A stretch of DNA of 64,000 nt. Source: Anaerolineae bacterium (lineage in GTDB: Bacteria; Chloroflexota; Anaerolineae; DRVO01). Under the pieces are notes generated by a model that was not told the DNA's origin, ran no database searches, and saw nothing but the letters and a program-made list of their open reading frames with translations. The DNA lies in the NCBI GenBank assembly GCA_013178015.1, contig JABLXR010000008.1:1-64000 (forward strand), in the 5' to 3' direction. Position numbers and translations under genes: made by a program. Shown here piece by piece: positions 1 to 64,000 of this stretch; position 1 is the stretch's first letter; each line of letters opens with the position of its first letter.

Positions 1-1
1 C

Positions 2-1750
2 TTCGCTAGGGCTGTGGCAGCGGGTGCTGCGGCCCACTCCGACCATGGTCGTGACGTGGCCCTAACGCTGCTCGCAGTGAGCCGCGGCGGAGTGAGCGAC
101 TACCGGATCAAAGACGAGGCCAAGCTGCGCGCGGTGGCCGGCTACCTCGGCATACCTGCCGAGGGTAAGGAGACTCTTCCTCTGGCTGAGGAGGTGGCTC
201 TGACCTTGCTGCAGGACTTCGGTCGTCAGGAGGGAGAGATCGCCTTCGTGGCCCGGGCACCGGAGTCGCGGCAGGCCGTCTGGCGCAAGCTCGGAGTGGT
301 ACCGCGGAGCGTGGACAGGGAGATCGTGGAGGCCATGCATCGCACGCACATGGGCGTGGACCAGGACGCGAGCAACATCCTGAGGCACACGCTCAGAATG
401 GCTCTCGCCGACGGTTGGGGAGGGTCCATGATTGCCACCGACCTGAGCGACATCCTGTTCGGTACGCCCGGGCCGGTGAGGTCAGCCGCGAACCTGGGCG
501 TCTTGAGCAAGGATGAGGTGAACCTCGTGATCCACGGTCACGAGCCGACCTTGTCCGAGATGGTGGTGGCGGCCGCTCAGGACCCCGAGTTGGTGGCTTA
601 CGCCAAGGCGAAGGGGGCCCAAGGCATCAACCTGGCGGGCATCTGCTGCACGGCCAATGAGGTGCTGATGCGGCATGGGGTGAAGCCGGCCGGCAACTTC
701 CTCCAGCAGGAGCTGGCCATCGTCACCGGCGCGGTCGAGCTAATGCTGGTGGACGTGCAGTGCATCATGGAAGGGCTGGCAGACGTGGCCGACAGCTACC
801 ACACGCTACTGGTAACCACCTCGCCGAAGGCACGCATCCGAGGCGCCACCCATGTGGAGTTCGAGGAGCATCGTGCTTATGAGACAGCCAAGCGGATCGT
901 CCGCATGGCCATTGACAACTTCGAGAACCGCGGAGAGGTTCACGTGCCGGACGTGAGAGAGGGCTTCGTGGCAGGCTTCTCTCATGAGTACGTGAACTAC
1001 ATGCAAGGGGGCACCTATCGCGCGTCCTTCCGGCCGCTCAACGACGCCATCGCTCAGGGGCGGATTCGCGGCATTGCGGGGGTCGTTGGCTGCAACAACG
1101 CCCGCGTCGAGCACGACTCCGGCATCACCAGGGTGGTGGAGGAGCTGATCGGCAACGACGTTCTGGTGGCAGTGACTGGTTGTGCTGCCATCGGCAGCGC
1201 CAAGTATGGCATGTTGGCGCCGGAGGCGTGGGACAAGGTCGGGGCCAATCTCCGGGAGGTGTGCGAGGCGATAGGCATTCCACCGGTCCTCCATGCTGGT
1301 TCGTGCGTGGATAACTCCCGCATCCTGACGGTGCTGACGCAGATGGCGAACGAAGGCGGTCTGGGCAGGGATATCAGCGACTTGCCGGTGGTAGGCATCT
1401 GCCCTGAGTGGATGTCCGAGAAGGCGCTCTCTATTGGCACCTACTTCGTGGGCTCGGGGGTGTACACGCTCTTCGGGGTGCGCTCGCCCGTGTCTGGCAG
1501 TGAGGAAGTGGTCCAGATAATGACGGAGGTGTGGCCCCAGCTGGTGGGCGGTGGCCTGGAGTTCGAGCCAAACCTGGAGGAGCTGATCAGGAAGGCGCTA
1601 GCCCACATAGACCGGAAGCGGGAGGACCTGGGGCTGGAGGAGTACCAGCCTGATAAGTACGGCGCCAGCGGAGACAGGGCTCTGGAGGACTGGCTCAAGA
1701 TTCCTGCTGAGCGCCGCAGCCTGTACAGCCGCCAACCGGTCGCTCGATAG
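2..1750 (+). CDS. cooS: Anaerobic Ni-Fe carbon monoxide dehydrogenase, catalytic subunit (5' end cut off)
   Basis: Catalyses reversible CO oxidation / CO2 reduction and supplies CO to acetyl-CoA synthase in the Wood-Ljungdahl pathway; cytoplasmic. The frame is open to base 2, so the gene runs off the left edge and the N-terminal cluster B/D cysteines are missing. About 580 codons remain of a family usually near 630-640. Visible C-cluster and active-site motifs, in order: AHSDHGRD (catalytic His), HGHEP (His ligand), GICCTANE, VGCNNAR, TGCAAIGSAKYG, HAGSCVDNS, GICPEWMSEKA (Cys ligands plus the catalytic Lys). All expected ligands are present. acsB follows after 35 bases on the same strand, so the CODH/ACS pair is intact. 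Also called acsA when paired with ACS. Confidence 0.96.
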   Translation, partial: FARAVAAGAAAHSDHGRDVALTLLAVSRGGVSDYRIKDEAKLRAVAGYLGIPAEGKETLPLAEEVALTLLQDFGRQEGEIAFVARAPESRQAVWRKLGVVPRSVDREIVEAMHRTHMGVDQDASNILRHTLRMALADGWGGSMIATDLSDILFGTPGPVRSAANLGVLSKDEVNLVIHGHEPTLSEMVVAAAQDPELVAYAKAKGAQGINLAGICCTANEVLMRHGVKPAGNFLQQELAIVTGAVELMLVDVQCIMEGLADVADSYHTLLVTTSPKARIRGATHVEFEEHRAYETAKRIVRMAIDNFENRGEVHVPDVREGFVAGFSHEYVNYMQGGTYRASFRPLNDAIAQGRIRGIAGVVGCNNARVEHDSGITRVVEELIGNDVLVAVTGCAAIGSAKYGMLAPEAWDKVGANLREVCEAIGIPPVLHAGSCVDNSRILTVLTQMANEGGLGRDISDLPVVGICPEWMSEKALSIGTYFVGSGVYTLFGVRSPVSGSEEVVQIMTEVWPQLVGGGLEFEPNLEELIRKALAHIDRKREDLGLEEYQPDKYGASGDRALEDWLKIPAERRSLYSRQPVAR

Positions 1751-1785
1751 TCAGGCGAAAGAGTCACCAAAGGAGCTGATGATAC

Positions 1786-4062
1786 ATGTCCAGGTACATA
1801 GCGCACCGGGCCATACGCGGCGCTAACGCGATCGTCGCGGAGGCCACCGAGATGCTGGAGCGCGCCATCGCCGAGATGGGCGCGGACAAGGAAGTGGCGT
1901 TCCCAAACACCGCTTACTACCTTCCCGTCATCCTGGGCTTCACCGGTAGGGAAGTCAGAACCCTGGGCGACCTGGTTCCCGTCTTGGAGCAGGCGAGGAG
2001 CCTGCTAAGCCCCGTACCGAGTGAGCAGCTGTGGCTTCCTTACCTGGGCGAGGCCCTGGACTGCGGCGTGGCTACCCTTTGGGCGGAGGAAGCCATTCAG
2101 GCGATCCGTTTCGCCTACGGTCTACAGCCGGAGCGGAAGCCCGGCTTCCGCATGGCCGGGGGAAGCTTCACCAGCCCAGAAATGGGAGGGGAAGACGGTG
2201 GGCTGCTGAACGGACCCATCGACGACATCCAGCTGAGGGCCTGGGGCATTCAGCTGGTGGATGGCCGCATGCCCGGGTTCGCGGCCATAGTGGGCTGTGC
2301 CAAGTCGAACGAGGTGGCGGTGGAGATCGTGCGGCAGTTGCAGCAGAGGAACATTCTGGTGTTTCTCTGCGGGAACGTCAACGGCCGCAGCATCATTGAC
2401 CAGTTGCAGGAGGAAGGCGTCGAGATGGGCTACGATACCTATATCGTGCCCTTCGGCACCGACACCATCTCCGCCGTCTATCCGCTGGGGTTCGCCACCC
2501 GTTCAGCCCTGACCTTCGGCGGTCTCAAAGGAGGTCAGATCCGGGAGATCCTCCTCTACAACAAGTTCCGGGTATTCGCTTTCGTCCTGGCGCTGGGAGA
2601 GGTCGACGACCTCAAGTACGCCACTGCCGCCGGAGCCATCAACTACGGGTTCCCTGTCATCGCGGATACGGTGATCCCGGAGATCCTCCCTACCGGTATC
2701 ACCAGCTACGAGCACGTGGTATCCATGCCCTTTGACGACATCGAGGGCAAGGACGACCTGGAGCGGGCGCGCCGTCTGGTGCAGCGCTGCATCGAGGTTC
2801 GGGGAGTGAAGGTGCGGGTGGCCGAAGTCCCCATCCCGGTTCCCTACGGCTCGGCCTTTGAGGGCGAGCGGGTGCGCCGGGCCGACATGCGGGTGGAGTT
2901 CGGTGGTCGGGATTCCCGGGCCTTCGAGTACCTGCGCATGAGGGACATGGACGAGGTCGAAGACGGCAAGATCGAGGTGATCGGCCCGGGCTTCGAGAGC
3001 GTGCCCGAGGGCGGAGCCATGGACCTGGGCATACTGGTGGAGGTGGCCGGTCGCCGCATGCAGGAGGACTTCGAGCCTGTGCTTGAGCGCCAGATCCACT
3101 ACTTCGTCAATGGCGCCTCGGGAGTGCAGCACATCGGCCAACGCGACATAACTTGGATCAGGATCAGCAAAGGGGCGGTGGAAAAGGGGTTCGAGCTGCG
3201 GCACTTCGGGGATATCCTCTATGCCCGCATGCACGGGGACTTCGGCGCCATCGTAGATAAAGTGCAGGTGACGGTGATCACCGACCCGGAGCTGATGGAG
3301 AAGGTACTGGCCGAGGCGCGCGAAGCCTACAACTATCGCAACCAGCGCCTGGCCGACATGACCGACGAATCGGTAGATACCTTCTACTCTTGCACTCTGT
3401 GCCAGAGCTTCGCCCCCAACCACGTGTGCATCATCTCGCCGGAGCGCCTCGGCCTGTGCGGAGCCTACAACTGGCTCGACTGTCGTGCCTCTCACGAGAT
3501 CAACCCGACGGGGCCCAACCAGCCCGTGGCGAAGGGTGAAGTGCTGGACGAGTGGAAGGGGTACTTCTCTGGGGCCATCGAGTTCGTGAAGCAGCACTCG
3601 AACCAGAGTGTGGAGATGGTCTCCATGTACTCGGCCATGGAAAACCCGATGACGGCCTGCGGCTGCTTCGAGTGCATCATGATGATCATTCCCGAGGCGA
3701 ACGGATTCATGGTGGTGTCTCGCGAGGATCCGAGCATGACCCCGGCGGGAATGACTTTCAGCACCCTGGCTGGCATGGCCGGCGGGGGCTTGCAGACCCC
3801 TGGCGTGATGGGGATTGGGAAGTACTTCCTCATCAGCAAGAAGTTCATCCGTGCCGATGGAGGCCTCAAGCGGATCGTGTGGCTTTCCAGCAATGTGAAG
3901 GAGGAGATGCGGGGAGAGCTTCAGGAGGCATGCGCCAGGGAGGGCGATCCCGACTTGCTGGACAAGATCGCGGATGAGCGGGTGGCTACGACGGTGGAGG
4001 AGTTGTTGGCCTACTTGGAGGAGAAGGAGCACCCCGCCCTGGTGATGGAGCCTCTCTTCTAG
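1786..4062 (+). CDS. acsB: CO-methylating acetyl-CoA synthase (alpha subunit, A-cluster)
   Basis: Condenses CO, the methyl group of the corrinoid protein and CoA into acetyl-CoA; works in complex with CODH. 758 aa, slightly longer than the bacterial acetogen enzyme (about 730). A-cluster cysteines are visible at C536, C539, C548 and C558 (4Fe-4S) and at C625 and C627 in TACGCFEC (Ni sites). The spacing equals that of the Moorella enzyme (506/509/518/528/595/597) shifted by 30, so the extra residues lie N-terminal to the A-cluster. Start ATG has AAAGGAG 11 bases upstream. It lies directly after cooS. All metal ligands are present, so it should be active. Confidence 0.97.
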   Translation: MSRYIAHRAIRGANAIVAEATEMLERAIAEMGADKEVAFPNTAYYLPVILGFTGREVRTLGDLVPVLEQARSLLSPVPSEQLWLPYLGEALDCGVATLWAEEAIQAIRFAYGLQPERKPGFRMAGGSFTSPEMGGEDGGLLNGPIDDIQLRAWGIQLVDGRMPGFAAIVGCAKSNEVAVEIVRQLQQRNILVFLCGNVNGRSIIDQLQEEGVEMGYDTYIVPFGTDTISAVYPLGFATRSALTFGGLKGGQIREILLYNKFRVFAFVLALGEVDDLKYATAAGAINYGFPVIADTVIPEILPTGITSYEHVVSMPFDDIEGKDDLERARRLVQRCIEVRGVKVRVAEVPIPVPYGSAFEGERVRRADMRVEFGGRDSRAFEYLRMRDMDEVEDGKIEVIGPGFESVPEGGAMDLGILVEVAGRRMQEDFEPVLERQIHYFVNGASGVQHIGQRDITWIRISKGAVEKGFELRHFGDILYARMHGDFGAIVDKVQVTVITDPELMEKVLAEAREAYNYRNQRLADMTDESVDTFYSCTLCQSFAPNHVCIISPERLGLCGAYNWLDCRASHEINPTGPNQPVAKGEVLDEWKGYFSGAIEFVKQHSNQSVEMVSMYSAMENPMTACGCFECIMMIIPEANGFMVVSREDPSMTPAGMTFSTLAGMAGGGLQTPGVMGIGKYFLISKKFIRADGGLKRIVWLSSNVKEEMRGELQEACAREGDPDLLDKIADERVATTVEELLAYLEEKEHPALVMEPLF

Positions 4063-4086
4063 CAGTTGGCTCTGGCTCCGGGCGAG

Positions 4087-4115
4087 TTGGCCCAGTCATC
4101 GGGCTACTCTATAAT
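4087..4115 (+). promoter_or_regulatory. Sigma-70-type promoter for the galactokinase-like gene
   Basis: TTGGCC (4087-4092), exactly 17 bases, then a perfect TATAAT (4110-4115). The predicted start of transcription is near 4122, leaving a leader of about 33 bases with GGAGG before the ATG at 4155. It implies the genes after acsB can be transcribed independently of cooS-acsB. Confidence 0.7.
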
Positions 4116-4154
4116 GCCCCAGTGCTGAGGCGCTTCCTCGCCTGGAGGTAGACG

Positions 4155-5549
4155 ATGCTTAGTGTTGATGAGTGGCGCGCACTGTTGGCGCCGGTGTACG
4201 TACACGACGACGAACACCTGGACCAGCAGTGCGCGCGGTACGCCGAAGCGGCGCGCACCTTCGCGAGAGTGTTTGGCTGCGAGCCCACCGTTTTCTACCG
4301 CGCGCCCGGACGAGTCAATCTCATTGGGGAGCACACGGACTACAACCAGGGCTTCGTGATGCCCACTGCCATAGATCGGGACATAGTGATCGCCGGTCGG
4401 CCCCGCGACGATTCGCTCCTGCGGGCCGCTAATGTGGAGAGAGAACGGTACGAGGACTTCCAGTTCCGCATCGCGAGGGACATCCCTTCCGGGCCCGTCG
4501 GTCACTGGAGCAACTACCTTCGGGGAGCAGCCCAGCGCCTGGCCCAGGCGACGCCCGGACCTCTGCGGGGGATGGACGCCGTGGTGAGTGGGCGTCCACC
4601 TCATGGCACGCCCATCGGGGTGGGGCTGAGTTCGTCCACCTCGTTGACGGTGGCCGCTACCCTGGCCCTGTCACACCTCAATTCGCTGATGCCGGACGGC
4701 CAGGCGCTGGCGGAGCTCGCCAGCGAGGCGGAATGGTACGTGGGCACCCGAGGCGGGATCATGGATCATTTCGCCTCGGTCCTGGGGCGCGGGGGGCATG
4801 CCCTGTTCCTGGATTGCCGCCCCCAGGGGCGCGGGCACTACCGCCTGGAGCTGATCCCCCTACCGGCGGATTACCGGCTAGTGGTGTGCAGCACAGGGGT
4901 ACGTCACGAGAACACTCGATCTGAGTTCAACACGCGCGTGTTCGAATGCCGCGTGGGGGCGCATATCATCGGGCGGCGGTATCCCCAGGTGCGGTACCTC
5001 CGAGACGTCTCGGAGGAAGGGCTGGGCCTGTCCTCCAGCGAAGTAGACGCGCTGCTGGAGGAGATGCTGCCGGTGGGCATTGCCGGTCGGGATCTGATAG
5101 CCTCGGGTGTGGCGGAAGTGGTGGCGGCGGACATGCCCCCGAGCTTCCGGATAGATCCGGAACGGACCTACCTGGTTCGCCAGCGGTGCCGTCACGTGGT
5201 CAGGGAGAATCGGCGAGTGCTGGATAGTGCGGCAGCCCTGCGATCAGGAGACGTGCGCCGGTTCGGGCGGCTGATGGACGAAGCCCACTCCAGCGCCAGA
5301 GACGACTACCAGGTAAGTGTGCCGCAGGTGGAAGCGATGGTGGAGGCGGCTCGCCGGGCGCCTGGCTGTCTGGGGGCCCGGATCACGGGCGCTGGATGGG
5401 GTGGCTGCGTGGTGGCGCTGGTTGGTGCAGCCGCAGTAGACGAGTTCGCGAGCGCGGTGCGGGAACAGTACCTGGCCGCGACCGGCATACGGCCGGAGGT
5501 GATCGTGTGCAATTCCGCCACCGGAGCCCAGGCTATCACTATCCGGTGA
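4155..5549 (+). CDS. galK: Galactokinase-family GHMP kinase
   Basis: Sugar-1-kinase of the GHMP superfamily, probably galactose + ATP to galactose-1-phosphate, though another sugar is possible. Motif 1 (the galactokinase signature) is GRVNLIGEHTDYNQG near residues 54-68. Motif 2 is GVGLSSSTS near 155. GGIMDHF with its catalytic-type Asp follows, and motif 3 is TGAGWGGC near residue 415. At 464 aa it is longer than typical bacterial GalK (about 380-400); the extra length is mainly between motifs 2 and 3. Start ATG has GGAGG upstream and a promoter 40 bases before it. No Leloir partner (galT/galE) is nearby, and its position inside an acetyl-CoA synthesis cluster is unexplained. Confidence 0.85.
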   Translation: MLSVDEWRALLAPVYVHDDEHLDQQCARYAEAARTFARVFGCEPTVFYRAPGRVNLIGEHTDYNQGFVMPTAIDRDIVIAGRPRDDSLLRAANVERERYEDFQFRIARDIPSGPVGHWSNYLRGAAQRLAQATPGPLRGMDAVVSGRPPHGTPIGVGLSSSTSLTVAATLALSHLNSLMPDGQALAELASEAEWYVGTRGGIMDHFASVLGRGGHALFLDCRPQGRGHYRLELIPLPADYRLVVCSTGVRHENTRSEFNTRVFECRVGAHIIGRRYPQVRYLRDVSEEGLGLSSSEVDALLEEMLPVGIAGRDLIASGVAEVVAADMPPSFRIDPERTYLVRQRCRHVVRENRRVLDSAAALRSGDVRRFGRLMDEAHSSARDDYQVSVPQVEAMVEAARRAPGCLGARITGAGWGGCVVALVGAAAVDEFASAVREQYLAATGIRPEVIVCNSATGAQAITIR

Positions 5550-5610
5550 CTCGATCCTGGTGCCCGGTGTAGCATCCACTGGCATCGCAGCTAGCTAAGG
5601 AGCAGAGCCT

Positions 5611-6573
5611 ATGCCCGTCAGCGTGGAGATACCTCAGGAGAAGTACCGTGGCGCCGTTCGTGAGGTGACTCTAGGCGCCGGCCCCGACCGGGGAGGGACC
5701 CGAACGCGAACGGTGACCGTGGGGGGTGAGCGCACTCTACCCTTCCTCCTCTTCGAGGGCGAGATGCCTCACCGGCCCGTGGTGGCGGTCGAGATCGCCG
5801 AGCGAGCGCCCACGGGCTGGTCGGATCTGCTGGCCAAGGCCTGGAGCGACGTCTGGGAGGACCCAGCAGCCTGGGCGGCCAAGGCCGAGCAGGTGGGAGC
5901 GGACCTGCTGGTGATGCAAGTCCAGGACATTGGCGACCGCAAGCTGACCGCGGCAGACCTGGCCGCCAGGTGCAAGGCAGTGCTGGAGGCGTCCGGTCTA
6001 CCGCTTCTGGTGATCGGCCCCGGGGCGGCCGAGAGGGACAACGAGCTGCTGGTCGCGGTGGCCGACGCCACGGCGGGTGAGCGCCTGGCACTGGGGCTAT
6101 GCGAGGAGGACAACTACCGCACTATCGTCGCTGCTGCTCTCGCCAACAATCACCTGGTGATCGCCTCCAGCCCCATCGACGTGAACCTGGCCAAGCAGCT
6201 CAACATCCTGATCCGGGACATGAACCTGCCTTTGGACCGGGTGCTGATGGATCCAACCACGGGTACGCTGGGCTATGGCCTGGAGTACACTTACTCCGTG
6301 ATGGAGCGGCTGCGGCTGGCGGCCCTTCAGGGCGACGAAATGACCCAGCAGCCCATGATCTGCCTGGCGGGGTACGAGTCCTGGCGACAGAAAGAAGCCC
6401 GAGTGGGCGAGGACGTTCCGGCGGAATGGGGGGACTGGGAGCGCCGGGCGGTGCTGTGGGAGGCAGTCACGGCCACGTCTCTGCTGCACAGCGGCGCCGA
6501 CGTGGTGGTCCTCCGTCATCCCGAGAGCGTCAGGCTGGTCCAGGCTATGATCACCGAACTGATGGGTGGATGA
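5611..6573 (+). CDS. acsD: Corrinoid iron-sulfur protein, small subunit (CODH/ACS delta)
   Basis: TIM-barrel subunit of the corrinoid Fe-S protein that carries the methyl group from methyltetrahydrofolate to acetyl-CoA synthase. 320 aa, normal for the family. Family features include an N-terminal segment ending VVAVEIAE, VMQVQDIGDR, the LLVIGPG and SSPIDVNLAKQLN strands, and MDPTTGTLGYGLEYTYS, which resembles the delta subunit. SD AAGGAG lies upstream of the ATG. Its stop is 10 bases before the chosen acsC start, so the two subunits are probably translationally coupled. Confidence 0.95.
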   Translation: MPVSVEIPQEKYRGAVREVTLGAGPDRGGTRTRTVTVGGERTLPFLLFEGEMPHRPVVAVEIAERAPTGWSDLLAKAWSDVWEDPAAWAAKAEQVGADLLVMQVQDIGDRKLTAADLAARCKAVLEASGLPLLVIGPGAAERDNELLVAVADATAGERLALGLCEEDNYRTIVAAALANNHLVIASSPIDVNLAKQLNILIRDMNLPLDRVLMDPTTGTLGYGLEYTYSVMERLRLAALQGDEMTQQPMICLAGYESWRQKEARVGEDVPAEWGDWERRAVLWEAVTATSLLHSGADVVVLRHPESVRLVQAMITELMGG

Positions 6574-6583
6574 GGAGTCAAAC

Positions 6584-7927
6584 ATGGCTTTGTCCGGACT
6601 TGCCATCTACAAACTGCTGCCCAAGACGAACTGCAAGGAATGTGGCTATCCCACCTGCCTCGCCTTCGCCATGAAACTGGCCGCCAAGCAGGCGGAGCTC
6701 GCCGACTGCCCGCACGTGTCAGAGGAGGCCAAGCAGGCCCTGGCGGAGTCGTCAGCGCCGCCGATCCGCCTGGTGAAGATCGGCGAAGGCGATCGGGCGC
6801 TGGAAGTAGGTAACGAGACCGTCATGTTCCGGCACGAGAAGACCTTTGTGCACCCGCCGGGCCTGTTCGTACGGCTCAAGGACAGCACATCTCTCGAGGA
6901 GCTCGAGCAGCGGGCGCGGCAGGTGGCTTCTTACAGCGTGGAGAGGGTCGGGCTGGACCTGTCTCTGACGGGTGTGGCCGTGGAGGCCACGTCGGCCGAC
7001 GCCGGCCGCTTCGCTGCGGCGGTAGAGGCGGCGCACCGGGGAGCAGGAGGGACCCCCATGGTGCTGATCGCGCGCGATGCCGAGGTGCTGAGGGCCGGGG
7101 CAGAGCGGGCGGGCAGTAGGCCGCTCCTTTGGGGCGCCGACCAGGGTAACTGGCAGGAAGTAGCTGCGGTGGCTAAGGCCGTCGGAGCACCGGTGGTGGC
7201 AGTAGCGGAGGGCGACCTGTCCGCCCTGGCCGAGGTAACGCGCAGCCTGAAGGAAGCGGGGGTCGAAGACATAGTGCTGGACCCACGCCCATCTGGGCCA
7301 CGGGAGGCGCTGCGGCTATTCACCGGAATCAGACGGTTGGCCCTGCGACAGAACTTCCGCGACCTCGGCTACCCGATCTTGGCTACGGTGGAGGGGGAGC
7401 CCGATCCGAACCTGCAGGCGATTCTGGCCGCTCAGCACATTGCCAAGTACGGCAGTGTGATCATCCTGGAGGAGTTTGATCCAGCGGTTGCCTACATTCT
7501 GCTCACCCTGCGGCTGAACATGTACACCGACCCACAGAAGCCGATCCAAGTGTCGCCCGGCCTGTACGAGATCGGAACTCCGCAGGCGGAGTCGCCATTG
7601 CTGGTCACGACCAACTTCTCGCTCACGTACTTTAGCGTGAGCGGCGAGGTGGAGGCCAGCGGGGAGCCAGCGTGGTTGTTGGTGGCGGATGCCGAAGGTC
7701 TCTCGGTGCTCACTGCTTGGGCGGCGGGGAAGTTCGATGCCGAAACTATAGCCAAGGCAGTGAAGCAGTTTGGGGCAGAGAGTAAGACCGCACACCGCAA
7801 GATCATCCTGCCCGGGTTCGTGGCCAGCTTGTCGGGCGAGCTGGAAGACGAACTGCCGGGATGGGACGTGCTTGTGGGGCCGAGGGAGGCGGTGGACATA
7901 CCGGCGTACCTGAGGAATTGGCACTAG
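6584..7927 (+). CDS. acsC: Corrinoid iron-sulfur protein, large subunit (CODH/ACS gamma)
   Basis: Binds the cobamide and a 4Fe-4S cluster; pairs with AcsD to shuttle methyl groups. 447 aa from this start. The N-terminal Fe-S domain shows TNCKECGYPTCLAF and a fourth Cys in ADCPH. The middle is a TIM barrel, and a C-terminal cobamide-binding region follows (residues about 320-447). I chose ATG 6584, with GAGGAG 6 bases upstream. An in-frame GTG at 6566 would add six residues and overlap acsD but lacks an SD. Confidence 0.96.
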   Translation: MALSGLAIYKLLPKTNCKECGYPTCLAFAMKLAAKQAELADCPHVSEEAKQALAESSAPPIRLVKIGEGDRALEVGNETVMFRHEKTFVHPPGLFVRLKDSTSLEELEQRARQVASYSVERVGLDLSLTGVAVEATSADAGRFAAAVEAAHRGAGGTPMVLIARDAEVLRAGAERAGSRPLLWGADQGNWQEVAAVAKAVGAPVVAVAEGDLSALAEVTRSLKEAGVEDIVLDPRPSGPREALRLFTGIRRLALRQNFRDLGYPILATVEGEPDPNLQAILAAQHIAKYGSVIILEEFDPAVAYILLTLRLNMYTDPQKPIQVSPGLYEIGTPQAESPLLVTTNFSLTYFSVSGEVEASGEPAWLLVADAEGLSVLTAWAAGKFDAETIAKAVKQFGAESKTAHRKIILPGFVASLSGELEDELPGWDVLVGPREAVDIPAYLRNWH

Positions 7928-7948
7928 GCGACTGCGCCCGCCAACGCT

Positions 7949-9004
7949 GTGCTCTATCTCTATCCTGCCTATGTCGCCTGGCACTACTACCTGCTGGTGG
8001 CTGCGGTTGCCCTGGCTACCATGCAGACGGCAGCCAGCGCGGCGGGGCTAAGAGGGTTGCAGATCGGGGGGCGACTCTGGCCCGCCAGCTTGGCCCGGAG
8101 CACGCTCGCGATCACCATCATCGGGGGAGTGGCCCTGTTTGTGGCCACTACCCCGGACTTGCTGTCTCCCGGGCTGGCGGGGACTGAGCTGCTGGTGACC
8201 TTCGGCGCGGGCGTCTTCACCGGAGCCGCTCTCTCGCTAATCGGTGGGATGCCCTGTCGTCCGCGGCGAGCCACCCGCTTTGATCAGCCAGCCGAGCACC
8301 GCCTGCCCATCGCCGACTACGGCTACCGCGCTCTGAGGCCCCCGAATGCAGGCGGACCGTTGGTCCTGGTGCTTCCCGACCCTGACCTGCCTGGCGTAGC
8401 GACGCTGCCCGTCGTGTCGGCGATACTGGACAGCGGGTACACTTGCGCTGTGGTGTCCTGGGGCAGAGAAGGAGTACCGCGTTACCCGGATGCAATGGCG
8501 GTGGTGCCCATGCTGATATCCATACAGGCCGGCGATGGTCCAGTGGCTGTGGTCGGCCTGGGCGCCAGCGGCGACCTGGCCCTGCGTTCGGCTGCTGACG
8601 ACGAAAGGATCGCGTTGGCGATGGCGGTGGGGCCGGCGCTGAGGCCGGCCAACGTGCTGTCCGGTCTACTCCTGCTTCGCGAGATGAACGTGGCAGAAGC
8701 GTGGCGGTGGCAGCGCAAATGGCACCGGCAGGGGTTCATCGCCAGCCTGCAGGCGGGTGAGGCTCTGTGTCGGCTGGGAAGGCGAGGAGCGATCCTGGCC
8801 AGCCGGCACGACGGGTTCTATCACTGGTCTGAGGAGTGTGAGTCTGCAGCGCGCGCCGGGGCTCGCATGCACATCCTGGACGGGGAATCCCACGAGGGTC
8901 TGGTGAGGGGCGTGGCCCCGGCGTGGGTGAACGACATGCTCACGGCCGCCCGTTCGGACCTGGTGGCGATCGGAGGGGAGCCCGGTGCTGATCCGGTTGG
9001 ATGA
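7949..9004 (+). CDS. Membrane protein with a C-terminal alpha/beta-hydrolase-like region, function unknown
   Basis: 351 aa. Hydrophobic segments lie near residues 10-30, 50-70 and 78-98, followed by a soluble domain. That domain has strand-turn patterns such as LVLVLPDPD and VAVVGLGASGDLAL, where a Ser sits in a nucleophile-elbow-like turn (G-A-S-G-D, lacking the usual last Gly). A late GESHE could supply an acid/His pair. I do not recognise a named family. The GTG start is weakly supported; the 3' end overlaps the PAP2 gene by 20 bases, so they are probably co-expressed. It sits between acsC and acsV. Confidence 0.6.
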   Translation: MLYLYPAYVAWHYYLLVAAVALATMQTAASAAGLRGLQIGGRLWPASLARSTLAITIIGGVALFVATTPDLLSPGLAGTELLVTFGAGVFTGAALSLIGGMPCRPRRATRFDQPAEHRLPIADYGYRALRPPNAGGPLVLVLPDPDLPGVATLPVVSAILDSGYTCAVVSWGREGVPRYPDAMAVVPMLISIQAGDGPVAVVGLGASGDLALRSAADDERIALAMAVGPALRPANVLSGLLLLREMNVAEAWRWQRKWHRQGFIASLQAGEALCRLGRRGAILASRHDGFYHWSEECESAARAGARMHILDGESHEGLVRGVAPAWVNDMLTAARSDLVAIGGEPGADPVG

Positions 9005-9572
9005 GTCGGTGTTCCGCGCCATCAATGGTCTGGCCGGCCGGAACCGTTGGGTGGACGGGCTGGCCCAGTTGGCCGTCAACGACTACCTGCTACCCTCGGC
9101 CCTGGCGTTGATCCTCGTCTGGCTATGGTTGCGGGGAAGGACGCCGGCAGAGCGGGAGGCGGACTGCGGCACGGTGATCAATGCAGTGGCAGCCCAGTTC
9201 GTGGCCAACCTGGCCGTGAAGGCGGTGAACCTCAGCCACTTCCGTGCCCGGCCATTCGATGCCGACCCCAGCACTAGCCTGCTCTTCTACCGACCCTGGG
9301 ATTCCTCCTGCCCGAGCAACCCGGCCACCTTCGGCTTCGCCGTGGCCACCGCAATCTACCTGGGCTCGCCCTGTATGGGACGATGGGCCCTGGGGATCGC
9401 CGCTGTGTGGGGGGTGGCTCGCGTCTACTGCGGCGTTCACTACCCTCTGGACGTGATCCTGGGAGCAGGACTGGGAGCCTCGGTGGCATACTGGCTCTCT
9501 CGTCGGTCAGCGAGCATGGACTCGACGCGCCGGTGGTTCCTGGCCGTTCTTCGGAAAGGAATGGTGGCATAG
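8985..9572 (+). CDS. PAP2-family membrane phosphatase
   Basis: Likely a membrane lipid or polyprenyl-pyrophosphate phosphatase; 195 aa with about five hydrophobic helices. The three phosphatase motifs are partly visible: HFRARPF (motif 1, Arg-Pro), CPSNPATF (motif 2) and ARVYCGVHYPLDV (motif 3, with the nucleophile His and Asp). Motif 2 normally ends in His (PSGH/PSNH) but here has Pro, so the general-acid His is missing. It could be a lower-activity or specialised member. It overlaps the preceding gene and ends just before acsV. Confidence 0.8.
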   Translation: MLIRLDESVFRAINGLAGRNRWVDGLAQLAVNDYLLPSALALILVWLWLRGRTPAEREADCGTVINAVAAQFVANLAVKAVNLSHFRARPFDADPSTSLLFYRPWDSSCPSNPATFGFAVATAIYLGSPCMGRWALGIAAVWGVARVYCGVHYPLDVILGAGLGASVAYWLSRRSASMDSTRRWFLAVLRKGMVA

Positions 9573-9573
9573 C

Positions 9574-11520
9574 GTGGCTGAGCGGGGTACGCGCGAGCGA
9601 TACATAGTGGTTTTCCGACCGTCGGGCAAGGTGGTCGAAGTTGAGGCTGGCACCCGCGTGTCCGACGCGGCCGCCGAGGCGGGCGTCCGGCTGAACCTTC
9701 CCTGCGGCGGTCAGGGGCGCTGCGGGCGCTGTCTGGTTCTGGTCGAGCATGGCGAGATCAGCCGTCGCCCCAGTGCCAAACTGCCGCCAGCCTTGGAGCA
9801 GCGCGGCTACGCGCTCGGGTGCCAGGCGCTGGTCAAGGGCGATGCAGTCATCTTCGTGCCCGAGCAGGAAGAGATGGAGAGGGTGCTGGTGCCCACCGGC
9901 GCCGTCTCGGAGAAGGTGGCCCGGCCGGCCGATTTCATTGTGCCGGCGGATCCGGCGGTCAGGCGATGTTACCTTGAGCTCGTGCCGCCTAGCCTGGAGG
10001 ATAACACTGCCGACCTGGACCGCCTGCGCCGGCACCTGAATCTAGACTGCGGTGCTACCCGGGTGGAGGCCGACCTGCAGCAGGTCCGCAGCCTGGTGCG
10101 CACTCTGCGAGGGGCCGACTGGAAGGTGACCGCGACAGTCGAGGATGGCCTTGAGGAGGGCTCCCTGAGGCTGGTGGACGTCTCGGAAGGGAACCGGGCG
10201 TCGGAGTTGTACGGTGTTGCCATAGACATCGGCACCACTGGGAACGTGGTGCAACTGGTGGACCTCAACACGGCCAAGATCCTGGGCGCGGCGCTGGCGT
10301 ACAACGCCCAGATCTCGTGCGGGGAGGATGTCATCTCGCGCATCATCTACTCCCAGAGAGAGGGAGGGCTCAGGCACCTTCAGAACCTGGTGGTGGAGAC
10401 GCTAAATGGCCTCATCCAGCAGGTAGCCACGGGCAACGGAATACTGTCGTCCCAGATCATGCGAGCCGCGGTAGCGGGCAACACCACTATGATTCAGCTC
10501 TTTCTGGGAATAGACCCCCAGCCGGTGAGGCTGTCGCCCTACATCCCGGCCATGACCCACAGCATCCCAGTCAAGGCGCGAGAGGTGAACCTCCAGATCT
10601 GTCCGGAGGCCACAGTGGACTGCTTGCCGGCGGTGGGAGCCTACGTAGGGGCCGATGTGTCGGCCGGAGTGCTAGCGTCGGGCATGGCGGAGAGTGAGGA
10701 GATCAGTCTGTTCCTTGACATTGGCACCAATGGGGAGCTGGTGCTGGGCAACAAGGAGTTCCTTGTCTGCTGCGCCTGTTCCGCCGGCCCGGCGTTCGAG
10801 GGCGGCGGCGTGCGACATGGCATGCGCGCCGCCGCCGGCGCCATAGACACGGTCTGGATCAACAACCGCTATGAGCCTACCTGGCGCGTCATTGGCGACA
10901 CGGCTCCCCGAGGCATCTGCGGCTCGGGCATGATCAGCCTACTGTCGGAGATGTTTGCCGCAGGGGTCATCCAGCGTGGCGGGCGCATTCAGAGGCACCT
11001 CCCCACCCCGCGAGTGCGCGTAGGGGAGCACGGAGCCGAGTACGTGGTGGCTACTTCTCGCGAGACCGGGCAGGACCTGGAGATCGTTATCACCGAAGTG
11101 GACATCGAGAACCTGATCCGTACTAAGGCAGCCATATTTGCCGGCATCACGGTGCTGATGGACAGCGTGGGAATGGCCTTCGAGGATCTGGACCGGGTGC
11201 TGATCGGTGGGGCCTTTGGGCAGCACCTGGATGTTGAGGCCGCCATCCGCATCGGACTGCTCCCGGATTTGCCCTGGGATCGGTTCAGCTTCCTGGGCAA
11301 CACCGCAGTGGCGGGTGCCTATCAGTGCCTGGCCAACCGGGAGAAGCGCCGTCGCGTGGACGAGATCGGCTCCATGATGACCTATCTGGAGCTGAGCGCC
11401 GATAACCGTTTCATGGAGGCATTCACTGCGGCCATGTTCCTGCCCCACACCAACGCGGCGCTCTTCCCCTCGGTGCAGTCTGAGCTTGCCGTCCCATCGC
11501 AGACCGGTGACGGCGACTAG
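9574..11520 (+). CDS. acsV: Corrinoid protein reductive activator (RACo-type, 2Fe-2S + ASKHA ATPase)
   Basis: Reactivates oxidised Co(II) corrinoid protein by ATP-dependent one-electron reduction. 648 aa, the usual size. The N-terminal 2Fe-2S ferredoxin domain has CGGQGRCGRC and a later GCQAL Cys (residues about 45-90). A linker region follows, then a C-terminal ASKHA domain (DUF4445 type) with AIDIGTTGN near residue 215, FLDIGTNGELV near 380 and GGAFGQHLD near 545. Start GTG lies one base after the PAP2 stop. With acsB, acsC, acsD and acsE it completes the methyl-transfer machinery. Confidence 0.93.
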   Translation: MAERGTRERYIVVFRPSGKVVEVEAGTRVSDAAAEAGVRLNLPCGGQGRCGRCLVLVEHGEISRRPSAKLPPALEQRGYALGCQALVKGDAVIFVPEQEEMERVLVPTGAVSEKVARPADFIVPADPAVRRCYLELVPPSLEDNTADLDRLRRHLNLDCGATRVEADLQQVRSLVRTLRGADWKVTATVEDGLEEGSLRLVDVSEGNRASELYGVAIDIGTTGNVVQLVDLNTAKILGAALAYNAQISCGEDVISRIIYSQREGGLRHLQNLVVETLNGLIQQVATGNGILSSQIMRAAVAGNTTMIQLFLGIDPQPVRLSPYIPAMTHSIPVKAREVNLQICPEATVDCLPAVGAYVGADVSAGVLASGMAESEEISLFLDIGTNGELVLGNKEFLVCCACSAGPAFEGGGVRHGMRAAAGAIDTVWINNRYEPTWRVIGDTAPRGICGSGMISLLSEMFAAGVIQRGGRIQRHLPTPRVRVGEHGAEYVVATSRETGQDLEIVITEVDIENLIRTKAAIFAGITVLMDSVGMAFEDLDRVLIGGAFGQHLDVEAAIRIGLLPDLPWDRFSFLGNTAVAGAYQCLANREKRRRVDEIGSMMTYLELSADNRFMEAFTAAMFLPHTNAALFPSVQSELAVPSQTGDGD

Positions 11521-13540
11521 TGGCGGGCCGCGCACAGCGCTGGTAGCGCTGGGGTACGGCACCCTCGGGCTGGCTCTCTCCTGGCCCTTGCCCCGTTACC
11601 TGGCGACCGCGATTCCTGGGGACGGGTTTGACGGGTGGCAGAACTACTGGAACCTGTGGTGGGTGGAGCGAGCCCTCCTCCGCGACGGTGGCAGCATTTG
11701 GTGGACCGACTTGCTCGACCATCCGCGCGGGGTCAGCCTTATCTTCCACACCCTGAACCTCCCCAACGCGCTGCTGTCGCTTCCGCTGCAGCGCCTGTCT
11801 GGGGTGATCTCCGCGTACAACCTGGTGGTCTTTCTGTCCTTTGCCCTAGGGGGCCTGGGAGTCTATCTGCTCGCGCTCAGAACGCTGGGCAGGGGAGATG
11901 GCCGGGCCCGCGCGGCGGCGCTGGTATCGGGCGCCATCTTCGCGTATTGCCCCTTTCACTTCGCCCACCTTCTGGGGCACATGCAAGTCTTCGCCTTCCA
12001 GTGGTTACCGTTCTACGCCTTGGTCCTGCTGGGTCTGCTGGGGCGATTGCGGGCGGGCCGCAAGCCGGGAGGCGCTGCCCTGGTAGCGGTCGCGTTTGTG
12101 GTGTTGGCCGCGCTCACCGACTGGTACAACCTCATCTACCTGGGGCTGCTCACCGGGCTGTGGTCGACGTGGTGCGCCTGGAGCGCCCGGCGGCGCGGGC
12201 TCAGACTCTGGGCCCAGATGGTGCTGGTGCCCGGCGGAGTGGGACTGATCGCGCTGGCCCTGCTGGCGCCGCTCCTTCTGCCGATGGCCGCGGAAGCAGC
12301 CAGAGCTGACTACATGGTACCGGATGAGAGTCACATCACCAACTTGAGCGCCGACCTGCTGGCGTTGGTCCTACCCCAGGAGATGCACCCACTGTGGGGC
12401 GAGGCCACCGGGCGTCTGGCCGCTCAGTTTCCCAGCAGCACCTCCGAACGGATGGTGTCACTGGGCCTCGTTCCCCTGCTGCTGGCGGCCGTAGGCTGGT
12501 GGCGAGGGAGCGAACGGGGGCGTCTCTTTGTGTGGGTGGGCCTAGTCTTCCTCGTGCTGTCGCTGGGCCCGGTGCTGCACGTGGGCGGCGAAGTGGTCCG
12601 CGTCGGGGGCCGGCCCGTGCCGCTGCCTTGGCTGGCGTTGTATCGGGCCATTCCGTTCCTGGGGATTGCCAGGTCGGTGGGGCGCTACTCGGTGATGGCG
12701 GCTTTGGCCGTATCGGTGCTGGCGGGAGTCGGGCTGCACCAGCTCAGCCGGCAGCTGGGAGGTCGGTGGCTGCTCCTTCCTCTGGCCGCCGGGGCCTTGA
12801 CGCTGGTCGAGTTCGCGCCGATTCCTTACCCGGTGAGCTTCCCAGACACGCCCGGCTGGTACGCGGCTCTGAGGAACGAACCGCTTAGCGGCGCAGTGCT
12901 CAACTTGCCCGTGAATTGGGACCGACCTCAGTACCTCCTCTACCAGACTCAGCACTGGCTTCCGCTCGTCTCGGGGTACACCTCTCGACGAAACCCGTGG
13001 TCGCCGGTGGAGAGCTACCCTGGCTTGCAGCAACTGCGCTGCCTGGCAGAGGACGTCCTGCCCTTCCCTGATCCGGCAACATTTGCTACCATAGCGGCTG
13101 ACCTGGGCCTGAGGTACGTGGCCATAGACCGCTACCAGATGCCTGGCGGAGAGGAGCGGCGACTGACGGAGGAGCTGGCCTCGCGCCTGCTGCAGGGGCA
13201 GCCGATCGTCTACTCCGACGAGCGACTCACAGTCTATATGTTGCAGGGCGCCGCCGACCAACGACCATATGCCAACCTGGTCGGGCCCTGGGGCCCGCCA
13301 CAGATGGGGGCTGCGGGCGGACGAGTGCGGCGGGGCTGTTCCACTTGCGACGTAGTGGCGGTCACGTACGATCAACCGGCTGAGTTCACGGTCTCGTGCC
13401 TGGGTGAGCCGGAGAGGCGAATCCGGGTAGATGCTGGGCGGCGGCAATCGCTGCTCGGGGTGGGGCTCGACCGACCGAGGGGAGAGAGCGCCTGCGAGTA
13501 CCTCGCCGGCGTCCGGTGGAGCGTGGACGAGGCTGAGTAG
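11507..13540 (+). CDS. Large multi-spanning GT-C / YfhO-like membrane protein
   Basis: About 677 aa with roughly a dozen hydrophobic segments, then a C-terminal extracytoplasmic part (from about residue 430). An early loop carries GDGFDGWQNYWNLWWV, an acidic first loop typical of GT-C folds that use lipid-linked sugars. The protein at 60812-63469 has the same layout (GDGIDD...WNLWWVWD), so they are paralogues. Probably transfers sugar to an envelope acceptor; substrate unknown. The start is uncertain: GTG 11507 overlaps the acsV stop, and TTG 11486 is also in frame; neither has a clear SD. Its place between acsV and acsE is unusual. Confidence 0.7.
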   Translation: MTATSGGPRTALVALGYGTLGLALSWPLPRYLATAIPGDGFDGWQNYWNLWWVERALLRDGGSIWWTDLLDHPRGVSLIFHTLNLPNALLSLPLQRLSGVISAYNLVVFLSFALGGLGVYLLALRTLGRGDGRARAAALVSGAIFAYCPFHFAHLLGHMQVFAFQWLPFYALVLLGLLGRLRAGRKPGGAALVAVAFVVLAALTDWYNLIYLGLLTGLWSTWCAWSARRRGLRLWAQMVLVPGGVGLIALALLAPLLLPMAAEAARADYMVPDESHITNLSADLLALVLPQEMHPLWGEATGRLAAQFPSSTSERMVSLGLVPLLLAAVGWWRGSERGRLFVWVGLVFLVLSLGPVLHVGGEVVRVGGRPVPLPWLALYRAIPFLGIARSVGRYSVMAALAVSVLAGVGLHQLSRQLGGRWLLLPLAAGALTLVEFAPIPYPVSFPDTPGWYAALRNEPLSGAVLNLPVNWDRPQYLLYQTQHWLPLVSGYTSRRNPWSPVESYPGLQQLRCLAEDVLPFPDPATFATIAADLGLRYVAIDRYQMPGGEERRLTEELASRLLQGQPIVYSDERLTVYMLQGAADQRPYANLVGPWGPPQMGAAGGRVRRGCSTCDVVAVTYDQPAEFTVSCLGEPERRIRVDAGRRQSLLGVGLDRPRGESACEYLAGVRWSVDEAE

Positions 13541-13558
13541 GGGCGTAGAGGAGGACTC

Positions 13559-14485
13559 GTGTTCAAGATCGGCGAAAGCATCCAGGTACTCAACCGTCGA
13601 GTTCGAGATGCCCTCGACAAGCGACAGGGGGACTACATCCGTCAGCTGGCACGGGCTCAGGTGGATCACGGCGCCGACGCGCTGGACCTGAACACGGGAC
13701 CGCGGAAGCGAGACGGTGCGCAGGTCTTGCCTTGGCTAGTGGACGAGGTCCATGGGGTGGCCGAGGTGCCCCTGTCGCTCGACACCATCAACGCGGAGGC
13801 AATGGCGGCCGGCCTGCAGCGCTGTCAAGAGTTGGGCATTCGGGCCATCATCAACTCGACCTCCGCCGACCCGGCTCGGCTGGACGCCACCTTGCCTCTG
13901 GCGGCCGAGTACGGGGCGGAGATCATCGCGCTGACCATGGGGAAGAACCTTCCCGCCACTGCCGACGAGAGAGTGGAGCTGGCAGTCAGCGTTATCCTGC
14001 CGCGGGCCATGGAGTTGGGGGTGGAGCCGGAGCGAATCTACTTCGATCCGCTAGTGCTGACGGTGAACGGGTGCCAGGAGCACGCCCCGGAGACCCTCAA
14101 CGCCATAAGGTTTCTCAAGCTCGCCAGCGACCCTCCGCCGAAGACGGTTGTCGGGCTGAGCAACATCTCGAACAGCGTGCCGGCTGAGAACCGTAGCCTC
14201 ATCAACCGGGTGTATCTGACTATGCTCATGGGGGCAGGGGTGGACGCCGCCATTCTGGACGCGCTGGACGAGGAGCAGAACCAGGTCATTCGCATTCTGG
14301 AGACACGGGATGACAGCTCTCCTCTGGGTCGGCTGTATCTGGCTGTGCACGATGCTGCTGCAGCGGGGGAAAGCCTGGACGAATCGGTGGTAGACCGCAG
14401 TGACCCAGACCAAGTGGCCGTCTGGCGGACGGTGCAGATTCTAGAGAACAACATCATATACGCCCATTCCTACCTCCAGGCCTGA
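13559..14485 (+). CDS. acsE: Methyltetrahydrofolate:corrinoid iron-sulfur protein methyltransferase
   Basis: Moves the methyl group of CH3-H4folate to the Co(I) of AcsCD. 308 aa TIM barrel of the pterin-binding family. Motifs seen: ALDLNTGP, LSLDTIN, INSTSAD, ALTMGK, FDPLVLTVNGCQEHA and VGLSNISN, matching the MeTr folate site. The family is usually about 260 aa. The extra length (about 40 aa) lies between AAILDALDEEQ and the last helix ILENNIIYAHSYL, so it is an internal insertion near the C terminus. GTG start with GAGGAGGA just upstream. Confidence 0.94.
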   Translation: MFKIGESIQVLNRRVRDALDKRQGDYIRQLARAQVDHGADALDLNTGPRKRDGAQVLPWLVDEVHGVAEVPLSLDTINAEAMAAGLQRCQELGIRAIINSTSADPARLDATLPLAAEYGAEIIALTMGKNLPATADERVELAVSVILPRAMELGVEPERIYFDPLVLTVNGCQEHAPETLNAIRFLKLASDPPPKTVVGLSNISNSVPAENRSLINRVYLTMLMGAGVDAAILDALDEEQNQVIRILETRDDSSPLGRLYLAVHDAAAAGESLDESVVDRSDPDQVAVWRTVQILENNIIYAHSYLQA

Positions 14486-14496
14486 GGGAGGCCGCC

Positions 14497-16698
14497 CTGC
14501 CGGAGCCTCGCGCGCGGGCGTCATTACCGCTCTTGCTAATCGTGGGAGCGACGCTGCTGGCGTCGCTCCCACTGCTGTCGCCAGGGATCCCGAACACCCA
14601 CGACGGCCTCTTCCACTTCTATCGGGCGATGGCGCTATCTGAAGCGGTGTGCGAAGGGTGCGCCTTGCCTCGATGGTTACCGGACTTCGCCTTCGGCTAC
14701 GGTCAGCCCGTGTTTGCCTTCTACGGAGCGAGCTCCTACTACCAGGCCCTCTCGTTCTTGTTGGTTGGGCTCCAGCCGGAGGCAGCGCTCAAGGCTTCCA
14801 CGGCTCTGGCTTCCCTGCTCTCTGGCATGGGTGTGTACGCTGTGAGCCGACGCCTGTTGAGAGGCTGGCCGGCGGCTCTCGCGGGGGCGGCATACGTTCT
14901 CTTCCCCTACCGGCTCGCCAACGTGTACGTGCGGGGGGCCTTCGCCGAGCACTGGGCCCTGGCCCTGCTCCCGCTACTTCTCCTTCTGGGTGAGAGGGCC
15001 CTCACGCGCCGAGACCGGGCGTCTTGGGCCTTGGCGGCGGTAGCCTGGGCCGTCCTGATCTTCACCCACAACCTTTCGGCCCTGGTGTTCGCGCCTATCT
15101 GGGCTCTGTACCTGGTGGCTGCTAGCTGGGCACCCGGGAGGGGGTGGACAGGCGCGGGCCTGAGACCGTGTCTACGCGCTCTACTGGCTCTTGCGGCCGG
15201 GGCGCTACTGGTGGCCTTCTACTGGCTACCCATCCTTCCGGAGGCGCGCCTGGTGGGCCTGGGCAACACCTTCTCCACCGACGCCTGGTCGCGGTACCTA
15301 ACCTCAGCGGGCGAGACGGTCTCCCGCTCGCTGGTCTACCGCTACTTCCCAGACCAGGGGGTAGCGCACGGGTACCCTCTCGGGTTGGTGGCGGTGGTGC
15401 TCCTTGGGGTGGCGCTGACGGTGCTGGTTGCCAGCCGGCGGTGGCGCGGCCATCCCCGCCTGTGGTTCTTCGTCGGGGTGGCCGGCCTCTGCTGGGGCCT
15501 CCAATGGCAGGGGTCGGCGCCAGTGTGGGACGCGATCCCGGCCCTTGGCTTCGTGCAGTTCCCTTGGCGTCTGCTGGGGCCGTTTGGCCTGTGCTGGGCC
15601 GTGCTTCTGGGGCTCGGTTGGCAGGCAGCCTCCGAGCGTGTGCGTCTTGGCGGGCTCGCCTTGGCACTTGGGGCGGCGGCGCTAACGGGGTTGCTGGCAG
15701 TGACCTCTTTGGGCGCGCTGCCCCGTCGGTCGGTGGAGACGACCTCCATCCGCTGGGTGCAGCACATGTGGGACCACGATGCCGCCATCGGGCAGGTCGG
15801 CGCCACCTGGACGGCCGAGTACGTCCCGGTCTGGGTCACGGTGGACCGGTCGGCCATGCCCTGGGACCCAGTGGAGACGGACAGGCCACCGGAGTACGTT
15901 CTGCCCGAGGGGCTGCAGGTGCACGTGCTAGAGGCCGGGCTCAACTCGATGCGGCTGTTCGTGGAATCGCCGGCCCCAGTCCGGCTGTCACGGCACGTTT
16001 TCTACTACCCGGGCCAGACCGTGTCTGTGGACGGGGTGGAGGTGACGGCCGAGCCCTTCACCGACCTGGGGCTCGTGTCGGCGATCGTCCCGGAGGGTCG
16101 GCACGAGGTGCGCTTCGACTTCGAAGCGACGCCGGCAGTGTGGCTGGGTCGGGTGGTGGCGGCGCTGATCGCCGGGGGCCTGGCGCTCCAGGTCGCCGGG
16201 GGGCGGGAGGCGACGAGTGCCATCCTGGCCCTGGCGACGGCGGCGCTGATGGTGGTGGGGACCACGTGTACGGCGGCGCCGAAGCCGGTGCGGCCGCTGT
16301 GGGCAGCTTACGAGGGCAAGATGGCTCTGGCCGGATGGCAGGCGCCGGATCACGTGCGGCCGGGGGAGGCCGTGCCGGTGGAGCTGTTCTGGATGCCGCT
16401 GCGGACGCCTCAGGAGAACCTGAAGGTCTTCGTACATCTGGAGGCTGAGGACGGGCGGGTGATCGCCCAGAGCGACGGCGATCCCGTAGGGGGCTACACC
16501 CGCACCAGCCGAATGGTGGGTGGCGAGATATCCTCGGACCGGCGCTGGTTGGAGGTGCCGGAGGAAACGCCCGAAGGGACGTACGCTCTCTACGCCGGGC
16601 TGTACCGCTGGCCGGAGGTCGCCAACCTGAGGGTGACCGAGGGACAGCAGGTGGGGGCGGAGCGAGTCATGGTAGGGCTGATCGAGGTCCGCCGGTGA
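14497..16698 (+). CDS. PTPS-related (PF10131-like) GT-C membrane protein
   Basis: About 733 aa. The N-terminal membrane part has NTHDGLFHFYRAMALSE in the first outer loop, then FGYGQPVFAFYGASSYY and YVRGAFAEHWAL, typical of the 6-pyruvoyl-tetrahydropterin-synthase-related membrane family, likely a glycosyltransferase. A C-terminal beta-sandwich (last 120 aa) contains LKVFVHLEAEDG and YALYAGLYRWPEVANL, shared with three neighbouring proteins. Start: CTG 14497 has GGGAGG five bases upstream, whereas the in-frame TTG 14533 has no SD. I prefer CTG, but the choice is unproven. Follows acsE by 11 bases. Confidence 0.72.
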   Translation: MPEPRARASLPLLLIVGATLLASLPLLSPGIPNTHDGLFHFYRAMALSEAVCEGCALPRWLPDFAFGYGQPVFAFYGASSYYQALSFLLVGLQPEAALKASTALASLLSGMGVYAVSRRLLRGWPAALAGAAYVLFPYRLANVYVRGAFAEHWALALLPLLLLLGERALTRRDRASWALAAVAWAVLIFTHNLSALVFAPIWALYLVAASWAPGRGWTGAGLRPCLRALLALAAGALLVAFYWLPILPEARLVGLGNTFSTDAWSRYLTSAGETVSRSLVYRYFPDQGVAHGYPLGLVAVVLLGVALTVLVASRRWRGHPRLWFFVGVAGLCWGLQWQGSAPVWDAIPALGFVQFPWRLLGPFGLCWAVLLGLGWQAASERVRLGGLALALGAAALTGLLAVTSLGALPRRSVETTSIRWVQHMWDHDAAIGQVGATWTAEYVPVWVTVDRSAMPWDPVETDRPPEYVLPEGLQVHVLEAGLNSMRLFVESPAPVRLSRHVFYYPGQTVSVDGVEVTAEPFTDLGLVSAIVPEGRHEVRFDFEATPAVWLGRVVAALIAGGLALQVAGGREATSAILALATAALMVVGTTCTAAPKPVRPLWAAYEGKMALAGWQAPDHVRPGEAVPVELFWMPLRTPQENLKVFVHLEAEDGRVIAQSDGDPVGGYTRTSRMVGGEISSDRRWLEVPEETPEGTYALYAGLYRWPEVANLRVTEGQQVGAERVMVGLIEVRR

Positions 16699-18551
16699 TG
16701 GGACGCCAGGCTCGGTGGACCCGACGGGTGGTGGTGGCCCTAGCTCTGCTGGGCGCGCTCGTCTACGGGATCCTGGTTCCGCTTGGGGAGGCTCCCGACG
16801 AGCCCGGCCACTACAACTACGCCCGCATCCTGGCCGGTGAGCAACGCCTGCCGCTGGCGGAAGAGGAGCACGAGGCCTTCCAGCCGCCCCTGTACTACGC
16901 CCTGGCCGCGCCCCTGGTGGCCCTGGGCGACCTGGCCCAGTTACCCCTCCTCGCCAACTCCGACTTCACCCTCGCCCCCCAGGGCCCCTCCTTCCTCCTG
17001 GTCCACACCGCCGAAGAGCGCTTCCCTTACTCCGGTTGGGCACGAGGCTGGCACCTGATGCGTCTGCTGTCGGCTGGGCTGGGGGCGCTCACCGCCTACT
17101 CCCTGTTCCAGGTCGGGCTTCTCATCAGCGGAGGGAGCGTCTCCGTGGCCATGCTGGGCGCGGCGGCGATGGTCCTCATGCCGCAGTTCTCGCTGACACA
17201 CGGGGCGGCGACCAACGACAGCCTGGCGCTGGCGCTGGGATCGCTCCTGGTGGGACAGGTGGTGGTGACCTCGCTCCACTCGAGGCCCCGCCGGCACCTC
17301 CTGGCGGTGGGGGCGCTCTGGGGGCTGGCGGTCCTGGCCAAGACCAGCCTTCTAGCCGCCGGAGCGGGGCTGGCGCTGGCACTGTGGACGGGCCGCCGCC
17401 GATTGGCACTGGTCGAGCGAGCCCGAGAGGCAGCTCTAGACTTGCTGGTGGTGGGCCTGGGGGCGGTTGCCGTCAGCGGGTGGTGGTTCGGACGAAACGT
17501 CGCCCTGTTCGAGGGCCCACTGGCGTGGGACCTGGTGGAGCGCACTAACGCCGTCCGCCAGGGTAGCGTGGTTTGGACGGAGGAGCTGTGGGGACTGCAC
17601 CGCTCCTACTGGCTCAGCTACGTGGGGATGAGGTTGCCGAGCTGGGTGTACTGGGCGGCTCTGGTGCCGGGGGCCGGGGCCTGCCTAGGGCTGGGGCGGG
17701 CGCTTCTGCGCCTACGGGGGCCTCGGGGCTCGTTTCCAGAGGACGACGGGGAAGCCGAACCTTGCCTCCCACCTGAGGGGAGGGCCGGCAATGACGTGCC
17801 GCGTGTTCTCGCGGCACAGGCGAGGGAGAGCGAGAGAGACTCTCGACTGAGGCTACTAGCCCCGGTCCTGCTGCTCTACGCGGCTGCCTTCGCGGTGGCT
17901 TGGGCCCGCTGGTCGCTGGCGGTGATGGGCACGGGCCAGGCGCGCCTGCTCTACCCGGCTGCTGCCGCCGTGGTGCCGCTGTTGGCGGTGGGCGTGCTGG
18001 CCCTGGTGCCATGCCGGTGGCGGGGCCGGGTGGGAGCCCTCGGTGTAGCCGGGCTATGCTTCGTGAACCTCTATGGGCTAACGGCTGGAGTCGTGCCCGT
18101 GTTCCGGCCCTCTGCCACTGTGGCGCCGGAGGCGGTGCCGACCGGGCAGAAGCCGATCGTTTTCGGCGGCCGGCTCGAACTCCTGGCCTGGGAGGTGCCG
18201 GCTCAGGTGCAGGCGGGGGAGGAGGCCCGCCTGAGCCTGTGGTGGCGAGCGCTGGAACCGCTCAGTCATGACGCCTGGCTCACCGTCCGCGTGGTGAACG
18301 CCGAGGGGGAGGTGGTGGCCTGGCGGCGCGGTACTCCCGATGGCGGGCCATACACCCCGGAGTGCTGGACCCCGGGCTCCATAGTGGCCGGCCGTCGCAG
18401 TGTGCCGCCCGACTTGGCTCCCGGTCTCTATGCGATAGAGGTGGGGGTACAGCCTCTCGACGGCGGCGATTGGTGGCCAATCGCGGCCGGCCCCGGGCCG
18501 CCGGCTGACGTGTGGACCCTGGGCGAGTTCGAAGTCAGGGAGCCAGGATGA
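16698..18551 (+). CDS. DUF2142-like GT-C membrane protein
   Basis: 617 aa. A signal-anchor helix is followed by GEAPDEPGHYNYARIL, the acidic first-loop motif of DUF2142-type and GT39-type proteins, and then QPPLYYALAAP. Many hydrophobic segments follow up to about residue 460, then a C-terminal beta-sandwich with LSLWWRALEPL and LYAIEVGVQPLDGG. Start ATG overlaps the previous stop (TGATG), so the two are translationally coupled. Probably transfers a sugar from a polyprenyl carrier; substrate unknown. The 3' end overlaps the convergent gene by 17 bases. Confidence 0.72.
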   Translation: MGRQARWTRRVVVALALLGALVYGILVPLGEAPDEPGHYNYARILAGEQRLPLAEEEHEAFQPPLYYALAAPLVALGDLAQLPLLANSDFTLAPQGPSFLLVHTAEERFPYSGWARGWHLMRLLSAGLGALTAYSLFQVGLLISGGSVSVAMLGAAAMVLMPQFSLTHGAATNDSLALALGSLLVGQVVVTSLHSRPRRHLLAVGALWGLAVLAKTSLLAAGAGLALALWTGRRRLALVERAREAALDLLVVGLGAVAVSGWWFGRNVALFEGPLAWDLVERTNAVRQGSVVWTEELWGLHRSYWLSYVGMRLPSWVYWAALVPGAGACLGLGRALLRLRGPRGSFPEDDGEAEPCLPPEGRAGNDVPRVLAAQARESERDSRLRLLAPVLLLYAAAFAVAWARWSLAVMGTGQARLLYPAAAAVVPLLAVGVLALVPCRWRGRVGALGVAGLCFVNLYGLTAGVVPVFRPSATVAPEAVPTGQKPIVFGGRLELLAWEVPAQVQAGEEARLSLWWRALEPLSHDAWLTVRVVNAEGEVVAWRRGTPDGGPYTPECWTPGSIVAGRRSVPPDLAPGLYAIEVGVQPLDGGDWWPIAAGPGPPADVWTLGEFEVREPG

Positions 18552-21222
18552 GTCCGCCCGGCCCCAACGCGAGCTCTACGTGGTCGGCCTGGGCCGCGGG
18601 GCCGCTGGCCGGGAGTCGGGTCATGGAGTCCTCGCTGTAGAGCCCGACGCGGAGGACCAATTCGCTCTCTCCCTGTGGCCAGGGCAGAGCGTGCTCGGAT
18701 ACGTAGGTCTCGCCCGGCAGCCACTCGGAGGTGGGAATGTGGGCCGGGGGAACGTCGTCCTGGGCCAGTGGTCCACCCTCGTCCGGTCGAGCCAGGTGGA
18801 CGAAGACCTTGTAGGGCCCATCGGTGGGGGCGAGCGCCTCCCAGTACAGGCTGAGGCGCAGTTCTTGGGGCAAGCCCTCACGGTCTGCGCTGAAACCATA
18901 CAGCCGGATAGCGTTCCCGAAGGAGACACTGAGGGACTCTGCCGGCTCCGAGTCGACCACACTGAAGGTTCGGGCGCTCACACGGAAGCGATCCACCTCC
19001 AGCCACGACGGGAGCTGCCAGGGCAGGCGCATGCGGCGAGCCGAGCCGTCGGTGCTCCCCGCCAGCTGGACCTCGAGCCTATAGTCACCGGAAGGCAGGT
19101 CTGAAGGAAGGCGGAAGGAGCTGGGGCAGCGCCATGCCTCCCCTGGCTGCCACCGGGAGGCCGGGAGGCCGCCCGACTCCAGCGGTACCTCCCCCAGGAG
19201 CCAGGTGCCTCCGGCCGACGTCAGGCGCACGCGCGGCGAGGCGTCGGGGATCGGGGCCAGGGCGCGGAACTGCAGGAATCCCGACCAGTATGCGCCTGCA
19301 CTCAGGCTCTCGACATCGGTCTCTGAGCCCAGAAACTCCAGGTGGGGTGACATCTGGCCGCGCATGCCGGAGCGGACGGGTGGGAGGGGATAGGGAGCAG
19401 GGGCCAAAGTGATGGTGCCCAGGGGCGCCCAGGGACCGAGGGCTTCGCCGTGGGCCCCGGTGGCGGCCAACCGGGCGCCTGTGGGCAGATCCACCAGTCC
19501 CACCTGGACGGTGTACTCCCCGCCCGGGATGCCGCCCGGAAGCGACAGCGCATGCCGAGTGCACCGCTCGGGCGCATTCCTAGGCAGCGACAGCCGGGGC
19601 GGTTGCGCCACCTCCGCCCAGGCCGTCCCGTGGCCGTCGGCCAGTCGTAGTAGCACCACCGTGCTCTGGTCGGACGGTGGGTCGGCTGCCCAGCACAAGG
19701 AGACGACGGCGGCGTCGCCGGGCCGCAGGAAGCCCGAGCTGTCCCACACCGCGGCTCCGGTCAAGGTCCGAGCGTCGTCCCATCTCAAGGGGCCGGCGAC
19801 GACCCTGGGCCCAGTGTCCGGCTCACGGTACAGCAGGCTCAGGCGCACGTCGGTGGAGTAGTCGAGGCGGTAGGCTATGGCGCCCTCGCCCAAGAGGCTA
19901 TCCCAGACGGACGGCATGTCAGGGACGGCCCAGGTCTCCCACTCGAGCACCCAGAGTCGCCCGGCAGTCCCAACCGCGTCGGCGGGAAGGGGGCGCCCGG
20001 CTCCCACCGACACAGTGGGCAGCCCGGTGCGATCGTAGTAGGCCCAGGGCACCCACTGGTGGGGATTAGCCAGGAGGACGAGATCGCCGGGAAGGGCGTG
20101 CGCGGCCACGTGGTCGAGCGCGTCGCGGTAGTGCCCCTTGACATGGTTGGCCTGCCAGGCCAGGCCGGGCGCAACCGTAGCCGCCACCGCCAACAGCCCC
20201 ACCGGCGCCAGCACTCGCGAGCGCAGCCCTATCCGCAGCAGTCCCGCCCCGGTCAGGAGGCTAAGCGCCGGTGCCACGTAGGAGAAGTGCCGCAGCACCA
20301 GACCCCCGTAGGGCACCGCGATGGCTAGCAGGGTCGGCACTGCCACCCACAGCCCCAGCGCCCAGCGGAGACGGGCAGGGAGATCCCGGTAGAGCAGCCC
20401 CGCAAGAGGCGGGACGAGGGCGACCAGGGAGAGCGCCGGAGCCCACGAGGGCCGGCTGGTGATGGTGGCCCCCCCGTAGGCCCAGTCCTGGAGGAGCCTG
20501 CCCACTGCCTCGGGCGACTTACCCCACAGCCCTTCGCGGATCACCTGGAGGGCGGCCGCCCTCGGACCGGGTGCGACGAAGAGTATGCCCAGGGCCAGGA
20601 TGCCGACCAACACCGCCGCCAGGCCCAGGTGTGCTGCCAGACGGCGAGCTCCGCCTCGCTGGAGGCCCAGGATGAGGGCATGTGTAGGGAGCAAGAAGGC
20701 GAAGAAGTAATGGGTGGCCACTCCCAGCGCCATCAGGGCCGCGTACGCCAGCCAGAACCGCAGGTCACTTCGACGGTAGGCGAAGTACAGGAGGGCAGTG
20801 ACCGCCAGCCCCAGAAGCTGGATCAGAGCGTACATGCGGGCTTCCTGGGAGTAGGTCACCAGGAAGGGAGATACGGCAGCGTAACCGAGGGTGGCCAGGG
20901 CCAACCGGCTGCCGCTCAGGGCCAGGCCCGCTCGCCACAACCCCAGCAGCAGCAACGCTCCCAGCAGGACCGAGGGAAAGCGCAGGGCCCACTCGGAGTC
21001 GCCGAACAGGCGCATGGCCCCGTGGAGGAGGAGGTAGTAGAGAGGGGGGTGTTCGAAGGGCGCACTGGCCACGTAGGACAGGATGCCGGCCGGAGAGCGT
21101 ACGGCGATGAAGTGCGAGGCGGCTTCGTCGAACCAGAGCTCGGGGCCGCCCAGGTTCCGCAGCCGCAGCCCCCAGCCCAGGGCAAGCAAGGCATAGGCGA
21201 CGAGGCGGATACGGCGCGTCAT
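18535..21222 (-). CDS. GT39/ArnT-like membrane glycosyltransferase with C-terminal sandwich domains
   Basis: 895 aa. The N-terminal region has ELWFDEAASHF (catalytic-type acidic pair), FEHPPLYYLLL and SQEARMYALIQ, typical of the dolichyl-phosphate-mannose type (PMT_2) superfamily, plus about twelve membrane segments. The C-terminal half (from about residue 430) is soluble and seems to hold repeated beta-sandwich units; the last resembles those of the neighbours (YKVFVHLARPDEGG, LRVGLYSEDSMTRLP). ATG 21222 overlaps the upstream stop by four bases (ATGA). Likely an envelope glycosyltransferase. Confidence 0.75.
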   Translation of the reverse strand: MTRRIRLVAYALLALGWGLRLRNLGGPELWFDEAASHFIAVRSPAGILSYVASAPFEHPPLYYLLLHGAMRLFGDSEWALRFPSVLLGALLLLGLWRAGLALSGSRLALATLGYAAVSPFLVTYSQEARMYALIQLLGLAVTALLYFAYRRSDLRFWLAYAALMALGVATHYFFAFLLPTHALILGLQRGGARRLAAHLGLAAVLVGILALGILFVAPGPRAAALQVIREGLWGKSPEAVGRLLQDWAYGGATITSRPSWAPALSLVALVPPLAGLLYRDLPARLRWALGLWVAVPTLLAIAVPYGGLVLRHFSYVAPALSLLTGAGLLRIGLRSRVLAPVGLLAVAATVAPGLAWQANHVKGHYRDALDHVAAHALPGDLVLLANPHQWVPWAYYDRTGLPTVSVGAGRPLPADAVGTAGRLWVLEWETWAVPDMPSVWDSLLGEGAIAYRLDYSTDVRLSLLYREPDTGPRVVAGPLRWDDARTLTGAAVWDSSGFLRPGDAAVVSLCWAADPPSDQSTVVLLRLADGHGTAWAEVAQPPRLSLPRNAPERCTRHALSLPGGIPGGEYTVQVGLVDLPTGARLAATGAHGEALGPWAPLGTITLAPAPYPLPPVRSGMRGQMSPHLEFLGSETDVESLSAGAYWSGFLQFRALAPIPDASPRVRLTSAGGTWLLGEVPLESGGLPASRWQPGEAWRCPSSFRLPSDLPSGDYRLEVQLAGSTDGSARRMRLPWQLPSWLEVDRFRVSARTFSVVDSEPAESLSVSFGNAIRLYGFSADREGLPQELRLSLYWEALAPTDGPYKVFVHLARPDEGGPLAQDDVPPAHIPTSEWLPGETYVSEHALPWPQGESELVLRVGLYSEDSMTRLPASGPAAQADHVELALGPGGLILAP

Positions 21223-23456
21223 CGGGGGCCCCACTCCCCGAGGAGGACCCGCCTGTCGGGCACCTCGGCCCCGTCCTGCAGCACGGGCAGGTTGCTCACC
21301 TCGGGCCAGGTGTACATCCCGGCGTACAGTGTGACCGGTCCGGACGGGACAGGGAGGAGATGTTGATCGGCCAGGACCTCGCCCGGCACCCAGCGCCTGG
21401 TGGGGCTGAACTCCTGTCCGGGCCGGCCGTCATGCTGGGCGGCGAGGCTGCCCTCGGGGTCAACTGCGTGGACGAAGACGCGGTAGTCGTCCTGGTGGGC
21501 GTCCAGCGCCAGCCAGTAGAGGGTGACTTCGAGCCAGTCGCCCTGGCGGTCGGCGTGGAACCCGAGGAGAAGGGCGGCTTCCCCCACCTGCGCCTGGATG
21601 GGGACGGGAACGTGCGCAGTGGGATATCGGTGCGAGCGGAAGGCGACCAGCGCCGCGAAGAGGGCAGCTCCGGCCAGGAGGGCGAGCGGCAGCCGGGTTC
21701 GGCTGCGCCACGACCAGATGACGATCGCGAGCAAGGCGAGGGCAGAGAGTGCCGCGCCCAGCGTCCGCGGCGGCGTGGCGCCCGGGCGCAGCTGGACTAG
21801 GTGTTCGCCGGCGGGTAGATCGGCTGCTAGCAGGCCCAGGGGGCCGTAGGGCCGGGGCTCCAGAGGCCGACCGTCAGCTGTGATGCGCCAGCCGGGGAAG
21901 AAGAACCGGTGGAAGGATATGGTCCCGGGCGAGGCCAGGCTGATGGCCAGATCCAGGCTCAAGGGATCAGCCGACCGTAGTTGAGCGGCCGTGACCTCGA
22001 CCGGTGGCAGGGTTGCCTCCACCCCATCCTCGGGCAAGAAGAAGTCGGCGCGGCGGGGTAGAGCCCAGACGGGCATGTATTCGAGCAGCCATTCGCCCCC
22101 GTGCTCTCGCAGCCAGAGCGCCGTCTGGTAGTCGTACTCGACCAATCCTTGCGGTCCGATGTCCGCCTCGGCCAGCGGGCGATCGTAGCCCGGCAGATGC
22201 GCCGACTCCAGCCTCAGCCCACCCATCCCGGCAATCATCAGCGCGGCGCCCAGGGCTCCCGCCGCTAGAGCGGCGAATGGACCCGGACGGACCCAGGCGA
22301 CAACTCCTGCGGCCAGAAGGGCGCTGCAGAGCGTGAGCACGGCCTGCAGGCGCCAAGGGAACTGGAGGTAGTGGAGTAGAGGCAGCTTCTCCCAGAGGGG
22401 CGCCGACGCCGGCAGCAGTAGTGCCACCGTCCCCAAGCTGACGGTGGCGGCGAACGCCCCGGCTCGTCGTGCCGGCGGTGGGAGCTGTCGCCACTGCAGG
22501 GCCAGCGCCGCCGCGCCGATGGGCGCCAGGACGGTCTGCGCCAGGCCCAGAGGGTGCTGGGCCGCGACCAGTTGGTGGGGCCGGTAGCGGTGGATCAGAA
22601 AGGGCGAAAACCACTCTCTCAGGGGCTGGAGCTGGAGCAACAGCTCGTCGAGGCCGGTGACCTGACCGGCCAGTACGTATCTCACCTCCAGGATGGCGGG
22701 CACCCAGAAGAAGGCGGCAAGGCCGATGCCGAGCGTCCCGGCCCCGATGAGACGAGCGTATGGCCAGCGGGCGGCCGCGGATCGCGGGCTGCCGTACAGC
22801 AGGACGAAGTAGAGGGCCAGGGGGAGGGCGAACATGAGGGCAGTGAGGTTGTGTGTCAGGATGAAAGCCGCCGTGCCTAGCGCGAAGAAGGGCGTCAACC
22901 ACGGCCGGGCGGCGCGCTGCTCGTCGCCTCTCATGAGCGTGCCCACCCACAGGAGCAGGGGCGGGAAGGCGAAGGCGAGCGACTCGGCCAGCGCCCCTCT
23001 CACGTAGATGTCGGCGAGGTGATAGGGGAAAGCGGTATAGGCCACGGCCGCCACGACGGCTGCAGGACGGGGCAGGAGGAGAGCGACCCAGGCGTAGGTA
23101 GCGGCAGCTGCGGTCAGCAGGCCCAGCACGTGGGCCAGCCGGATGCCGCCGATGTAGCCCGTGCCCAGAGCGGTGCCGATCCAGGCCACGTAGTAGCCCA
23201 GGGGGGAGTAGAAGTTTAGGACCGGATAGCCGTAGCCGAACCCCATTCCGGCGAACAGGCGCGGGTAGAGATGGCCAGCGCGGAGCGCCCGGTCCAGCTC
23301 GAAGAGGCGGAACAGGTGGTGCAGGCCGTCATCGGTGGCAGGCAAGGGACCAAGGAGGAGCGGAGCCGCTGCCACCAGGGCGGCGAGAACCACCAGGGCG
23401 AGTGATATGCGGGCCCAGCACCCTCTGACAGAGCCGCGTAGTGAGGACGAGCTCAT
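21219..23456 (-). CDS. PTPS-related (PF10131-like) GT-C membrane protein
   Basis: 745 aa paralogue of the protein at 14497-16698. The first loop has ATDDGLHHLFRLFELDRAL, then FGYGYPVLNFYSPLGYY and YVRGALAESLAF; a dozen or so membrane segments; the C-terminal sandwich has YRVFVHAVDPEGSL and LYAGMYTWPEVSNL. ATG start. Downstream it overlaps the GT39-like gene by four bases, so the two form one unit. Probable lipid-linked-sugar transferase; substrate unknown. Confidence 0.74.
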   Translation of the reverse strand: MSSSSLRGSVRGCWARISLALVVLAALVAAAPLLLGPLPATDDGLHHLFRLFELDRALRAGHLYPRLFAGMGFGYGYPVLNFYSPLGYYVAWIGTALGTGYIGGIRLAHVLGLLTAAAATYAWVALLLPRPAAVVAAVAYTAFPYHLADIYVRGALAESLAFAFPPLLLWVGTLMRGDEQRAARPWLTPFFALGTAAFILTHNLTALMFALPLALYFVLLYGSPRSAAARWPYARLIGAGTLGIGLAAFFWVPAILEVRYVLAGQVTGLDELLLQLQPLREWFSPFLIHRYRPHQLVAAQHPLGLAQTVLAPIGAAALALQWRQLPPPARRAGAFAATVSLGTVALLLPASAPLWEKLPLLHYLQFPWRLQAVLTLCSALLAAGVVAWVRPGPFAALAAGALGAALMIAGMGGLRLESAHLPGYDRPLAEADIGPQGLVEYDYQTALWLREHGGEWLLEYMPVWALPRRADFFLPEDGVEATLPPVEVTAAQLRSADPLSLDLAISLASPGTISFHRFFFPGWRITADGRPLEPRPYGPLGLLAADLPAGEHLVQLRPGATPPRTLGAALSALALLAIVIWSWRSRTRLPLALLAGAALFAALVAFRSHRYPTAHVPVPIQAQVGEAALLLGFHADRQGDWLEVTLYWLALDAHQDDYRVFVHAVDPEGSLAAQHDGRPGQEFSPTRRWVPGEVLADQHLLPVPSGPVTLYAGMYTWPEVSNLPVLQDGAEVPDRRVLLGEWGPR

Positions 23457-23761
23457 GCCGATCTGGTGCCGGCGACGGTTCGTGATCGCCTCGACGGTCT
23501 GACTCCTTCACTCATGAGGCTAGTCCGCTAGCGGGCCTCTCTCGGCGCCAGCGGACTAGCTGGCCGGCTCTGCCACCGAAGACTGGGGGCAAGAGGCACT
23601 CACCCGGCTCAGGGCGCAGTTTCCCGAGAGGGCGTCACTATCCCGAGGCTTCTGACGGCGGAGACATGGACACTACGATGGGCTACCCTCTCGCCCAACA
23701 GAGGTGCGTGAGTGCCAGGTCATCGGCCCCGCAGCAATCGGCACCGGCCATGGCGTGCCGG
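23457..23761. other. Intergenic region with one perfect inverted repeat
   Basis: About 305 bases between the family 2 glycosyltransferase and the PTPS-related gene (both minus strand). The only clear structure is an 11-bp perfect inverted repeat, GCTAGTCCGCT (23519-23529) and AGCGGACTAGC (23550-23560), with a 20-base loop. No T-run follows on the minus strand, so it is not a typical intrinsic terminator; it could be an operator or an mRNA end structure. I see no gene here. Confidence 0.5.
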
Positions 23762-24508
23762 TCAGGCGCTCTCTCGGCCGGATCGAGAGTCGGTGCCGAG
23801 CCCCTGACGCCACAGGCGCAGCCGGAACCGGGCCAGCTCCTTGAACGCCCTCCACACCACGTGCAGGCGGGCTCCGGTCGGGCGGCCTGCCTGGCGAGGC
23901 CGGTGCGTCACGGGCACCTCCACGATGCGGAACCCGAGCCGCCGGGCCAGGACCATCCACTCGGCGCTGAAAGTGGCACCGCGGCTCTGCACCAGGGGAG
24001 CGAGGGTCCGGATCACGTCCTGGCGCATCAGCTTGAAGGCGCAGTCCACGTCCCGCACGGTGTAACCGAAGAGGAGCGATACCAGGAAGTTCCAACCCCA
24101 GCCGTAGAGGAGGCGGAGGAAAGGGTCGCGGCGGGGCGCACGGTATCCCACCACCATGTCGGCCTCCTCCCTCCTGTCCAGCAAGTGGGCCAACTCTTCC
24201 AGGACGAACTGGCGATCGGAGTCGGTGAAGAAGACCCACTCCTTGGTGGCTCCCGTGAGGCCACTGAAGACAGCTGCCCCATAGCCCCGGTTCTGCGGGT
24301 GCGCGATCAAGCGGACCTGCGGGTGCTCCGCGGCGAACCGATGCACTTCCTCCGCGGTGGCGTCGGCACTGCCGTCGTCCACCACGACGATCTCGTAGTC
24401 CTGGGCCAGCGACCGAGCCACTCGCACGGCGTCCTCGAGCATGCCGCGGATGTTGTCGGCCTCATTGTAGGCGGGCATGGCGATGGTCAGGTTAAGGTCG
24501 GCACTCAA
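23762..24508 (-). CDS. Family 2 glycosyltransferase (polyprenyl-phosphate sugar synthase type)
   Basis: 248 aa, GT-A fold. Motifs: TIAMPAYNEADNI, IVVVDDGSADAT, RGYGAAVFSGL, FFTDSDRQF (DxD-type metal site) and DVDCAFKLMR. No membrane helices, so it resembles soluble dolichol-phosphate mannose synthase types that load polyprenyl phosphate with a sugar. That would supply donors for the GT-C proteins next to it (inference from neighbourhood). Starts four bases after the TyrA-like gene ends. Confidence 0.87.
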   Translation of the reverse strand: MSADLNLTIAMPAYNEADNIRGMLEDAVRVARSLAQDYEIVVVDDGSADATAEEVHRFAAEHPQVRLIAHPQNRGYGAAVFSGLTGATKEWVFFTDSDRQFVLEELAHLLDRREEADMVVGYRAPRRDPFLRLLYGWGWNFLVSLLFGYTVRDVDCAFKLMRQDVIRTLAPLVQSRGATFSAEWMVLARRLGFRIVEVPVTHRPRQAGRPTGARLHVVWRAFKELARFRLRLWRQGLGTDSRSGRESA

Positions 24509-24512
24509 GGAT

Positions 24513-25433
24513 TCACCTCAGACCGAGGATGCGACGCCAGTCGGCGTTGGTGCCGGGATGGGTGGGTTCATCGTCGTGGGATGGCCTTGCCAGCCAGAGC
24601 TCGCGTTGCTGGCGCAACCTGGCGGCGGCAGCAGCGGCTGCCCCGCCCTCGATCTCGTCCACCAGACGCTTCAGGTCCTCTAGGAAGTCAGTGAGGCTGC
24701 GTCGACCGGGTTCGGCGTCGGCAGCGGAGACGATGCCGCCGAGGAAGCTTTCGCCCAGCCGGGCCAGCCGGATCGTCTCCTCTGGCAAGGCCTCCGCCAG
24801 CCAGCCCACGTCAGCCTGAGAGAGGCCATCACAGAGCCGGCCGAGGGCCACGGCGGCGGCGAGTGCCGGAGTACCCTGAAGGGCCCACATGAGACTGTCG
24901 TGCTCGCCCGGGTCCAGGAATGCTGGGTGGGCACCAATGCGCTCCACCAGGCCCACCACTGCGTTTACGGCGGCGGGCGAGGCCCCCGGAGATGGGGTCA
25001 GGCAGTAGGTGGAGCCCAAGAGGGCATCACCATCCGGGGTGGCCGGCCGGGCTAGGGGATGGCCGCCGACGTAGTGGGCGTCGGAAGCCATCTCGGACGC
25101 GGCCCAGCGCGCCAGCGGCGCCTTGAGCGGGGCCGTGTCCGTCACCACGGTGCCGGCGCTGAGGTCGCCCTTGAGAGCTTCCAGAGTGGCCAGGCACTCG
25201 TCCGTAGGGAGAGCTAGGATCACCAGGGACGCTCCCTCCACAGTGCTGATGAGGTTCCAGTGGGTGCGGTGAACGGCTCGGCGCTGCTGGGCAGCTCGCG
25301 CGGCCTCGGGCTCGCGATCGTGGCCGATGACCTCTACGTCGGGGGCACGGGCGCGCAGGGCCAGACCCAGAGACTGGCCCATAGCTCCCAGCCCCACGAT
25401 GGCAAGCCGGCCCTTGTGCTTAGGCATGGTCAT
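24513..25433 (-). CDS. TyrA-like NAD(P)-dependent dehydrogenase of uncertain substrate
   Basis: 306 aa. N-terminal Rossmann fold with VGLGAMGQSLG, ILALPTDE and VVTDTAPLKAPL, then a TyrA-like helical domain. GGHPLARP keeps one catalytic-type His. The region that in true prephenate dehydrogenases reads SHLP(H) after EHD is here QGTPALAA, so substrate binding is probably changed. The window also encodes a more canonical TyrA at 55892. Start is ATG 25433 or ATG 25427; both overlap the HD gene. Name it TyrA-like rather than prephenate dehydrogenase. Confidence 0.72.
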   Translation of the reverse strand: MTMPKHKGRLAIVGLGAMGQSLGLALRARAPDVEVIGHDREPEAARAAQQRRAVHRTHWNLISTVEGASLVILALPTDECLATLEALKGDLSAGTVVTDTAPLKAPLARWAASEMASDAHYVGGHPLARPATPDGDALLGSTYCLTPSPGASPAAVNAVVGLVERIGAHPAFLDPGEHDSLMWALQGTPALAAAVALGRLCDGLSQADVGWLAEALPEETIRLARLGESFLGGIVSAADAEPGRRSLTDFLEDLKRLVDEIEGGAAAAAAARLRQQRELWLARPSHDDEPTHPGTNADWRRILGLR

Positions 25434-25953
25434 CGGCCCAGCGGAGAATGCGGGCCTCCTCGTCCCCCTCGCTCTCCCTGCGGTGGTGGCAGCGGATCAG
25501 CCGTACCGTCCGGGCGGAGGCGCCTGCCTCACGGGCGAGGGCGGCGCTCTCACGGGAGTGCCGCAGGTGGAGGCCGAAGGGAGCCAGCAATCGGTAATGC
25601 TCCCACCGGCTCAGCCAGCGCAGCAGCCCAGGGGCGACTGCCTCCAGCAACACTATCACGGTTCGGTGCCAGGGAGTGAAGCAGGCGCCGCGCTTGCCCA
25701 CGTCGTGCAGCAGGGCCGCGGCGATCAGGTCACGGGAGGCGTATCCGCTGTTCAGCAGAAGACGGGCCACAGAGATGGCGTGCCTCTGGTCGGCCTCTGA
25801 CTGCGAAAGGAATAGGACCAGTTGCTGGTCCGGCAGCCACTCCTCGGCTAGGGCCCGGTCCAGGTTGGAGACGCCGGGCCGGGCGGAGCGAATGAAGCGG
25901 TACACTCGCGAAGTCACGCGTTCGACGGGAGTATGCGCAGTCGGCTTACTCAT
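25420..25953 (-). CDS. HD-domain phosphohydrolase-like protein
   Basis: 177 aa. Shows HAISVARLLLNSG, then AALLHDVGK (HD metal motif) and a later CHHRRES, typical of HD/HDIG hydrolases that act on nucleotides or phosphorylated signals. Substrate unknown. ATG 25953 follows GGGGG; GTG 25962 is an alternative. Overlaps the TyrA-like gene by 8-14 bases and lies about 55 bases after the protease gene, consistent with one operon. Confidence 0.78.
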   Translation of the reverse strand: MSKPTAHTPVERVTSRVYRFIRSARPGVSNLDRALAEEWLPDQQLVLFLSQSEADQRHAISVARLLLNSGYASRDLIAAALLHDVGKRGACFTPWHRTVIVLLEAVAPGLLRWLSRWEHYRLLAPFGLHLRHSRESAALAREAGASARTVRLIRCHHRRESEGDEEARILRWADDHA

Positions 25954-26008
25954 AGCCCCCACGTCTCGGCCGGGCCCCTTTCACGGACTGCTGTCCGGCC
26001 GGCCTTCG

Positions 26009-26659
26009 CTATCCCAGAACCATTCCCAGGATCGCCCTGGCCACCGGGACCAGAGTTGCTCCCAGGAGATCGAACCTGATGAAGCCGCCAGACAGGATCA
26101 GGAAGAGGAGGATCAGAGGGCCGTAACGCTCGGTGCGGGATAGGGCGTAGGCCCAGTTCGGCGGCAGTAGCCCTACTGCGACTCGATACCCATCTAGCGG
26201 GGCCACAGGGAGAAGGTTGAACACGGCGAGGTAGATGTTCAGCTGCACCACCGTGAGCAGAACCTGACCCAGGGCCGGGACCAACATCCCGCCGCGCATC
26301 ATGTCCATGGTGATGAGGCCGGCGCGGAAAGGAGCGGCGAAAACGTATGCTAGCAGGATATTAGATATAGGACCGGCAGCGGCCACCAGCCCCATCCCCA
26401 GGCGGCCGTGGGGCCGCAGGTTGTAGGGGTTCACCGGCACTGGCTTCCCCCAGCCGAATCCGGAAACGAGGATCATGATGGTGCCCAGAGGGTCCAGATG
26501 CGCCAACGGGTTCAGGCTAAGCCTGCCCAGGCGTTTGGCGGTGGTGTCGCCCAGGTTGCTGGCCACCAGAGCGTGCGCGGCCTCATGGGTGGTGAAGGCG
26601 ATCAGCAGGGCGATTACGGAAGCCAGCAGCTGGGCTATGGTGGCATTACTGAAGAGCAT
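26009..26659 (-). CDS. Site-2-type (M50) intramembrane zinc metalloprotease
   Basis: 216 aa, a compact S2P/Rip-type membrane protease. The zinc site is HEAAH at residues 25-29 in the first membrane helix, and the third ligand is in NLLPVAPLDG (residues 148-157). It lacks a PDZ domain. Such proteins cleave membrane-bound regulators; the target is unknown. I chose ATG 26659 because an extended -10 promoter lies at 26715-26723, so upstream in-frame GTG codons would precede the transcript start. Confidence 0.85.
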   Translation of the reverse strand: MLFSNATIAQLLASVIALLIAFTTHEAAHALVASNLGDTTAKRLGRLSLNPLAHLDPLGTIMILVSGFGWGKPVPVNPYNLRPHGRLGMGLVAAAGPISNILLAYVFAAPFRAGLITMDMMRGGMLVPALGQVLLTVVQLNIYLAVFNLLPVAPLDGYRVAVGLLPPNWAYALSRTERYGPLILLFLILSGGFIRFDLLGATLVPVARAILGMVLG

Positions 26660-26714
26660 TCGGGTCGCGTCTCCCACTAGGTCCGGTGCCGACGGGTCAC
26701 TGACAGTCAACCCG

Positions 26715-26723
26715 ATTATAGCA
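26715..26723 (-). promoter_or_regulatory. Extended -10 promoter of the M50 protease operon
   Basis: TGCTATAAT on the minus strand: a perfect -10 with the TGn extension and no good -35, as expected for an extended -10 promoter. The predicted transcript start is near 26708, about 50 bases before the ATG at 26659. GTGCTATAAT also occurs in front of the secreted protein gene (46780-46788). Confidence 0.65.
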
Positions 26724-27080
26724 CATGCGGTGGGTGAGCACCCTCCCGGGTCTGGCAGGTAAGAGCTCAGGATCGGGGGGACGGGCATGTCCGGGCAGGA
26801 ATCGCACGGGGTAGACTACCGTCCCGGAGCGGTTAAGCTGGGAGGAAGGCGGGCCTCGGCCGGGCGAGCTCCGGATTTCAACAGCATCCGAGGAGTTCGC
26901 GCGCGAACGCGCCAAGGGTCCCTGGCAACCGATGGCCCCGTCTGGGCGCCGGTGCGCCTGAGGGCGCGCACCCATCAGGGCATGAGGCCAACAACCTGCG
27001 AGCAGTTCGCGCACCCAGGCGCGAGGATGTCTGCGGCGGCAGGCGTCCCGTGGCACACTGGACGCCCCCGGAGAAAGGAG
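26724..27080. other. Intergenic region between the M50 promoter and groEL
   Basis: No convincing gene. It holds a perfect 14-bp palindrome, GTTCGCGCGCGAAC (26895-26908), and a hairpin with arms GGTGCGC (26951-26957) and GCGCACC (26966-26972). These could be regulatory or simply GC-rich structure. Open frames across it have no SD or recognisable protein. Confidence 0.4.
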
Positions 27081-27107
27081 CCAGGCCCGCCGTCACGGCG
27101 GGCCTGG
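27081..27107 (-). terminator. Intrinsic terminator of groESL
   Basis: Perfect 12-bp arms, CCAGGCCCGCCG (27081-27092) and its complement (27096-27107), with a 3-base loop, starting 23 bases after the groEL stop. A pyrimidine-rich CTCCTTTCTCC follows on the minus strand. Confidence 0.75.
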
Positions 27108-27130
27108 AGACGATGGGCTTGGATGTTGGG

Positions 27131-28759
27131 CTAGTACTCGGGCATCGGCGGCGAAGCGGGCGCCTTCTGTTCCTCGGGCACGTCGGTGATCAGCGCCTCG
27201 GTGGTAAGGATCATGGCCGCGATGGAGGCGGCGTTCTCCATGGCGCTGCGAGTGACCTTGACCGGGTCGAGAATACCGGCCTCGATCATGTCCACGTACT
27301 TCTCGCTGATGACCTCGAAGCCGACGGACTTGCTGCGGCGGGAGCGCTGCAGGCGGCGCACGTTGTCAATGACTACGGCCCCGTCCTGGCCGGAGTTGTG
27401 GGCCAATTGCCGCAGCGGCTCCTCGAGGGCGCGGCGCACGATCTCCACGCCGGTGCCGACATCGCCGTCTTCCTTCAGGCTATCCAGGGCAGCGGCGGCA
27501 TTGATCAGAGCCACCTCGCCACCGGGGACGATGCCCTCCTCGACCGCGGCGCGCGTGGCCGAGAGAGCGTCCTCAACCCGGTGCTTCTTCTCCTTCAGCT
27601 CGACTTCGGTGGCAGCACCCACCCGGATGATGGCTACTCCACCGGCGAGCTTAGCCAAGCGCTCCTGGAGCTTCTCGCGGTCGTAGTCGGATGTGGTGGT
27701 CTCGATCTCGCGGCGGATCTGCTCCATGCGGCCGCGGATCTCCTTTTCCTCGCCCCTACCCTCGATAATGGTGGTGTCGTCCTTGGTGGCAACGACGCGT
27801 CGGGCCCGGCCCAGGTCCTGTAGAGTGACGTTCTCGAACTTGCGGCCGGTCTGCTCCGAGATGACCGTAGCCCCCGTCAGGATGGCGATGTCCTGCAGCA
27901 TGGCCTTGCGCCGGTCGCCGAAACCGGGGGCCTTGACGGCCAGGGCGTTGAACATGCCCCGAAGCTTGTTGAGCACCAGGGTAGCCAGGGCTTCGCCCTC
28001 GATGTCGTCGGCGATGATGACGATATCGCGGTTGCCGGACTGAACCAGCTTCTCGAGCACCGGCACGATGTCCGTGGCTGCAGACATCTTCTTGTCGGTG
28101 ACCAGGATGTAAGGCTCCTCGATCACCGCTTCCATGTTCTCGGCGTTGGTGACGAAGTAGGGGGAGATGTACCCGCGGTCGAACTGCATGCCCTCGACGT
28201 ACTCGGTTTCGAACTCGATGCCGCGAGACTCCTCGACTGTGATAACGCCATCCTTGCCGACCTTGTCCATGACCTCGGCGATGAGGTTGCCGATCTCCAT
28301 GTCTCCGGCGGAGATGGCGGCCACGTTGGCGATCTCCTGGCGGTCCTTGACCTCGAACGCCATCTCCCGCAGGGCGGCAACCACGGCGTCAGTGGCCTTC
28401 TCAATGCCACGCTTGAGCAGCATAGGGTTGGCGCCGGCGGCCACGTTCTTCAGGCCTTCGTCCACCATGCTCTGGGCGAGCACAATGGCGGTGGTGGTGC
28501 CGTCGCCGGCCACATCGTTGGTCTTGGTCGCCGCTTCCTTGAGGAGCTGGGCGCCCATGTTCTCGTAGGGGTCCGCCAGCTCAATGTCCTTGGCTACGGT
28601 CACGCCGTCGTGGGTGATGGTGGGAGCTCCGTACTTCTTGTCCAGGGCGACGTTGCGGCCCTTGGGTCCCAAGGTGGTTCGGACGGCCTCGGCCATCTTG
28701 TCCACACCCACCTTGAGGTGCCTTCTGGCATCTTCGCGGAAGACTAACTGCTTGGGCAT
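27131..28759 (-). CDS. groEL: 60 kDa chaperonin GroEL
   Basis: ATP-driven folding chamber working with GroES. 542 aa, the normal size. Motifs: [30 protein letters not shown] (ATP site), [13 protein letters not shown] and GEVALINAA. The C terminus ends in a short Pro-rich tail (ASPPMPEY) instead of the common Gly-Gly-Met repeats. Lies 38 bases after groES behind a CIRCE operator. Confidence 0.98.
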
Positions 28760-28797
28760 CTAGAGAACCTCCTGTCGGGTTGTCCTGATCTGGCGAA

Positions 28798-29091
28798 TCA
28801 CTCGATGATGGCGAGTATGTCGCTCTCTTTGAGAACCAAGAGCTCCTTGTCGCCCAACTTCACCTCGGTACCCGCGTACTTGGCGTAGAGGACCTTATCG
28901 CCCTCCTTGACCTCCAGCGGGACCCGCTTGCCGTTGTCATCGAGCCGGCCGGGGCCAACCGCGATGACCGAACCCTTCATAGGACGCTCCTGCGCGGTGT
29001 CGGGCAAGTAGACACCAGTCGCAGTCACCTGTTCCTCCTCGAGAGGCTCGACCACAACGCGGTCGGCGAGGGGTTTGAGGTTGGCTGCCAT
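28798..29091 (-). CDS. groES: 10 kDa chaperonin GroES
   Basis: Lid of the GroEL chamber. 97 aa, normal. Seen: [12 protein letters not shown], the mobile loop region around [31 protein letters not shown] and [17 protein letters not shown] start with GGAGGAGG upstream. First gene of the groESL operon, controlled by CIRCE. Confidence 0.98.
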
Positions 29092-29125
29092 CTGACGACC
29101 TCCTCCAATGATACTGCTTAGGGCC

Positions 29126-29152
29126 TTAGCACTCGGATATGCCGAGTGCTAA
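29126..29152 (-). promoter_or_regulatory. CIRCE operator (HrcA binding site)
   Basis: TTAGCACTC, nine bases, GAGTGCTAA: an exact match to the CIRCE consensus. It lies just downstream of the -10 of the groES promoter, so bound HrcA would block transcription and the operon should be induced by heat or misfolding. No hrcA gene is in the window. Confidence 0.96.
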
Positions 29153-29162
29153 ACCGGCGCTA

Positions 29163-29191
29163 ACTATAGCCTAGGCATGCTCGATACGCAA
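29163..29191 (-). promoter_or_regulatory. Sigma-70-type promoter of groESL
   Basis: On the minus strand TTGCGT (29186-29191), 17 bases, TATAGT (29163-29168). The predicted start is near 29156, directly before the CIRCE palindrome. Confidence 0.75.
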
Positions 29192-29390
29192 ACCGCTCCT
29201 ACGGCGCTAGCGGCCTACCAAGGGCAAGTAGAGGCAATGCAGGCCGCCGATCTCCTCCTATCTTCGCCAAAGATGCCAATCTCTCAGGAAGTGCGCTAAC
29301 CCCCCCAAAGCGATGCATCTGCGCCCTGTCCAGGCGCGAGCCGGGCGTCCTATGATGCGATCGGAGCCCGCCGAAGTGTAAGGCCAGGCC

Positions 29391-30500
29391 CTACGGTGGG
29401 CAAACTTCCAGACCGCGTCGCGCGCCTGCTGACTCCGGATCCAGTTCGAGAGCCCGCTGAAGGATGGGAGTGGCGAGGGAGCATTGCTCGGTGTAGGCGA
29501 GACACAGACCCAGCTGAGCGTAGGTGGTGGCACTCTGAGAGCCCAGCTCTATGGCCCGCTGGAGGTAGGGGATGGCCTTCTCGTAGTTCAGCCGGGAGTA
29601 GTAGGCGGCGCCCAGGTCCGCGTGAGCGCGCATATGCTCCGGGTCGGCCGCCACTGCCTCCTCCAGGGCTGCGATGGCGTCGGCGCTACGGCCGGCCACG
29701 AGCAGGGCGCGGCCCAGAGCCTGCAGGGCCATGGGGCTCTTTGGGTCCTTACCGGTGGCCATCTCGAAGTACTCGAGGGCCTGGTCGGGCTGCTGCATGC
29801 CCAGGTAGGTGTAGCCGATGTTCACATAGTAGAGGAACAGCCCCGGGTCCAGCTCGGCGGCGCGGAGGTAGGCCTCGATGGCGTCGTCATACCGACCCAG
29901 GCGCTGGAGCAGGTAACCCTGGTTGCGATGAGCCATGCCCAGCTCGGGATCGAGCTCCAGGGCCTCCTCGGCGGCCCGCCAGGCCTCGTTGAGGTCCCCT
30001 CGGTCGGTCAGCACTTCAGACAGGACGGCGTAAGCGTAGGCGTCTGAGTCATCCGCTCGCACGGCATTGCGGGCGTAGTCAAGCGCCGCATCCAGATTCC
30101 CCTCCCAGTCGAGTGCCTGGGCGATCGCCGCCAGGGCTGTGCTGTAGTTCGGCCTTACGGCCAGAGCAGCGCGGGCGGACTCGATGGCGGCGGGAAACCG
30201 CTCGCGCAGGATCAGGAGAAGCGCCCTTTCAGTGAGCAGATCGGGGTCATTGGGAGTTAGCGCCAGGGCGCGGTCGTAGGCCTCTATGGCGCCGCTCAGG
30301 TCTCCCGCGGCTCGCAGAAGGGTGGCGGTGGCGTGGTAGTAGTCGGCCGAGGGCGTCGGGGTCGGGGTGGGGGAGAGGGCCTTGAACCACGGAAGGCGCT
30401 GCAGCCCGGCGTACGACAGAAGAACGATGGCTACCAGGTAGAGCAGGAAGGTGCGAAGGCGGCCTCGCTTTCGCTTTGTGGGAGCTCGACGCAAATGCAT
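29391..30500 (-). CDS. Membrane-anchored tetratricopeptide-repeat protein
   Basis: 369 aa. A basic N-terminus (RRAPTKRKRGRLR), one membrane helix at about 17-33, a Pro/Thr linker (SPTPTPTPS), then about eight TPR units covering the rest, e.g. AIEAYDRALALTPNDP, AIEAYLRAAELDPG and ATPILQRALELDPES. Likely a protein-protein scaffold on the outer face of the membrane. Starts 13 bases after cdd and is probably co-transcribed with it. Confidence 0.85.
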   Translation of the reverse strand: MHLRRAPTKRKRGRLRTFLLYLVAIVLLSYAGLQRLPWFKALSPTPTPTPSADYYHATATLLRAAGDLSGAIEAYDRALALTPNDPDLLTERALLLILRERFPAAIESARAALAVRPNYSTALAAIAQALDWEGNLDAALDYARNAVRADDSDAYAYAVLSEVLTDRGDLNEAWRAAEEALELDPELGMAHRNQGYLLQRLGRYDDAIEAYLRAAELDPGLFLYYVNIGYTYLGMQQPDQALEYFEMATGKDPKSPMALQALGRALLVAGRSADAIAALEEAVAADPEHMRAHADLGAAYYSRLNYEKAIPYLQRAIELGSQSATTYAQLGLCLAYTEQCSLATPILQRALELDPESAGARRGLEVCPP

Positions 30501-30513
30501 GGGGACCCGGGCG

Positions 30514-30969
30514 TCAGCCCCGGTGCCCGTCGCGCAGGAAGGCCGCGCCGAAGGCGTGTGGCAGAAGTGCCCCCAGGGTGGAGCGGGCGACGACGCGGCC
30601 GCCCTCGGAGATCACGACGGCGCAGTCCGGGCGGGCGAACTCGGCCAGTACCTGTAGGCAGGCCCCGCAAGGCCAGACGGCTGGCTCGGCGCTGAGGGCG
30701 AGGGCGACGATGCCGGGGCTGCCCTGGGAGATGGCGCCGAAGAGGGCCACTCGCTCGGCGCACATGGTGAGGCCATAGGAAGCGTTCTCCACGTTTGCCC
30801 CGGCCGCCACCCGCCCATCCTGACCTAGGACGGCGGCACCCACCCGGAACCGGGAGTAAGGGGCGTAGGCGTGAGCACGGGCCTCCGTGGCGCGGACGAC
30901 CAACTCCGGCACCAGCTCCTCGATGGCGCTGCCAACCGATCCGTCGCGAGTCAGGCTCTTCTCGGGCAT
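30514..30969 (-). CDS. cdd: Cytidine deaminase
   Basis: Deaminates cytidine/deoxycytidine to uridine for pyrimidine salvage. 151 aa. The zinc site is visible as NVENASYGLTMCAERVA (Cys-Ala-Glu) and PCGACLQVLAEF (second and third Cys); substrate residues lie in YSRFRVGAAV. Start ATG 30969: the promoter -10 sits only nine bases upstream, so longer in-frame versions running into the tRNA region are excluded. Only the TPR gene follows in the same unit. Confidence 0.95.
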   Translation of the reverse strand: MPEKSLTRDGSVGSAIEELVPELVVRATEARAHAYAPYSRFRVGAAVLGQDGRVAAGANVENASYGLTMCAERVALFGAISQGSPGIVALALSAEPAVWPCGACLQVLAEFARPDCAVVISEGGRVVARSTLGALLPHAFGAAFLRDGHRG

Positions 30970-30978
30970 GGTAGCGCC

Positions 30979-31008
30979 ATTATAGTCGTGGGCTGAGAGG
31001 GGGAACAA
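30979..31008 (-). promoter_or_regulatory. Promoter of cdd, producing a nearly leaderless mRNA
   Basis: Minus strand TTGTTC (31003-31008), 18 bases, TATAAT (30979-30984). The usual spacing puts the transcript start near 30972, only two or three bases before the ATG at 30969, and no SD is visible. The -35 overlaps the T-rich tail of the tRNA-Glu terminator. Confidence 0.65.
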
Positions 31009-31011
31009 GAA

Positions 31012-31029
31012 GGCCCCCGATAGGGGGCC
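31012..31029 (-). terminator. Intrinsic terminator of tRNA-Glu
   Basis: GGCCCCC (31012-31018), four-base loop, GGGGGCC (31023-31029), followed on the minus strand by TTCTTGTT. It lies three bases after the encoded CCA of tRNA-Glu. Confidence 0.8.
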
Positions 31030-31032
31030 GAG

Positions 31033-31108
31033 TGGTGGCCCATAGGGGAATCGAACCCCTGTTTCCGCCTTGAGAGGGCGGCGTCCTCGGCCGCTAGACG
31101 AATGGGCC
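31033..31108 (-). tRNA. tRNA-Glu (anticodon CTC)
   Basis: 76-base cloverleaf including an encoded CCA. Acceptor arms GGCCCAT/ATGGGCC; anticodon stem CCGCC/GGCGG around the loop CTCTCAA, giving anticodon CTC; T-arm CAGGGGTTCGATTCCCCTA is normal. Own promoter upstream and own terminator downstream. Confidence 0.95.
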
Positions 31109-31120
31109 AGTGACCCCAAC

Positions 31121-31149
31121 ATGTTACCAGGGCGGGACCAAGTGCGCAA
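31121..31149 (-). promoter_or_regulatory. Promoter of tRNA-Glu
   Basis: Minus strand TTGCGC (31144-31149), 17 bases, TAACAT (31121-31126); predicted start about five bases before the mature tRNA 5' end. Confidence 0.65.
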
Positions 31150-31339
31150 ACGGGACCAGGAGTTCGCTCCCACGGCGAGCTGCGGCATGGACCACCACGC
31201 GGCTACCGGAGAGCCAGGCCACGGCCACCGTGCGGCGGACTCGGAGTCGGCCCTTAGGCAAACAAGGAGGACGCCTACCCTCACGTCTCGAGTGTGGTAC
31301 TAAGTACTAAGTGACCACGCCAGAAGGTCCGAGTCGGGC

Positions 31340-31366
31340 TAAAGCCTGGGATGATCCTGCCGATAG
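31340..31366 (+). promoter_or_regulatory. Sigma-28 (FliA/SigD)-type promoter of flagellin
   Basis: TAAA (31340-31343), exactly 15 bases, then GCCGATAG (31359-31366), against the known flagellar consensus TAAA-N15-GCCGATAA (seven of eight bases in the -10). It is the only such match I found in front of a flagellar gene here. The predicted start near 31374 leaves a leader of about 145 bases. Confidence 0.8.
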
Positions 31367-31455
31367 GTAGGGCGAAGCACATAACCATAAGGAGGTGACG
31401 CTGAAGAGGACCAATAGCGAATCGCGACTGACGTCGGCATGAACGGCATCATGGA

Positions 31456-31496
31456 GACCCCAGAGGGGTCATGGACCCCGGGTAAGGACACCCGGG
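31456..31496 (+). promoter_or_regulatory. Double hairpin in the flagellin mRNA leader, possible CsrA site
   Basis: Hairpin 1: GACCCC (31456-31461) with GGGGTC (31465-31470). Hairpin 2: CCCGGG (31477-31482) with CCCGGG (31491-31496), whose 8-base loop TAAGGACA displays an AGGA. A second GGA lies in the Shine-Dalgarno AAGGAG (31506-31511). Two GGA sites, one in a hairpin loop and one on the SD, are the arrangement by which CsrA represses hag mRNA in Bacillus. No csrA or fliW is in the window, so this is inference. Confidence 0.5.
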
Positions 31497-31518
31497 AGAG
31501 ACTGCAAGGAGACAAGCA

Positions 31519-32760
31519 ATGGCACAGGCAGATTTCACCCGTATCGCGTCCAACATCGGTGCACTCGCATCTCTCTACTCGTTGCGCAAGACGAACAACA
31601 CGCTGGGCGTACACCAGAACCGCCTGGCGACCGGTCGGCGCATCAACAGCGCCGAGGAAGACCCGGCCGGTCTCTCGATCGGTACCAAGATGTTCGCCCG
31701 CAGCGAGGGCCTGAAGGTTGCTCTCGACAACATCGGTGATGCCAAGAACCTGCTGTCGGTGGCCGAGGCCAGTCTGCAGAGGATGAGCGACATCCTGGTG
31801 CAGATGCGCAGCAAGGCGGAAGCCGCCGCCAACGACACCCTCGGTAGCACCGAACGCAACGCCATCGCCTCTCAGTTGAGCCAGTTCGCACAAGAGATTG
31901 ACACCATCGTCGCGGAGACCAAGTGGAACGACAACAAGCTCCTCGACGGCTTGCAGGCCTGGGCGGGCCAGGGCAACAAGATCATCTTCCAGACGGGCGC
32001 CAACACGGGCGAGACCACCGAGCTGACTAGCGCCAACTTCGGCGCCGTATCGGTGGCGGCGTTGTCGTTGGCAACCATCACGGCTACCTCGGAGGCGTCC
32101 GAGACCGAGGACGCTGACAGCGTCCTCAACGAGGCCGCCATGACGGCGGGCAACGCCACCTTCGCCAACCTCAGTGAGCTGGAGACCGGCACCTACACTA
32201 TCAGTGTGGTTATCGGGACCACCGACGGGAGTGCGAGCGACAGCTACATCCAAATACTGGACTCCTCCGGCAACCCGCTGCTAGTCGATGCGGATGGTGC
32301 CGACGGCGGGCTGGTCGACAACAAGCTGACTTTCGCCTACGACGCAGCTTCCGCGTCTGACCTCAATCTAGGCGTCGGGCTAGCGATCCAGGTGGCGGAC
32401 GGCCTGGCTGGGGGCAGCTACAGCGCCACCGTCACCTACACCAAGGCCGGCACCTACACCGTAGACGTGGGCGACAACACCGCTGCCTCGGCCTACATGA
32501 CCGTGGTAGACGGCGCCATCACCGAGATCTCGAACCGGCTGGCAACTGTGGGCTCGCTGATGGCGCGGCTGTCCTTCAAGGAAGAGGTCGTGTCCGTGGC
32601 CCAGGTGAACACGGAAGCTGCCTACAACCGAATCATGAACGCCGACATGGCTTACGAGCAGACCCAGGCCACCAAGCTGGCGATCCTGCAGCAGACCAGC
32701 CTGGCGATGCTCGGCCAGGCCAACATGATGCCGCAGAACATACTGGCCCTGTTCCGGTAG
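31519..32760 (+). CDS. fliC: Flagellin
   Basis: Filament subunit exported by the flagellar type III system. 413 aa. Conserved D0/D1 N-terminal region: IASNIGALASLYSLRKTNN, LATGRRINSAEEDPAGLSIG, LSVAEASLQRMSDILVQMR. The C-terminal D1/D0 part has VNTEAAYNRIMNADMAYEQ and LAMLGQANMMPQNILALF. The centre (residues about 170-320) is the variable surface domain, rich in Ala/Ser/Thr/Asp, and lacks long insertions. AAGGAG sits eight bases before the ATG. First gene of the filament block. Confidence 0.96.
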   Translation: MAQADFTRIASNIGALASLYSLRKTNNTLGVHQNRLATGRRINSAEEDPAGLSIGTKMFARSEGLKVALDNIGDAKNLLSVAEASLQRMSDILVQMRSKAEAAANDTLGSTERNAIASQLSQFAQEIDTIVAETKWNDNKLLDGLQAWAGQGNKIIFQTGANTGETTELTSANFGAVSVAALSLATITATSEASETEDADSVLNEAAMTAGNATFANLSELETGTYTISVVIGTTDGSASDSYIQILDSSGNPLLVDADGADGGLVDNKLTFAYDAASASDLNLGVGLAIQVADGLAGGSYSATVTYTKAGTYTVDVGDNTAASAYMTVVDGAITEISNRLATVGSLMARLSFKEEVVSVAQVNTEAAYNRIMNADMAYEQTQATKLAILQQTSLAMLGQANMMPQNILALFR

Positions 32761-32788
32761 AAGCGGTTGGCATCGGGCGTTCGTCTCT

Positions 32789-32816
32789 CGACAGGGGGCC
32801 GCCCGGCCCCCTGTCG
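32789..32816 (+). repeat. Strong hairpin between flagellin and fliS
   Basis: Perfect 12-bp arms, CGACAGGGGGCC (32789-32800) and its complement (32805-32816), with a 4-base loop, 29 bases after the flagellin stop. No T-run follows, so it is probably a partial terminator or a 3' stabiliser that lets flagellin mRNA exceed the fliS/fliD message. Confidence 0.6.
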
Positions 32817-32835
32817 CAGCTAGGGGGTAGGCAGC

Positions 32836-33234
32836 GTGAAGCAGGATCAGGGGAAGACAGCCATCTACAGAGAGCATCGGGTCATGATGGCCTCGCCCAT
32901 CGAGCGGGTGATCATGGTGTACGATGCGGCCCTCACAGCCTGTGCCCAGGAGGACATGGAGCGGGCGCTCAGAGCCGTGTCGCTTCTCCGCCAGGCTCTG
33001 AACTGGAAGGCGGCGCCGGAACTGGCTCCCCGCCTGCAGGCGATCTACGAGTTCTGCGAGGAGTGCATCCGAGCCAGGGACTACGCTACGGCTGCTCCCC
33101 TTCTCCGGGAGCTGCGGGAGGGCTGGGCCCAGGCGCGCGCCAGCCTGGGCGCAGAGAACCGGCGCTCGGTCGAGGTCGAGACAGGCGCGAGGCTCATGCC
33201 TGTGGGCGTGGGCGCCCTCAACATCGCCGGTTAA
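32836..33234 (+). CDS. fliS: Flagellar secretion chaperone FliS
   Basis: Binds the flagellin C-terminus in the cytoplasm and prevents early assembly. 132 aa, an all-helical small protein. HRVMMASPIERVIMVYDAALTA is the family signature (Tyr near the N-terminus, ASP-x-x-x-I, YD-A). GTG start. Between flagellin and fliD, the usual position near filament genes. Confidence 0.88.
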   Translation: MKQDQGKTAIYREHRVMMASPIERVIMVYDAALTACAQEDMERALRAVSLLRQALNWKAAPELAPRLQAIYEFCEECIRARDYATAAPLLRELREGWAQARASLGAENRRSVEVETGARLMPVGVGALNIAG

Positions 33235-33261
33235 CGAACGAGGTCACTGGGGGACTAGAAC

Positions 33262-34989
33262 ATGGTGTCGGCCACTGGCGATTTCGGGTACCTGTCCACT
33301 TCTGCCATCGAGAGCCTGGTAGCGGCGAGCATGCAGTACCGTCAGCGGCTGGTGACGCGGATCAAGGACGACGTGAGCCAGTTGCAGGTGCTCAAGGGCA
33401 TCCTCACCGACCTTACCGCCAAGCTCAGTTCGCTAAATGGCGTGGCCAAGCAGCTCGCCGGATTCGACAGCACCTACACTTTCGGGTCGGCGCAGAAGGT
33501 GGAGCCGGGCACATCGGGCGTGATCACTGCTTCGGCGTCGTCCGCCGCATCCGCGGGCGACTACAGCATCGAGGTCACCTCTTTGGCGAAGGCGCACACC
33601 ATCATAGGTCGGCGCTACGGGCAGGTGGACCAGGCCCTAGGCCTGTCGGGCACGTTCTACCTGGGGGGCAAGGCGGCGAGCGAGGCGGCGGCGACGGTGA
33701 TCAATTCCGGCGTCACCGGGTTCGGCACGGGCGAGGTGGCCGGCGGGCAGACGCAACTCGGAAGCGGAGACTACTACGTCGAGTTTCGCCAGAGCGGCGA
33801 GAACTGGCAGTTCCGACTGGTGGACGCCGGGGGCACACCCGTGTCCATCGGCAAGGCGGACGGCACGGAGGGCGCTACGGCAGCGTGGCAGCCCTTCGCT
33901 GACGTTGCGGGCAGCACGTTCGATACCGGTCGCGGGCTCACCATCACCTTCGGGGCCGAGCCCGATGGGGCCCGCTTCATCGGAGACGCAGGCACGGCGC
34001 GGGTGGCGTACTCGGCCCAAGGGGCGGCCATATCGGTGGTGGCGACCGACAGCCTGGCCGACATCAAGGCGGCCATCAACGCCGCTTCCTACGCTCCTGG
34101 CAACACGATCACCGCCAGCATCGTGGACAATCAGCTGGTGCTGACGGCTGCGGAGACGGGTGCGGCCCACGCCATCGCGGGAGAGGACACCATCGGTAGC
34201 GTCCTTCAGGACCTAGAGCTGATGGACGCAGCCGGGAACGCGCTGCACCAGGTGCAGGCGGCCAGCGATGCCTGCCTGACTATCAACGGCTCCATCGTGG
34301 TCACCCGGAGCCGTAATTCCTCTCTGACTGACGTCATCAGCGGGTTGACGCTCAGCCTGGTGGGCGAGGGCACCACGACGCTCAAGGTCAGCACCGACCT
34401 GAGCGCGGCCCAGAACAAGGTCAGCGACTTCGTCAGCAAGTTCAACGACGCCATGACCTACCTGCGGGCGAAGACGGCTCTGACGCCGTCCACCTCCACC
34501 GCGTACGGCAGCAATCCCACCTACACCCGGGGCGCACTCGCCGGCGACAGCACTTTCACCATGCTGAAGAGCAGGCTGTATCAAACGATAACCGCCCGGT
34601 ACGAGGGGGGCAGCCTTCAGGACTTGGGAATGGCGGTCAACGGCTCGACCATGTCGCTGGAAGTGCAGGACTCATCCAAGCTGGCGTCGGCGCTGGCCAC
34701 GGACTTCGAGGGGACTGCCGCCCTTCTGGCGGAGGTGGCTGCCGCGCTCTACGGTGTGGTGGAGCCCTACGTGGGGAGCACTACCGACGGCATACTGGCG
34801 CGAAGGAGTACGTCCGTCGAGGGAGAGATGAAGGCGTACAACAAGCGGGCGGCGGAGATGAGCGCCAGCATCGAGCGGGAGGCTCAGCGCATGCGCGAGC
34901 AGTACTACCGCCTTCAGCAGCAGTACGTGGCGGCACTGCAGCGACAGCAGGAATGGCTGCTGTTTGGCGGCAGCACGCTCTGGGGCTGA
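33262..34989 (+). CDS. fliD: Flagellar filament cap protein FliD
   Basis: Cap at the filament tip that inserts flagellin monomers. 575 aa. The N-terminal FliD_N domain (IESLVAASMQYRQRLVTRIKDD...QLQVLKGILTDL) is followed by a middle beta-rich region with VQAASDACLTINGSIVVTRSRN and ISGLTLSLVGEGTTTLKVS, typical of FliD. The C-terminal coiled-coil (residues about 520-565) has repeated Gln/Arg. GGGGGA lies upstream of the ATG. Confidence 0.92.
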   Translation: MVSATGDFGYLSTSAIESLVAASMQYRQRLVTRIKDDVSQLQVLKGILTDLTAKLSSLNGVAKQLAGFDSTYTFGSAQKVEPGTSGVITASASSAASAGDYSIEVTSLAKAHTIIGRRYGQVDQALGLSGTFYLGGKAASEAAATVINSGVTGFGTGEVAGGQTQLGSGDYYVEFRQSGENWQFRLVDAGGTPVSIGKADGTEGATAAWQPFADVAGSTFDTGRGLTITFGAEPDGARFIGDAGTARVAYSAQGAAISVVATDSLADIKAAINAASYAPGNTITASIVDNQLVLTAAETGAAHAIAGEDTIGSVLQDLELMDAAGNALHQVQAASDACLTINGSIVVTRSRNSSLTDVISGLTLSLVGEGTTTLKVSTDLSAAQNKVSDFVSKFNDAMTYLRAKTALTPSTSTAYGSNPTYTRGALAGDSTFTMLKSRLYQTITARYEGGSLQDLGMAVNGSTMSLEVQDSSKLASALATDFEGTAALLAEVAAALYGVVEPYVGSTTDGILARRSTSVEGEMKAYNKRAAEMSASIEREAQRMREQYYRLQQQYVAALQRQQEWLLFGGSTLWG

Positions 34990-35044
34990 CTGGCGATCGG
35001 TGTCGGCCCCCGGGTGAGGAGAACGCCTGGGCAAGGAGAGCAGC

Positions 35045-35398
35045 ATGGATGCATCGCACAAAGTAGAGCTTGGCTTCCATCCCGATCGCCGGTCGGCATC
35101 GGATGCCGCCGATCTGGCCTGGCAATCCTACATCAGGGCCTCACAGGAGCGGGCCCCGGTCAGGGAGGCCCCTGCCGGCGAGAAGGGCGCCGCCCTGGAG
35201 GATGCCGCCAAGCGGCGGCCTGCCGGCGGTGGATCCGCTTACGTGGAGTTCGAGGTGCAGGCGGACACTGGTGAGGTGCTGGTGAAGGTGATTGACGGCG
35301 AGACGGGAAGGATAGTGCGGACCGTTCCTCCGGAGGAGCTGATGGAGGCGGTTCGCAGTGGGGAGGACTGGGCCCGCTACTGGCGAATCTACGTCTAG
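35045..35398 (+). CDS. flaG: FlaG-family protein
   Basis: 117 aa. The C-terminal half is the FlaG domain: YVEFEVQADTGEVLVKVIDGETGRIVRTVPPEELM. The N-terminal half is low-complexity. FlaG affects filament length in other bacteria; mechanism unknown. ATG with AAGGAG upstream. Last recognisable flagellar gene of the block. The sortase reading frame starts 91 bases after its stop. Confidence 0.88.
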   Translation: MDASHKVELGFHPDRRSASDAADLAWQSYIRASQERAPVREAPAGEKGAALEDAAKRRPAGGGSAYVEFEVQADTGEVLVKVIDGETGRIVRTVPPEELMEAVRSGEDWARYWRIYV

Positions 35399-35489
35399 GT
35401 GGCGTCGGATGGCGAGGCCATTGGCTGGAGACGGCGACCCAGGGGCCCGTGCCGACGGTCATCCTCAGGGCTGCGCCCAGCGAGGAGCG

Positions 35490-36248
35490 ATGTCGCGCCG
35501 CCGCCTTCCGGCGGTGGTTCTGGCCGGTCTGGTAGGAGCGGTCGGTCTGTGTCAGTGCGGGGTGCGTGTATCTACCAGCCCGCCGGCCACGCCCACCAGG
35601 CCCGCCCGGCTGCCAACGCCGGATTCAATAAGTGGTCCCCAGGCGGCCCCACCGTCGGAAAAGGGAGCGGTTGCCAGTTCCACGCGGTCGCCGTCGCTGC
35701 GGACGAACGTCGTCCAGTTGGTCTTGCCGACCGAGATACCGTCGCCCATCCCTACGCCTGTACCTGCCCCGCCCGAGCGCCTGACCATCCCCGACCTGCG
35801 AATGGACGTGGCGGTAGTCCCCGTGGCGTGGACCGTAACGGAGGTGGATGGAACGATGGTGAGCCGCTGGCAGGACCCACCGGTGGGGACAGCCGGTTGG
35901 CACGTGAACTCCGGTCGGCCAGGGTCGGGCACAAACATCGTCATCTCGGGGCACCACAACATCGCCGGACAGGTATTTCGCGACCTCATACTGCTCGAGC
36001 CTGGGCAGATAGTGTCGCTCTGGGCCCAGGGCAGGCGTTACGACTACGTAGTGGCCGAGAAGCTGATCCTACCCGAGCAGGGGGTACCGCAGGAACAGCG
36101 ACTGCAGAACGCGTCGTGGATGCAGCCCACGCTAAACGAGCGGCTGACGCTCATCACCTGCTGGCCGCAGTCCTCCAACACGCACCGGCTGGTGATCTGG
36201 GCTCGGCCCTATCCGGACGCGCCGGTGGCCTCTCTGGCAGAGCGATAG
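35490..36248 (+). CDS. Sortase-family transpeptidase
   Basis: Membrane-anchored cysteine transpeptidase, 252 aa. An N-terminal signal-anchor (RRRLPAVVLAGLVGAVGLC) precedes a Pro/Thr/Ser-rich linker and the sortase barrel from about residue 95. The catalytic triad is visible: His155/156 in ISGHHN, Cys224 in ITCWP and Arg233 in THRLVI. Single-domain shape like class D/E/F enzymes. No LPxTG-type substrate is encoded in the window. I chose ATG 35490 (GAGGAG close upstream, then the signal-anchor); an upstream in-frame extension overlaps flaG and looks non-coding. Confidence 0.85.
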   Translation: MSRRRLPAVVLAGLVGAVGLCQCGVRVSTSPPATPTRPARLPTPDSISGPQAAPPSEKGAVASSTRSPSLRTNVVQLVLPTEIPSPIPTPVPAPPERLTIPDLRMDVAVVPVAWTVTEVDGTMVSRWQDPPVGTAGWHVNSGRPGSGTNIVISGHHNIAGQVFRDLILLEPGQIVSLWAQGRRYDYVVAEKLILPEQGVPQEQRLQNASWMQPTLNERLTLITCWPQSSNTHRLVIWARPYPDAPVASLAER

Positions 36249-36266
36249 CTCCCTCTACCTTGCCTT

Positions 36267-36917
36267 TCACAAGCGCTCGAGCCGACTCCGCATCCGGCTG
36301 AGCTCCTCGTTCACCTCTTCCAGCACCGATACGGTGCGGCGTGCCAGTGAGACTTGTTCCCACTCTGTCTCCGTGAGGGAGGCGGTGCCCGCCACGCTGA
36401 GCACCGAGTCGCGCTGGGCGCTGGCGTCCGTGAGTCCGGAAACCTTCAGTTTGACCAGTCCCGACCCGCAGGCGAGGGTGAGCTCGAGCGTGGCCGTGCG
36501 GCTGACGAACCGCTCGAACGGGCCCTGCACGATGGAGGCGGCGGCTACCCGATCGTAGTGCACAATGGTCTCGCGGTGGCGCCAGTGTCCGCCGGCATAC
36601 CGGGCCACGCCAGGCATGATCTCCAGCCGGGGTGCGGCCGAGGACCGAGCCGCGATCAGCATAGCGACGGTACCGAGGACGGCTAGGAGCAGGAACGTGG
36701 TCAGGCCGGCCAGCGGAGATACAACGCCGGCCAGGGCCAGGCCGGCTACGGCCAGGCTCAGAGATGCCCAGGCAGCAGCTAGAGCGGCGGCACGGCTGTT
36801 GTAGAGCGTCCGGTCAGGGCTGAGGGCGAGGTAGGTGCGTTCTTCCGCCGGCACCGGCAAGTCCGACTCCCCCGGTGGGCGGGAGGGCTGGGGCAACTGG
36901 GGAAACTGAGCTTTCAT
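36267..36917 (-). CDS. PH-domain-like membrane protein, function unknown
   Basis: 216 aa. A Pro-rich N-terminus, two adjacent membrane helices at about 43-90, then a bacterial PH-like domain (HYDRVAAASIVQGPFERFVSRTATL resembles YdbS/DUF304 proteins) and a C-terminal coiled-coil (VLEEVNEELSRMRSRLERL). Begins six bases after larC, so it is probably in the lar transcript; no link to nickel chemistry is apparent. Confidence 0.65.
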   Translation of the reverse strand: MKAQFPQLPQPSRPPGESDLPVPAEERTYLALSPDRTLYNSRAAALAAAWASLSLAVAGLALAGVVSPLAGLTTFLLLAVLGTVAMLIAARSSAAPRLEIMPGVARYAGGHWRHRETIVHYDRVAAASIVQGPFERFVSRTATLELTLACGSGLVKLKVSGLTDASAQRDSVLSVAGTASLTETEWEQVSLARRTVSVLEEVNEELSRMRSRLERL

Positions 36918-36923
36918 CGCGGT

Positions 36924-38090
36924 TCACCTATCGCGATCCAGGGCTGCCAGGGCGGCGGCGTATATGTCCTTTAGGGGTGTCCCCGTGGCCTCGCTGAGAC
37001 GGCGGCAGTCCTCGTATTCGGGAGCAGCATTGACTCGCTCCTCCCCCAGGTAGGCCAGCTTGACCTGCACCATCCCCCATTTGGTCTGAACCGCCACGCT
37101 GTCGCGCCGCAACTTCAGCCGGTCAACCCGGTGATAGCGCACCCCGAGGCTGGTGGTGTGGCGCAGGATGGCCCCGGCGACCGACGGGAGATCGGGTTCG
37201 GGGCACAGGGCGCTGAGCACGAAGCCTGGCCGCCCCTTCTTCATGGTCACGGGCGCCAGAGTGGCGTCGAGCGCCCCGGCCTCGAGGACGAGCTCCATGG
37301 CCCGCGGAAGCCACTCCGGGTTGACGTCGTCGAGGTTGGCTTGCACCTCCATCACCGTGTCCGACTGGGCCCCGTCTGCCCTCTCCCCGAGGAGCAGGCG
37401 GAGCACGTTGGGCCGTCCCTCGGGGTCCCTGGTGCCGGCTCCATAGCCAATGGCCCCGACTACCATCGGGGGCATGGAGGAGCCCCGAGCGAGAGTGGTG
37501 AGGATGGCGGCACCAGTAGGAGTCACCCACTCCCCCTCGGCGTCCACCGACTCCACGGGCCATCCCCGCATCAGCTCGGCCGTCGCCGGAGCAGGGACCG
37601 GGAGTGTTCCGTGCTCGGTAGTCACCCGACCGTGGGTCCAGGGCAGGGGTGAGCCATAGACCTCCTCCACTCCCAGCAGATCCAGTCCCACGCAAGCTCC
37701 CACGATATCCACGATGCTGTCCACGGCGCCCACCTCGTGGAAGTGGACTTGTTCCAGGCTCACCCCGTGCACGTGGGCCTCCGCCTCGCCCAGGCGGCGG
37801 AAGACGGCCAGAGCCATGTCGCGCGCCCGCGGGGAGATACCGCTCGACCGGATCATCTCCGCTATGTCGCTGTAATGGCGGTGGTGATGGCTCTCTTCGG
37901 CGGCGACCTGGGCCAGGGTAGCCCTCAGCCCGGCCCGCCGAACGGTAGCCGGGCGCAGGCTCCAGCCGGGCAACTGGAGAAGCCGCAGCTGCTCGGTGAG
38001 GCGGGACACGTCGAGCCCGGCGTCGAGCAGGGCCCCCAGGACCATATCCCCCGAGATCCCCGAAGCACAGTCGAGATAGCAGACCCTCAA
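36924..38090 (-). CDS. larC: Nickel-pincer cofactor biosynthesis nickel chelatase LarC
   Basis: Inserts nickel into the thiolated pyridinium nucleotide to give the NPN cofactor (cyclometallase). 388 aa in one continuous frame; in Lactiplantibacillus larC needs a programmed frameshift, which is not needed here. Family features: YLDCASGISGDMVLGALLDAG at the N-terminus, HHHRHYSDI (His-rich, metal), VHFHEVGAVDSIVDIVG and TPTGAAILTTLA. Overlaps larB by four bases (ATGA). Confidence 0.95.
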   Translation of the reverse strand: MRVCYLDCASGISGDMVLGALLDAGLDVSRLTEQLRLLQLPGWSLRPATVRRAGLRATLAQVAAEESHHHRHYSDIAEMIRSSGISPRARDMALAVFRRLGEAEAHVHGVSLEQVHFHEVGAVDSIVDIVGACVGLDLLGVEEVYGSPLPWTHGRVTTEHGTLPVPAPATAELMRGWPVESVDAEGEWVTPTGAAILTTLARGSSMPPMVVGAIGYGAGTRDPEGRPNVLRLLLGERADGAQSDTVMEVQANLDDVNPEWLPRAMELVLEAGALDATLAPVTMKKGRPGFVLSALCPEPDLPSVAGAILRHTTSLGVRYHRVDRLKLRRDSVAVQTKWGMVQVKLAYLGEERVNAAPEYEDCRRLSEATGTPLKDIYAAALAALDRDR

Positions 38091-38863
38091 GACTCCTCCT
38101 TGCCGGCGGGGACACTGATGGCTCGCATGATGGTGCTGGCAAAGTAGGCAGCCCCGAAGCCGTTGTCTATGTTCACCACTGCCACGCCGGAAGCGCAGGA
38201 ATTAAGCATGGTGAACAGGGGTGCCAATCCTCCTAGGCTGGTACCGTACCCGACGCTGGTGGGCACGGCCACCACGGGGGCGCTGATCATGCCACCCACG
38301 ACGCTGGCGAGGGCGCCCTCCATGCCGGCCACCACGATCACCACGGTGGCGCCGGAAATGAGGTCCAGATGAGCGAGCAGCCGATGGATGCCCGCCACGC
38401 CTACGTCGTAGACGTGCTCGACCCGATTGCCAAAGTACCGCGCAGTAACGACCGCTTCCTCAGCCACGGGTGAGTCCGAGGTGCCGGCGCTCACCACCGC
38501 GATGTAACGATCGCCCTTCGCCTCCGGGGGATCGCCTGTGGCGATGACGCGGGCGCCATCGTAGTAACGGGATTCGGGCATCCGCTCCTTGACGGCTTCG
38601 AAGTGGGCGGCGCTGGCCCGTGTCGCCAGGGCCAAAGAGCCGTTCGCGGCCAGTCGGCTCATTATGAGAGCGACCTGCTCCGGTGTCTTTCCCTGGGCGA
38701 AAACCACCTCCGGGAAGCCGCGGCGGAGCTGGCGGTGATGATCAATGTGGGCGAAGCCTACGTCCTCAAAGGGGAGCGAGCGCAGCTTCTCCAGGGCCGC
38801 CTCGACGGAGAGGGAGCCGGCACGAACCGCGCCTAGGAGCTCCGCTAGGTACGCGTCGTTCAC
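38087..38863 (-). CDS. larB: Nickel-pincer cofactor biosynthesis carboxylase LarB
   Basis: Carboxylates and hydrolyses nicotinate adenine dinucleotide, the first step of NPN synthesis. 258 aa; the C-terminal part is PurE-like. Seen: ARVIATGDPPEAKG, AVVSAGTSDSPVAEEAV, VVVAGMEGALASVVGG and VAVPTSVGYGTSLGGLAPL. Overlaps larE and larC by four bases on each side, so the three are one translation-coupled unit. Confidence 0.94.
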   Translation of the reverse strand: MNDAYLAELLGAVRAGSLSVEAALEKLRSLPFEDVGFAHIDHHRQLRRGFPEVVFAQGKTPEQVALIMSRLAANGSLALATRASAAHFEAVKERMPESRYYDGARVIATGDPPEAKGDRYIAVVSAGTSDSPVAEEAVVTARYFGNRVEHVYDVGVAGIHRLLAHLDLISGATVVIVVAGMEGALASVVGGMISAPVVAVPTSVGYGTSLGGLAPLFTMLNSCASGVAVVNIDNGFGAAYFASTIMRAISVPAGKEES

Positions 38864-39666
38864 GGGAGGGCCTCGTTGAGACTGCCGGTGCGGTACCCCT
38901 CCAGGTCCAGAGCCACGTAGCGGTAGCCCAGCTCCTTGATGGCGGCGCAGACCTGGCCTCGGGCCTCGACCAGGATGGGGATCTGTTCCGGAGGCACTTC
39001 GATGCGGGCCACATCGCCGTGGTCGCGCAGCCGATACTGCCTTAGGCCCAGGCCGGCCAGCACCTGCTCCCCGGCCTCGATCCGGCGCAGGGTCTCCTCG
39101 GTCAGAGGAGTGCCGTAAGGAACGCGGGAGGCCAGGCAGGCGAAACTGGGCAGCTCGGCGGTAGGCAGCCCCAAGGCGCGGGAGGCCTGGCGGATGTCTT
39201 CCTTGCTCAGGCCGGCCTCGCGCAACGGGCTGAGCACGCCCAGCTCCGCGGCGGCGCGCATTCCGGGACGATACTCTGCACCGTCATCAAGGTTGGTGCC
39301 GTCGGCCAAGTGAGGGAAACCTCGAGCCTGTGCCAACTCCCGAAGCTGGCCGAACCGGAGGCGCTTGCACACATAGCAGCGGTCTGGACGATTGGCCACG
39401 AAGTCGGGCTCGTCGAACTCGGAAGATGGCACCACCAGGTGCTCCACGCCCAGGGCGCGGGCCAGAGCCTGAGCACGCTCCCGCTCAGCGGCGGTGGAGA
39501 CGGGGGAGTCGGCCGTGATGGCCAAGACATGCTCCTGTCCCAGGGTATCCACGGCTACCTTCAGCAGTAGGGTGCTGTCCACCCCTCCGGAGTAGGCGAT
39601 GGCGAGACGGCCCAGTCGGCACAGCCGCCGACGCAATCGGTCCAGCTTGGGGTCAAGATTCGCCAA
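38860..39666 (-). CDS. larE: Pyridinium-dinucleotide sulfurtransferase LarE (probable Fe-S type)
   Basis: Adds sulfur to the NPN precursor after ATP-dependent adenylation. 268 aa from this start. PP-loop SGGVDS at residues 26-31. Cys97 and Cys100 in RCYVCK and Cys177 in SFACLASR form a three-Cys set. Known sacrificial LarE enzymes use only the Cys176-type residue, while three-Cys versions carry a 4Fe-4S cluster and act catalytically; this protein fits the latter (inference). TTG 39666 has GAGGAG upstream and lies after the mapped promoter; the in-frame ATG at 39756 would precede the transcript start. Confidence 0.88.
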   Translation of the reverse strand: MANLDPKLDRLRRRLCRLGRLAIAYSGGVDSTLLLKVAVDTLGQEHVLAITADSPVSTAAERERAQALARALGVEHLVVPSSEFDEPDFVANRPDRCYVCKRLRFGQLRELAQARGFPHLADGTNLDDGAEYRPGMRAAAELGVLSPLREAGLSKEDIRQASRALGLPTAELPSFACLASRVPYGTPLTEETLRRIEAGEQVLAGLGLRQYRLRDHGDVARIEVPPEQIPILVEARGQVCAAIKELGYRYVALDLEGYRTGSLNEALP

Positions 39667-39715
39667 GATCTGATGACTCCTCTGACGGTGCCGCGACTCA
39701 CGCGTGATGTAAGGG

Positions 39716-39744
39716 ATATTACAGCGCGTACTGGCGAGTAACAA
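39716..39744 (-). promoter_or_regulatory. Promoter of the larEBC operon
   Basis: Minus strand TTGTTA (39739-39744), 17 bases, TAATAT (39716-39721). The predicted start near 39709 leaves about 43 bases to the TTG start of larE. Confidence 0.7.
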
Positions 39745-40079
39745 CCCACGGGGCATCGCAGCCAGCCGCGCTGCCGCTCTCGGCCGGTGTGGAGGGGAGC
39801 GGGTGACGGGGAGACAGGGCGACGCGGAGAAGGGTGCATGACGCGGGCAAGGAAGAACTCGCTCCTTCCCCCGCAGCCGAGTCAGGCGTCAGTCCCCTTG
39901 GCCCGCGCCCAGATGGTAGCCCACACGGAGCTCTCGTTCCCCGGGGCACAGGCGGAGCTACACTCCCCGCTCCCCGCGGCGCTGCTGCGCCAATCGCCAG
40001 GTGGCCCAGGCTATCGCCCACCGGAGCCGTGTGCTGCCCGCTCCCGGAGCACACGGCTCGCTGTAAGGCAATGATGCCC
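39745..40079. other. Intergenic region with a perfect hairpin downstream of ridA
   Basis: About 335 bases. Near the ridA end is a 12-bp perfect inverted repeat, GAGCCGTGTGCT (40024-40035) and AGCACACGGCTC (40048-40059), loop 12 bases, 20 bases after the ridA stop on the minus strand. No T-run follows, so it is at best a weak terminator of the leuS-ridA unit. The rest shows no gene. Confidence 0.5.
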
Positions 40080-40466
40080 TCAGTCCTCCAGGATCGCAAC
40101 CGCCTCGATCTCGACCAAGGCGTCCAGGGGTATGCGGGCGGCCTGAACGGTGGTGCGGGCAGGCGGGTTCTCGGGGAAGAACTCAGCGTACACGGCGTTC
40201 ATCGCCTGAAAGTCGTCCATGTTCGCCAGGAACACGGTGGTCTTCACCACGTTCTGTAGGGAGGTGCCCGCTGCCTCCAAGATGGCGGCCAGGTTACGCA
40301 GCGTCTGCCGGGTCTGAGCTTCTATACCCTCGGCCATCTTGCGCGTGGCCGGGTCGAGGCCGGCCTGGCCGGCGGTGTAGACCATGTTGCCGGCGATGAC
40401 GGCGTGGGAGTAGGGGCCGATGGCGCGGGGAGCGCCGGGTGCCAAGAGCGTACGTCGATCTGGCAT
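40080..40466 (-). CDS. ridA: RidA-family enamine/imine deaminase
   Basis: Hydrolyses reactive 2-aminoacrylate-type enamines from PLP enzymes. 128 aa, normal. Motifs: AIGPYSHAVIAGNMVYTAGQ, VVKTTVFLANMDDF, and PARTTVQAARIPLDALVEIEAVA with the substrate-binding Arg. Lies 14 bases after leuS and shares its transcript. Confidence 0.94.
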   Translation of the reverse strand: MPDRRTLLAPGAPRAIGPYSHAVIAGNMVYTAGQAGLDPATRKMAEGIEAQTRQTLRNLAAILEAAGTSLQNVVKTTVFLANMDDFQAMNAVYAEFFPENPPARTTVQAARIPLDALVEIEAVAILED

Positions 40467-40480
40467 GAGTTCCTCCTAGT

Positions 40481-42934
40481 TCAGCGGGCCACTATGTTGA
40501 CCACTTTGCCCGCGGCGTATATCACCTTCTGTATCTTCTTGCCATCTAGGTGCCTTTGAGCGCCGGGGGTAGCCAGAGCCAACTCCCGCACCTGCTCCTC
40601 GGGTGCATCGGGCTCGATCTCGATCTTGTCTCGCACCCGGCCGTTTACCTGCACCACCACGGTCACCACCTCGTCGCGGGCCAGGCCTTCGTCCCACTTG
40701 GGCCAGGGCTGGAGGTGAATGCTGTAGGGCATTCCCATACGTTCCCAGAGCTCCTCGGTGATGTGAGGGCAGGACGGGGCAAGCAGCAGAAGCAGTGTCT
40801 GCAGGGCTTCCCGCCAGATGGGGCGGACGGCTAGCTCGGTCTGCTTGGCCTTGACCAGGTAATTATTGTACTCCATCAGGGCTGCCAGCATGGTGTTGAA
40901 GTGGAAGCCCTCCATGTCGTCGGTGACCTTGCGGATGGTCTTGTGCATGATCCGCTGCAGGTCGCGCTCGGCCCGGCCCATGTCCTCGACGGGCTGCGGC
41001 TGCTCGGGCGCAGGGTCTACGATGAGCGCCCAGACGCGGTTCAAGAAACGGAACACCCCGTCGATGCCGCGGCTGCTCCAGGGGCCGCCCTCCTCCCAGG
41101 GACCGATGAACATCAGGTAGGCGCGGACAGAATCGGCGCCCATGGTGTTGACGTAGTCATCGGGGTTCACCACGTTGCCCCGCGACTTGCTCATCTTCTC
41201 GTTGTCCTCGCCGAGGATGATGCCCTGGTTGAAGAGACGCAGCATGGGCTCGTCATGGTCTAGGATACCCATGTCCCGGCATGCCTTGGTGAAGAAGCGG
41301 GTGTAGAGCAGGTGCATGGTGGCGTGCTCGATGCCGCCAGTGTACTGATCCACCGGCATCCAGTAGTTGCCCTCGACGGGGTCGAAGGGGCCCTTGTCAT
41401 AGCCTGGGCTGGTGTAGCGCATGTGGTACCAGGACGAGCACATGAAGGTGTCCATGGTGTCAGTCTCCCGCTCCGCCGGTCCGCCACAGGTGGGGCAGGT
41501 GGTGTACCGGAAGCCCTCGTGGTACTTGAGGGGCGACTCGCCCGTGGGCAGGAACTCGGCATCCTCGGGGAGCAGCACCGGCAAGTCCTCCTCTGGGACG
41601 GGGACTGTGCCACACCTCTCGCAGTAGACTATTGGTATGGGCGCCCCCCAGTAGCGCTGACGGGATATGAGCCAATCGTGCAGGCGGTAGTGCACCTTGC
41701 GTTCGCCGATGCCCTGCTCCTCCATGTAGTCGGCGATTCGGTGCCAAGCCTCCGACGAAGGCAGCCCATCGAACTGCCCCGAGTTGACCATGGTGCCTTC
41801 TTCCAGGTACGCCTGCTCCAGCGGTTTGCCGTCCCAGTCGGGTGGCGCGATGACCACGGGAATGCCCAGGCCATAGCGGCGAGCGAAGTCGAAGTCTCGC
41901 TCGTCATGGGCCGGCACGCCCATGATCGCGCCAGTGCCGTAGGTGGTCAGCACGTAGTCGGCGACGTATATGGGCACCTGTTGGCCGTTCATGGGGTTCA
42001 CGGCGTAGGTGCCTATGAATACGCCATCGCGCTCCCTTTCGGTGCTGAGGCGCTCGACTTCGCTCTGACGCAGGGCCCGCTCGCGGTAACGCTGTACCTC
42101 AGGCAGCCGGTCGGTGGCAGTGAGGATCTCCACTAGCTCATGCTCCGGGGCCAGGACGGCGAAGGTCATGCCGTACACGGTATCAGGCCGGGTGGTGAAC
42201 ACGCGGATCTTCAGGTGGCTGTCAGCTACAGGCAGATCGAACTCCACGCCCTCGCTTCGGCCGATCCAGTTGGTCTGCATAGCTCTCACCCGCTCCGGCC
42301 ACTCGATACCGCTGAAGTCCAGCAGCTCCTCGGCGTATCGGGTCATGCGCAACAGCCACTGCTCCAGCTCGCGCTTGACCACCGGAGTGGCGCACCGCTC
42401 GCAGTGACGGTCGTCGCCCCAGACCTGCTCGCGGGCCAGGGTGGTGTTGCACACCGGGCAGAAGTCTACCGAGGCCCTGGCACGGTAGGCCAGGCCGTGC
42501 TTATAGAACTGGAGGAAGAACCACTGCGTCCAACGGTAGTAGTCGGGCAGGCAGGAGACTATCTCTCGGTCCCAGTCGAACATGGCGCCCATGGTCTTGA
42601 GCTGGCTGCGCATGCGGGCGACGTTGTCGAGGGTCCAGGTCAGAGGATGGATGCCATGTCTGATGGCGGCATTCTCTGCCGGCAGGCCGAAGGCATCGAA
42701 GCCCATGGGGAACATGACGTTGTGACCCTGCATGCGGATGTAGCGTGCCTTGGCGTCTGACGGCGCCATGGCATACCAGTGTCCGATGTGGAGATCGCCG
42801 CTGGTGTAGGGCAGCATGGTGAGGAAGTAGTACTTGGGGAGAGGGCTATCCATGCTGACGTTGTAGAGGCGGTCCTCAGCCCAACGTCTTTGCCACTTCT
42901 TCTCGATCTCCGGTGCTCGGTATTCCTCGGCCAT
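40481..42934 (-). CDS. leuS: Leucyl-tRNA synthetase
   Basis: Charges tRNA-Leu. 817 aa, class Ia. The catalytic signatures are HIGHWYAM near residue 49 and KMSKSRGN near 575. The CP1 editing domain is present (TYGTGAIMGVPAHDERD), and zinc-type Cys pairs occur in FCPVCN and HCERCA. The C-terminal anticodon-binding and leucine-specific regions look complete (SCPHITEELWERMG). ATG with GGAGG upstream. Controlled by the Leu T-box just before it. Confidence 0.98.
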   Translation of the reverse strand: MAEEYRAPEIEKKWQRRWAEDRLYNVSMDSPLPKYYFLTMLPYTSGDLHIGHWYAMAPSDAKARYIRMQGHNVMFPMGFDAFGLPAENAAIRHGIHPLTWTLDNVARMRSQLKTMGAMFDWDREIVSCLPDYYRWTQWFFLQFYKHGLAYRARASVDFCPVCNTTLAREQVWGDDRHCERCATPVVKRELEQWLLRMTRYAEELLDFSGIEWPERVRAMQTNWIGRSEGVEFDLPVADSHLKIRVFTTRPDTVYGMTFAVLAPEHELVEILTATDRLPEVQRYRERALRQSEVERLSTERERDGVFIGTYAVNPMNGQQVPIYVADYVLTTYGTGAIMGVPAHDERDFDFARRYGLGIPVVIAPPDWDGKPLEQAYLEEGTMVNSGQFDGLPSSEAWHRIADYMEEQGIGERKVHYRLHDWLISRQRYWGAPIPIVYCERCGTVPVPEEDLPVLLPEDAEFLPTGESPLKYHEGFRYTTCPTCGGPAERETDTMDTFMCSSWYHMRYTSPGYDKGPFDPVEGNYWMPVDQYTGGIEHATMHLLYTRFFTKACRDMGILDHDEPMLRLFNQGIILGEDNEKMSKSRGNVVNPDDYVNTMGADSVRAYLMFIGPWEEGGPWSSRGIDGVFRFLNRVWALIVDPAPEQPQPVEDMGRAERDLQRIMHKTIRKVTDDMEGFHFNTMLAALMEYNNYLVKAKQTELAVRPIWREALQTLLLLLAPSCPHITEELWERMGMPYSIHLQPWPKWDEGLARDEVVTVVVQVNGRVRDKIEIEPDAPEEQVRELALATPGAQRHLDGKKIQKVIYAAGKVVNIVAR

Positions 42935-42954
42935 CGTTCCTCCTGGTGCCCACT

Positions 42955-42994
42955 AATAACAGAAGAGCCCTCGTCCGTTCAGGGACGAGGGCTC
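42955..42994 (-). terminator. T-box-controlled terminator before leuS
   Basis: GAGCCCTCGTCC (42983-42994), 6-base loop, complement (42965-42976), then TTCTGTTATT on the minus strand. Its 5' arm shares the CCCT used in the antiterminator, so the two forms exclude each other. It is also the only terminator after the two tRNA-Ala genes. Confidence 0.92.
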
Positions 42995-43035
42995 GCTCGC
43001 GGTACCACCCTGCTTGGCGGTGCATCAGGCTAAGG

Positions 43036-43107
43036 TGGAGCTGAGGGGATTTGAACCCCTGACCCCTTGTCTGCCAGACAAGTGCTCTCCCACTGAGCTA
43101 CAGCCCC
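43036..43107 (-). tRNA. tRNA-Ala (anticodon GGC), nested in the leuS T-box leader
   Basis: 72-base cloverleaf. Acceptor GGGGCTG/CAGCTCC contains the G3-U70 alanine identity pair; anticodon stem CTTGT/ACAAG around the loop CTGGCAG gives GGC; D-arm GCTC/GAGC with GG in the loop; T-arm AGGGGTTCAAATCCCCT. The discriminator A is followed by CCT, so the full CCA is not encoded. It lies between the Stem I/II part and the antiterminator of the Leu T-box, same strand. Confidence 0.95.
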
Positions 43108-43312
43108 AGATGTCGGACGTCGGGCGCACCGCCCGCTCGAAGGTGTGTAACGTCACCGCTCGGCGCCACTTACTACGATTCAGCGGCGCGGCTCGGGGGC
43201 GAGTTCGGCCTTGCGGGCGGCCTCCGGCGCCCTCGCCGGGGTCCCACCGCTCCACCCGGCTCTCTGCGAGGCTGGCCTAGTACTCCCCGTCACAGCCTTT
43301 GCGCTATTCGGC

Positions 43313-43388
<76 letters not shown>

Positions 43389-43400
43389 AAAGCAAAGTTC

Positions 43401-43429
43401 ATTGTACCGCGAGGCCAGCCGAGTGTCAA
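43401..43429 (-). promoter_or_regulatory. Strong sigma-70 promoter for tRNA-Ala(CGC) - T-box - tRNA-Ala(GGC) - leuS - ridA
   Basis: Minus strand TTGACA (43424-43429), 17 bases, TACAAT (43401-43406): a perfect -35 and five of six in the -10. The predicted start is about six bases before the first tRNA. Confidence 0.85.
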
Positions 43430-44032
43430 AACGGCAGCGCTTATTGGGTAGGCGTTATCTGCAGTGAGACCCGGCAACTGGACACGATACCGGGCATTTC
43501 AGGGCCTTCATCGCTCGGTCCTGGGCGCGACGCATGCGCCGGCGGAGCCCCAGCGGCTCGGCTTCACCCGCCAGAAGCCCTCATCGGCCGTATGGAACCG
43601 GGAGCAGTTGCCCTGACGTGGAAGCATCTGTCAGAACCGAGGGCTCAGTCGCCGCGCACTGGCGTTGACTCTCAGAGTGCCAGGAAGATCCAGAGGCCAT
43701 AACGAGCGGATCGGCGGCAGGCTTCCCTTGTGGGCCGATCCCGTGCTTCGTCACCATCAACAGCGGGCCGGGCGAATACAAGATTCGCCCCTACGGCAAG
43801 AATGGCCGACGTATACGGGAGGACTGGCCGGCGTACATGGCCGCAGAGATCGGCACATATGGCAGGAATGACCAGCACATGTGGCAGGACTGGCCGGCGT
43901 GCAGCGTCGCTGCCGCAATTCGCCCCCCGAACTGAGATGGACCCACGGCTCGAGGATCGGGGAACGGATACGTCCGGGTGGCCGTCGGCCCGGGTGAACC
44001 GGCCGGATAGACGTGTCTAGCCGCGTCTCTGG
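43430..44032. other. Intergenic region with degenerate tandem repeats
   Basis: About 600 bases without a convincing gene. Between 43792 and 43902 a 45-base segment occurs twice, 66 bases apart, with 34 of 45 bases the same. One frame (43669-43935) is open for 88 codons across it and repeats the peptide pattern YG-K/R-N...DWPA, but has no start codon with an SD. It could be a decayed gene or simple sequence expansion. Confidence 0.45.
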
Positions 44033-44677
44033 TCACACCGGCTCCGCGGGGTCGCTACCGGGCGCCATGGCCACGGCAGGGGGCGATCGCCGGGCTCGCC
44101 AGCGCGCCACCAGGCTCACGGCCGCGAACCCGCCGATGAGCATGAGTGTGAAGGCCACTACGGCCAAGTCGAAGTACTTGTCCAGGTAGTACTTCACCGG
44201 TTCCCCGAAGATGGTGATCACCAGACCTACCAGGAAGAAGCGCCCGCCGCGGCCAAGGAGCGAGGCCGCCAGGAAGCGCTTGAAGCCCAGCCCGAACGCA
44301 CCAGCCGATATGGAGAACAGCTTGTAAGGAAGGGGGGTAAACCCGCCCACGGACACAGCCCACACGTCGTAGCGCTGGTAGTAGTCCTGCACCATCGCGA
44401 TCTTCTGCGGGCTGAAGAGGCGGCGCAGCACTGGGCGACCGCCCTTGGCACCGATGAGGAAGCCAAACGAGCCCCCCACGAGAGAGGCCAGGGTAGCCAC
44501 TCCCGCGAACACGAGAGCGCGAGACGTGGCCATCAGGGCGAGCGGTATCATCAAGACGTCCGGCGGCACGGGAAAGAAGGACGACTCAGCGAAGGCGATC
44601 ACAAAGAGAGCCAGGCTGCCGTAAGGAGTGTCGGCCCACCCGGCGGTCCACACGACCAGGTCTCGCAGTATCTCCAA
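44033..44677 (-). CDS. VTT/DedA-type (SNARE-associated) membrane protein
   Basis: 214 aa with four to five membrane segments. Family features: ALFVIAFAESSFFPVPPDVLMIPLA near the N-terminus, GGSFGFLIGAKGG, and GFTPLPYKLFSISAGAFGLGFKRF with LLGRGGRFFLVG, as in YqaA-like members. DedA/VTT proteins move or scramble lipid carriers such as undecaprenyl phosphate in other bacteria; the role here is unknown. Start: TTG 44677 with AGGAGG four bases upstream; longer in-frame starts have no SD. Confidence 0.84.
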   Translation of the reverse strand: MEILRDLVVWTAGWADTPYGSLALFVIAFAESSFFPVPPDVLMIPLALMATSRALVFAGVATLASLVGGSFGFLIGAKGGRPVLRRLFSPQKIAMVQDYYQRYDVWAVSVGGFTPLPYKLFSISAGAFGLGFKRFLAASLLGRGGRFFLVGLVITIFGEPVKYYLDKYFDLAVVAFTLMLIGGFAAVSLVARWRARRSPPAVAMAPGSDPAEPV

Positions 44678-44815
44678 GGTGCCTCCTATGACCGGACCCT
44701 CTCGGGCCCGATGGCCTGAAGCGGGGCCTCGTCTGCGGATGGCAGCAGCCTGGCTTCGCCCCACGAGACGGCTCCAGGCCCCAAGTATGCCACTGCCGGG
44801 AAGAAGCAGCAACCC

Positions 44816-44847
44816 GCCGGCTCAACACCAGCGGGCGGGGAGCCGGC
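44816..44847 (-). terminator. Possible terminator of the secreted-protein gene
   Basis: 8-bp arms GCCGGCTC (44816-44823) and GAGCCGGC (44840-44847) with a 16-base loop, 35 bases after the stop at 44883. The following minus-strand bases are T-rich (GGTTGCTGCTTCTTCC) but not a clean run. Confidence 0.45.
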
Positions 44848-44882
44848 ACAGCCTCTACGGGGGCATTCTCCTGGGAGTGCAG

Positions 44883-46649
44883 CTACTTTGTCGTGAGGGG
44901 CAGGTACGACTTGACCGGGCCGCCACTGGCGCTGCCCAGGCTTACGTCGTCGAGGTAGGCCCGGACGGTGCCATAGGTGGTGGCGCCTCCAGGGTCCAGG
45001 AGGCAGAACTCGACCGTGACCTGCCCGGCGTAGGGCGACTCATCCTCGGTGAGAGCCAGATAATGGTTCCGCCACTCAGTGTCAGTCTGGGACTGCAAGG
45101 AGGCCTTGGCAAGCACCAGCTGGGATGAGTCTCTGATCTGCACCTGGAGCACCTTGGCCATCCCACCCTCGCCCGGCTGCAGCCGATACCAGAACGAGAG
45201 CGTAGGAAGATAGGCGCCTTCGACAACAAAGTCCCGGGCGAGGCACACCCCAGTGTAGTCCATGTCGGTGGCCAGCTCCACGCTGCGTACACCGGTGTGG
45301 TAGCGATAGTCGGTGACTCGGGCCATGGGGCCAGAGGACGACCAGCCCCCCGGGACCTGTCCCGTCGTCGATTGCTCGAAGGAGCCATCGGAGACCACGT
45401 CGTCGGGTGGCATGACGGTCACGGCCACGGGGGATATGCCAGGGCCGATGAGGACGTTGTGGACCGCGGGTGGGGCTCGGAACCAGGTATCTCTGGCGAT
45501 CACCTGGTAGGCCACGTTCTCCTCGCCCGCCAGGTAGGCGTGCCCGGCGCCGTCGGTGACGGCGGAAGCGACCATGGCAGACTGGGAGCGGAGCTCGAAG
45601 GGAATGCCGGCCACAGCGTTGCCGCGGTTGTCCAGGGCGGTAGCCTCTATTACTCGGCCCAGCCGGACGGCCGCCGATTCAGCCCAAGGGCCGTGCATCT
45701 CGGCAAAGGGACCCACGTATTGAGCCCAGGCGCGCACGCGGAACGAGTACTCGTGACCAGGGACAACGAGGTTGAACTCCTGTCCGCCACTGGTGGTCTG
45801 GGTAAGCCACCGCTGCCAAGGCCCCAGGCCGTCCCGGTACTCCACGTCGTGCGAGATAACCCGAGCCTCAGTGGTCCACGCGTTAGGCACCACTGACTGC
45901 CATTTGACCTCGAATGGCCCCGCGGGCGCTGTGTCCGGAACGATAGCCTGGGACACGGGAGCCAGACGCAGCTGGGCGCCGTCTATGAAAGCCAAGTTGT
46001 CATAGGCCGCGTGGGAGACGCCTTGCAGCGCCTGCACCCGGATGTAGAAGGTAGCAGAGTATCCCGTGGCCTGAAAGGTCAGGCGGTGGCCCCAGGTGTT
46101 GCGGTCCATGTTCTTGTCAACGGGCTCGCCCCAGATGACGCTGGGGGACAGCGGGTTACGGCCGCCGGTGGGATCCACGCCGATCTGCTTCACCATCATG
46201 CCGTCAAAGTCCCTGGGATCTTCGACAGCCGAAGTCTGGTAGACGGTGAGGATGTAGGCGAGAGCCGAGTACCACTGGTCAGGCTGCAGGCCGGCCACGA
46301 TCTGGTACACGCCGGCATCGAAGGGCTCGTCGCTCTTGATGATCTGGCTGTCCCGGCCGTCAATTCGCTCCACGTTGACACCGGCAAACTGAGTGCCCTG
46401 TCTAAACTCCACTGAGTTCCCGGAGAGAACGAAGGCGTCCCAGTACTGGCCGACGCGATCGTACACGGTGAAGCCCTCGAAGGTCTCGAAAGACCAGTTC
46501 ATAACCAGGTTGGCGGCCACACCTTGTGCGCCTACTCCCTCCTCAGCCCGTGCGCCGGCGACGGGCAGAAGAGAGAGGACAGCGAGCGCGAGAACGAGGA
46601 CGGCCCCCGGGGCAAGGAAGCCGGGGCTGGGCTGGCGGGCGCGGTTCAA
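44883..46649 (-). CDS. Secreted multi-domain surface protein (carbohydrate-binding-like and Fn3-like domains)
   Basis: 588 aa. A signal peptide (hydrophobic core near 15-33, AGARAEE cleavage-like) precedes an N-terminal beta-sandwich starting NLVMNWSFETFEGF (CBM-like, residues about 45-230), an Fn3-like segment (PFEVKWQS...FRVRAWAQYVG, about 240-330), a carboxypeptidase-regulatory-like segment (ATALDNRGNAVAGIPFELR) and a second CBM-like sandwich from VVSDGSFEQSTTG to the end. The C-terminus SYLPLTTK resembles tails I associate with secreted Chloroflexota proteins. No catalytic motif is seen; ligand unknown. No LPxTG, so the window's sortase is not an obvious partner. Confidence 0.7.
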   Translation of the reverse strand: MNRARQPSPGFLAPGAVLVLALAVLSLLPVAGARAEEGVGAQGVAANLVMNWSFETFEGFTVYDRVGQYWDAFVLSGNSVEFRQGTQFAGVNVERIDGRDSQIIKSDEPFDAGVYQIVAGLQPDQWYSALAYILTVYQTSAVEDPRDFDGMMVKQIGVDPTGGRNPLSPSVIWGEPVDKNMDRNTWGHRLTFQATGYSATFYIRVQALQGVSHAAYDNLAFIDGAQLRLAPVSQAIVPDTAPAGPFEVKWQSVVPNAWTTEARVISHDVEYRDGLGPWQRWLTQTTSGGQEFNLVVPGHEYSFRVRAWAQYVGPFAEMHGPWAESAAVRLGRVIEATALDNRGNAVAGIPFELRSQSAMVASAVTDGAGHAYLAGEENVAYQVIARDTWFRAPPAVHNVLIGPGISPVAVTVMPPDDVVSDGSFEQSTTGQVPGGWSSSGPMARVTDYRYHTGVRSVELATDMDYTGVCLARDFVVEGAYLPTLSFWYRLQPGEGGMAKVLQVQIRDSSQLVLAKASLQSQTDTEWRNHYLALTEDESPYAGQVTVEFCLLDPGGATTYGTVRAYLDDVSLGSASGGPVKSYLPLTTK

Positions 46650-46779
46650 GGCTCGACCGCCATGGGTGGACGCACGGGCAGCGAAACCAAGAAGCGAAGG
46701 AGGGGGAGCACCGCATCCTCCTGCAGGGACCTGACACGGCCGAGCGCTAGGCTGCCACCGGCCGTGCTGGACTGCGGTG

Positions 46780-46788
46780 ATTATAGCA
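46780..46788 (-). promoter_or_regulatory. Extended -10 promoter of the secreted-protein gene
   Basis: TGCTATAAT on the minus strand. The predicted start near 46773 gives a leader of about 125 bases to the ATG at 46649. GTGCTATAATC here equals the element in front of the M50 protease. Confidence 0.6.
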
Positions 46789-46848
46789 CGGAGCTCCGCT
46801 CTCCCGCGACGCCCGCATTACGGCCACACAGCGGCGCGGCCCCAGCTC

Positions 46849-47601
46849 CTAGACGCTGGAACGTCCCCAGCCAGCCGCGCCTCTGACGGCGCCCACGACA
46901 AGGACGGAGATAACCACGGCCACGATCGCCTCGGGGATGCCGTGAGTGATGCCCACCAGTAGCACGCCCTCGCCCGGGATATAGGCTCGAAGCCAGGCCA
47001 TGCCCAGCACGAGAACCGTGTTGGTGAATGACCCGAAGAGTGCCCCAGCGGCGACGGCGATCGCCTCCCGGCTGCCCTTGCCCAGGAAGTAGACCATCAC
47101 GGCAGCTGCCAGAGCCACCAAAGCGAGCATGGCCCAGCCGAGCGCCGGCCGCTGAGGCAGCATCTGCACGGCGAACCAGGCGCCGAATATGGCCGTCACC
47201 GCTAGGAGGGCGGCTGTAACCCTCTTGTCCGAGCGCAGGGCGCCGGCGTACACGGCCCAGGCGACCACCCCGATGAACAGCCGTGGCAGTCCTACCACTA
47301 GTGGGTCCTTGACCGGTATGGCGGCTGGACCGATGGAGAAGAGCCCGAACGCCAGCCCAACCAGGCTGCCTACCACTGGGCCGCCCAGAATGCCTCCCAG
47401 TATCGCCGGAATGTGCATCGTGGTGGCGGAACCGGCCGGGGTGGGGACCGGAATGAGCCCAACCATGGGGACTAGCCCGAGCAGAATGGTAAGCGCACTC
47501 AGGGTACCCGCCAGAACCACTCCCCGGATGCGACGCTTCGCTGCCGACTGGGCGTCTCGATCAGGACGTTGACCTATTGCTTCACCGCCATGCGCTCCCA
47601 T
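46849..47601 (-). CDS. ECF transporter S component (substrate unknown)
   Basis: 250 aa, about six membrane segments after a hydrophilic N-terminus. GSATTMHIPAILGGILGGPVVGSLVGLAFGL and the late ITHGIPEAIVAV are typical of ECF substrate-binding S subunits for vitamins or similar small molecules. The substrate cannot be read from the sequence. Fourth gene after ecfA1-ecfA2-ecfT, with a 130-base gap. Confidence 0.82.
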   Translation of the reverse strand: MGAHGGEAIGQRPDRDAQSAAKRRIRGVVLAGTLSALTILLGLVPMVGLIPVPTPAGSATTMHIPAILGGILGGPVVGSLVGLAFGLFSIGPAAIPVKDPLVVGLPRLFIGVVAWAVYAGALRSDKRVTAALLAVTAIFGAWFAVQMLPQRPALGWAMLALVALAAAVMVYFLGKGSREAIAVAAGALFGSFTNTVLVLGMAWLRAYIPGEGVLLVGITHGIPEAIVAVVISVLVVGAVRGAAGWGRSSV

Positions 47602-47731
47602 GAACGCCTCCCATCGTGTTCGGCACTCGCGCCTGTCGTGGGTCCGGGCCGGGGGAGTGCGGGGACTGCCCTGTCACTGCACTGCAGCGCCCGGGCACAA
47701 GGCGGACAGGACTGCTGTCTCTATACAAACA

Positions 47732-48583
47732 CTACCAGGGGAAGGAGTTGCGCAGCAAGACCAGGCCAAACGAGATAGCACAGGCCGCCGCGAGAGCGAT
47801 CCGGTCACGAGCCTGGAACCGGAGAGTGAGCAGGTGGGTGCGGCCTTTCCCCCCCACGTAGCAGCGCGCCTCCATGGCTGTAGCCAACTCCTCGGTTCGC
47901 CGCAGGGCGTCGGCGAAGAGCGGCACCAGGAGCACGGCTACCTGGCGGGAGTTGCGGATGAGGGCCAGCCGGCCTGTCTCCCACTTTGCCCCCCGGGATA
48001 GCTGGGCTTTCACCGTGTCCTCCAACTCCAGGGCAAAGAGAGGCAAGAACCTCAGGGCCAGGGTGAGCACGAGGGCCAACTCGTGTCCCGGGAAACCGAT
48101 GGCGGAGAAGGGTCTGAACACACCCTCGATGCCATGAGCCAAGCTGGGCATGGGAGTGGTGTTGGTGAGCAGGGTGGTAAGGAACCAGAACTCGATCAGG
48201 CGTGATACGGAGATGATAGCCAGCCGCATCCCGGCGTTGGTCATGACGAACGGACCCCATTGCCACAGCACCGCAGGTTCGGTGGTGGGGCCGAAGCCGC
48301 CCCGGAAGAAGAGCATCTGGATGGCGGCGAAGGCGATCACGTACGGGACCAGGGGGCCGAGCCCCGAGACCACGTGCCGCGGATGGATGCGGGAGAGGAC
48401 AGACAGTGACAGCACTGTCGCCAGCAGCAAGACAGCGGCGACGTAAGAAGCATTGGTGATGATTGCCAAAGATAGCGCCGCTACCGCCAGTATCTTGGTG
48501 CGCGGGTCGAGCGAGTGCACCACAGACTGTCGGGGCAGGTACTGCCCGAAGGTCAGGTGGCGCAGGTAGGCAAGATCCTGCAT
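47732..48583 (-). CDS. ecfT: ECF transporter transmembrane component EcfT
   Basis: 283 aa; couples the ATPases to the S component. Seen: VHSLDPRTKILAVAAL at the N-terminus, LTLALRFLPLFALELEDTVKAQLSRG (coupling-helix region with an Ala-Arg-type motif) and DALRRTEELATAMEARCY (second coupling motif). Five to six membrane helices. The ATG overlaps ecfA2 by 31 bases. Confidence 0.9.
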   Translation of the reverse strand: MQDLAYLRHLTFGQYLPRQSVVHSLDPRTKILAVAALSLAIITNASYVAAVLLLATVLSLSVLSRIHPRHVVSGLGPLVPYVIAFAAIQMLFFRGGFGPTTEPAVLWQWGPFVMTNAGMRLAIISVSRLIEFWFLTTLLTNTTPMPSLAHGIEGVFRPFSAIGFPGHELALVLTLALRFLPLFALELEDTVKAQLSRGAKWETGRLALIRNSRQVAVLLVPLFADALRRTEELATAMEARCYVGGKGRTHLLTLRFQARDRIALAAACAISFGLVLLRNSFPW

Positions 48584-49413
48584 ATCTCCCTCGCCACAGA
48601 ATCGGGCTTCAGTGAGTTGGGTGACAGCTCATGGCCGGCGGCCGCCAGCAGCTCGAGTATGCGCCCTACCTCAGGTAACTCCAAAGAGTGGCGCCTGAAG
48701 AGCCCCGCGTGCCGCCAGACTTCGGGGGCCTGCACGTCTCCCTCCACCCGTCCATCGCTCAGGACCACGAGCCGGTCGGCGATGGCGGGCACGTCTTCCA
48801 CTCCAGTGCTGGCCACCAGGAAGGTGGAGCCCTCCTGCCGGAGCCTCTCGATCAAGTCCAGAACCGCCCGGCGCGACTCAGGATCGAGACCGGCGGTGGG
48901 CTCGTCCAGGAGGATGAGCTCGGGCCGAGAGGCGAGGACACCGGCGAGGGCGACCTTCCGCTTCTCGCCACCGCTGAGGTTGAAGGTACGCCGGTCCTTG
49001 AACTCCTCGAAGCCTAGGCCGACGCTCTCCATGGCCCAGCGGACTCGCTCCCGGACCTCTGAGTGGGAGAGACCGGCCTGTCGGGGCCCGAAGGCCACGT
49101 CATCGCCCACGAAACGCTCGATGAGCTGGGCCTCAGAGCGCTGAAGCAGCAGCCCCACCCTCAGGCGTAGAGCGCCAAGCGCACGCGGGTTGTGCGTGTC
49201 CACCCCAAGCACCAGAGCCTGCCCAGGGCGAGCCGGGCGGTAGAGCCCGCGGCAGATCTGGAGCAGGGTGCTCTTGCCCGCTCCCGTCTCGCCCACCAGG
49301 GCCACTATCTCCCCTTCCTCCACCCGGAGCGACACCTCTCGAAGAGCGGGGGCCGCCATGGCGGTGCCCTCCAAGTACGTGTAGCTGAGATCGTGCAGCT
49401 CGATCGCGCTCAC
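48553..49413 (-). CDS. ecfA2: ECF transporter ATPase (second)
   Basis: 286 aa ABC ATPase. Walker A GETGAGKST, Q-loop region LLLQRSEAQLI, signature NLSGGEKRKVALAG, Walker B LILLDEPTAGLD, and a switch that reads VASTGVED, where the usual His is replaced by Gly. The missing switch His suggests this half site is weak, as happens in heteromeric ABC pairs. Overlaps ecfA1 by four bases. Confidence 0.9.
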   Translation of the reverse strand: MSAIELHDLSYTYLEGTAMAAPALREVSLRVEEGEIVALVGETGAGKSTLLQICRGLYRPARPGQALVLGVDTHNPRALGALRLRVGLLLQRSEAQLIERFVGDDVAFGPRQAGLSHSEVRERVRWAMESVGLGFEEFKDRRTFNLSGGEKRKVALAGVLASRPELILLDEPTAGLDPESRRAVLDLIERLRQEGSTFLVASTGVEDVPAIADRLVVLSDGRVEGDVQAPEVWRHAGLFRRHSLELPEVGRILELLAAAGHELSPNSLKPDSVAREICRILPTCAT

Positions 49414-50264
49414 GCCGGCCTGCAGCAGAACTCGAGGACTGCCTTCGCCACCTCCTCCGGCCGGTGGAGGCCGCGAGGGAAGAAGGGTCTACGGCGATGG
49501 ACTTCGCGCGCTACCTGGCTCGCCGGGGGCGCGGCGAGACCCAGCTGGGCCATGAGGTCATCGTCCTTGAGGAGATCCATTGGCGGGCCGTCGTAGGCCA
49601 GGTGGCCACGATCCAGGGCAAGCACTCTCCGGGCCTCCAGCGCTTCGGAGAGGTTGTGGGTGACAACTATCACGGACACTCCATTGAGGTGCACTTGCCG
49701 GGCTACAGCCAGCACCCGGTCTCGGGCCACAGGATCGAGCATGGAGGTAGCCTCGTCCAGGATCAGGCAGCGAGGATGCATCGCCAGGGCGCCGGCGATG
49801 GCCACGAGCTGCTTCTCGCCCTCCGAGAGGAGATGCGGGGCCCGCTCGCGTTGCTCCCACATGCCAACTGTCTCCAGTGCCTCTCTCACCCGCAGGCGAA
49901 GCTCGGGCGTGGGAATGCCCAGGTTCTCCGGACCGAAGGCAACGTCGTGCTCGACTACCGTGGCCACGATCTGGTTGTCTGGCACCTGGAACACCATGGC
50001 CACGGTGCTCCGCACTGGCAACTCGGTTCCTGGTTCCCTAGTGTCCATACCCCGGACCAGGATCCGCCCGGGGTTCGGCAGCAGAAGGCCATTCATGAGG
50101 CGACACAGAGTGGACTTGCCACAGCCATTGCGGCCGACCAGGGCCACGTACTCGCCCGGCTGCACCTGAAGGCTGATATCGGTTATGGCGGCCGTGCCAT
50201 CGGGGTACCGGTAGCTGGCCCCCTCGACCTGTATCAGGGGAGCGTCGGATGGGGCGCGGTTCAA
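49410..50264 (-). CDS. ecfA1: ECF transporter ATPase (first)
   Basis: 284 aa from this start. Walker A GRNGCGKST, Q-loop FQVPDNQIVA, signature LLSEGEKQLVAIAG, Walker B CLILDEATSMLD, and switch VTHNLSEAL (His present). TTG 50264 has AGAGG about 10 bases upstream and lies after a -10 at 50294-50299; in-frame TTG 50333 and GTG 50291 lie upstream of the predicted transcript start, so I prefer 50264. First gene of the A1-A2-T-S unit. Confidence 0.88.
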   Translation of the reverse strand: MNRAPSDAPLIQVEGASYRYPDGTAAITDISLQVQPGEYVALVGRNGCGKSTLCRLMNGLLLPNPGRILVRGMDTREPGTELPVRSTVAMVFQVPDNQIVATVVEHDVAFGPENLGIPTPELRLRVREALETVGMWEQRERAPHLLSEGEKQLVAIAGALAMHPRCLILDEATSMLDPVARDRVLAVARQVHLNGVSVIVVTHNLSEALEARRVLALDRGHLAYDGPPMDLLKDDDLMAQLGLAAPPASQVAREVHRRRPFFPRGLHRPEEVAKAVLEFCCRPA

Positions 50265-50293
50265 TGGCTCTGCCTCTGGGGATAGGTGCACTG

Positions 50294-50302
50294 ATTCTAG
50301 CA
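50294..50302 (-). promoter_or_regulatory. Extended -10 promoter of the ECF operon
   Basis: TGCTAGAAT on the minus strand, again with TGC before the -10 and no clear -35. Predicted start near 50287. Confidence 0.5.
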
Positions 50303-50863
50303 CCCGAGAGGCACCACGCGAAACGTGAGGCAATGGGCAGAAGGCCTAGTGCCGGCCAGCGGCGACGCCAGAGCTTAGGATCGAGAGCACAAGCTCACCC
50401 AAGCTGAGGTGGCGTGGGACAGGCCCGCGCAGACCGGCATGGGTGGTCTGTTCACAGGCCGTCAGGGCAGGCTCCGCAGCCGGCCAGCAGAGCGAGGCGA
50501 TGGTGTCCAAATCCCTTTTGAGGGGCAGGTTCTCCCCGGGCGCGGTCGGCACGTGGAGGCAGGGCGCGCGCGGGGGAGCCTGCCCCTCGGGCGGGGGTGC
50601 CCCGGGCGCAGAAGACACGGGGGGACGGCGCGCGTGGGCGCGCGCTCCTCGGCGAAAGGTGTGTCAGGGGCGGTGGGCACGTGGAGACAGAGCGCAGGCG
50701 TCGGCATGGCTCGACCCAAGGTGCGGCTGAAATGCAGTCGGAGCTTGCTCTCGTAGTCTGGGCGCAGCGGGGGACCCGAGCGGCGGTGCTGGCTGGAATC
50801 CGTCTCGCCGGTCGGGGGTCGGGCGCGGTCACGCGGTGACTGGCTCGGCAGCGACACGGGGCC
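50303..50863. other. Intergenic region with a tandem repeat of about 64 bases
   Basis: No convincing gene. From about 50537 to 50705 it holds roughly 2.7 imperfect copies of a 64-base unit. GGCACGTGGAGGCAG (50548-50562) recurs as GGCACGTGGAGACAG (50676-50690), with a degenerate middle copy containing GACACGGGGGGAC. Very GC-rich. Overlapping frames encode only repetitive Arg/Gly/Pro peptides. Confidence 0.5.
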
Positions 50864-50869
50864 TAGAAT
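50864..50869 (+). promoter_or_regulatory. Probable -10 of the DUF6391-holA unit
   Basis: TAGAAT on the plus strand with a poor -35; predicted start near 50876, then GGGAGG (50888-50893) and TTG at 50899. Confidence 0.4.
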
Positions 50870-50898
50870 GGGCCCCAGGCGTAGTGTGGGAGGCTAGC

Positions 50899-51426
50899 TT
50901 GAGCAGTTCGGTGACGCGGATGTTGCGGCGCCTCACCTCGGGGGCCTTATCCATGTGGGGGACGGTCCGGCGCAACCATGCCCTAGAGCATGCCACTGTT
51001 CATCTCCTGGGGCGATGGAATCCATCGCTGAAGGTGGTGGGTCGCAGCACGGCTGGGGGGTTCTACCTCTATGGCCAGGTGGAAACCGCGGCCGTGGCTC
51101 GGGCCGCCAGCGAGGCTCTGGTGGAGTTGCAGCGGGACCCGGAACTGGCGGTCCACCCTCGCTGCGGCACCAACCTGGCCGTCACCGGACTCATTGCGGG
51201 CCTGGCCGCCTTTGCGGCCGACAGCACGCGCGGGCGCTCCCGGGCCATGGCCCTCCCACAGGTGCTGTTGGCGTCTCTTTGGGGGGTTCTCGCCGCCCAG
51301 CCGCTGGGCACCGCAGTACAGCGCTCCATCACCACCAACCCCGACGTGGCGGGGGCGCGGATAGGGCCCATTCGGCGGCGGGAGGGCAAGCCCGTGACTC
51401 ACTTCGTCTCGGTGATCTGGGAGTAG
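50899..51426 (+). CDS. DUF6391 family protein
   Basis: 175 aa. TVRRNHALEHATVHLL, GGFYLYGQVET, AVHPRCGTNLAVTGLIAGLAA and a hydrophobic pair near the C-terminus match the DUF6391 pattern (His-Glu-His and CGTN motifs). The motifs look metal-binding or catalytic, but no function is known to me. TTG start has GGGAGG five bases upstream; the frame is open further upstream without an SD. Ends three bases before holA. Confidence 0.75.
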   Translation: MSSSVTRMLRRLTSGALSMWGTVRRNHALEHATVHLLGRWNPSLKVVGRSTAGGFYLYGQVETAAVARAASEALVELQRDPELAVHPRCGTNLAVTGLIAGLAAFAADSTRGRSRAMALPQVLLASLWGVLAAQPLGTAVQRSITTNPDVAGARIGPIRRREGKPVTHFVSVIWE

Positions 51427-51429
51427 CCT

Positions 51430-52404
51430 GTGCTGAGGCTATTCTACGGCGACGATCGGGTATCGCTCGACGCCGAGGTCGCCCGTCACGTCGCCAGCGG
51501 TGGCCGATCGGCGGTGGTGATGAACGTCGTCCGGTTGGACGGCAGTGTGGTGGACCTGGAGGAGTTGGCCAGCATCTGTTGCAGCCTGCCCTTCTTCGGG
51601 GGCACCCGAGTGGTGGTGGTGCGCGACCTGATGGAGCGTCTTCGCAGTGCCTCGAAGCAGGAGCGATCGGCCCTACTGGCAGCCCTGCAGCACATGCCTG
51701 CCAGCACTGAGCTACTGGTGGTCGAGCCTGACCTGCACCGGGAGCCGGAGTCGCACCCACTGCACGAGCTGGCGCAGAGACAGGGAGAGGTACGCGCCTT
51801 CAGCCTGACGACCGAGGGAGACGTGGAGGGCTGGATAGAGCGCCGAGCGGCGGCCCTGGGGGTGCGGTTGGGCCGCGACGCGGCCGCCGAGCTGCACCGC
51901 CGAGTGGGAGATAGCGCCGTCGCTCTGGAGGCGGAGCTGGAGAAGCTGGCGGCGTTCTCTCTAGACGCGGGCCCGGTCCAGGTGCAGGATGTACGTGAGT
52001 TGGTGGTGGCCAGCCCAGAAAGCAGCGTGTTCGACCTGGTGGAGGCAATAGGCCGAAGGGAGACAGGCCGGGCATTGGCCCGCCTAGAGGACCTGCTGAT
52101 ACGCCAGACGGAGTCGGCCTTGGCCCTGTTGGGCATGGTCTCTCGTCAGTTCCGCCTGCTGTTGATGGCCAAAGACTTGGTGGAGGCGCGGACCAGCCAG
52201 GCGGCTCTGGCTCAAGAGCTATCGGTGCCTCCATGGCTGGTCAATCGCTTCGTGGCCCAGAGCCGGCTCTTCACCATGGCCGAGCTGGAGCAGGCGCTAG
52301 AGAAGGCTCTGCGGGCCGACTACGCTCTTAAAGGAGGAACCAATGCCTCCGAGGCGGCAGTTCTGACGCAGCTGGTGGTGGAGCTGACCGGGAGCGGGGA
52401 GTAG
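51430..52404 (+). CDS. holA: DNA polymerase III delta subunit
   Basis: Loads the sliding clamp as part of the clamp-loader complex. 324 aa. AAA+-like fold: LRLFYGDDRVSLDAEV at the N-terminus, LPFFGGTRVVVVRDL, a three-helix lid (LEAELEKLAAF) and a C-terminal collar (LLRQ-type ESALALLGMVSRQFRLLLMAKDL; YALKGG near the end). It faces rpsT, a common genomic neighbour. GTG start. Confidence 0.92.
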   Translation: MLRLFYGDDRVSLDAEVARHVASGGRSAVVMNVVRLDGSVVDLEELASICCSLPFFGGTRVVVVRDLMERLRSASKQERSALLAALQHMPASTELLVVEPDLHREPESHPLHELAQRQGEVRAFSLTTEGDVEGWIERRAAALGVRLGRDAAAELHRRVGDSAVALEAELEKLAAFSLDAGPVQVQDVRELVVASPESSVFDLVEAIGRRETGRALARLEDLLIRQTESALALLGMVSRQFRLLLMAKDLVEARTSQAALAQELSVPPWLVNRFVAQSRLFTMAELEQALEKALRADYALKGGTNASEAAVLTQLVVELTGSGE

Positions 52405-52417
52405 GAACTCAGGAACT

Positions 52418-52438
52418 CGCCCCCGAGTGGCGGGGGCG
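52418..52438 (+). terminator. Terminator between the convergent holA and rpsT
   Basis: CGCCCCC (52418-52424) with GGGGGCG (52432-52438), 7-base loop, followed on the plus strand by TCTGTCTC. Could serve both genes. Confidence 0.6.
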
Positions 52439-52470
52439 TCTGTCTCACGGCATGGCGCAGCTTAGCCAAG

Positions 52471-52743
52471 CTATTCCATCTGCCCGATGCGGTTGAGTTG
52501 CCGCATGAGACGGGCTTTGCGGCGCGAGGCATTGTTGCGGTGGATTATGCCCTTCTGAGCGGCCTTGTCGAGCGCCACCACGGCCTGGCGGACGGCTTCC
52601 TGGGCGAGCTCGATGTCGCCCTCGACGAGCGCGACACGAGCCTTCTTCACGTACGTGCGGGTGGCAGACCGCACCATGCGGTTGCGCCGCCGCCGCCGTT
52701 CGTTCTGTCGGGCAGCCTTGACGGCTGACTGCGTGTTCGCCAA
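52471..52743 (-). CDS. rpsT: Ribosomal protein S20
   Basis: Primary-binding protein of the 30S body. 90 aa from this start: ANTQSAVKAARQNERRRRRN, RSATRTYVKKARVAL, ALDKAAQKGIIHRNNASRRKARL, all typical. TTG 52743 gives the canonical N-terminus (M)ANTQSA and has GAGGAGG nine bases upstream; ATG 52752 touches the SD and is less likely. The frame is open further upstream but lies across its promoter. Confidence 0.95.
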   Translation of the reverse strand: MANTQSAVKAARQNERRRRRNRMVRSATRTYVKKARVALVEGDIELAQEAVRQAVVALDKAAQKGIIHRNNASRRKARLMRQLNRIGQME

Positions 52744-52779
52744 CGGTTGCATCCTCCTCGATCTCTGGCTCAAACAAAT

Positions 52780-52808
52780 AGTATAGGTCCGCGGCGGCCC
52801 CCTGTCCA
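52780..52808 (-). promoter_or_regulatory. Promoter of rpsT
   Basis: Minus strand TGGACA (52803-52808), 17 bases, TATACT (52780-52785). The insertion sequence ends about ten bases upstream of this -35, so the promoter was spared. Confidence 0.7.
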
Positions 52809-52818
52809 GTTTGCGCAT

Positions 52819-54185
52819 CCTATCATCTAAAATCCTACCGAGCGGGTATCGTTCCCTCAATTGATAATCCTACTGGGGGGAGCGATGTCTGCGAGGGAGA
52901 AGATGAGTCGGCAGTCCCGTGAGGAGTATCTCAAGGTGATGCAAGATCGCTATCGCCAGGCCAGCCGCAAGGAACGTTCCCTGCTCCTAGACGAGATGGA
53001 GCAGGTGACGGGCAGGCATCGCAAGCACCTCATCGAGCTCATGGGGCGCCCTGACCTGGGCCGCAGGGCTCGGACTAGAGAGCGAGGAGTTACCTACGGC
53101 CCCGAGGTCAAGTACGCCCTGAGCGTCATCGCCGAGAGCCTGGACTACATCTGCGCCGAGAGGCTCAAAGACAACCTGGGCTGGATGGCCGAGCACCTGG
53201 CCAGCTACGGGCATCTTCAGTTGACCGACAGCCTGGCCCAGCAGCTGGAAAGGATCAGCGTCTGCACCATCCGCCGCCTGCTGGCCGGGATGGAAAAGGA
53301 CGAGTACTACCTTCCCCGCCCCAGACCCAGGCGACCCCAACCCCTCACCCAGGCCATACCCATGAAGCGGTTGGCCTGGAACGAGACCGAGCCCGGCCAC
53401 CTGGAGGTGGACTTGGTCCTTCACTGTGGCTCGGACCCATCGGGTGAGTTCGCCCACAGCCTCCACCTGGTGGACGCCGCCACCGGTTGGAGCGAGATCG
53501 CCGCCATCCTGGGCCGCAGCCAACTGGTGGTGGCCGATGGCTTCCAGCGCCTGCTGACCCGCCTTCCCTTCCCCGTGGTGGAACTGCACCCGGACAATGG
53601 AGGTGAGTTCTTCAACGACCACCTCCTGCGCTTGTTTGCCCACTGGGTGCCCCAGCTACAATGGTCCCGCAGCCGGCCCTACCAGAAAAACGACAACCGC
53701 TTCGTGGAGCAGAAGAACTCCTCCCTGGTACGGGCCTACCTGGGCTACCAGCGCCTGGACACGGTGGAGCAAGTGAGGGCCATGAACCGCCTCTATGAGA
53801 TGCTCAGCCTCTACTACAACCTCTTCCAGCCGGTGCTGCGCCTGCACCAAAAGGAACTAGTCCCTCTGCCGGATGGCACCTACCGCACTCGACGTCGCTA
53901 CGGCCCCGCTTGCACCCCCTTCGAGCGCTTGCGCCAGCTCAAAGGCATTGCCCCGGAAAAGGAGGAGCAGCTACTGCGCCTACGCCAGGACACCGACCCC
54001 CGAATGCTGCGCTCCCAGATCCATGAACTGGCCGCCGCTATCCTGCGCCTGCCCGGCGCCGCCAAGTCCGCCAAGGCCCAAAACGTGTATCTGACCCTAT
54101 ACGCCAACGACACCGAGCCGCCTCTCCCAGTAGGATTATCATCTGATAGAATGACCCCCGCCCGGTAGGATTATCATTTGATTGG
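52819..54185 (+). mobile_element. Insertion sequence with doubled terminal repeats
   Basis: A single transposase gene is flanked by two nested inverted repeats. Outer pair: AATCCTACCGAGCGGG (52831-52846) against the complement of 54157-54172, 15 of 16 bases. Inner pair: TGATAATCCTACTGGG (52862-52877) against the complement of 54126-54141, perfect. All four copies share AATCCTAC, so each end holds two direct copies of the same core, probably transposase binding sites. The exact tips are uncertain (weak similarity extends to CC at 52819 and GG at 54185) and I see no target duplication. Confidence 0.75.
52885..54168 (+). CDS. DDE (integrase-core) transposase
   Basis: 427 aa. The N-terminal helix-turn-helix has REEYLKVMQDRYRQASRKERSLLLDEM and VTGRHRKHLIELM. 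The integrase core has catalytic Asp in HLEVDLVLH, Asp in ELHPDNGGEFF and Glu in NRFVEQKNS. It looks intact. ATG 52885 has GGGGGGAG upstream; the in-frame TTG 52861 lies inside the inner terminal repeat. The stop TAG (54166-54168) lies within the right outer repeat. Family not assigned with certainty. Confidence 0.88.
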   Translation: MSAREKMSRQSREEYLKVMQDRYRQASRKERSLLLDEMEQVTGRHRKHLIELMGRPDLGRRARTRERGVTYGPEVKYALSVIAESLDYICAERLKDNLGWMAEHLASYGHLQLTDSLAQQLERISVCTIRRLLAGMEKDEYYLPRPRPRRPQPLTQAIPMKRLAWNETEPGHLEVDLVLHCGSDPSGEFAHSLHLVDAATGWSEIAAILGRSQLVVADGFQRLLTRLPFPVVELHPDNGGEFFNDHLLRLFAHWVPQLQWSRSRPYQKNDNRFVEQKNSSLVRAYLGYQRLDTVEQVRAMNRLYEMLSLYYNLFQPVLRLHQKELVPLPDGTYRTRRRYGPACTPFERLRQLKGIAPEKEEQLLRLRQDTDPRMLRSQIHELAAAILRLPGAAKSAKAQNVYLTLYANDTEPPLPVGLSSDRMTPAR

Positions 54186-54264
54186 ACACGGTTTGGGTCG
54201 CGGTGTGGCATTCAGACACGGGGCAGCCCGGCTTCGTGCTCCGACCGTGACGCCTGTGCTGGCC

Positions 54265-54294
54265 TTGCCTCCGGCCGGCGTAGTGTGGTATGTT
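54265..54294 (+). promoter_or_regulatory. Promoter of the aromatic amino-acid operon
   Basis: TTGCCT (54265-54270), 18 bases, TATGTT (54289-54294) preceded by TGG, i.e. an extended -10. Predicted start near 54301, 27 bases before the leader peptide ATG. Confidence 0.55.
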
Positions 54295-54327
54295 GGGAGT
54301 TGATCACACGCGGGAGATGCCGGACCA

Positions 54328-54372
54328 ATGCCGCTCGGGGCCTTTGCCTACTACTACCGAGGGTACGCGTAA
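54328..54372 (+). CDS. Tyrosine-rich leader peptide of the aro operon
   Basis: 14 codons, MPLGAFAYYYRGYA, ending TAA: one Phe and four Tyr (all TAC), three of them consecutive. GGGAG lies 11 bases upstream of the ATG. It sits just after the operon promoter and before a terminator-like hairpin. A second overlapping frame from ATG 54317 has no SD spacing. Such peptides sense the charged tRNA supply through ribosome stalling. Confidence 0.7.
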   Translation: MPLGAFAYYYRGYA

Positions 54373-54376
54373 GCGC

Positions 54377-54453
54377 GGCCGGCGCCGGCGTGTTCACTCA
54401 GAGCTAAGATCGGAACCCAAGGCGTGGCCATGACCACGCCTCTTCTCTTTTCT
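54377..54453 (+). promoter_or_regulatory. Transcription attenuator of the aro operon
   Basis: Terminator: AGGCGTGG (54420-54427), loop CCATGA, CCACGCCT (54434-54441), then CTTCTCTTTTCT. Alternative pairing: GGCC (54377-54380) and CGCC (54383-54386) can pair with GGCC (54426-54429) and GGCG (54421-54424), which would break the terminator. The 5' partner starts five bases after the leader stop, so a ribosome finishing the peptide would cover it, whereas one stalled on Tyr codons would leave it free. Confidence 0.65.
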
Positions 54454-54468
54454 CGGGAGTGGACGCAT

Positions 54469-54879
54469 ATGTCGGTAGCTGTACGGGGGGTGCGGGGTGC
54501 CATCACCTGTGAGGCCAACACCGAGGAGGAGATACTCTCGGCCACGCGGGAGCTGCTCTCGACCTTGGTGGCGGCCAACGCGATCGCGCCCGAGGATGTC
54601 GCCAGCGCCTTGTTCAGCCTGACGCCCGACCTGGACGCGGCCTTTCCCGCTCGGGCAGCCCGCGACCTGGGTTGGGTGAGTGTTCCGCTAATGTGCACCA
54701 GGGAAATCCCGGTTCCTGGGGCGCTACCTCGGTGCGTGAGGGTGCTCTTGCACTGGAATACGGAGAAGGCGCAGAGCGAGATAGTGCACCTGTACTTGCG
54801 AGGAGCAGAGGCCCTTCGGCCGGACCTGGCCGAGGAGATGCAGGCCTGTTCTGGGGCCAGATCGGAGGAGTGCAGATGA
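54469..54879 (+). CDS. aroH: Chorismate mutase (AroH class)
   Basis: Chorismate to prephenate. 136 aa. [29 protein letters not shown] is the AroH N-terminus (Arg of the active site, Glu-rich turn). [22 protein letters not shown] and [27 protein letters not shown] follow the Bacillus enzyme, including the Arg after GALP. GGGAG nine bases before the ATG. First structural gene after the attenuator; overlaps aroF by four bases. Confidence 0.94.
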
Positions 54880-55889
54880 TAATCGTCATGCGGATGGGCG
54901 CGTCGGCGGAGGAGGTGGGGGCGGTGACGCGCCAGATCGAGGCCCTCGGGTTTCGGGCCCACCTGTCGCATGGCGAGGAGCGCACCATCATCGGGCTCAT
55001 CGGCGACGAACGGAACGTCAGCCAGCAGAGCCTGGAGCTGCTGGCGGGAGTCGAGCGCGTCATACCCATCCTTCATCCCTTCAAGCTGGCCAGCCGCGAC
55101 TTTCGGCCGGACAACACGGTGGTACAGGTGCGTGGGGTGATGCTCGGCGACCGCCGCGTTATCATCATGGCCGGCCCCTGCGCGGTCGAGAGCGCTCAGC
55201 AGCTGATGGAGACGGCATGGGCAGTCAAGGAGGCGGGTGCGTCTATGCTGCGAGGTGGTGCTTTCAAGCCTCGCACTTCGCCCTACGCCTTTCCTGGCCT
55301 GGGCGAGAAGGCGCTGGAGCTGCTGGCCCAAGCGCGGGAGGCCACCGGCTTGCCGGTGGTGAGCGAGGTGATGGCGCCGGAGAAGGTGGCGCTGGTGGCC
55401 CAGTATGCCGACATGGTGCAGGTGGGCACCCGTAACATGCAGAACTACAGCCTCCTGCACGCAGTGGGGGAGGCTGGCTGCCCGGTGCTCCTCAAGCGGG
55501 GCTTGATGTCCACTATGGAGGAGTTCCTCATGGCGGCAGAGTATATTCTGTCGCACGGGAACTACCAGGTGGTCCTGTGCGAGCGCGGCATTCGCACTTT
55601 CGAAACCTACACCCGCAACACTCTCGACATAAACGCCGTGCCAGTGCTCAAGGGGCTGACCCACTTGCCGGTGACGGTGGACCCGAGCCACGGCACTGGC
55701 AGGTGGGACCTGGTGGAACCGGTGTCGCGGGCGGCCGTCGCCGCCGGCGCCGACGGGCTGATGGTAGAGGTCCACCCCGAGCCTGCCCGGGCACTCTCGG
55801 ACGGGGCTCAGAGCCTGAAGCCCGAGAGCTTTGCTCGTCTGGTCCGGTCTGTCCGGGCCATCGCTGAAGCAGTGGACAGGACCGTCTAG
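54876..55889 (+). CDS. aroF: 3-deoxy-7-phosphoheptulonate (DAHP) synthase, type I-beta with N-terminal regulatory domain
   Basis: PEP + erythrose-4-P to DAHP, the entry step. 337 aa. The N-terminal ferredoxin-like domain (residues 1-70: [21 protein letters not shown]) is as in Thermotoga-type enzymes, where it mediates Tyr inhibition. The barrel shows [60 protein letters not shown] and VDPSHGTG with metal residues. ATG overlaps aroH (ATGA) with GGAGGAG upstream. Confidence 0.94.
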
Positions 55890-55891
55890 CC

Positions 55892-56764
55892 ATGGGAGAT
55901 GAGGGCGGCTTTCCCCCGCCGGGGTACGCGGTGGGCGTGGTGGGGCTGGGCCTGATGGGAGGATCGCTGGCGGCATCACTTCGGCAGGCCTGGCCTCAAG
56001 CACGCATTCTCGGAGTGTCGCGCCGAGCCGAGACCCTCGAGTGGGCAGTGGGACGGGGTTGGATAGACGACGGGGGCATGTCGCTACCTGAGGTACTCGC
56101 GGGCGTACAGCTGGCGGTACTGGCCACTCCGGTGCGCACCATCATCGAGCAAGTGAAAGAGGCAGACGGGCTTCTGCCGCCTGGGGCTGTGCTGACCGAT
56201 GTGGGCAGCACCAAGCTGGAGGTTGTGGCAGCCATGAGCCGCACCGGCCGCCCGGATCAATGTGTGGGCGGGCACCCCATGTGCGGCAGGGAGAGCAGGG
56301 GCCTGGAGGCGGCCGAGCCGGACCTGTACCGGGGTGCCACCTGGGTTCTGTGCCCGAGCCGGGCCACAGCCCCGGGTACGGTGCAGGTCGTCAGCTCTCT
56401 GGCGCGCGCTGTGGGCGCCCGACCTCTGATACTGGATGCGGCCGAACACGACGCCATCGTGGCCCGCACTAGCCATCTGCCTTACCTGGCTGCGTCGGCG
56501 TTGGCGCGGGCAGTGGCGGAGGCCGTGCCCGAGGGCGACCTGCGGGCGCTAAGCGCCGGGGGCTACCGGGACACGACGCGACTGGCTGCCAGCGACGTGA
56601 GCATGATGCTCGACATCCTGCTTACCAACCGCGCCCACGTCCTGGCCGGGCTGCAGGCGCTCCAGCAGCAGCTGGGCAAGATAGAGCAGGCGTTGGCGAG
56701 TGGGGACGAACCCGGGCTGGCCGTCCTCCTGGAGGGGGCGCGGCAGTCGAGGAGGGTGCCATGA
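55892..56764 (+). CDS. tyrA: Prephenate dehydrogenase
   Basis: Prephenate + NAD to 4-hydroxyphenylpyruvate, toward tyrosine. 290 aa. VGVVGLGLMGGSLAASLR nucleotide site, VLTDVGSTKLEVV, VGGHPMCGRESRG (catalytic His), and EHDAIVARTSHLPYLAAS (second His), all as expected. No ACT domain, so feedback may rest on the leader and on DAHP synthase. Two bases after aroF; overlaps aroA by four. Confidence 0.94.
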   Translation: MGDEGGFPPPGYAVGVVGLGLMGGSLAASLRQAWPQARILGVSRRAETLEWAVGRGWIDDGGMSLPEVLAGVQLAVLATPVRTIIEQVKEADGLLPPGAVLTDVGSTKLEVVAAMSRTGRPDQCVGGHPMCGRESRGLEAAEPDLYRGATWVLCPSRATAPGTVQVVSSLARAVGARPLILDAAEHDAIVARTSHLPYLAASALARAVAEAVPEGDLRALSAGGYRDTTRLAASDVSMMLDILLTNRAHVLAGLQALQQQLGKIEQALASGDEPGLAVLLEGARQSRRVP

Positions 56765-58047
56765 ACCGGGAGGTGCAGCCCGCGCGCCGCCTGATGGGCG
56801 AGGTGCGGGTCCCAGGCGACAAGTCCATCACCCATCGCGCCCTGCTTCTGGGAGCAGTGGCGGAGGGCGATACACTGGTGCGTGGCTACCTCGAGAGTGG
56901 GGACTGCCGGGCCTCGGTGGATGCGGTCCGCGCCTTGGGGGCCCCGGTGGAGGACGCCGGGCCCGGCACTCTCCGAGTTCGGGGTCTGGGTCCGGCGGGA
57001 CTGCGCGAGCCCGGGGACGTGGTCAACTGCCGGGGCTCGGGGACCACCATGCGGCTGCTGGCGGGGCTGGTGGCCGGCTTTGACCTGACTTGCGTGCTTA
57101 CTGGCAACGACTCCTTGCGGCGGCGCCCTATGGGCCGAATCGTGGAGCCGCTGCGGCAGATGGGCGCTGTCGTCCTGGGCCGAGACGGCGATCGGTTCCC
57201 GCCCATCACCGTGCGGGGCGGCGCCCTTCGGGGCATAGACTACGCCCTGCCCGTGGCCAGCGCCCAGGTCAAGTCGTGCCTGCTGCTGGCCGGTCTCCGG
57301 GGCCAGCAGCCCACCACCGTTCGGGAGCCTGGACCTACTCGGGATCACACTGAGCGGATGCTACGGGCCATGGGCGCTCGAGTGAGGGCGGAAGGAGCGG
57401 CCATTACCGTCGAGCCTGCAGCGCGACTTGCGCCCCTGGAGCTGGTGGTTCCGGGCGACCTGTCCTCGGCTGCCTTCCTGGTGGCGGCCGCGACGCTAGT
57501 GCCCGGATCGGGCGTTTTGATCGAGGGTGTGGGGGTAAATCCCACCCGCACCGGCTTTCTGGACATCGCCCGCGCCATGGGGGCCAATGTGCGGTTGGAG
57601 GGCGAGCGCCTGGAGGGGGGCGAGCCAGTGGCGGACCTGGTGGTACGCTCGGCGTCCCTGCGCCCCACCAAGGTGGCGGGGGAACTGGTGCCCCGAGCTA
57701 TAGACGAGCTGCCTCTGGTGGCCGTCCTCGCTACCCAGGCTGACGGTGTCACCGAGGTGCGGGAGGCATCGGAGCTGCGGGTGAAGGAAAGCGACCGGGT
57801 GGCCACTCTGGTGAGTGAGCTGCGGGCGCTGGGCGCCCGCATCGAGGAGTTGCCGGACGGGTACGTGGTGGAAGGGCCGACGCCTCTGCGGGCCACCACG
57901 GTCTCCAGCCACGGGGACCATCGCCTGGCCATGGCCCTGGCGGTGGCGGCGCTGGTGGCCGATGGCCCGGTTACCATCGAGGGCGCCGAGTGCGCCGATG
58001 ACTCCTTTCCCGGGTTCTTCGAGGTTCTCGATAGGATGCGGGCGTGA
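56761..58047 (+). CDS. aroA: 5-enolpyruvylshikimate-3-phosphate synthase
   Basis: Shikimate-3-P + PEP to EPSP. 428 aa. Motifs: VPGDKSITHRALLLGAVAEG, GDVVNCRGSGTTMRLLAGL, LTGNDSLRRRPMGRI, SAQVKSCLLLAGL, DELPLVAVLAT and VSSHGDHRLAMALAVAAL. All active-site Lys/Arg/Asp/His patterns are in place. Overlaps tyrA and aroC by four bases. Confidence 0.96.
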   Translation: MNREVQPARRLMGEVRVPGDKSITHRALLLGAVAEGDTLVRGYLESGDCRASVDAVRALGAPVEDAGPGTLRVRGLGPAGLREPGDVVNCRGSGTTMRLLAGLVAGFDLTCVLTGNDSLRRRPMGRIVEPLRQMGAVVLGRDGDRFPPITVRGGALRGIDYALPVASAQVKSCLLLAGLRGQQPTTVREPGPTRDHTERMLRAMGARVRAEGAAITVEPAARLAPLELVVPGDLSSAAFLVAAATLVPGSGVLIEGVGVNPTRTGFLDIARAMGANVRLEGERLEGGEPVADLVVRSASLRPTKVAGELVPRAIDELPLVAVLATQADGVTEVREASELRVKESDRVATLVSELRALGARIEELPDGYVVEGPTPLRATTVSSHGDHRLAMALAVAALVADGPVTIEGAECADDSFPGFFEVLDRMRA

Positions 58048-59225
58048 GCGGGTTGCGGTTCCTGACGGCAGGTGAGTCGCACGGCCCGGCTCTGGTTGCC
58101 ATCGTGGAGGGTACCCCAGCAGGGCTGCGGCTGAGTCAGGAAGACATCCGGCGGGACCTGCGCCGGCGCCAGGTGGGCTACGGCCGCGGTGGCCGGATGG
58201 CCATCGAGAGCGATGAGGGGGAGATCCTTGCCGGTGTCATCAATGGGGTCACATCGGGTGCGCCCATCGCCATCCTGGTGCGCAACCGCGACTGGGCCAA
58301 CTGGCGCGATCGTCCCTGGCCTCGCCTGTCTATCCCCCGCCCGGGTCACGCCGACCTGCCGGGGGTGCTGAAGTACGAGTTGGATGACTGCCGACCGGTG
58401 TTGGAGCGGGCCAGCGCCCGGGAGACGGCAGCCCGGGTGGCTGCCGGGGCGGTGGCTCGGCGGGTACTGCAGGACTGCGGAGTCGCGGTAGGCTCTTACG
58501 TGGAGGGTATAGGCGAAGCCGCTCTCCCGCCCCTGGAGCCGCACTGGGAGCTTGTGCAGCAGGCGGACGAGAGCGACGTGCGCTGTCCTGACCCAGAGAC
58601 GGCCGACGCCATGCGTCGAGAGATAGATCGGGCTCGGGCCGACGGGGACTCGCTGGGAGGGGTGCTGGTGGTGCTGGCGACTGGCCTGCCGCCGGGGCTG
58701 GGCTCGCACGTGCAATGGGACCGACGCCTAGACGGGCGGCTGGCCCAGGCGGCCATGAGCGTTCAAGCGATCAAGGGAGTGGAGATCGGACCCGCCTTCG
58801 CCAATGCCACGCAGCGCGGCACGCGGGTCCACGACGGCATAGTACCGTCGTCCGAGGGGCCGGTCACGGTGGGGGAGGCAGGCCGGCTGCGCGCGTCCAA
58901 CCGGTGCGGCGGCCTAGAAGGCGGCATGACCACGGGGCAATTGCTGGTGCTGCGGGCAGCCATGAAGCCCATCCCTACCACTCTCGCTCCCCAGCCATCT
59001 CTGGACCTGGACAGCGGGCAGGCGACGGAAACCCGCTACGAGCGCTCAGACGTGTGCGCGGTGCCCGCGGCCGCAGTGGTGGTGGAAGCGATGGCTTGTC
59101 TGGTTCTCGCTGACGCCCTGCTGGACAAGTTCGGCGGCGACTCGATGGCATCTCTCCAGGCAGCCTTGTCACGGTACCTGGAACGACCGCTGGTCGGGCC
59201 CGGAGCAGCGAGGGGGGACGGTTGA
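58044..59225 (+). CDS. aroC: Chorismate synthase
   Basis: EPSP to chorismate, needing reduced FMN. 393 aa. LRFLTAGESHGPALVAIVEG, RRQVGYGRGGRMAIESD, RPGHADLPGVLKYE, ARETAARVAAGAVAR and GGMTTGQLLVLRAAMKPIPT match the family signatures. GTG start overlapping aroA. Ends overlapping the aroK-aroB gene (TTGA). Confidence 0.96.
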   Translation: MSGLRFLTAGESHGPALVAIVEGTPAGLRLSQEDIRRDLRRRQVGYGRGGRMAIESDEGEILAGVINGVTSGAPIAILVRNRDWANWRDRPWPRLSIPRPGHADLPGVLKYELDDCRPVLERASARETAARVAAGAVARRVLQDCGVAVGSYVEGIGEAALPPLEPHWELVQQADESDVRCPDPETADAMRREIDRARADGDSLGGVLVVLATGLPPGLGSHVQWDRRLDGRLAQAAMSVQAIKGVEIGPAFANATQRGTRVHDGIVPSSEGPVTVGEAGRLRASNRCGGLEGGMTTGQLLVLRAAMKPIPTTLAPQPSLDLDSGQATETRYERSDVCAVPAAAVVVEAMACLVLADALLDKFGGDSMASLQAALSRYLERPLVGPGAARGDG

Positions 59226-60811
59226 GCCGAGACTTGGCGCGTAACCTAGTGCTCACCGGGTTCATGGGGAGTGGCAAGACAGAGGTGGGCCGAGCGGTGG
59301 CCGAGCATCTCGGCCGGCGCTTTGTGGACATGGACGAAGTACTAGCGCGGCGGCTGGGCATGAGCGTGCCCGACATCTTCCGGCGACTGGGAGAGCCCTT
59401 CTTCCGGGCTGAGGAGAGTCGGCTGGCTCGGGAACTGGCGGACGAGCGCGAGTTGGTGATCGCCACAGGAGGCGGCACCCTGGTGGATCGCGGCAACCGG
59501 GAGGCGCTGGGGGCCACGGGCTTGCTGGTGCGGCTGACGGCGTCGCCGGAAGCGTTATGGGAGCGGGTCTCGGGCACTCGGGGGCGGCCCATGCTGGAAG
59601 CGGGCGATCGCCGGGGGCGCATGGAGGAGCTCCTCCAGCAGCGCGAGCCGGCCTACCGAGAGATACCGCATCAGGTGGACACCACCGGACTGGCGGTGGA
59701 GCAGGTCGTGGCTCGAGTGGTGGACATCGCTGCCAACGCCGAGCACACCGGCGAGCGCGCCCTGGGGGTGCACTACCCCGGTGGCTTCTACCCCGTGTTC
59801 GTCACCCGCGGGGGACTCAAGGCCGCCGGCCTGTACCTGCGGTCGCGGGGCCTGGTCGGGCGGGTGGCCGTGATTGGCGACGATACGGTCGTCGACTTGT
59901 GGGGCGAGACCCTGGTGCGCGGCCTAGCGGAGCGAGGCCTGGACGCCACTGTGCTGAGGTTCCCCGCCGGCGAACGCAGCAAGACGCTGGCGACGGTGGA
60001 GAGCCTGGTGACCGACATGGTGGAGGCGGGCCTCGGGCGCGACTGCATCGTGATTGCCCTGGGTGGCGGGGTAGTGGGGGACACGGCCGGGCTGGTCGCG
60101 GCCCTCTACATGCGTGGCGTGCCTCTGGTGCAGGTACCCACCACGCTTCTGGCGGCCTTCGACTCGAGCGTGGGAGGCAAGGTGGCCGTGGACCTACCCG
60201 CGGGCAAGAACCTGGTGGGCGCGTTCAAGCAGCCGGATTTGGTGCTGGTGGACGCGGAGTGTATGGAGACCCTGCCGAACGAGGAGAGACGGGCCGGCCT
60301 GGCGGAGGCGGTCAAGCATGGTGTCATCGCCGATCCGGAGCTGTTCCGGAGACTGGAAACGGGCCAGTATGACCTGTTGGAGGTGATCGAGCGTTCCATC
60401 CGGGTCAAGGTCGGCGTGGTGGAGGAGGACCCCTACGAGCAGGGCCGCAGGGCCGTGCTCAACCTGGGGCATACCTTTGGACACGCCTACGAGAAGCTGA
60501 GCGACTTCCGGCTAAGACACGGCGAGGCAGTTGCCATCGGCATGGTGCTGGCGGCTCGACTGGCCCGGCACCGGGGGCTTACGGCGCCGGACCTGGAGGA
60601 ACGGCTGGTGGCCTGCTTGCAGACGACGGGGTTGCCGGTGAAACCGCCTCCCTATGTGCCTGACGCGGTCCTGGGCGCCATGCAGGCGGACAAGAAGCGC
60701 CGCGCAGGCCGCCTTCGATTCGTCTTGCCCCTGGCCTTGGGCGACGTCCGGGTCTACGACGACGTGACCGAAGAGGAGTTGCGCGCCGTCCTGCCCGCGG
60801 GCGACTCCTGA
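59222..60811 (+). CDS. aroKB: Shikimate kinase - 3-dehydroquinate synthase fusion
   Basis: One 529 aa protein with two enzymes. Residues about 1-170 are shikimate kinase: LTGFMGSGKTEVG (Walker A), VDMDEVLARRLG, ATGGGTLVD and TRGRPML (lid). Residues about 185-529 are dehydroquinate synthase: GGGVVGDTAGLVAALYMRGV, PTTLLAAFDSSVGGKVAVD, AEAVKHGVI, LNLGHTFGHAYE and RHGEAVAIGM with metal residues. TTG start overlaps aroC by four bases. Fusion ensures equal amounts of two shikimate-pathway steps. Confidence 0.95.
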   Translation: MSRDLARNLVLTGFMGSGKTEVGRAVAEHLGRRFVDMDEVLARRLGMSVPDIFRRLGEPFFRAEESRLARELADERELVIATGGGTLVDRGNREALGATGLLVRLTASPEALWERVSGTRGRPMLEAGDRRGRMEELLQQREPAYREIPHQVDTTGLAVEQVVARVVDIAANAEHTGERALGVHYPGGFYPVFVTRGGLKAAGLYLRSRGLVGRVAVIGDDTVVDLWGETLVRGLAERGLDATVLRFPAGERSKTLATVESLVTDMVEAGLGRDCIVIALGGGVVGDTAGLVAALYMRGVPLVQVPTTLLAAFDSSVGGKVAVDLPAGKNLVGAFKQPDLVLVDAECMETLPNEERRAGLAEAVKHGVIADPELFRRLETGQYDLLEVIERSIRVKVGVVEEDPYEQGRRAVLNLGHTFGHAYEKLSDFRLRHGEAVAIGMVLAARLARHRGLTAPDLEERLVACLQTTGLPVKPPPYVPDAVLGAMQADKKRRAGRLRFVLPLALGDVRVYDDVTEEELRAVLPAGDS

Positions 60812-63469
60812 ATGGCGGCCTCCCCGCGCGGACCTGCTCATCGGTCGCGTCGTGGGGGCGTGCTTGCCCTGCACGTGGGCGTGCTTGCCAGCTATGCCGG
60901 GCTCGCGCTGATCCTCACCCTCCCCCTCGCCCTGCGTTTCACCACCCACGTTCCCGGCGATGGGATAGACGACCCGGCTTTGACCTGGAACCTTTGGTGG
61001 GTATGGGACTCGGCACTGCACGGGCGCGACCTCTTTCACTGCGATTACATGTTCCATCCCATCAGGATCAACCTGGCCTTCTACACTCTCACTGTTCTCA
61101 ATGGCTTCCTCTCCGGCCCTCTGCAGGCGATCTTCGGGCTGGTTCCCGCCAGCAACCTCATCCTGCTGTCGTCCTATGTCCTGGGGGGGTACGGAGCCTT
61201 CCTGCTGACGTTGCGGCTGCTGGGTCCAGTGGATCGGCGGTGGGCTGTATCCGCCGCCTGGTTCGCTGGGCTGGCCTATGCCTTCGCTGCCCCCAAGCTG
61301 TTCTACGCGGCCTTGGGCCAGTTCAACATCGCCTCCTCTCAGTGGGTGCCCTTCGCCGTGCTCAGCCTGTGGGAGGCCATCCGGGGCCGGTGGCGACAGG
61401 CCGGTTTGGCGGGGCTGTTCCTGGGAATGCAGGCCTGGGCGGAGATGACCTACGCCTCCTTCCTGCTGGTGTTCCTGGGGTTGCTCGTGGCCTGGCGGGT
61501 GGCCGAGACCCTCGCGGGGCGCAACACCTGGTCTGCCTTCCTGAGGCGCACCCTGCTTCCCGTAGCCCTCGCCGGGGGCCTATTCGTGGCCATCATCGCC
61601 CCGATACTGGGAAGCATGGCTCTGGATCTCGCCGTCGAGGGGGACTTCACCGTGGTGGGCGGCGGCTTTGCCGACGTGTTCTCCGCGGACGTGGCTGGGC
61701 TGATCGCCCCTACCATGCTGCACCCTGGCCTTGGGAGTCTGGTGAGCGAGTGGATGGAGGTCCGCCACTTCGACAAGGGCCAGCACCTCTACTACGGGCT
61801 CTCGCTCTGGGTGTTGGCAGCGGTGGCGCTGGCTGGCACCAGGAACGGCCGTCCCGCCTTCTGGGGCACGGCGGCGGTGGTGTTCCTGTTGCTGGCCTTC
61901 GGTCCGGTGCTGCAGGTGAACGGCTCCGAATTTCACCTGCCTATGCCCTTCAGCGTCCTGCAGGAGCTGCCCCTGTTCAAGGCCAACCGCTACCCCAGCC
62001 GCTTCGGGGTGATGCTGGGCCTGTCGCTGGCTGTTCTCGGGGGTATGGGCGTGGCCCACCTGATGCGGCGGTTACCTCGCCGGCAGTGGTGGCTGCTGGG
62101 CGGGCTGACGCTGCTGTTTCTGGGAGAGAACCTGTCGGCGCCGCTGCCTTTGTCCGACATGAGAGTGCCTTCGCTGTACAGGTTGATCCGAGAGGAGCCG
62201 GGCGATTTCGCCGTGCTCGAGTTGCCGCTGGGATGGCGGAACGGCTTCCGAGTGACCGGGGCGCAGCACGTCGGCATCATGTTCAGCCAGTTCTACCAGA
62301 CGGCGCACGGCAAGAGGCTGCTGGGCGGCAACACCTCCCGCAATCCGGAGCTCAAGTTCCAGTACTTCGCCGAGATGCCCGTGCTCGAGTCCCTGGTGGC
62401 CCTGCAGACAGGGCGGGGCCTGCCGACGGACGCGTGGGAGCACGACCGTGCCCTGGCCGGAAGGGTGCTGGCGGCGCTGGGCGTCCGCTACGTGGTGACC
62501 CACACGCCCCCCGTGGACGGGCCTTTGCGGCAATACGTTGAGGAAGTGCTGCCCACCCGATTGGTGGCGGAGCAGGAGGGGATGCGCGTCTACGCGGTCC
62601 AGTCCGACAGTGGCCTGGGGCCGCTGGACCTGCGGGTTGCCCTGGCGGAGGGCTGGGGAAGCAGGAGGGCGCCGGCCCCGGCGGTGCGGTCTCGGGCTCG
62701 GCTGCTGGTGCCCGGGGGCGACGTGCGCCACCTGACGCTCGAGGTGAGAGGCTTGGGCACGGGCGATGCGGTGGCGGTGGAGGCCGGCGGACGCCTGGTG
62801 GGGGAGTGCCAGCTCACGGATGAGTGGTCGAAGTGCCAGGTATCCCTGCCCCCCGAATCTGCCCCTGTGCAGCAGGTCTTGTTGCTGGGAGCCCGGCGGC
62901 GAGACCCCCGATCGCTGCCAGCTGTTCGCGCCATCGGGAACACTGGCGTGCAGGCGCCGGTGGACCTGTACGTGCGGAGCGCAGGGGAGGAGTTCGGCGA
63001 CTTCGGCCGGGTGTACGTTGGTGGGCGAGAGGCAAGCCCGAATGGCCGGGGCTACAATCTGGTGGCTCTCGATGCCGTCTCAGGTGAGATCATCTCGAGA
63101 CGGTCGTTCGACACCCATGCCGACCCCCAGGCATCGTCGGAGATGTCCGCCTACCTGGAATCGCTTCCGTGGGGCACCATCGTGGCCGGCGCCGTCGCCG
63201 ATGAGGCGTCGCTCAACCTGAGCCAGGAGGCAGTAGGGGCTCTGGGGCGGCTGGGCCTGGAAGCCGACCTGCGGGGGTGCTTCCGCTGCGCCCATGCTTT
63301 CGTGGGCGTGGTCGGTGCCGAGACGGGAACGGCTGAGGAATCCTGGGGTGACATCGGGGTGCAGGAGGTGATAGTGGGACGCGGCGTCAGCGAGCCGGCT
63401 GTCTACTTCGAGCTGCGCTCCCTGGCGGTAGACCCGGGAGGTCAATCGTCCGGGGCGCGCAGGCGATAG
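60812..63469 (+). CDS. Large GT-C / YfhO-like membrane protein
   Basis: 885 aa. Paralogue of the protein at 11507-13540: the first outer loop reads VPGDGIDDPALTWNLWWVWDSALHG, followed by NLAFYTLTVLNGFLSGPLQ. A dozen or so membrane segments to about residue 440, then a long soluble C-terminal part. ATG directly follows the aroKB stop, so it is probably at the tail of the aro transcript, an unexpected partner. Likely transfers a sugar outside the membrane; substrate unknown. Its 3' end overlaps the convergent regulator gene by 28 bases. Confidence 0.72.
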   Translation: MAASPRGPAHRSRRGGVLALHVGVLASYAGLALILTLPLALRFTTHVPGDGIDDPALTWNLWWVWDSALHGRDLFHCDYMFHPIRINLAFYTLTVLNGFLSGPLQAIFGLVPASNLILLSSYVLGGYGAFLLTLRLLGPVDRRWAVSAAWFAGLAYAFAAPKLFYAALGQFNIASSQWVPFAVLSLWEAIRGRWRQAGLAGLFLGMQAWAEMTYASFLLVFLGLLVAWRVAETLAGRNTWSAFLRRTLLPVALAGGLFVAIIAPILGSMALDLAVEGDFTVVGGGFADVFSADVAGLIAPTMLHPGLGSLVSEWMEVRHFDKGQHLYYGLSLWVLAAVALAGTRNGRPAFWGTAAVVFLLLAFGPVLQVNGSEFHLPMPFSVLQELPLFKANRYPSRFGVMLGLSLAVLGGMGVAHLMRRLPRRQWWLLGGLTLLFLGENLSAPLPLSDMRVPSLYRLIREEPGDFAVLELPLGWRNGFRVTGAQHVGIMFSQFYQTAHGKRLLGGNTSRNPELKFQYFAEMPVLESLVALQTGRGLPTDAWEHDRALAGRVLAALGVRYVVTHTPPVDGPLRQYVEEVLPTRLVAEQEGMRVYAVQSDSGLGPLDLRVALAEGWGSRRAPAPAVRSRARLLVPGGDVRHLTLEVRGLGTGDAVAVEAGGRLVGECQLTDEWSKCQVSLPPESAPVQQVLLLGARRRDPRSLPAVRAIGNTGVQAPVDLYVRSAGEEFGDFGRVYVGGREASPNGRGYNLVALDAVSGEIISRRSFDTHADPQASSEMSAYLESLPWGTIVAGAVADEASLNLSQEAVGALGRLGLEADLRGCFRCAHAFVGVVGAETGTAEESWGDIGVQEVIVGRGVSEPAVYFELRSLAVDPGGQSSGARRR

Positions 63470-64000
63470 CCGATGCCCCACTCGGTTATGATGAGCTTGG
63501 GGTTGGTGGGATCGTCTTCGAGCTTCTCTCGCAGGTACCGCACGTAGAGCCGAAGGTACTGGAGCTGGTCGGCGTAGTCGGAACCCCAGATCTCGGTCAG
63601 CAGATACCGATGTGGGAGGACGCGCCCGGCGGCTCGCACCAGGGTAGAGAGCAGCCGGAACTCAGTGGGCGTGAGCCCTACCTCCTGGCCGTTCTTGCTT
63701 ACCCGGTGCCGCTTGAGGTCCACCACCACGTTGCCGAAGGTGAGCGGCCTGGCGACCGCCGATTGGCGGAAGCCCGTGCGGCGCATAAGGGCGTACACCC
63801 GTGCTATCAGCTCGGTGGCTCCGAACGGTTTGACCAGGTAGTCGTCGGCACCCAGCTCGAGGGCGCGCACGATGTCGGCCTCTCGTCCGCGGGCGCTGAT
63901 AACTATGATGGGCACCTCGCTCACGTCCCTCAGCCGACGACAGAGCTCCCATCCGTCCATGCGGGGCATCATGATATCGAGCAGGATGATATCCGGCTTG
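63442..64000 (-). CDS. OmpR/PhoB-type response regulator (5' end cut off)
   Basis: DNA-binding two-component regulator; the N-terminal part lies beyond the right edge. The receiver remainder has the phospho-accepting Asp in ILLDIMMPRMDGWE, then VPIIVISARG and DYLVKPFGATELIARV (conserved Lys). The C-terminal winged helix has LTPTEFRLLSTLVRAAGRVLPHRYL, YLRLYVRYLREKLEDDP and GIGYRL. The sensor kinase is not in the window. Target genes unknown. Confidence 0.93.
   Translation of the reverse strand, partial: KPDIILLDIMMPRMDGWELCRRLRDVSEVPIIVISARGREADIVRALELGADDYLVKPFGATELIARVYALMRRTGFRQSAVARPLTFGNVVVDLKRHRVSKNGQEVGLTPTEFRLLSTLVRAAGRVLPHRYLLTEIWGSDYADQLQYLRLYVRYLREKLEDDPTNPKLIITEWGIGYRLRAPDD

Follow-up and report, generated by a model that had tools for sequence, protein, structure and literature searches.

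The window (the whole 64,000-nucleotide stretch analysed here, bases 1-64000 of contig C8 of an Anaerolineae bacterium, the closest named relatives of which are MAGs of Anaerolineae/Ardenticatenia) carries an aroH-aroF-tyrA-aroA-aroC-aroKB run behind a short open reading frame rich in tyrosine codons. This arrangement raises the question whether the leader senses aromatic amino acids and thereby controls the operon. An original prediction had placed a tyrosine-specific leader-peptide attenuator here. The logic of such a switch is that of the trp, his and phe attenuators. As in the trp attenuator, the antiterminator strand of the window follows the stop codon of the leader. Based on the analyses described below, we consider it very probable that the region controls the six-gene run by ribosome-mediated transcription attenuation, with charged tRNA-Tyr and, to a lesser degree, tRNA-Phe as the signal. 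The locus would be one case of a Phe+Tyr leader attenuator at aroH that occurs class-wide and in part of the phylum. The features of the locus are collected in Table 1.

Table 1. Positions of the leader, switch and operon features in the window
Feature	Position	Strand	Basis
Candidate promoter-like stretch, weak, TTGCCT-15-TGGTAT	54265-54291	+	sequence reading
Shine-Dalgarno-like GGGAG, 11 nt 5' of leader ATG	54312-54316	+	sequence
Leader peptide ORF MPLGAFAYYYRGYA*	54328-54372	+	direct sequence reading
Sole Phe codon of the leader, TTT	54343-54345	+	sequence
Tyr codon triplet TAC TAC TAC, proposed stall site	54349-54357	+	sequence and class-wide spacing
Fourth Tyr codon of the leader	54364-54366	+	sequence
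Antiterminator strand C	54374-54386	+	duplex with 54421-54432, -18.7 kcal/mol
Terminator 5' arm and loop (D), common to antiterminator and terminator	54420-54433	+	pairing computation
Intrinsic terminator hairpin AGGCGTGG-CCATGA-CCACGCCT	54420-54441	+	terminator scan, folding; kept in congener G001
T-rich tail CTTCTCTTTTCT, interrupted	54442-54453	+	sequence
Shine-Dalgarno-like GGGAG of aroH	54455-54459	+	sequence
aroH, monofunctional chorismate mutase	54469-54879	+	TIGR01796, 147.5 bits
aroF, DAHP synthase (B. subtilis type)	54876-55889	+	NF006421 / TIGR01361
tyrA, prephenate dehydrogenase	55892-56764	+	several models, all below cut-offs, best E 6e-62
aroA, EPSP synthase	56761-58047	+	TIGR01356
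aroC, chorismate synthase	58044-59225	+	TIGR00033
aroKB, shikimate kinase-3-dehydroquinate synthase fusion	59222-60811	+	shikimate kinase models (first third), TIGR01357 (rest)

The leader peptide was read directly from the sequence, in agreement with the original prediction. The predicted ORF consists of the codons ATG CCG CTC GGG GCC TTT GCC TAC TAC TAC CGA GGG TAC GCG TAA. These 14 sense codons include one Phe and four Tyr, a content fitting an attenuator, and a blind leader search also retrieved the ORF. The promoter proposed ahead of it is a tentative assignment and had been overstated, since no sigma-70-type site passed a consensus promoter scan and the candidate stretch is a poor one. 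This stretch can be loosely aligned with TTGCCG-TAGTAT of the congener G001. Upstream, an insertion element (52831-54182) lies between rpsT and the aro leader. It encodes a DDE transposase with weak IS481/IS3 similarity and has imperfect inverted repeats of about 54 nt. The element is missing from G001, where rpsT adjoins the aro promoter region.

Genes were assigned with NCBIfam models, and aroH, aroF, aroA, aroC and the aroB part of aroKB scored above curated cut-offs. The aromatic operon is thus backed by these gene calls. Its description as a complete pathway was too strong, because dehydroquinase and shikimate dehydrogenase are absent from the run. The pheA gene of the same genome is found on a separate contig (C18) behind another gene, and an aromatic leader was looked for upstream of it and not found. 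A second aroF copy is present in this genome (L088, G000 C8:67948-68934, minus strand) and has a counterpart in G001 (L087). Both copies have a short leader that holds a GC-rich hairpin and then ATTCTGTT immediately ahead of the start codon, and no leader peptide was seen at either. In five other loci (L009, L033, L034, L038 and L043) a tandem pair of aroF-like copies is located within an aroH-pheA-aroF-tyrA operon.

The predicted intrinsic terminator sits between the leader ORF and aroH, where an attenuator would have it. It is the sole terminator-like site within 54100-54600 (0.2 expected), and its hairpin has a z of -3.2. The T-rich tail that had been described is present, but it is interrupted. 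The original prediction had also proposed a pairing of 54377-54386 with 54421-54429. This pairing exists, and the best duplex between strand C and the terminator strand D is slightly longer (54374-54386 with 54421-54432). Compared with shuffles, the duplex reached p = 0.06 at this single locus. Antiterminator and terminator are predicted to be mutually exclusive, since both need the common strand 54421-54432.

The prediction had suggested a comparison with the leaders of relatives. Therefore, 90 non-redundant aroH-upstream regions from the class were scored by their best leader ORF, counted as Phe+Tyr codons per 8 codons. At least five such codons in 8 were present in 80/90 regions. With a threshold of at least four, 85/90 regions carried a Phe/Tyr leader ahead of a terminator. 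As a control, dinucleotide shuffles reached at least five in 0.5% of cases and the reverse strand in 0/90 regions. Control pairs of amino acids other than Phe and Tyr gave 0-1/90. Phe/Tyr leaders were found in 31 of the 34 sampled families; examples are GFSFSFYFYYY, AFFFAYYFYAYFY and GVYFYYYYFPF. In essentially all 85 loci the leader is followed, usually 18-37 nt past the stop codon, by a strong hairpin and a T-rich tail. The sequence of these hairpins varies across the loci while their complementarity is kept. In most relatives strand C belongs to the leader ORF itself and precedes the stop by about 20-35 nt. The window leader is atypical in this respect: it is among the shortest of the set, and its stop precedes the antiterminator strand.

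Some other Chloroflexota families have similar leaders (for example SRFYTYFYYFTS) and others have none. Outside the phylum, a Phe/Tyr leader and a terminator were observed at aroH/aroF in two loci (L064 and L039), and the leaders read FEYYYYFRW in a Thermotogaceae MAG and FYFSYYYF in a Deltaproteobacteria MAG. We also asked if the leader peptides are generally translated from leaderless mRNA, by looking for a -10 box 4-12 nt ahead of an in-frame start. Such a box was detected in 16/85 loci, compared with 11.6 in shifted controls, which is not significant, and leaderless mRNA was rejected as a general rule. In one family (f27: L120, L132, L137, L153, L162 and L167) the leader ATG consistently follows a TAGAAT box by 10 nt. 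For this family the spacing suggests a leaderless leader-peptide mRNA.

The position of the antiterminator relative to the aromatic codons was then compared over the 85 loci. Strand C starts a median of 15 nt (IQR 13-19) past the last aromatic codon. In the window, the end of the TAC triplet (54357) lies about 15 nt before strand C and therefore has the class-wide median spacing. Pairing of C with the terminator arm alone gave a modest signal (27% of loci at p<=0.05). Addition of the loop resulted in a clear one, with the pairing of C to the 5' arm and loop beating shuffles at p<=0.05 in 49/85 loci. Strand C also fits the terminator loop of its own locus better than the loops of other loci (-5.6 vs -3.0 kcal/mol, p = 3.5e-8). 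With one genome per family, this loop-strand covariation had a median p of 8e-4 and a p of 0.008 in the worst of 40 draws. The interchanging C/loop pairs are CATCGC/GCGATG, GGCTGC/GCAGCC, GGTTGC/GCAACC and CGCCATTC/GGAATGGC. Because the loop is unpaired in the terminator, its covariation is specific to the antiterminator and is unexplained by terminator pairing. The parts of the attenuator, their conservation, spacing and covariation are thus established by computation. As expected from the original prediction, the comparative leaders, the spacing and the covariation strongly support ribosome-mediated attenuation as the most fitting reading of these sequences.

Switching was modelled on nascent RNA that ends before the 3' arm of the terminator exists. 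For the window, a ribosome on a Tyr codon gave a modelled antiterminator probability of 0.72-0.94, compared with 0.09 for a ribosome at the stop and 0.00 for an unoccupied leader. The codons are hence placed such that, in the model, a stalled ribosome frees strand C and a terminating ribosome masks it. The class means of the modelled probability were 0.80 in the stalled and 0.34 in the unoccupied state, and the stalled value was the higher one in 78/85 loci. At equilibrium the complete terminator prevails in the window, whatever the ribosome position (0.96-0.99). Therefore, antitermination in the window would have to be kinetic and depend on the order in which the structures form.

Transcription start, leader translation, termination, stalling and the response to amino acids are what we infer from these data, and the mechanism may be pictured as follows. 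With ample aromatic aminoacyl-tRNA, the ribosome would translate the leader as far as its stop and would there cover strand C. With this strand covered, the terminator would form and transcription would end before aroH. If Tyr-tRNA runs low, the ribosome would stall on the TAC triplet with its leading edge just before 54373. In this stalled state strand C could pair with the 5' arm and loop of the terminator before the 3' arm has been transcribed, and the polymerase would read on into the operon. In most relatives the translating ribosome would mask C in passing, because C is inside the leader ORF.

The claim of a tyrosine-specific sensor had to be modified. It fits this genome and a Tyr-rich minority of 12/85 leaders with a single Phe and at least three Tyr codons, the window among them. 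However, both Phe and Tyr codons are present in all 85 leaders, and the clusters contain 300 Phe and 296 Tyr codons in total. Thus the class-wide switch would sense both amino acids. Tyr control had further been connected to the lack of pheA in the operon. The mean Phe fraction was 0.52 with pheA in the operon (n=18) and 0.37 without it (n=14), with p = 0.03 when phylogeny is ignored, which speaks weakly for this connection.

Leaders are present across the class, but the aromatic codons are missing in the single usable congener. Readable upstream DNA was available for one congener, G001, and the contig of G002, from the same family, ends before the leader. G001 keeps the terminator almost unchanged and retains a C:D pairing (-22.5 kcal/mol). 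A Phe/Tyr cluster was absent from its upstream ORFs, and a DNA search for the window leader gave no match in this genome. The original prediction would have been refuted by relatives that keep the operon without Tyr codons or hairpins, and G001 is half such a case, retaining operon and hairpins and lacking the Tyr codons. In the upstream region of G001 (L084, 950-1110), an ATG about 9 nt past a TAGTAT box opens a 30-codon ORF without aromatic residues. The loss of the sensor may be confined to G001, or the sensor may be decaying in the whole genus. According to the latter possibility, the window would hold a relic of the ancestral class-wide attenuator, whose leader no longer regulates properly while the hairpins persist. 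The state of G001, the short and untypical window leader and an antiterminator that is marginal against shuffles agree with such decay. We nevertheless regard it as unlikely, since 5 aromatic codons in 8 remain in the window leader, the TAC triplet is at the class-typical +15 and the modelled switching is clear.

Control by a different RNA element, that is a T-box, a riboswitch, a leader bound by a protein or masking of the ribosome site of aroH, would leave the small ORF incidental or make it a micropeptide. T-boxes do occur in the genome of the window. One T-box leader (74.6 bits) is located directly upstream of trpE (L254/L248, G000 C33:36073-36921, minus strand), with UGG at the aligned specifier position. 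Eight further hits were obtained in this genome, most of them below the gathering score. A weak T-box hit on the minus strand of the window (42978-43302) overlaps a tRNA gene and is probably spurious. In addition, 54388-54399 pairs with 54457-54466 around the terminator in the minimum-energy fold, which would mask part of the aroH ribosome site. At the aro leader itself Rfam revealed no family at gathering or permissive thresholds, and none matched 19 related loci. With a threshold as loose as E<=1, 54200-54500 had no Rfam hit, the T-box family (RF00230) included, and the covariance models for leaders of Phe, Trp, His and other amino acids did not match at the window. Outside the Phe/Tyr cluster and the residues that strand C encodes, the leader peptides have nothing in common, unlike a conserved micropeptide. 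Another kind of RNA-level control is therefore highly improbable here. A chance ORF with Tyr codons beside an ordinary terminator, without any regulatory link, is likewise highly improbable: the leader region is GC-rich, TACTACTAC would give Thr or Leu runs in other frames and the promoter is weak, but leader and terminator recur class-wide where a few per cent or less would be expected, and the covarying antiterminators already contradict this reading.

The attenuator was also compared with described systems. T-box leaders of trp genes, including trpE, have been reported in Dehalococcoides (PMC2494555). Like the attenuator, the T-boxes there and at trpE here sense tRNA charging and act by antitermination on aromatic amino acid synthesis. 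In contrast to the attenuator, they bind uncharged tRNA directly, without a leader peptide, and belong to the Trp branch rather than to the aroH operon. With trpE behind a T-box and the aro operon behind a leader peptide, two tRNA-charging sensors thus share the aromatic pathway.

The closest functional relative is aroR, an attenuator upstream of aroF in Corynebacterium glutamicum (Neshat et al. 2014 via PMC11802643; leader in PMC4046766), compared here by function and codon content only. It likewise has a short Phe-Tyr-Phe leader peptide before a DAHP synthase operon and acts by ribosome stalling. It differs in belonging to another phylum and in having one FYF motif, whereas the Chloroflexota leaders have a cluster of 4-8 aromatic codons, dominated by Tyr in the window. 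For aroR, PMC11802643 reports an effect of Phe limitation and none of Tyr availability. Since a leader containing FYF responds to Phe and not to Tyr, codon content alone cannot settle which amino acid matters.

In the enterobacterial pheL/pheA, pheST and trpL systems, too, a stalled ribosome leaves an antiterminator strand free to compete with an intrinsic terminator, but amino acids and genes are different. Most Chloroflexota leaders have this strand inside the ORF, in contrast to its position after the stop in the enterobacterial attenuators. Further candidates are the uORFC-13-1 motif, which lies beside a terminator upstream of aroF in Acholeplasma (PMC8632094), and shikimate-associated uORFs with Phe and Tyr (PMC6429828). 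These are also predicted Phe (and Tyr) leader peptides before shikimate genes, but they come from other lineages and are predictions without a Chloroflexota set. The string "Chloroflex" is absent from the main text of both papers. Searches of the open-access literature found no earlier report of such an attenuator in Chloroflexota.

The mechanism is of a known kind, and its distribution is broad and apparently new. We lean towards the view that an undescribed lineage-wide regulator is at work here. Across Chloroflexota, in Anaerolineae and in at least some further families, the aroH/aroF operon would be under a dual Phe+Tyr leader-peptide attenuator of ancestral origin, whose antiterminator strand mostly falls within the last codons of the peptide and which operates in the same cell as T-boxes for trp. 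The genus of the window, without pheA in the operon, would be retuning it to Tyr, and a sister species would have lost the sensor. Leader-peptide attenuation is best known from proteobacteria and actinobacteria. The data suggest that it serves as the usual control of the common aromatic pathway in a deep phylum with mostly uncultured members, and that the sensor there reads Phe and Tyr jointly. They also suggest that one genome may use two tRNA-charging sensors, a leader peptide for the trunk and the Tyr branch and a T-box for Trp. The large and divergent set of leaders, including one without aromatic codons but with hairpins, may serve to study how the specificity of such a sensor changes and how a sensor dies.
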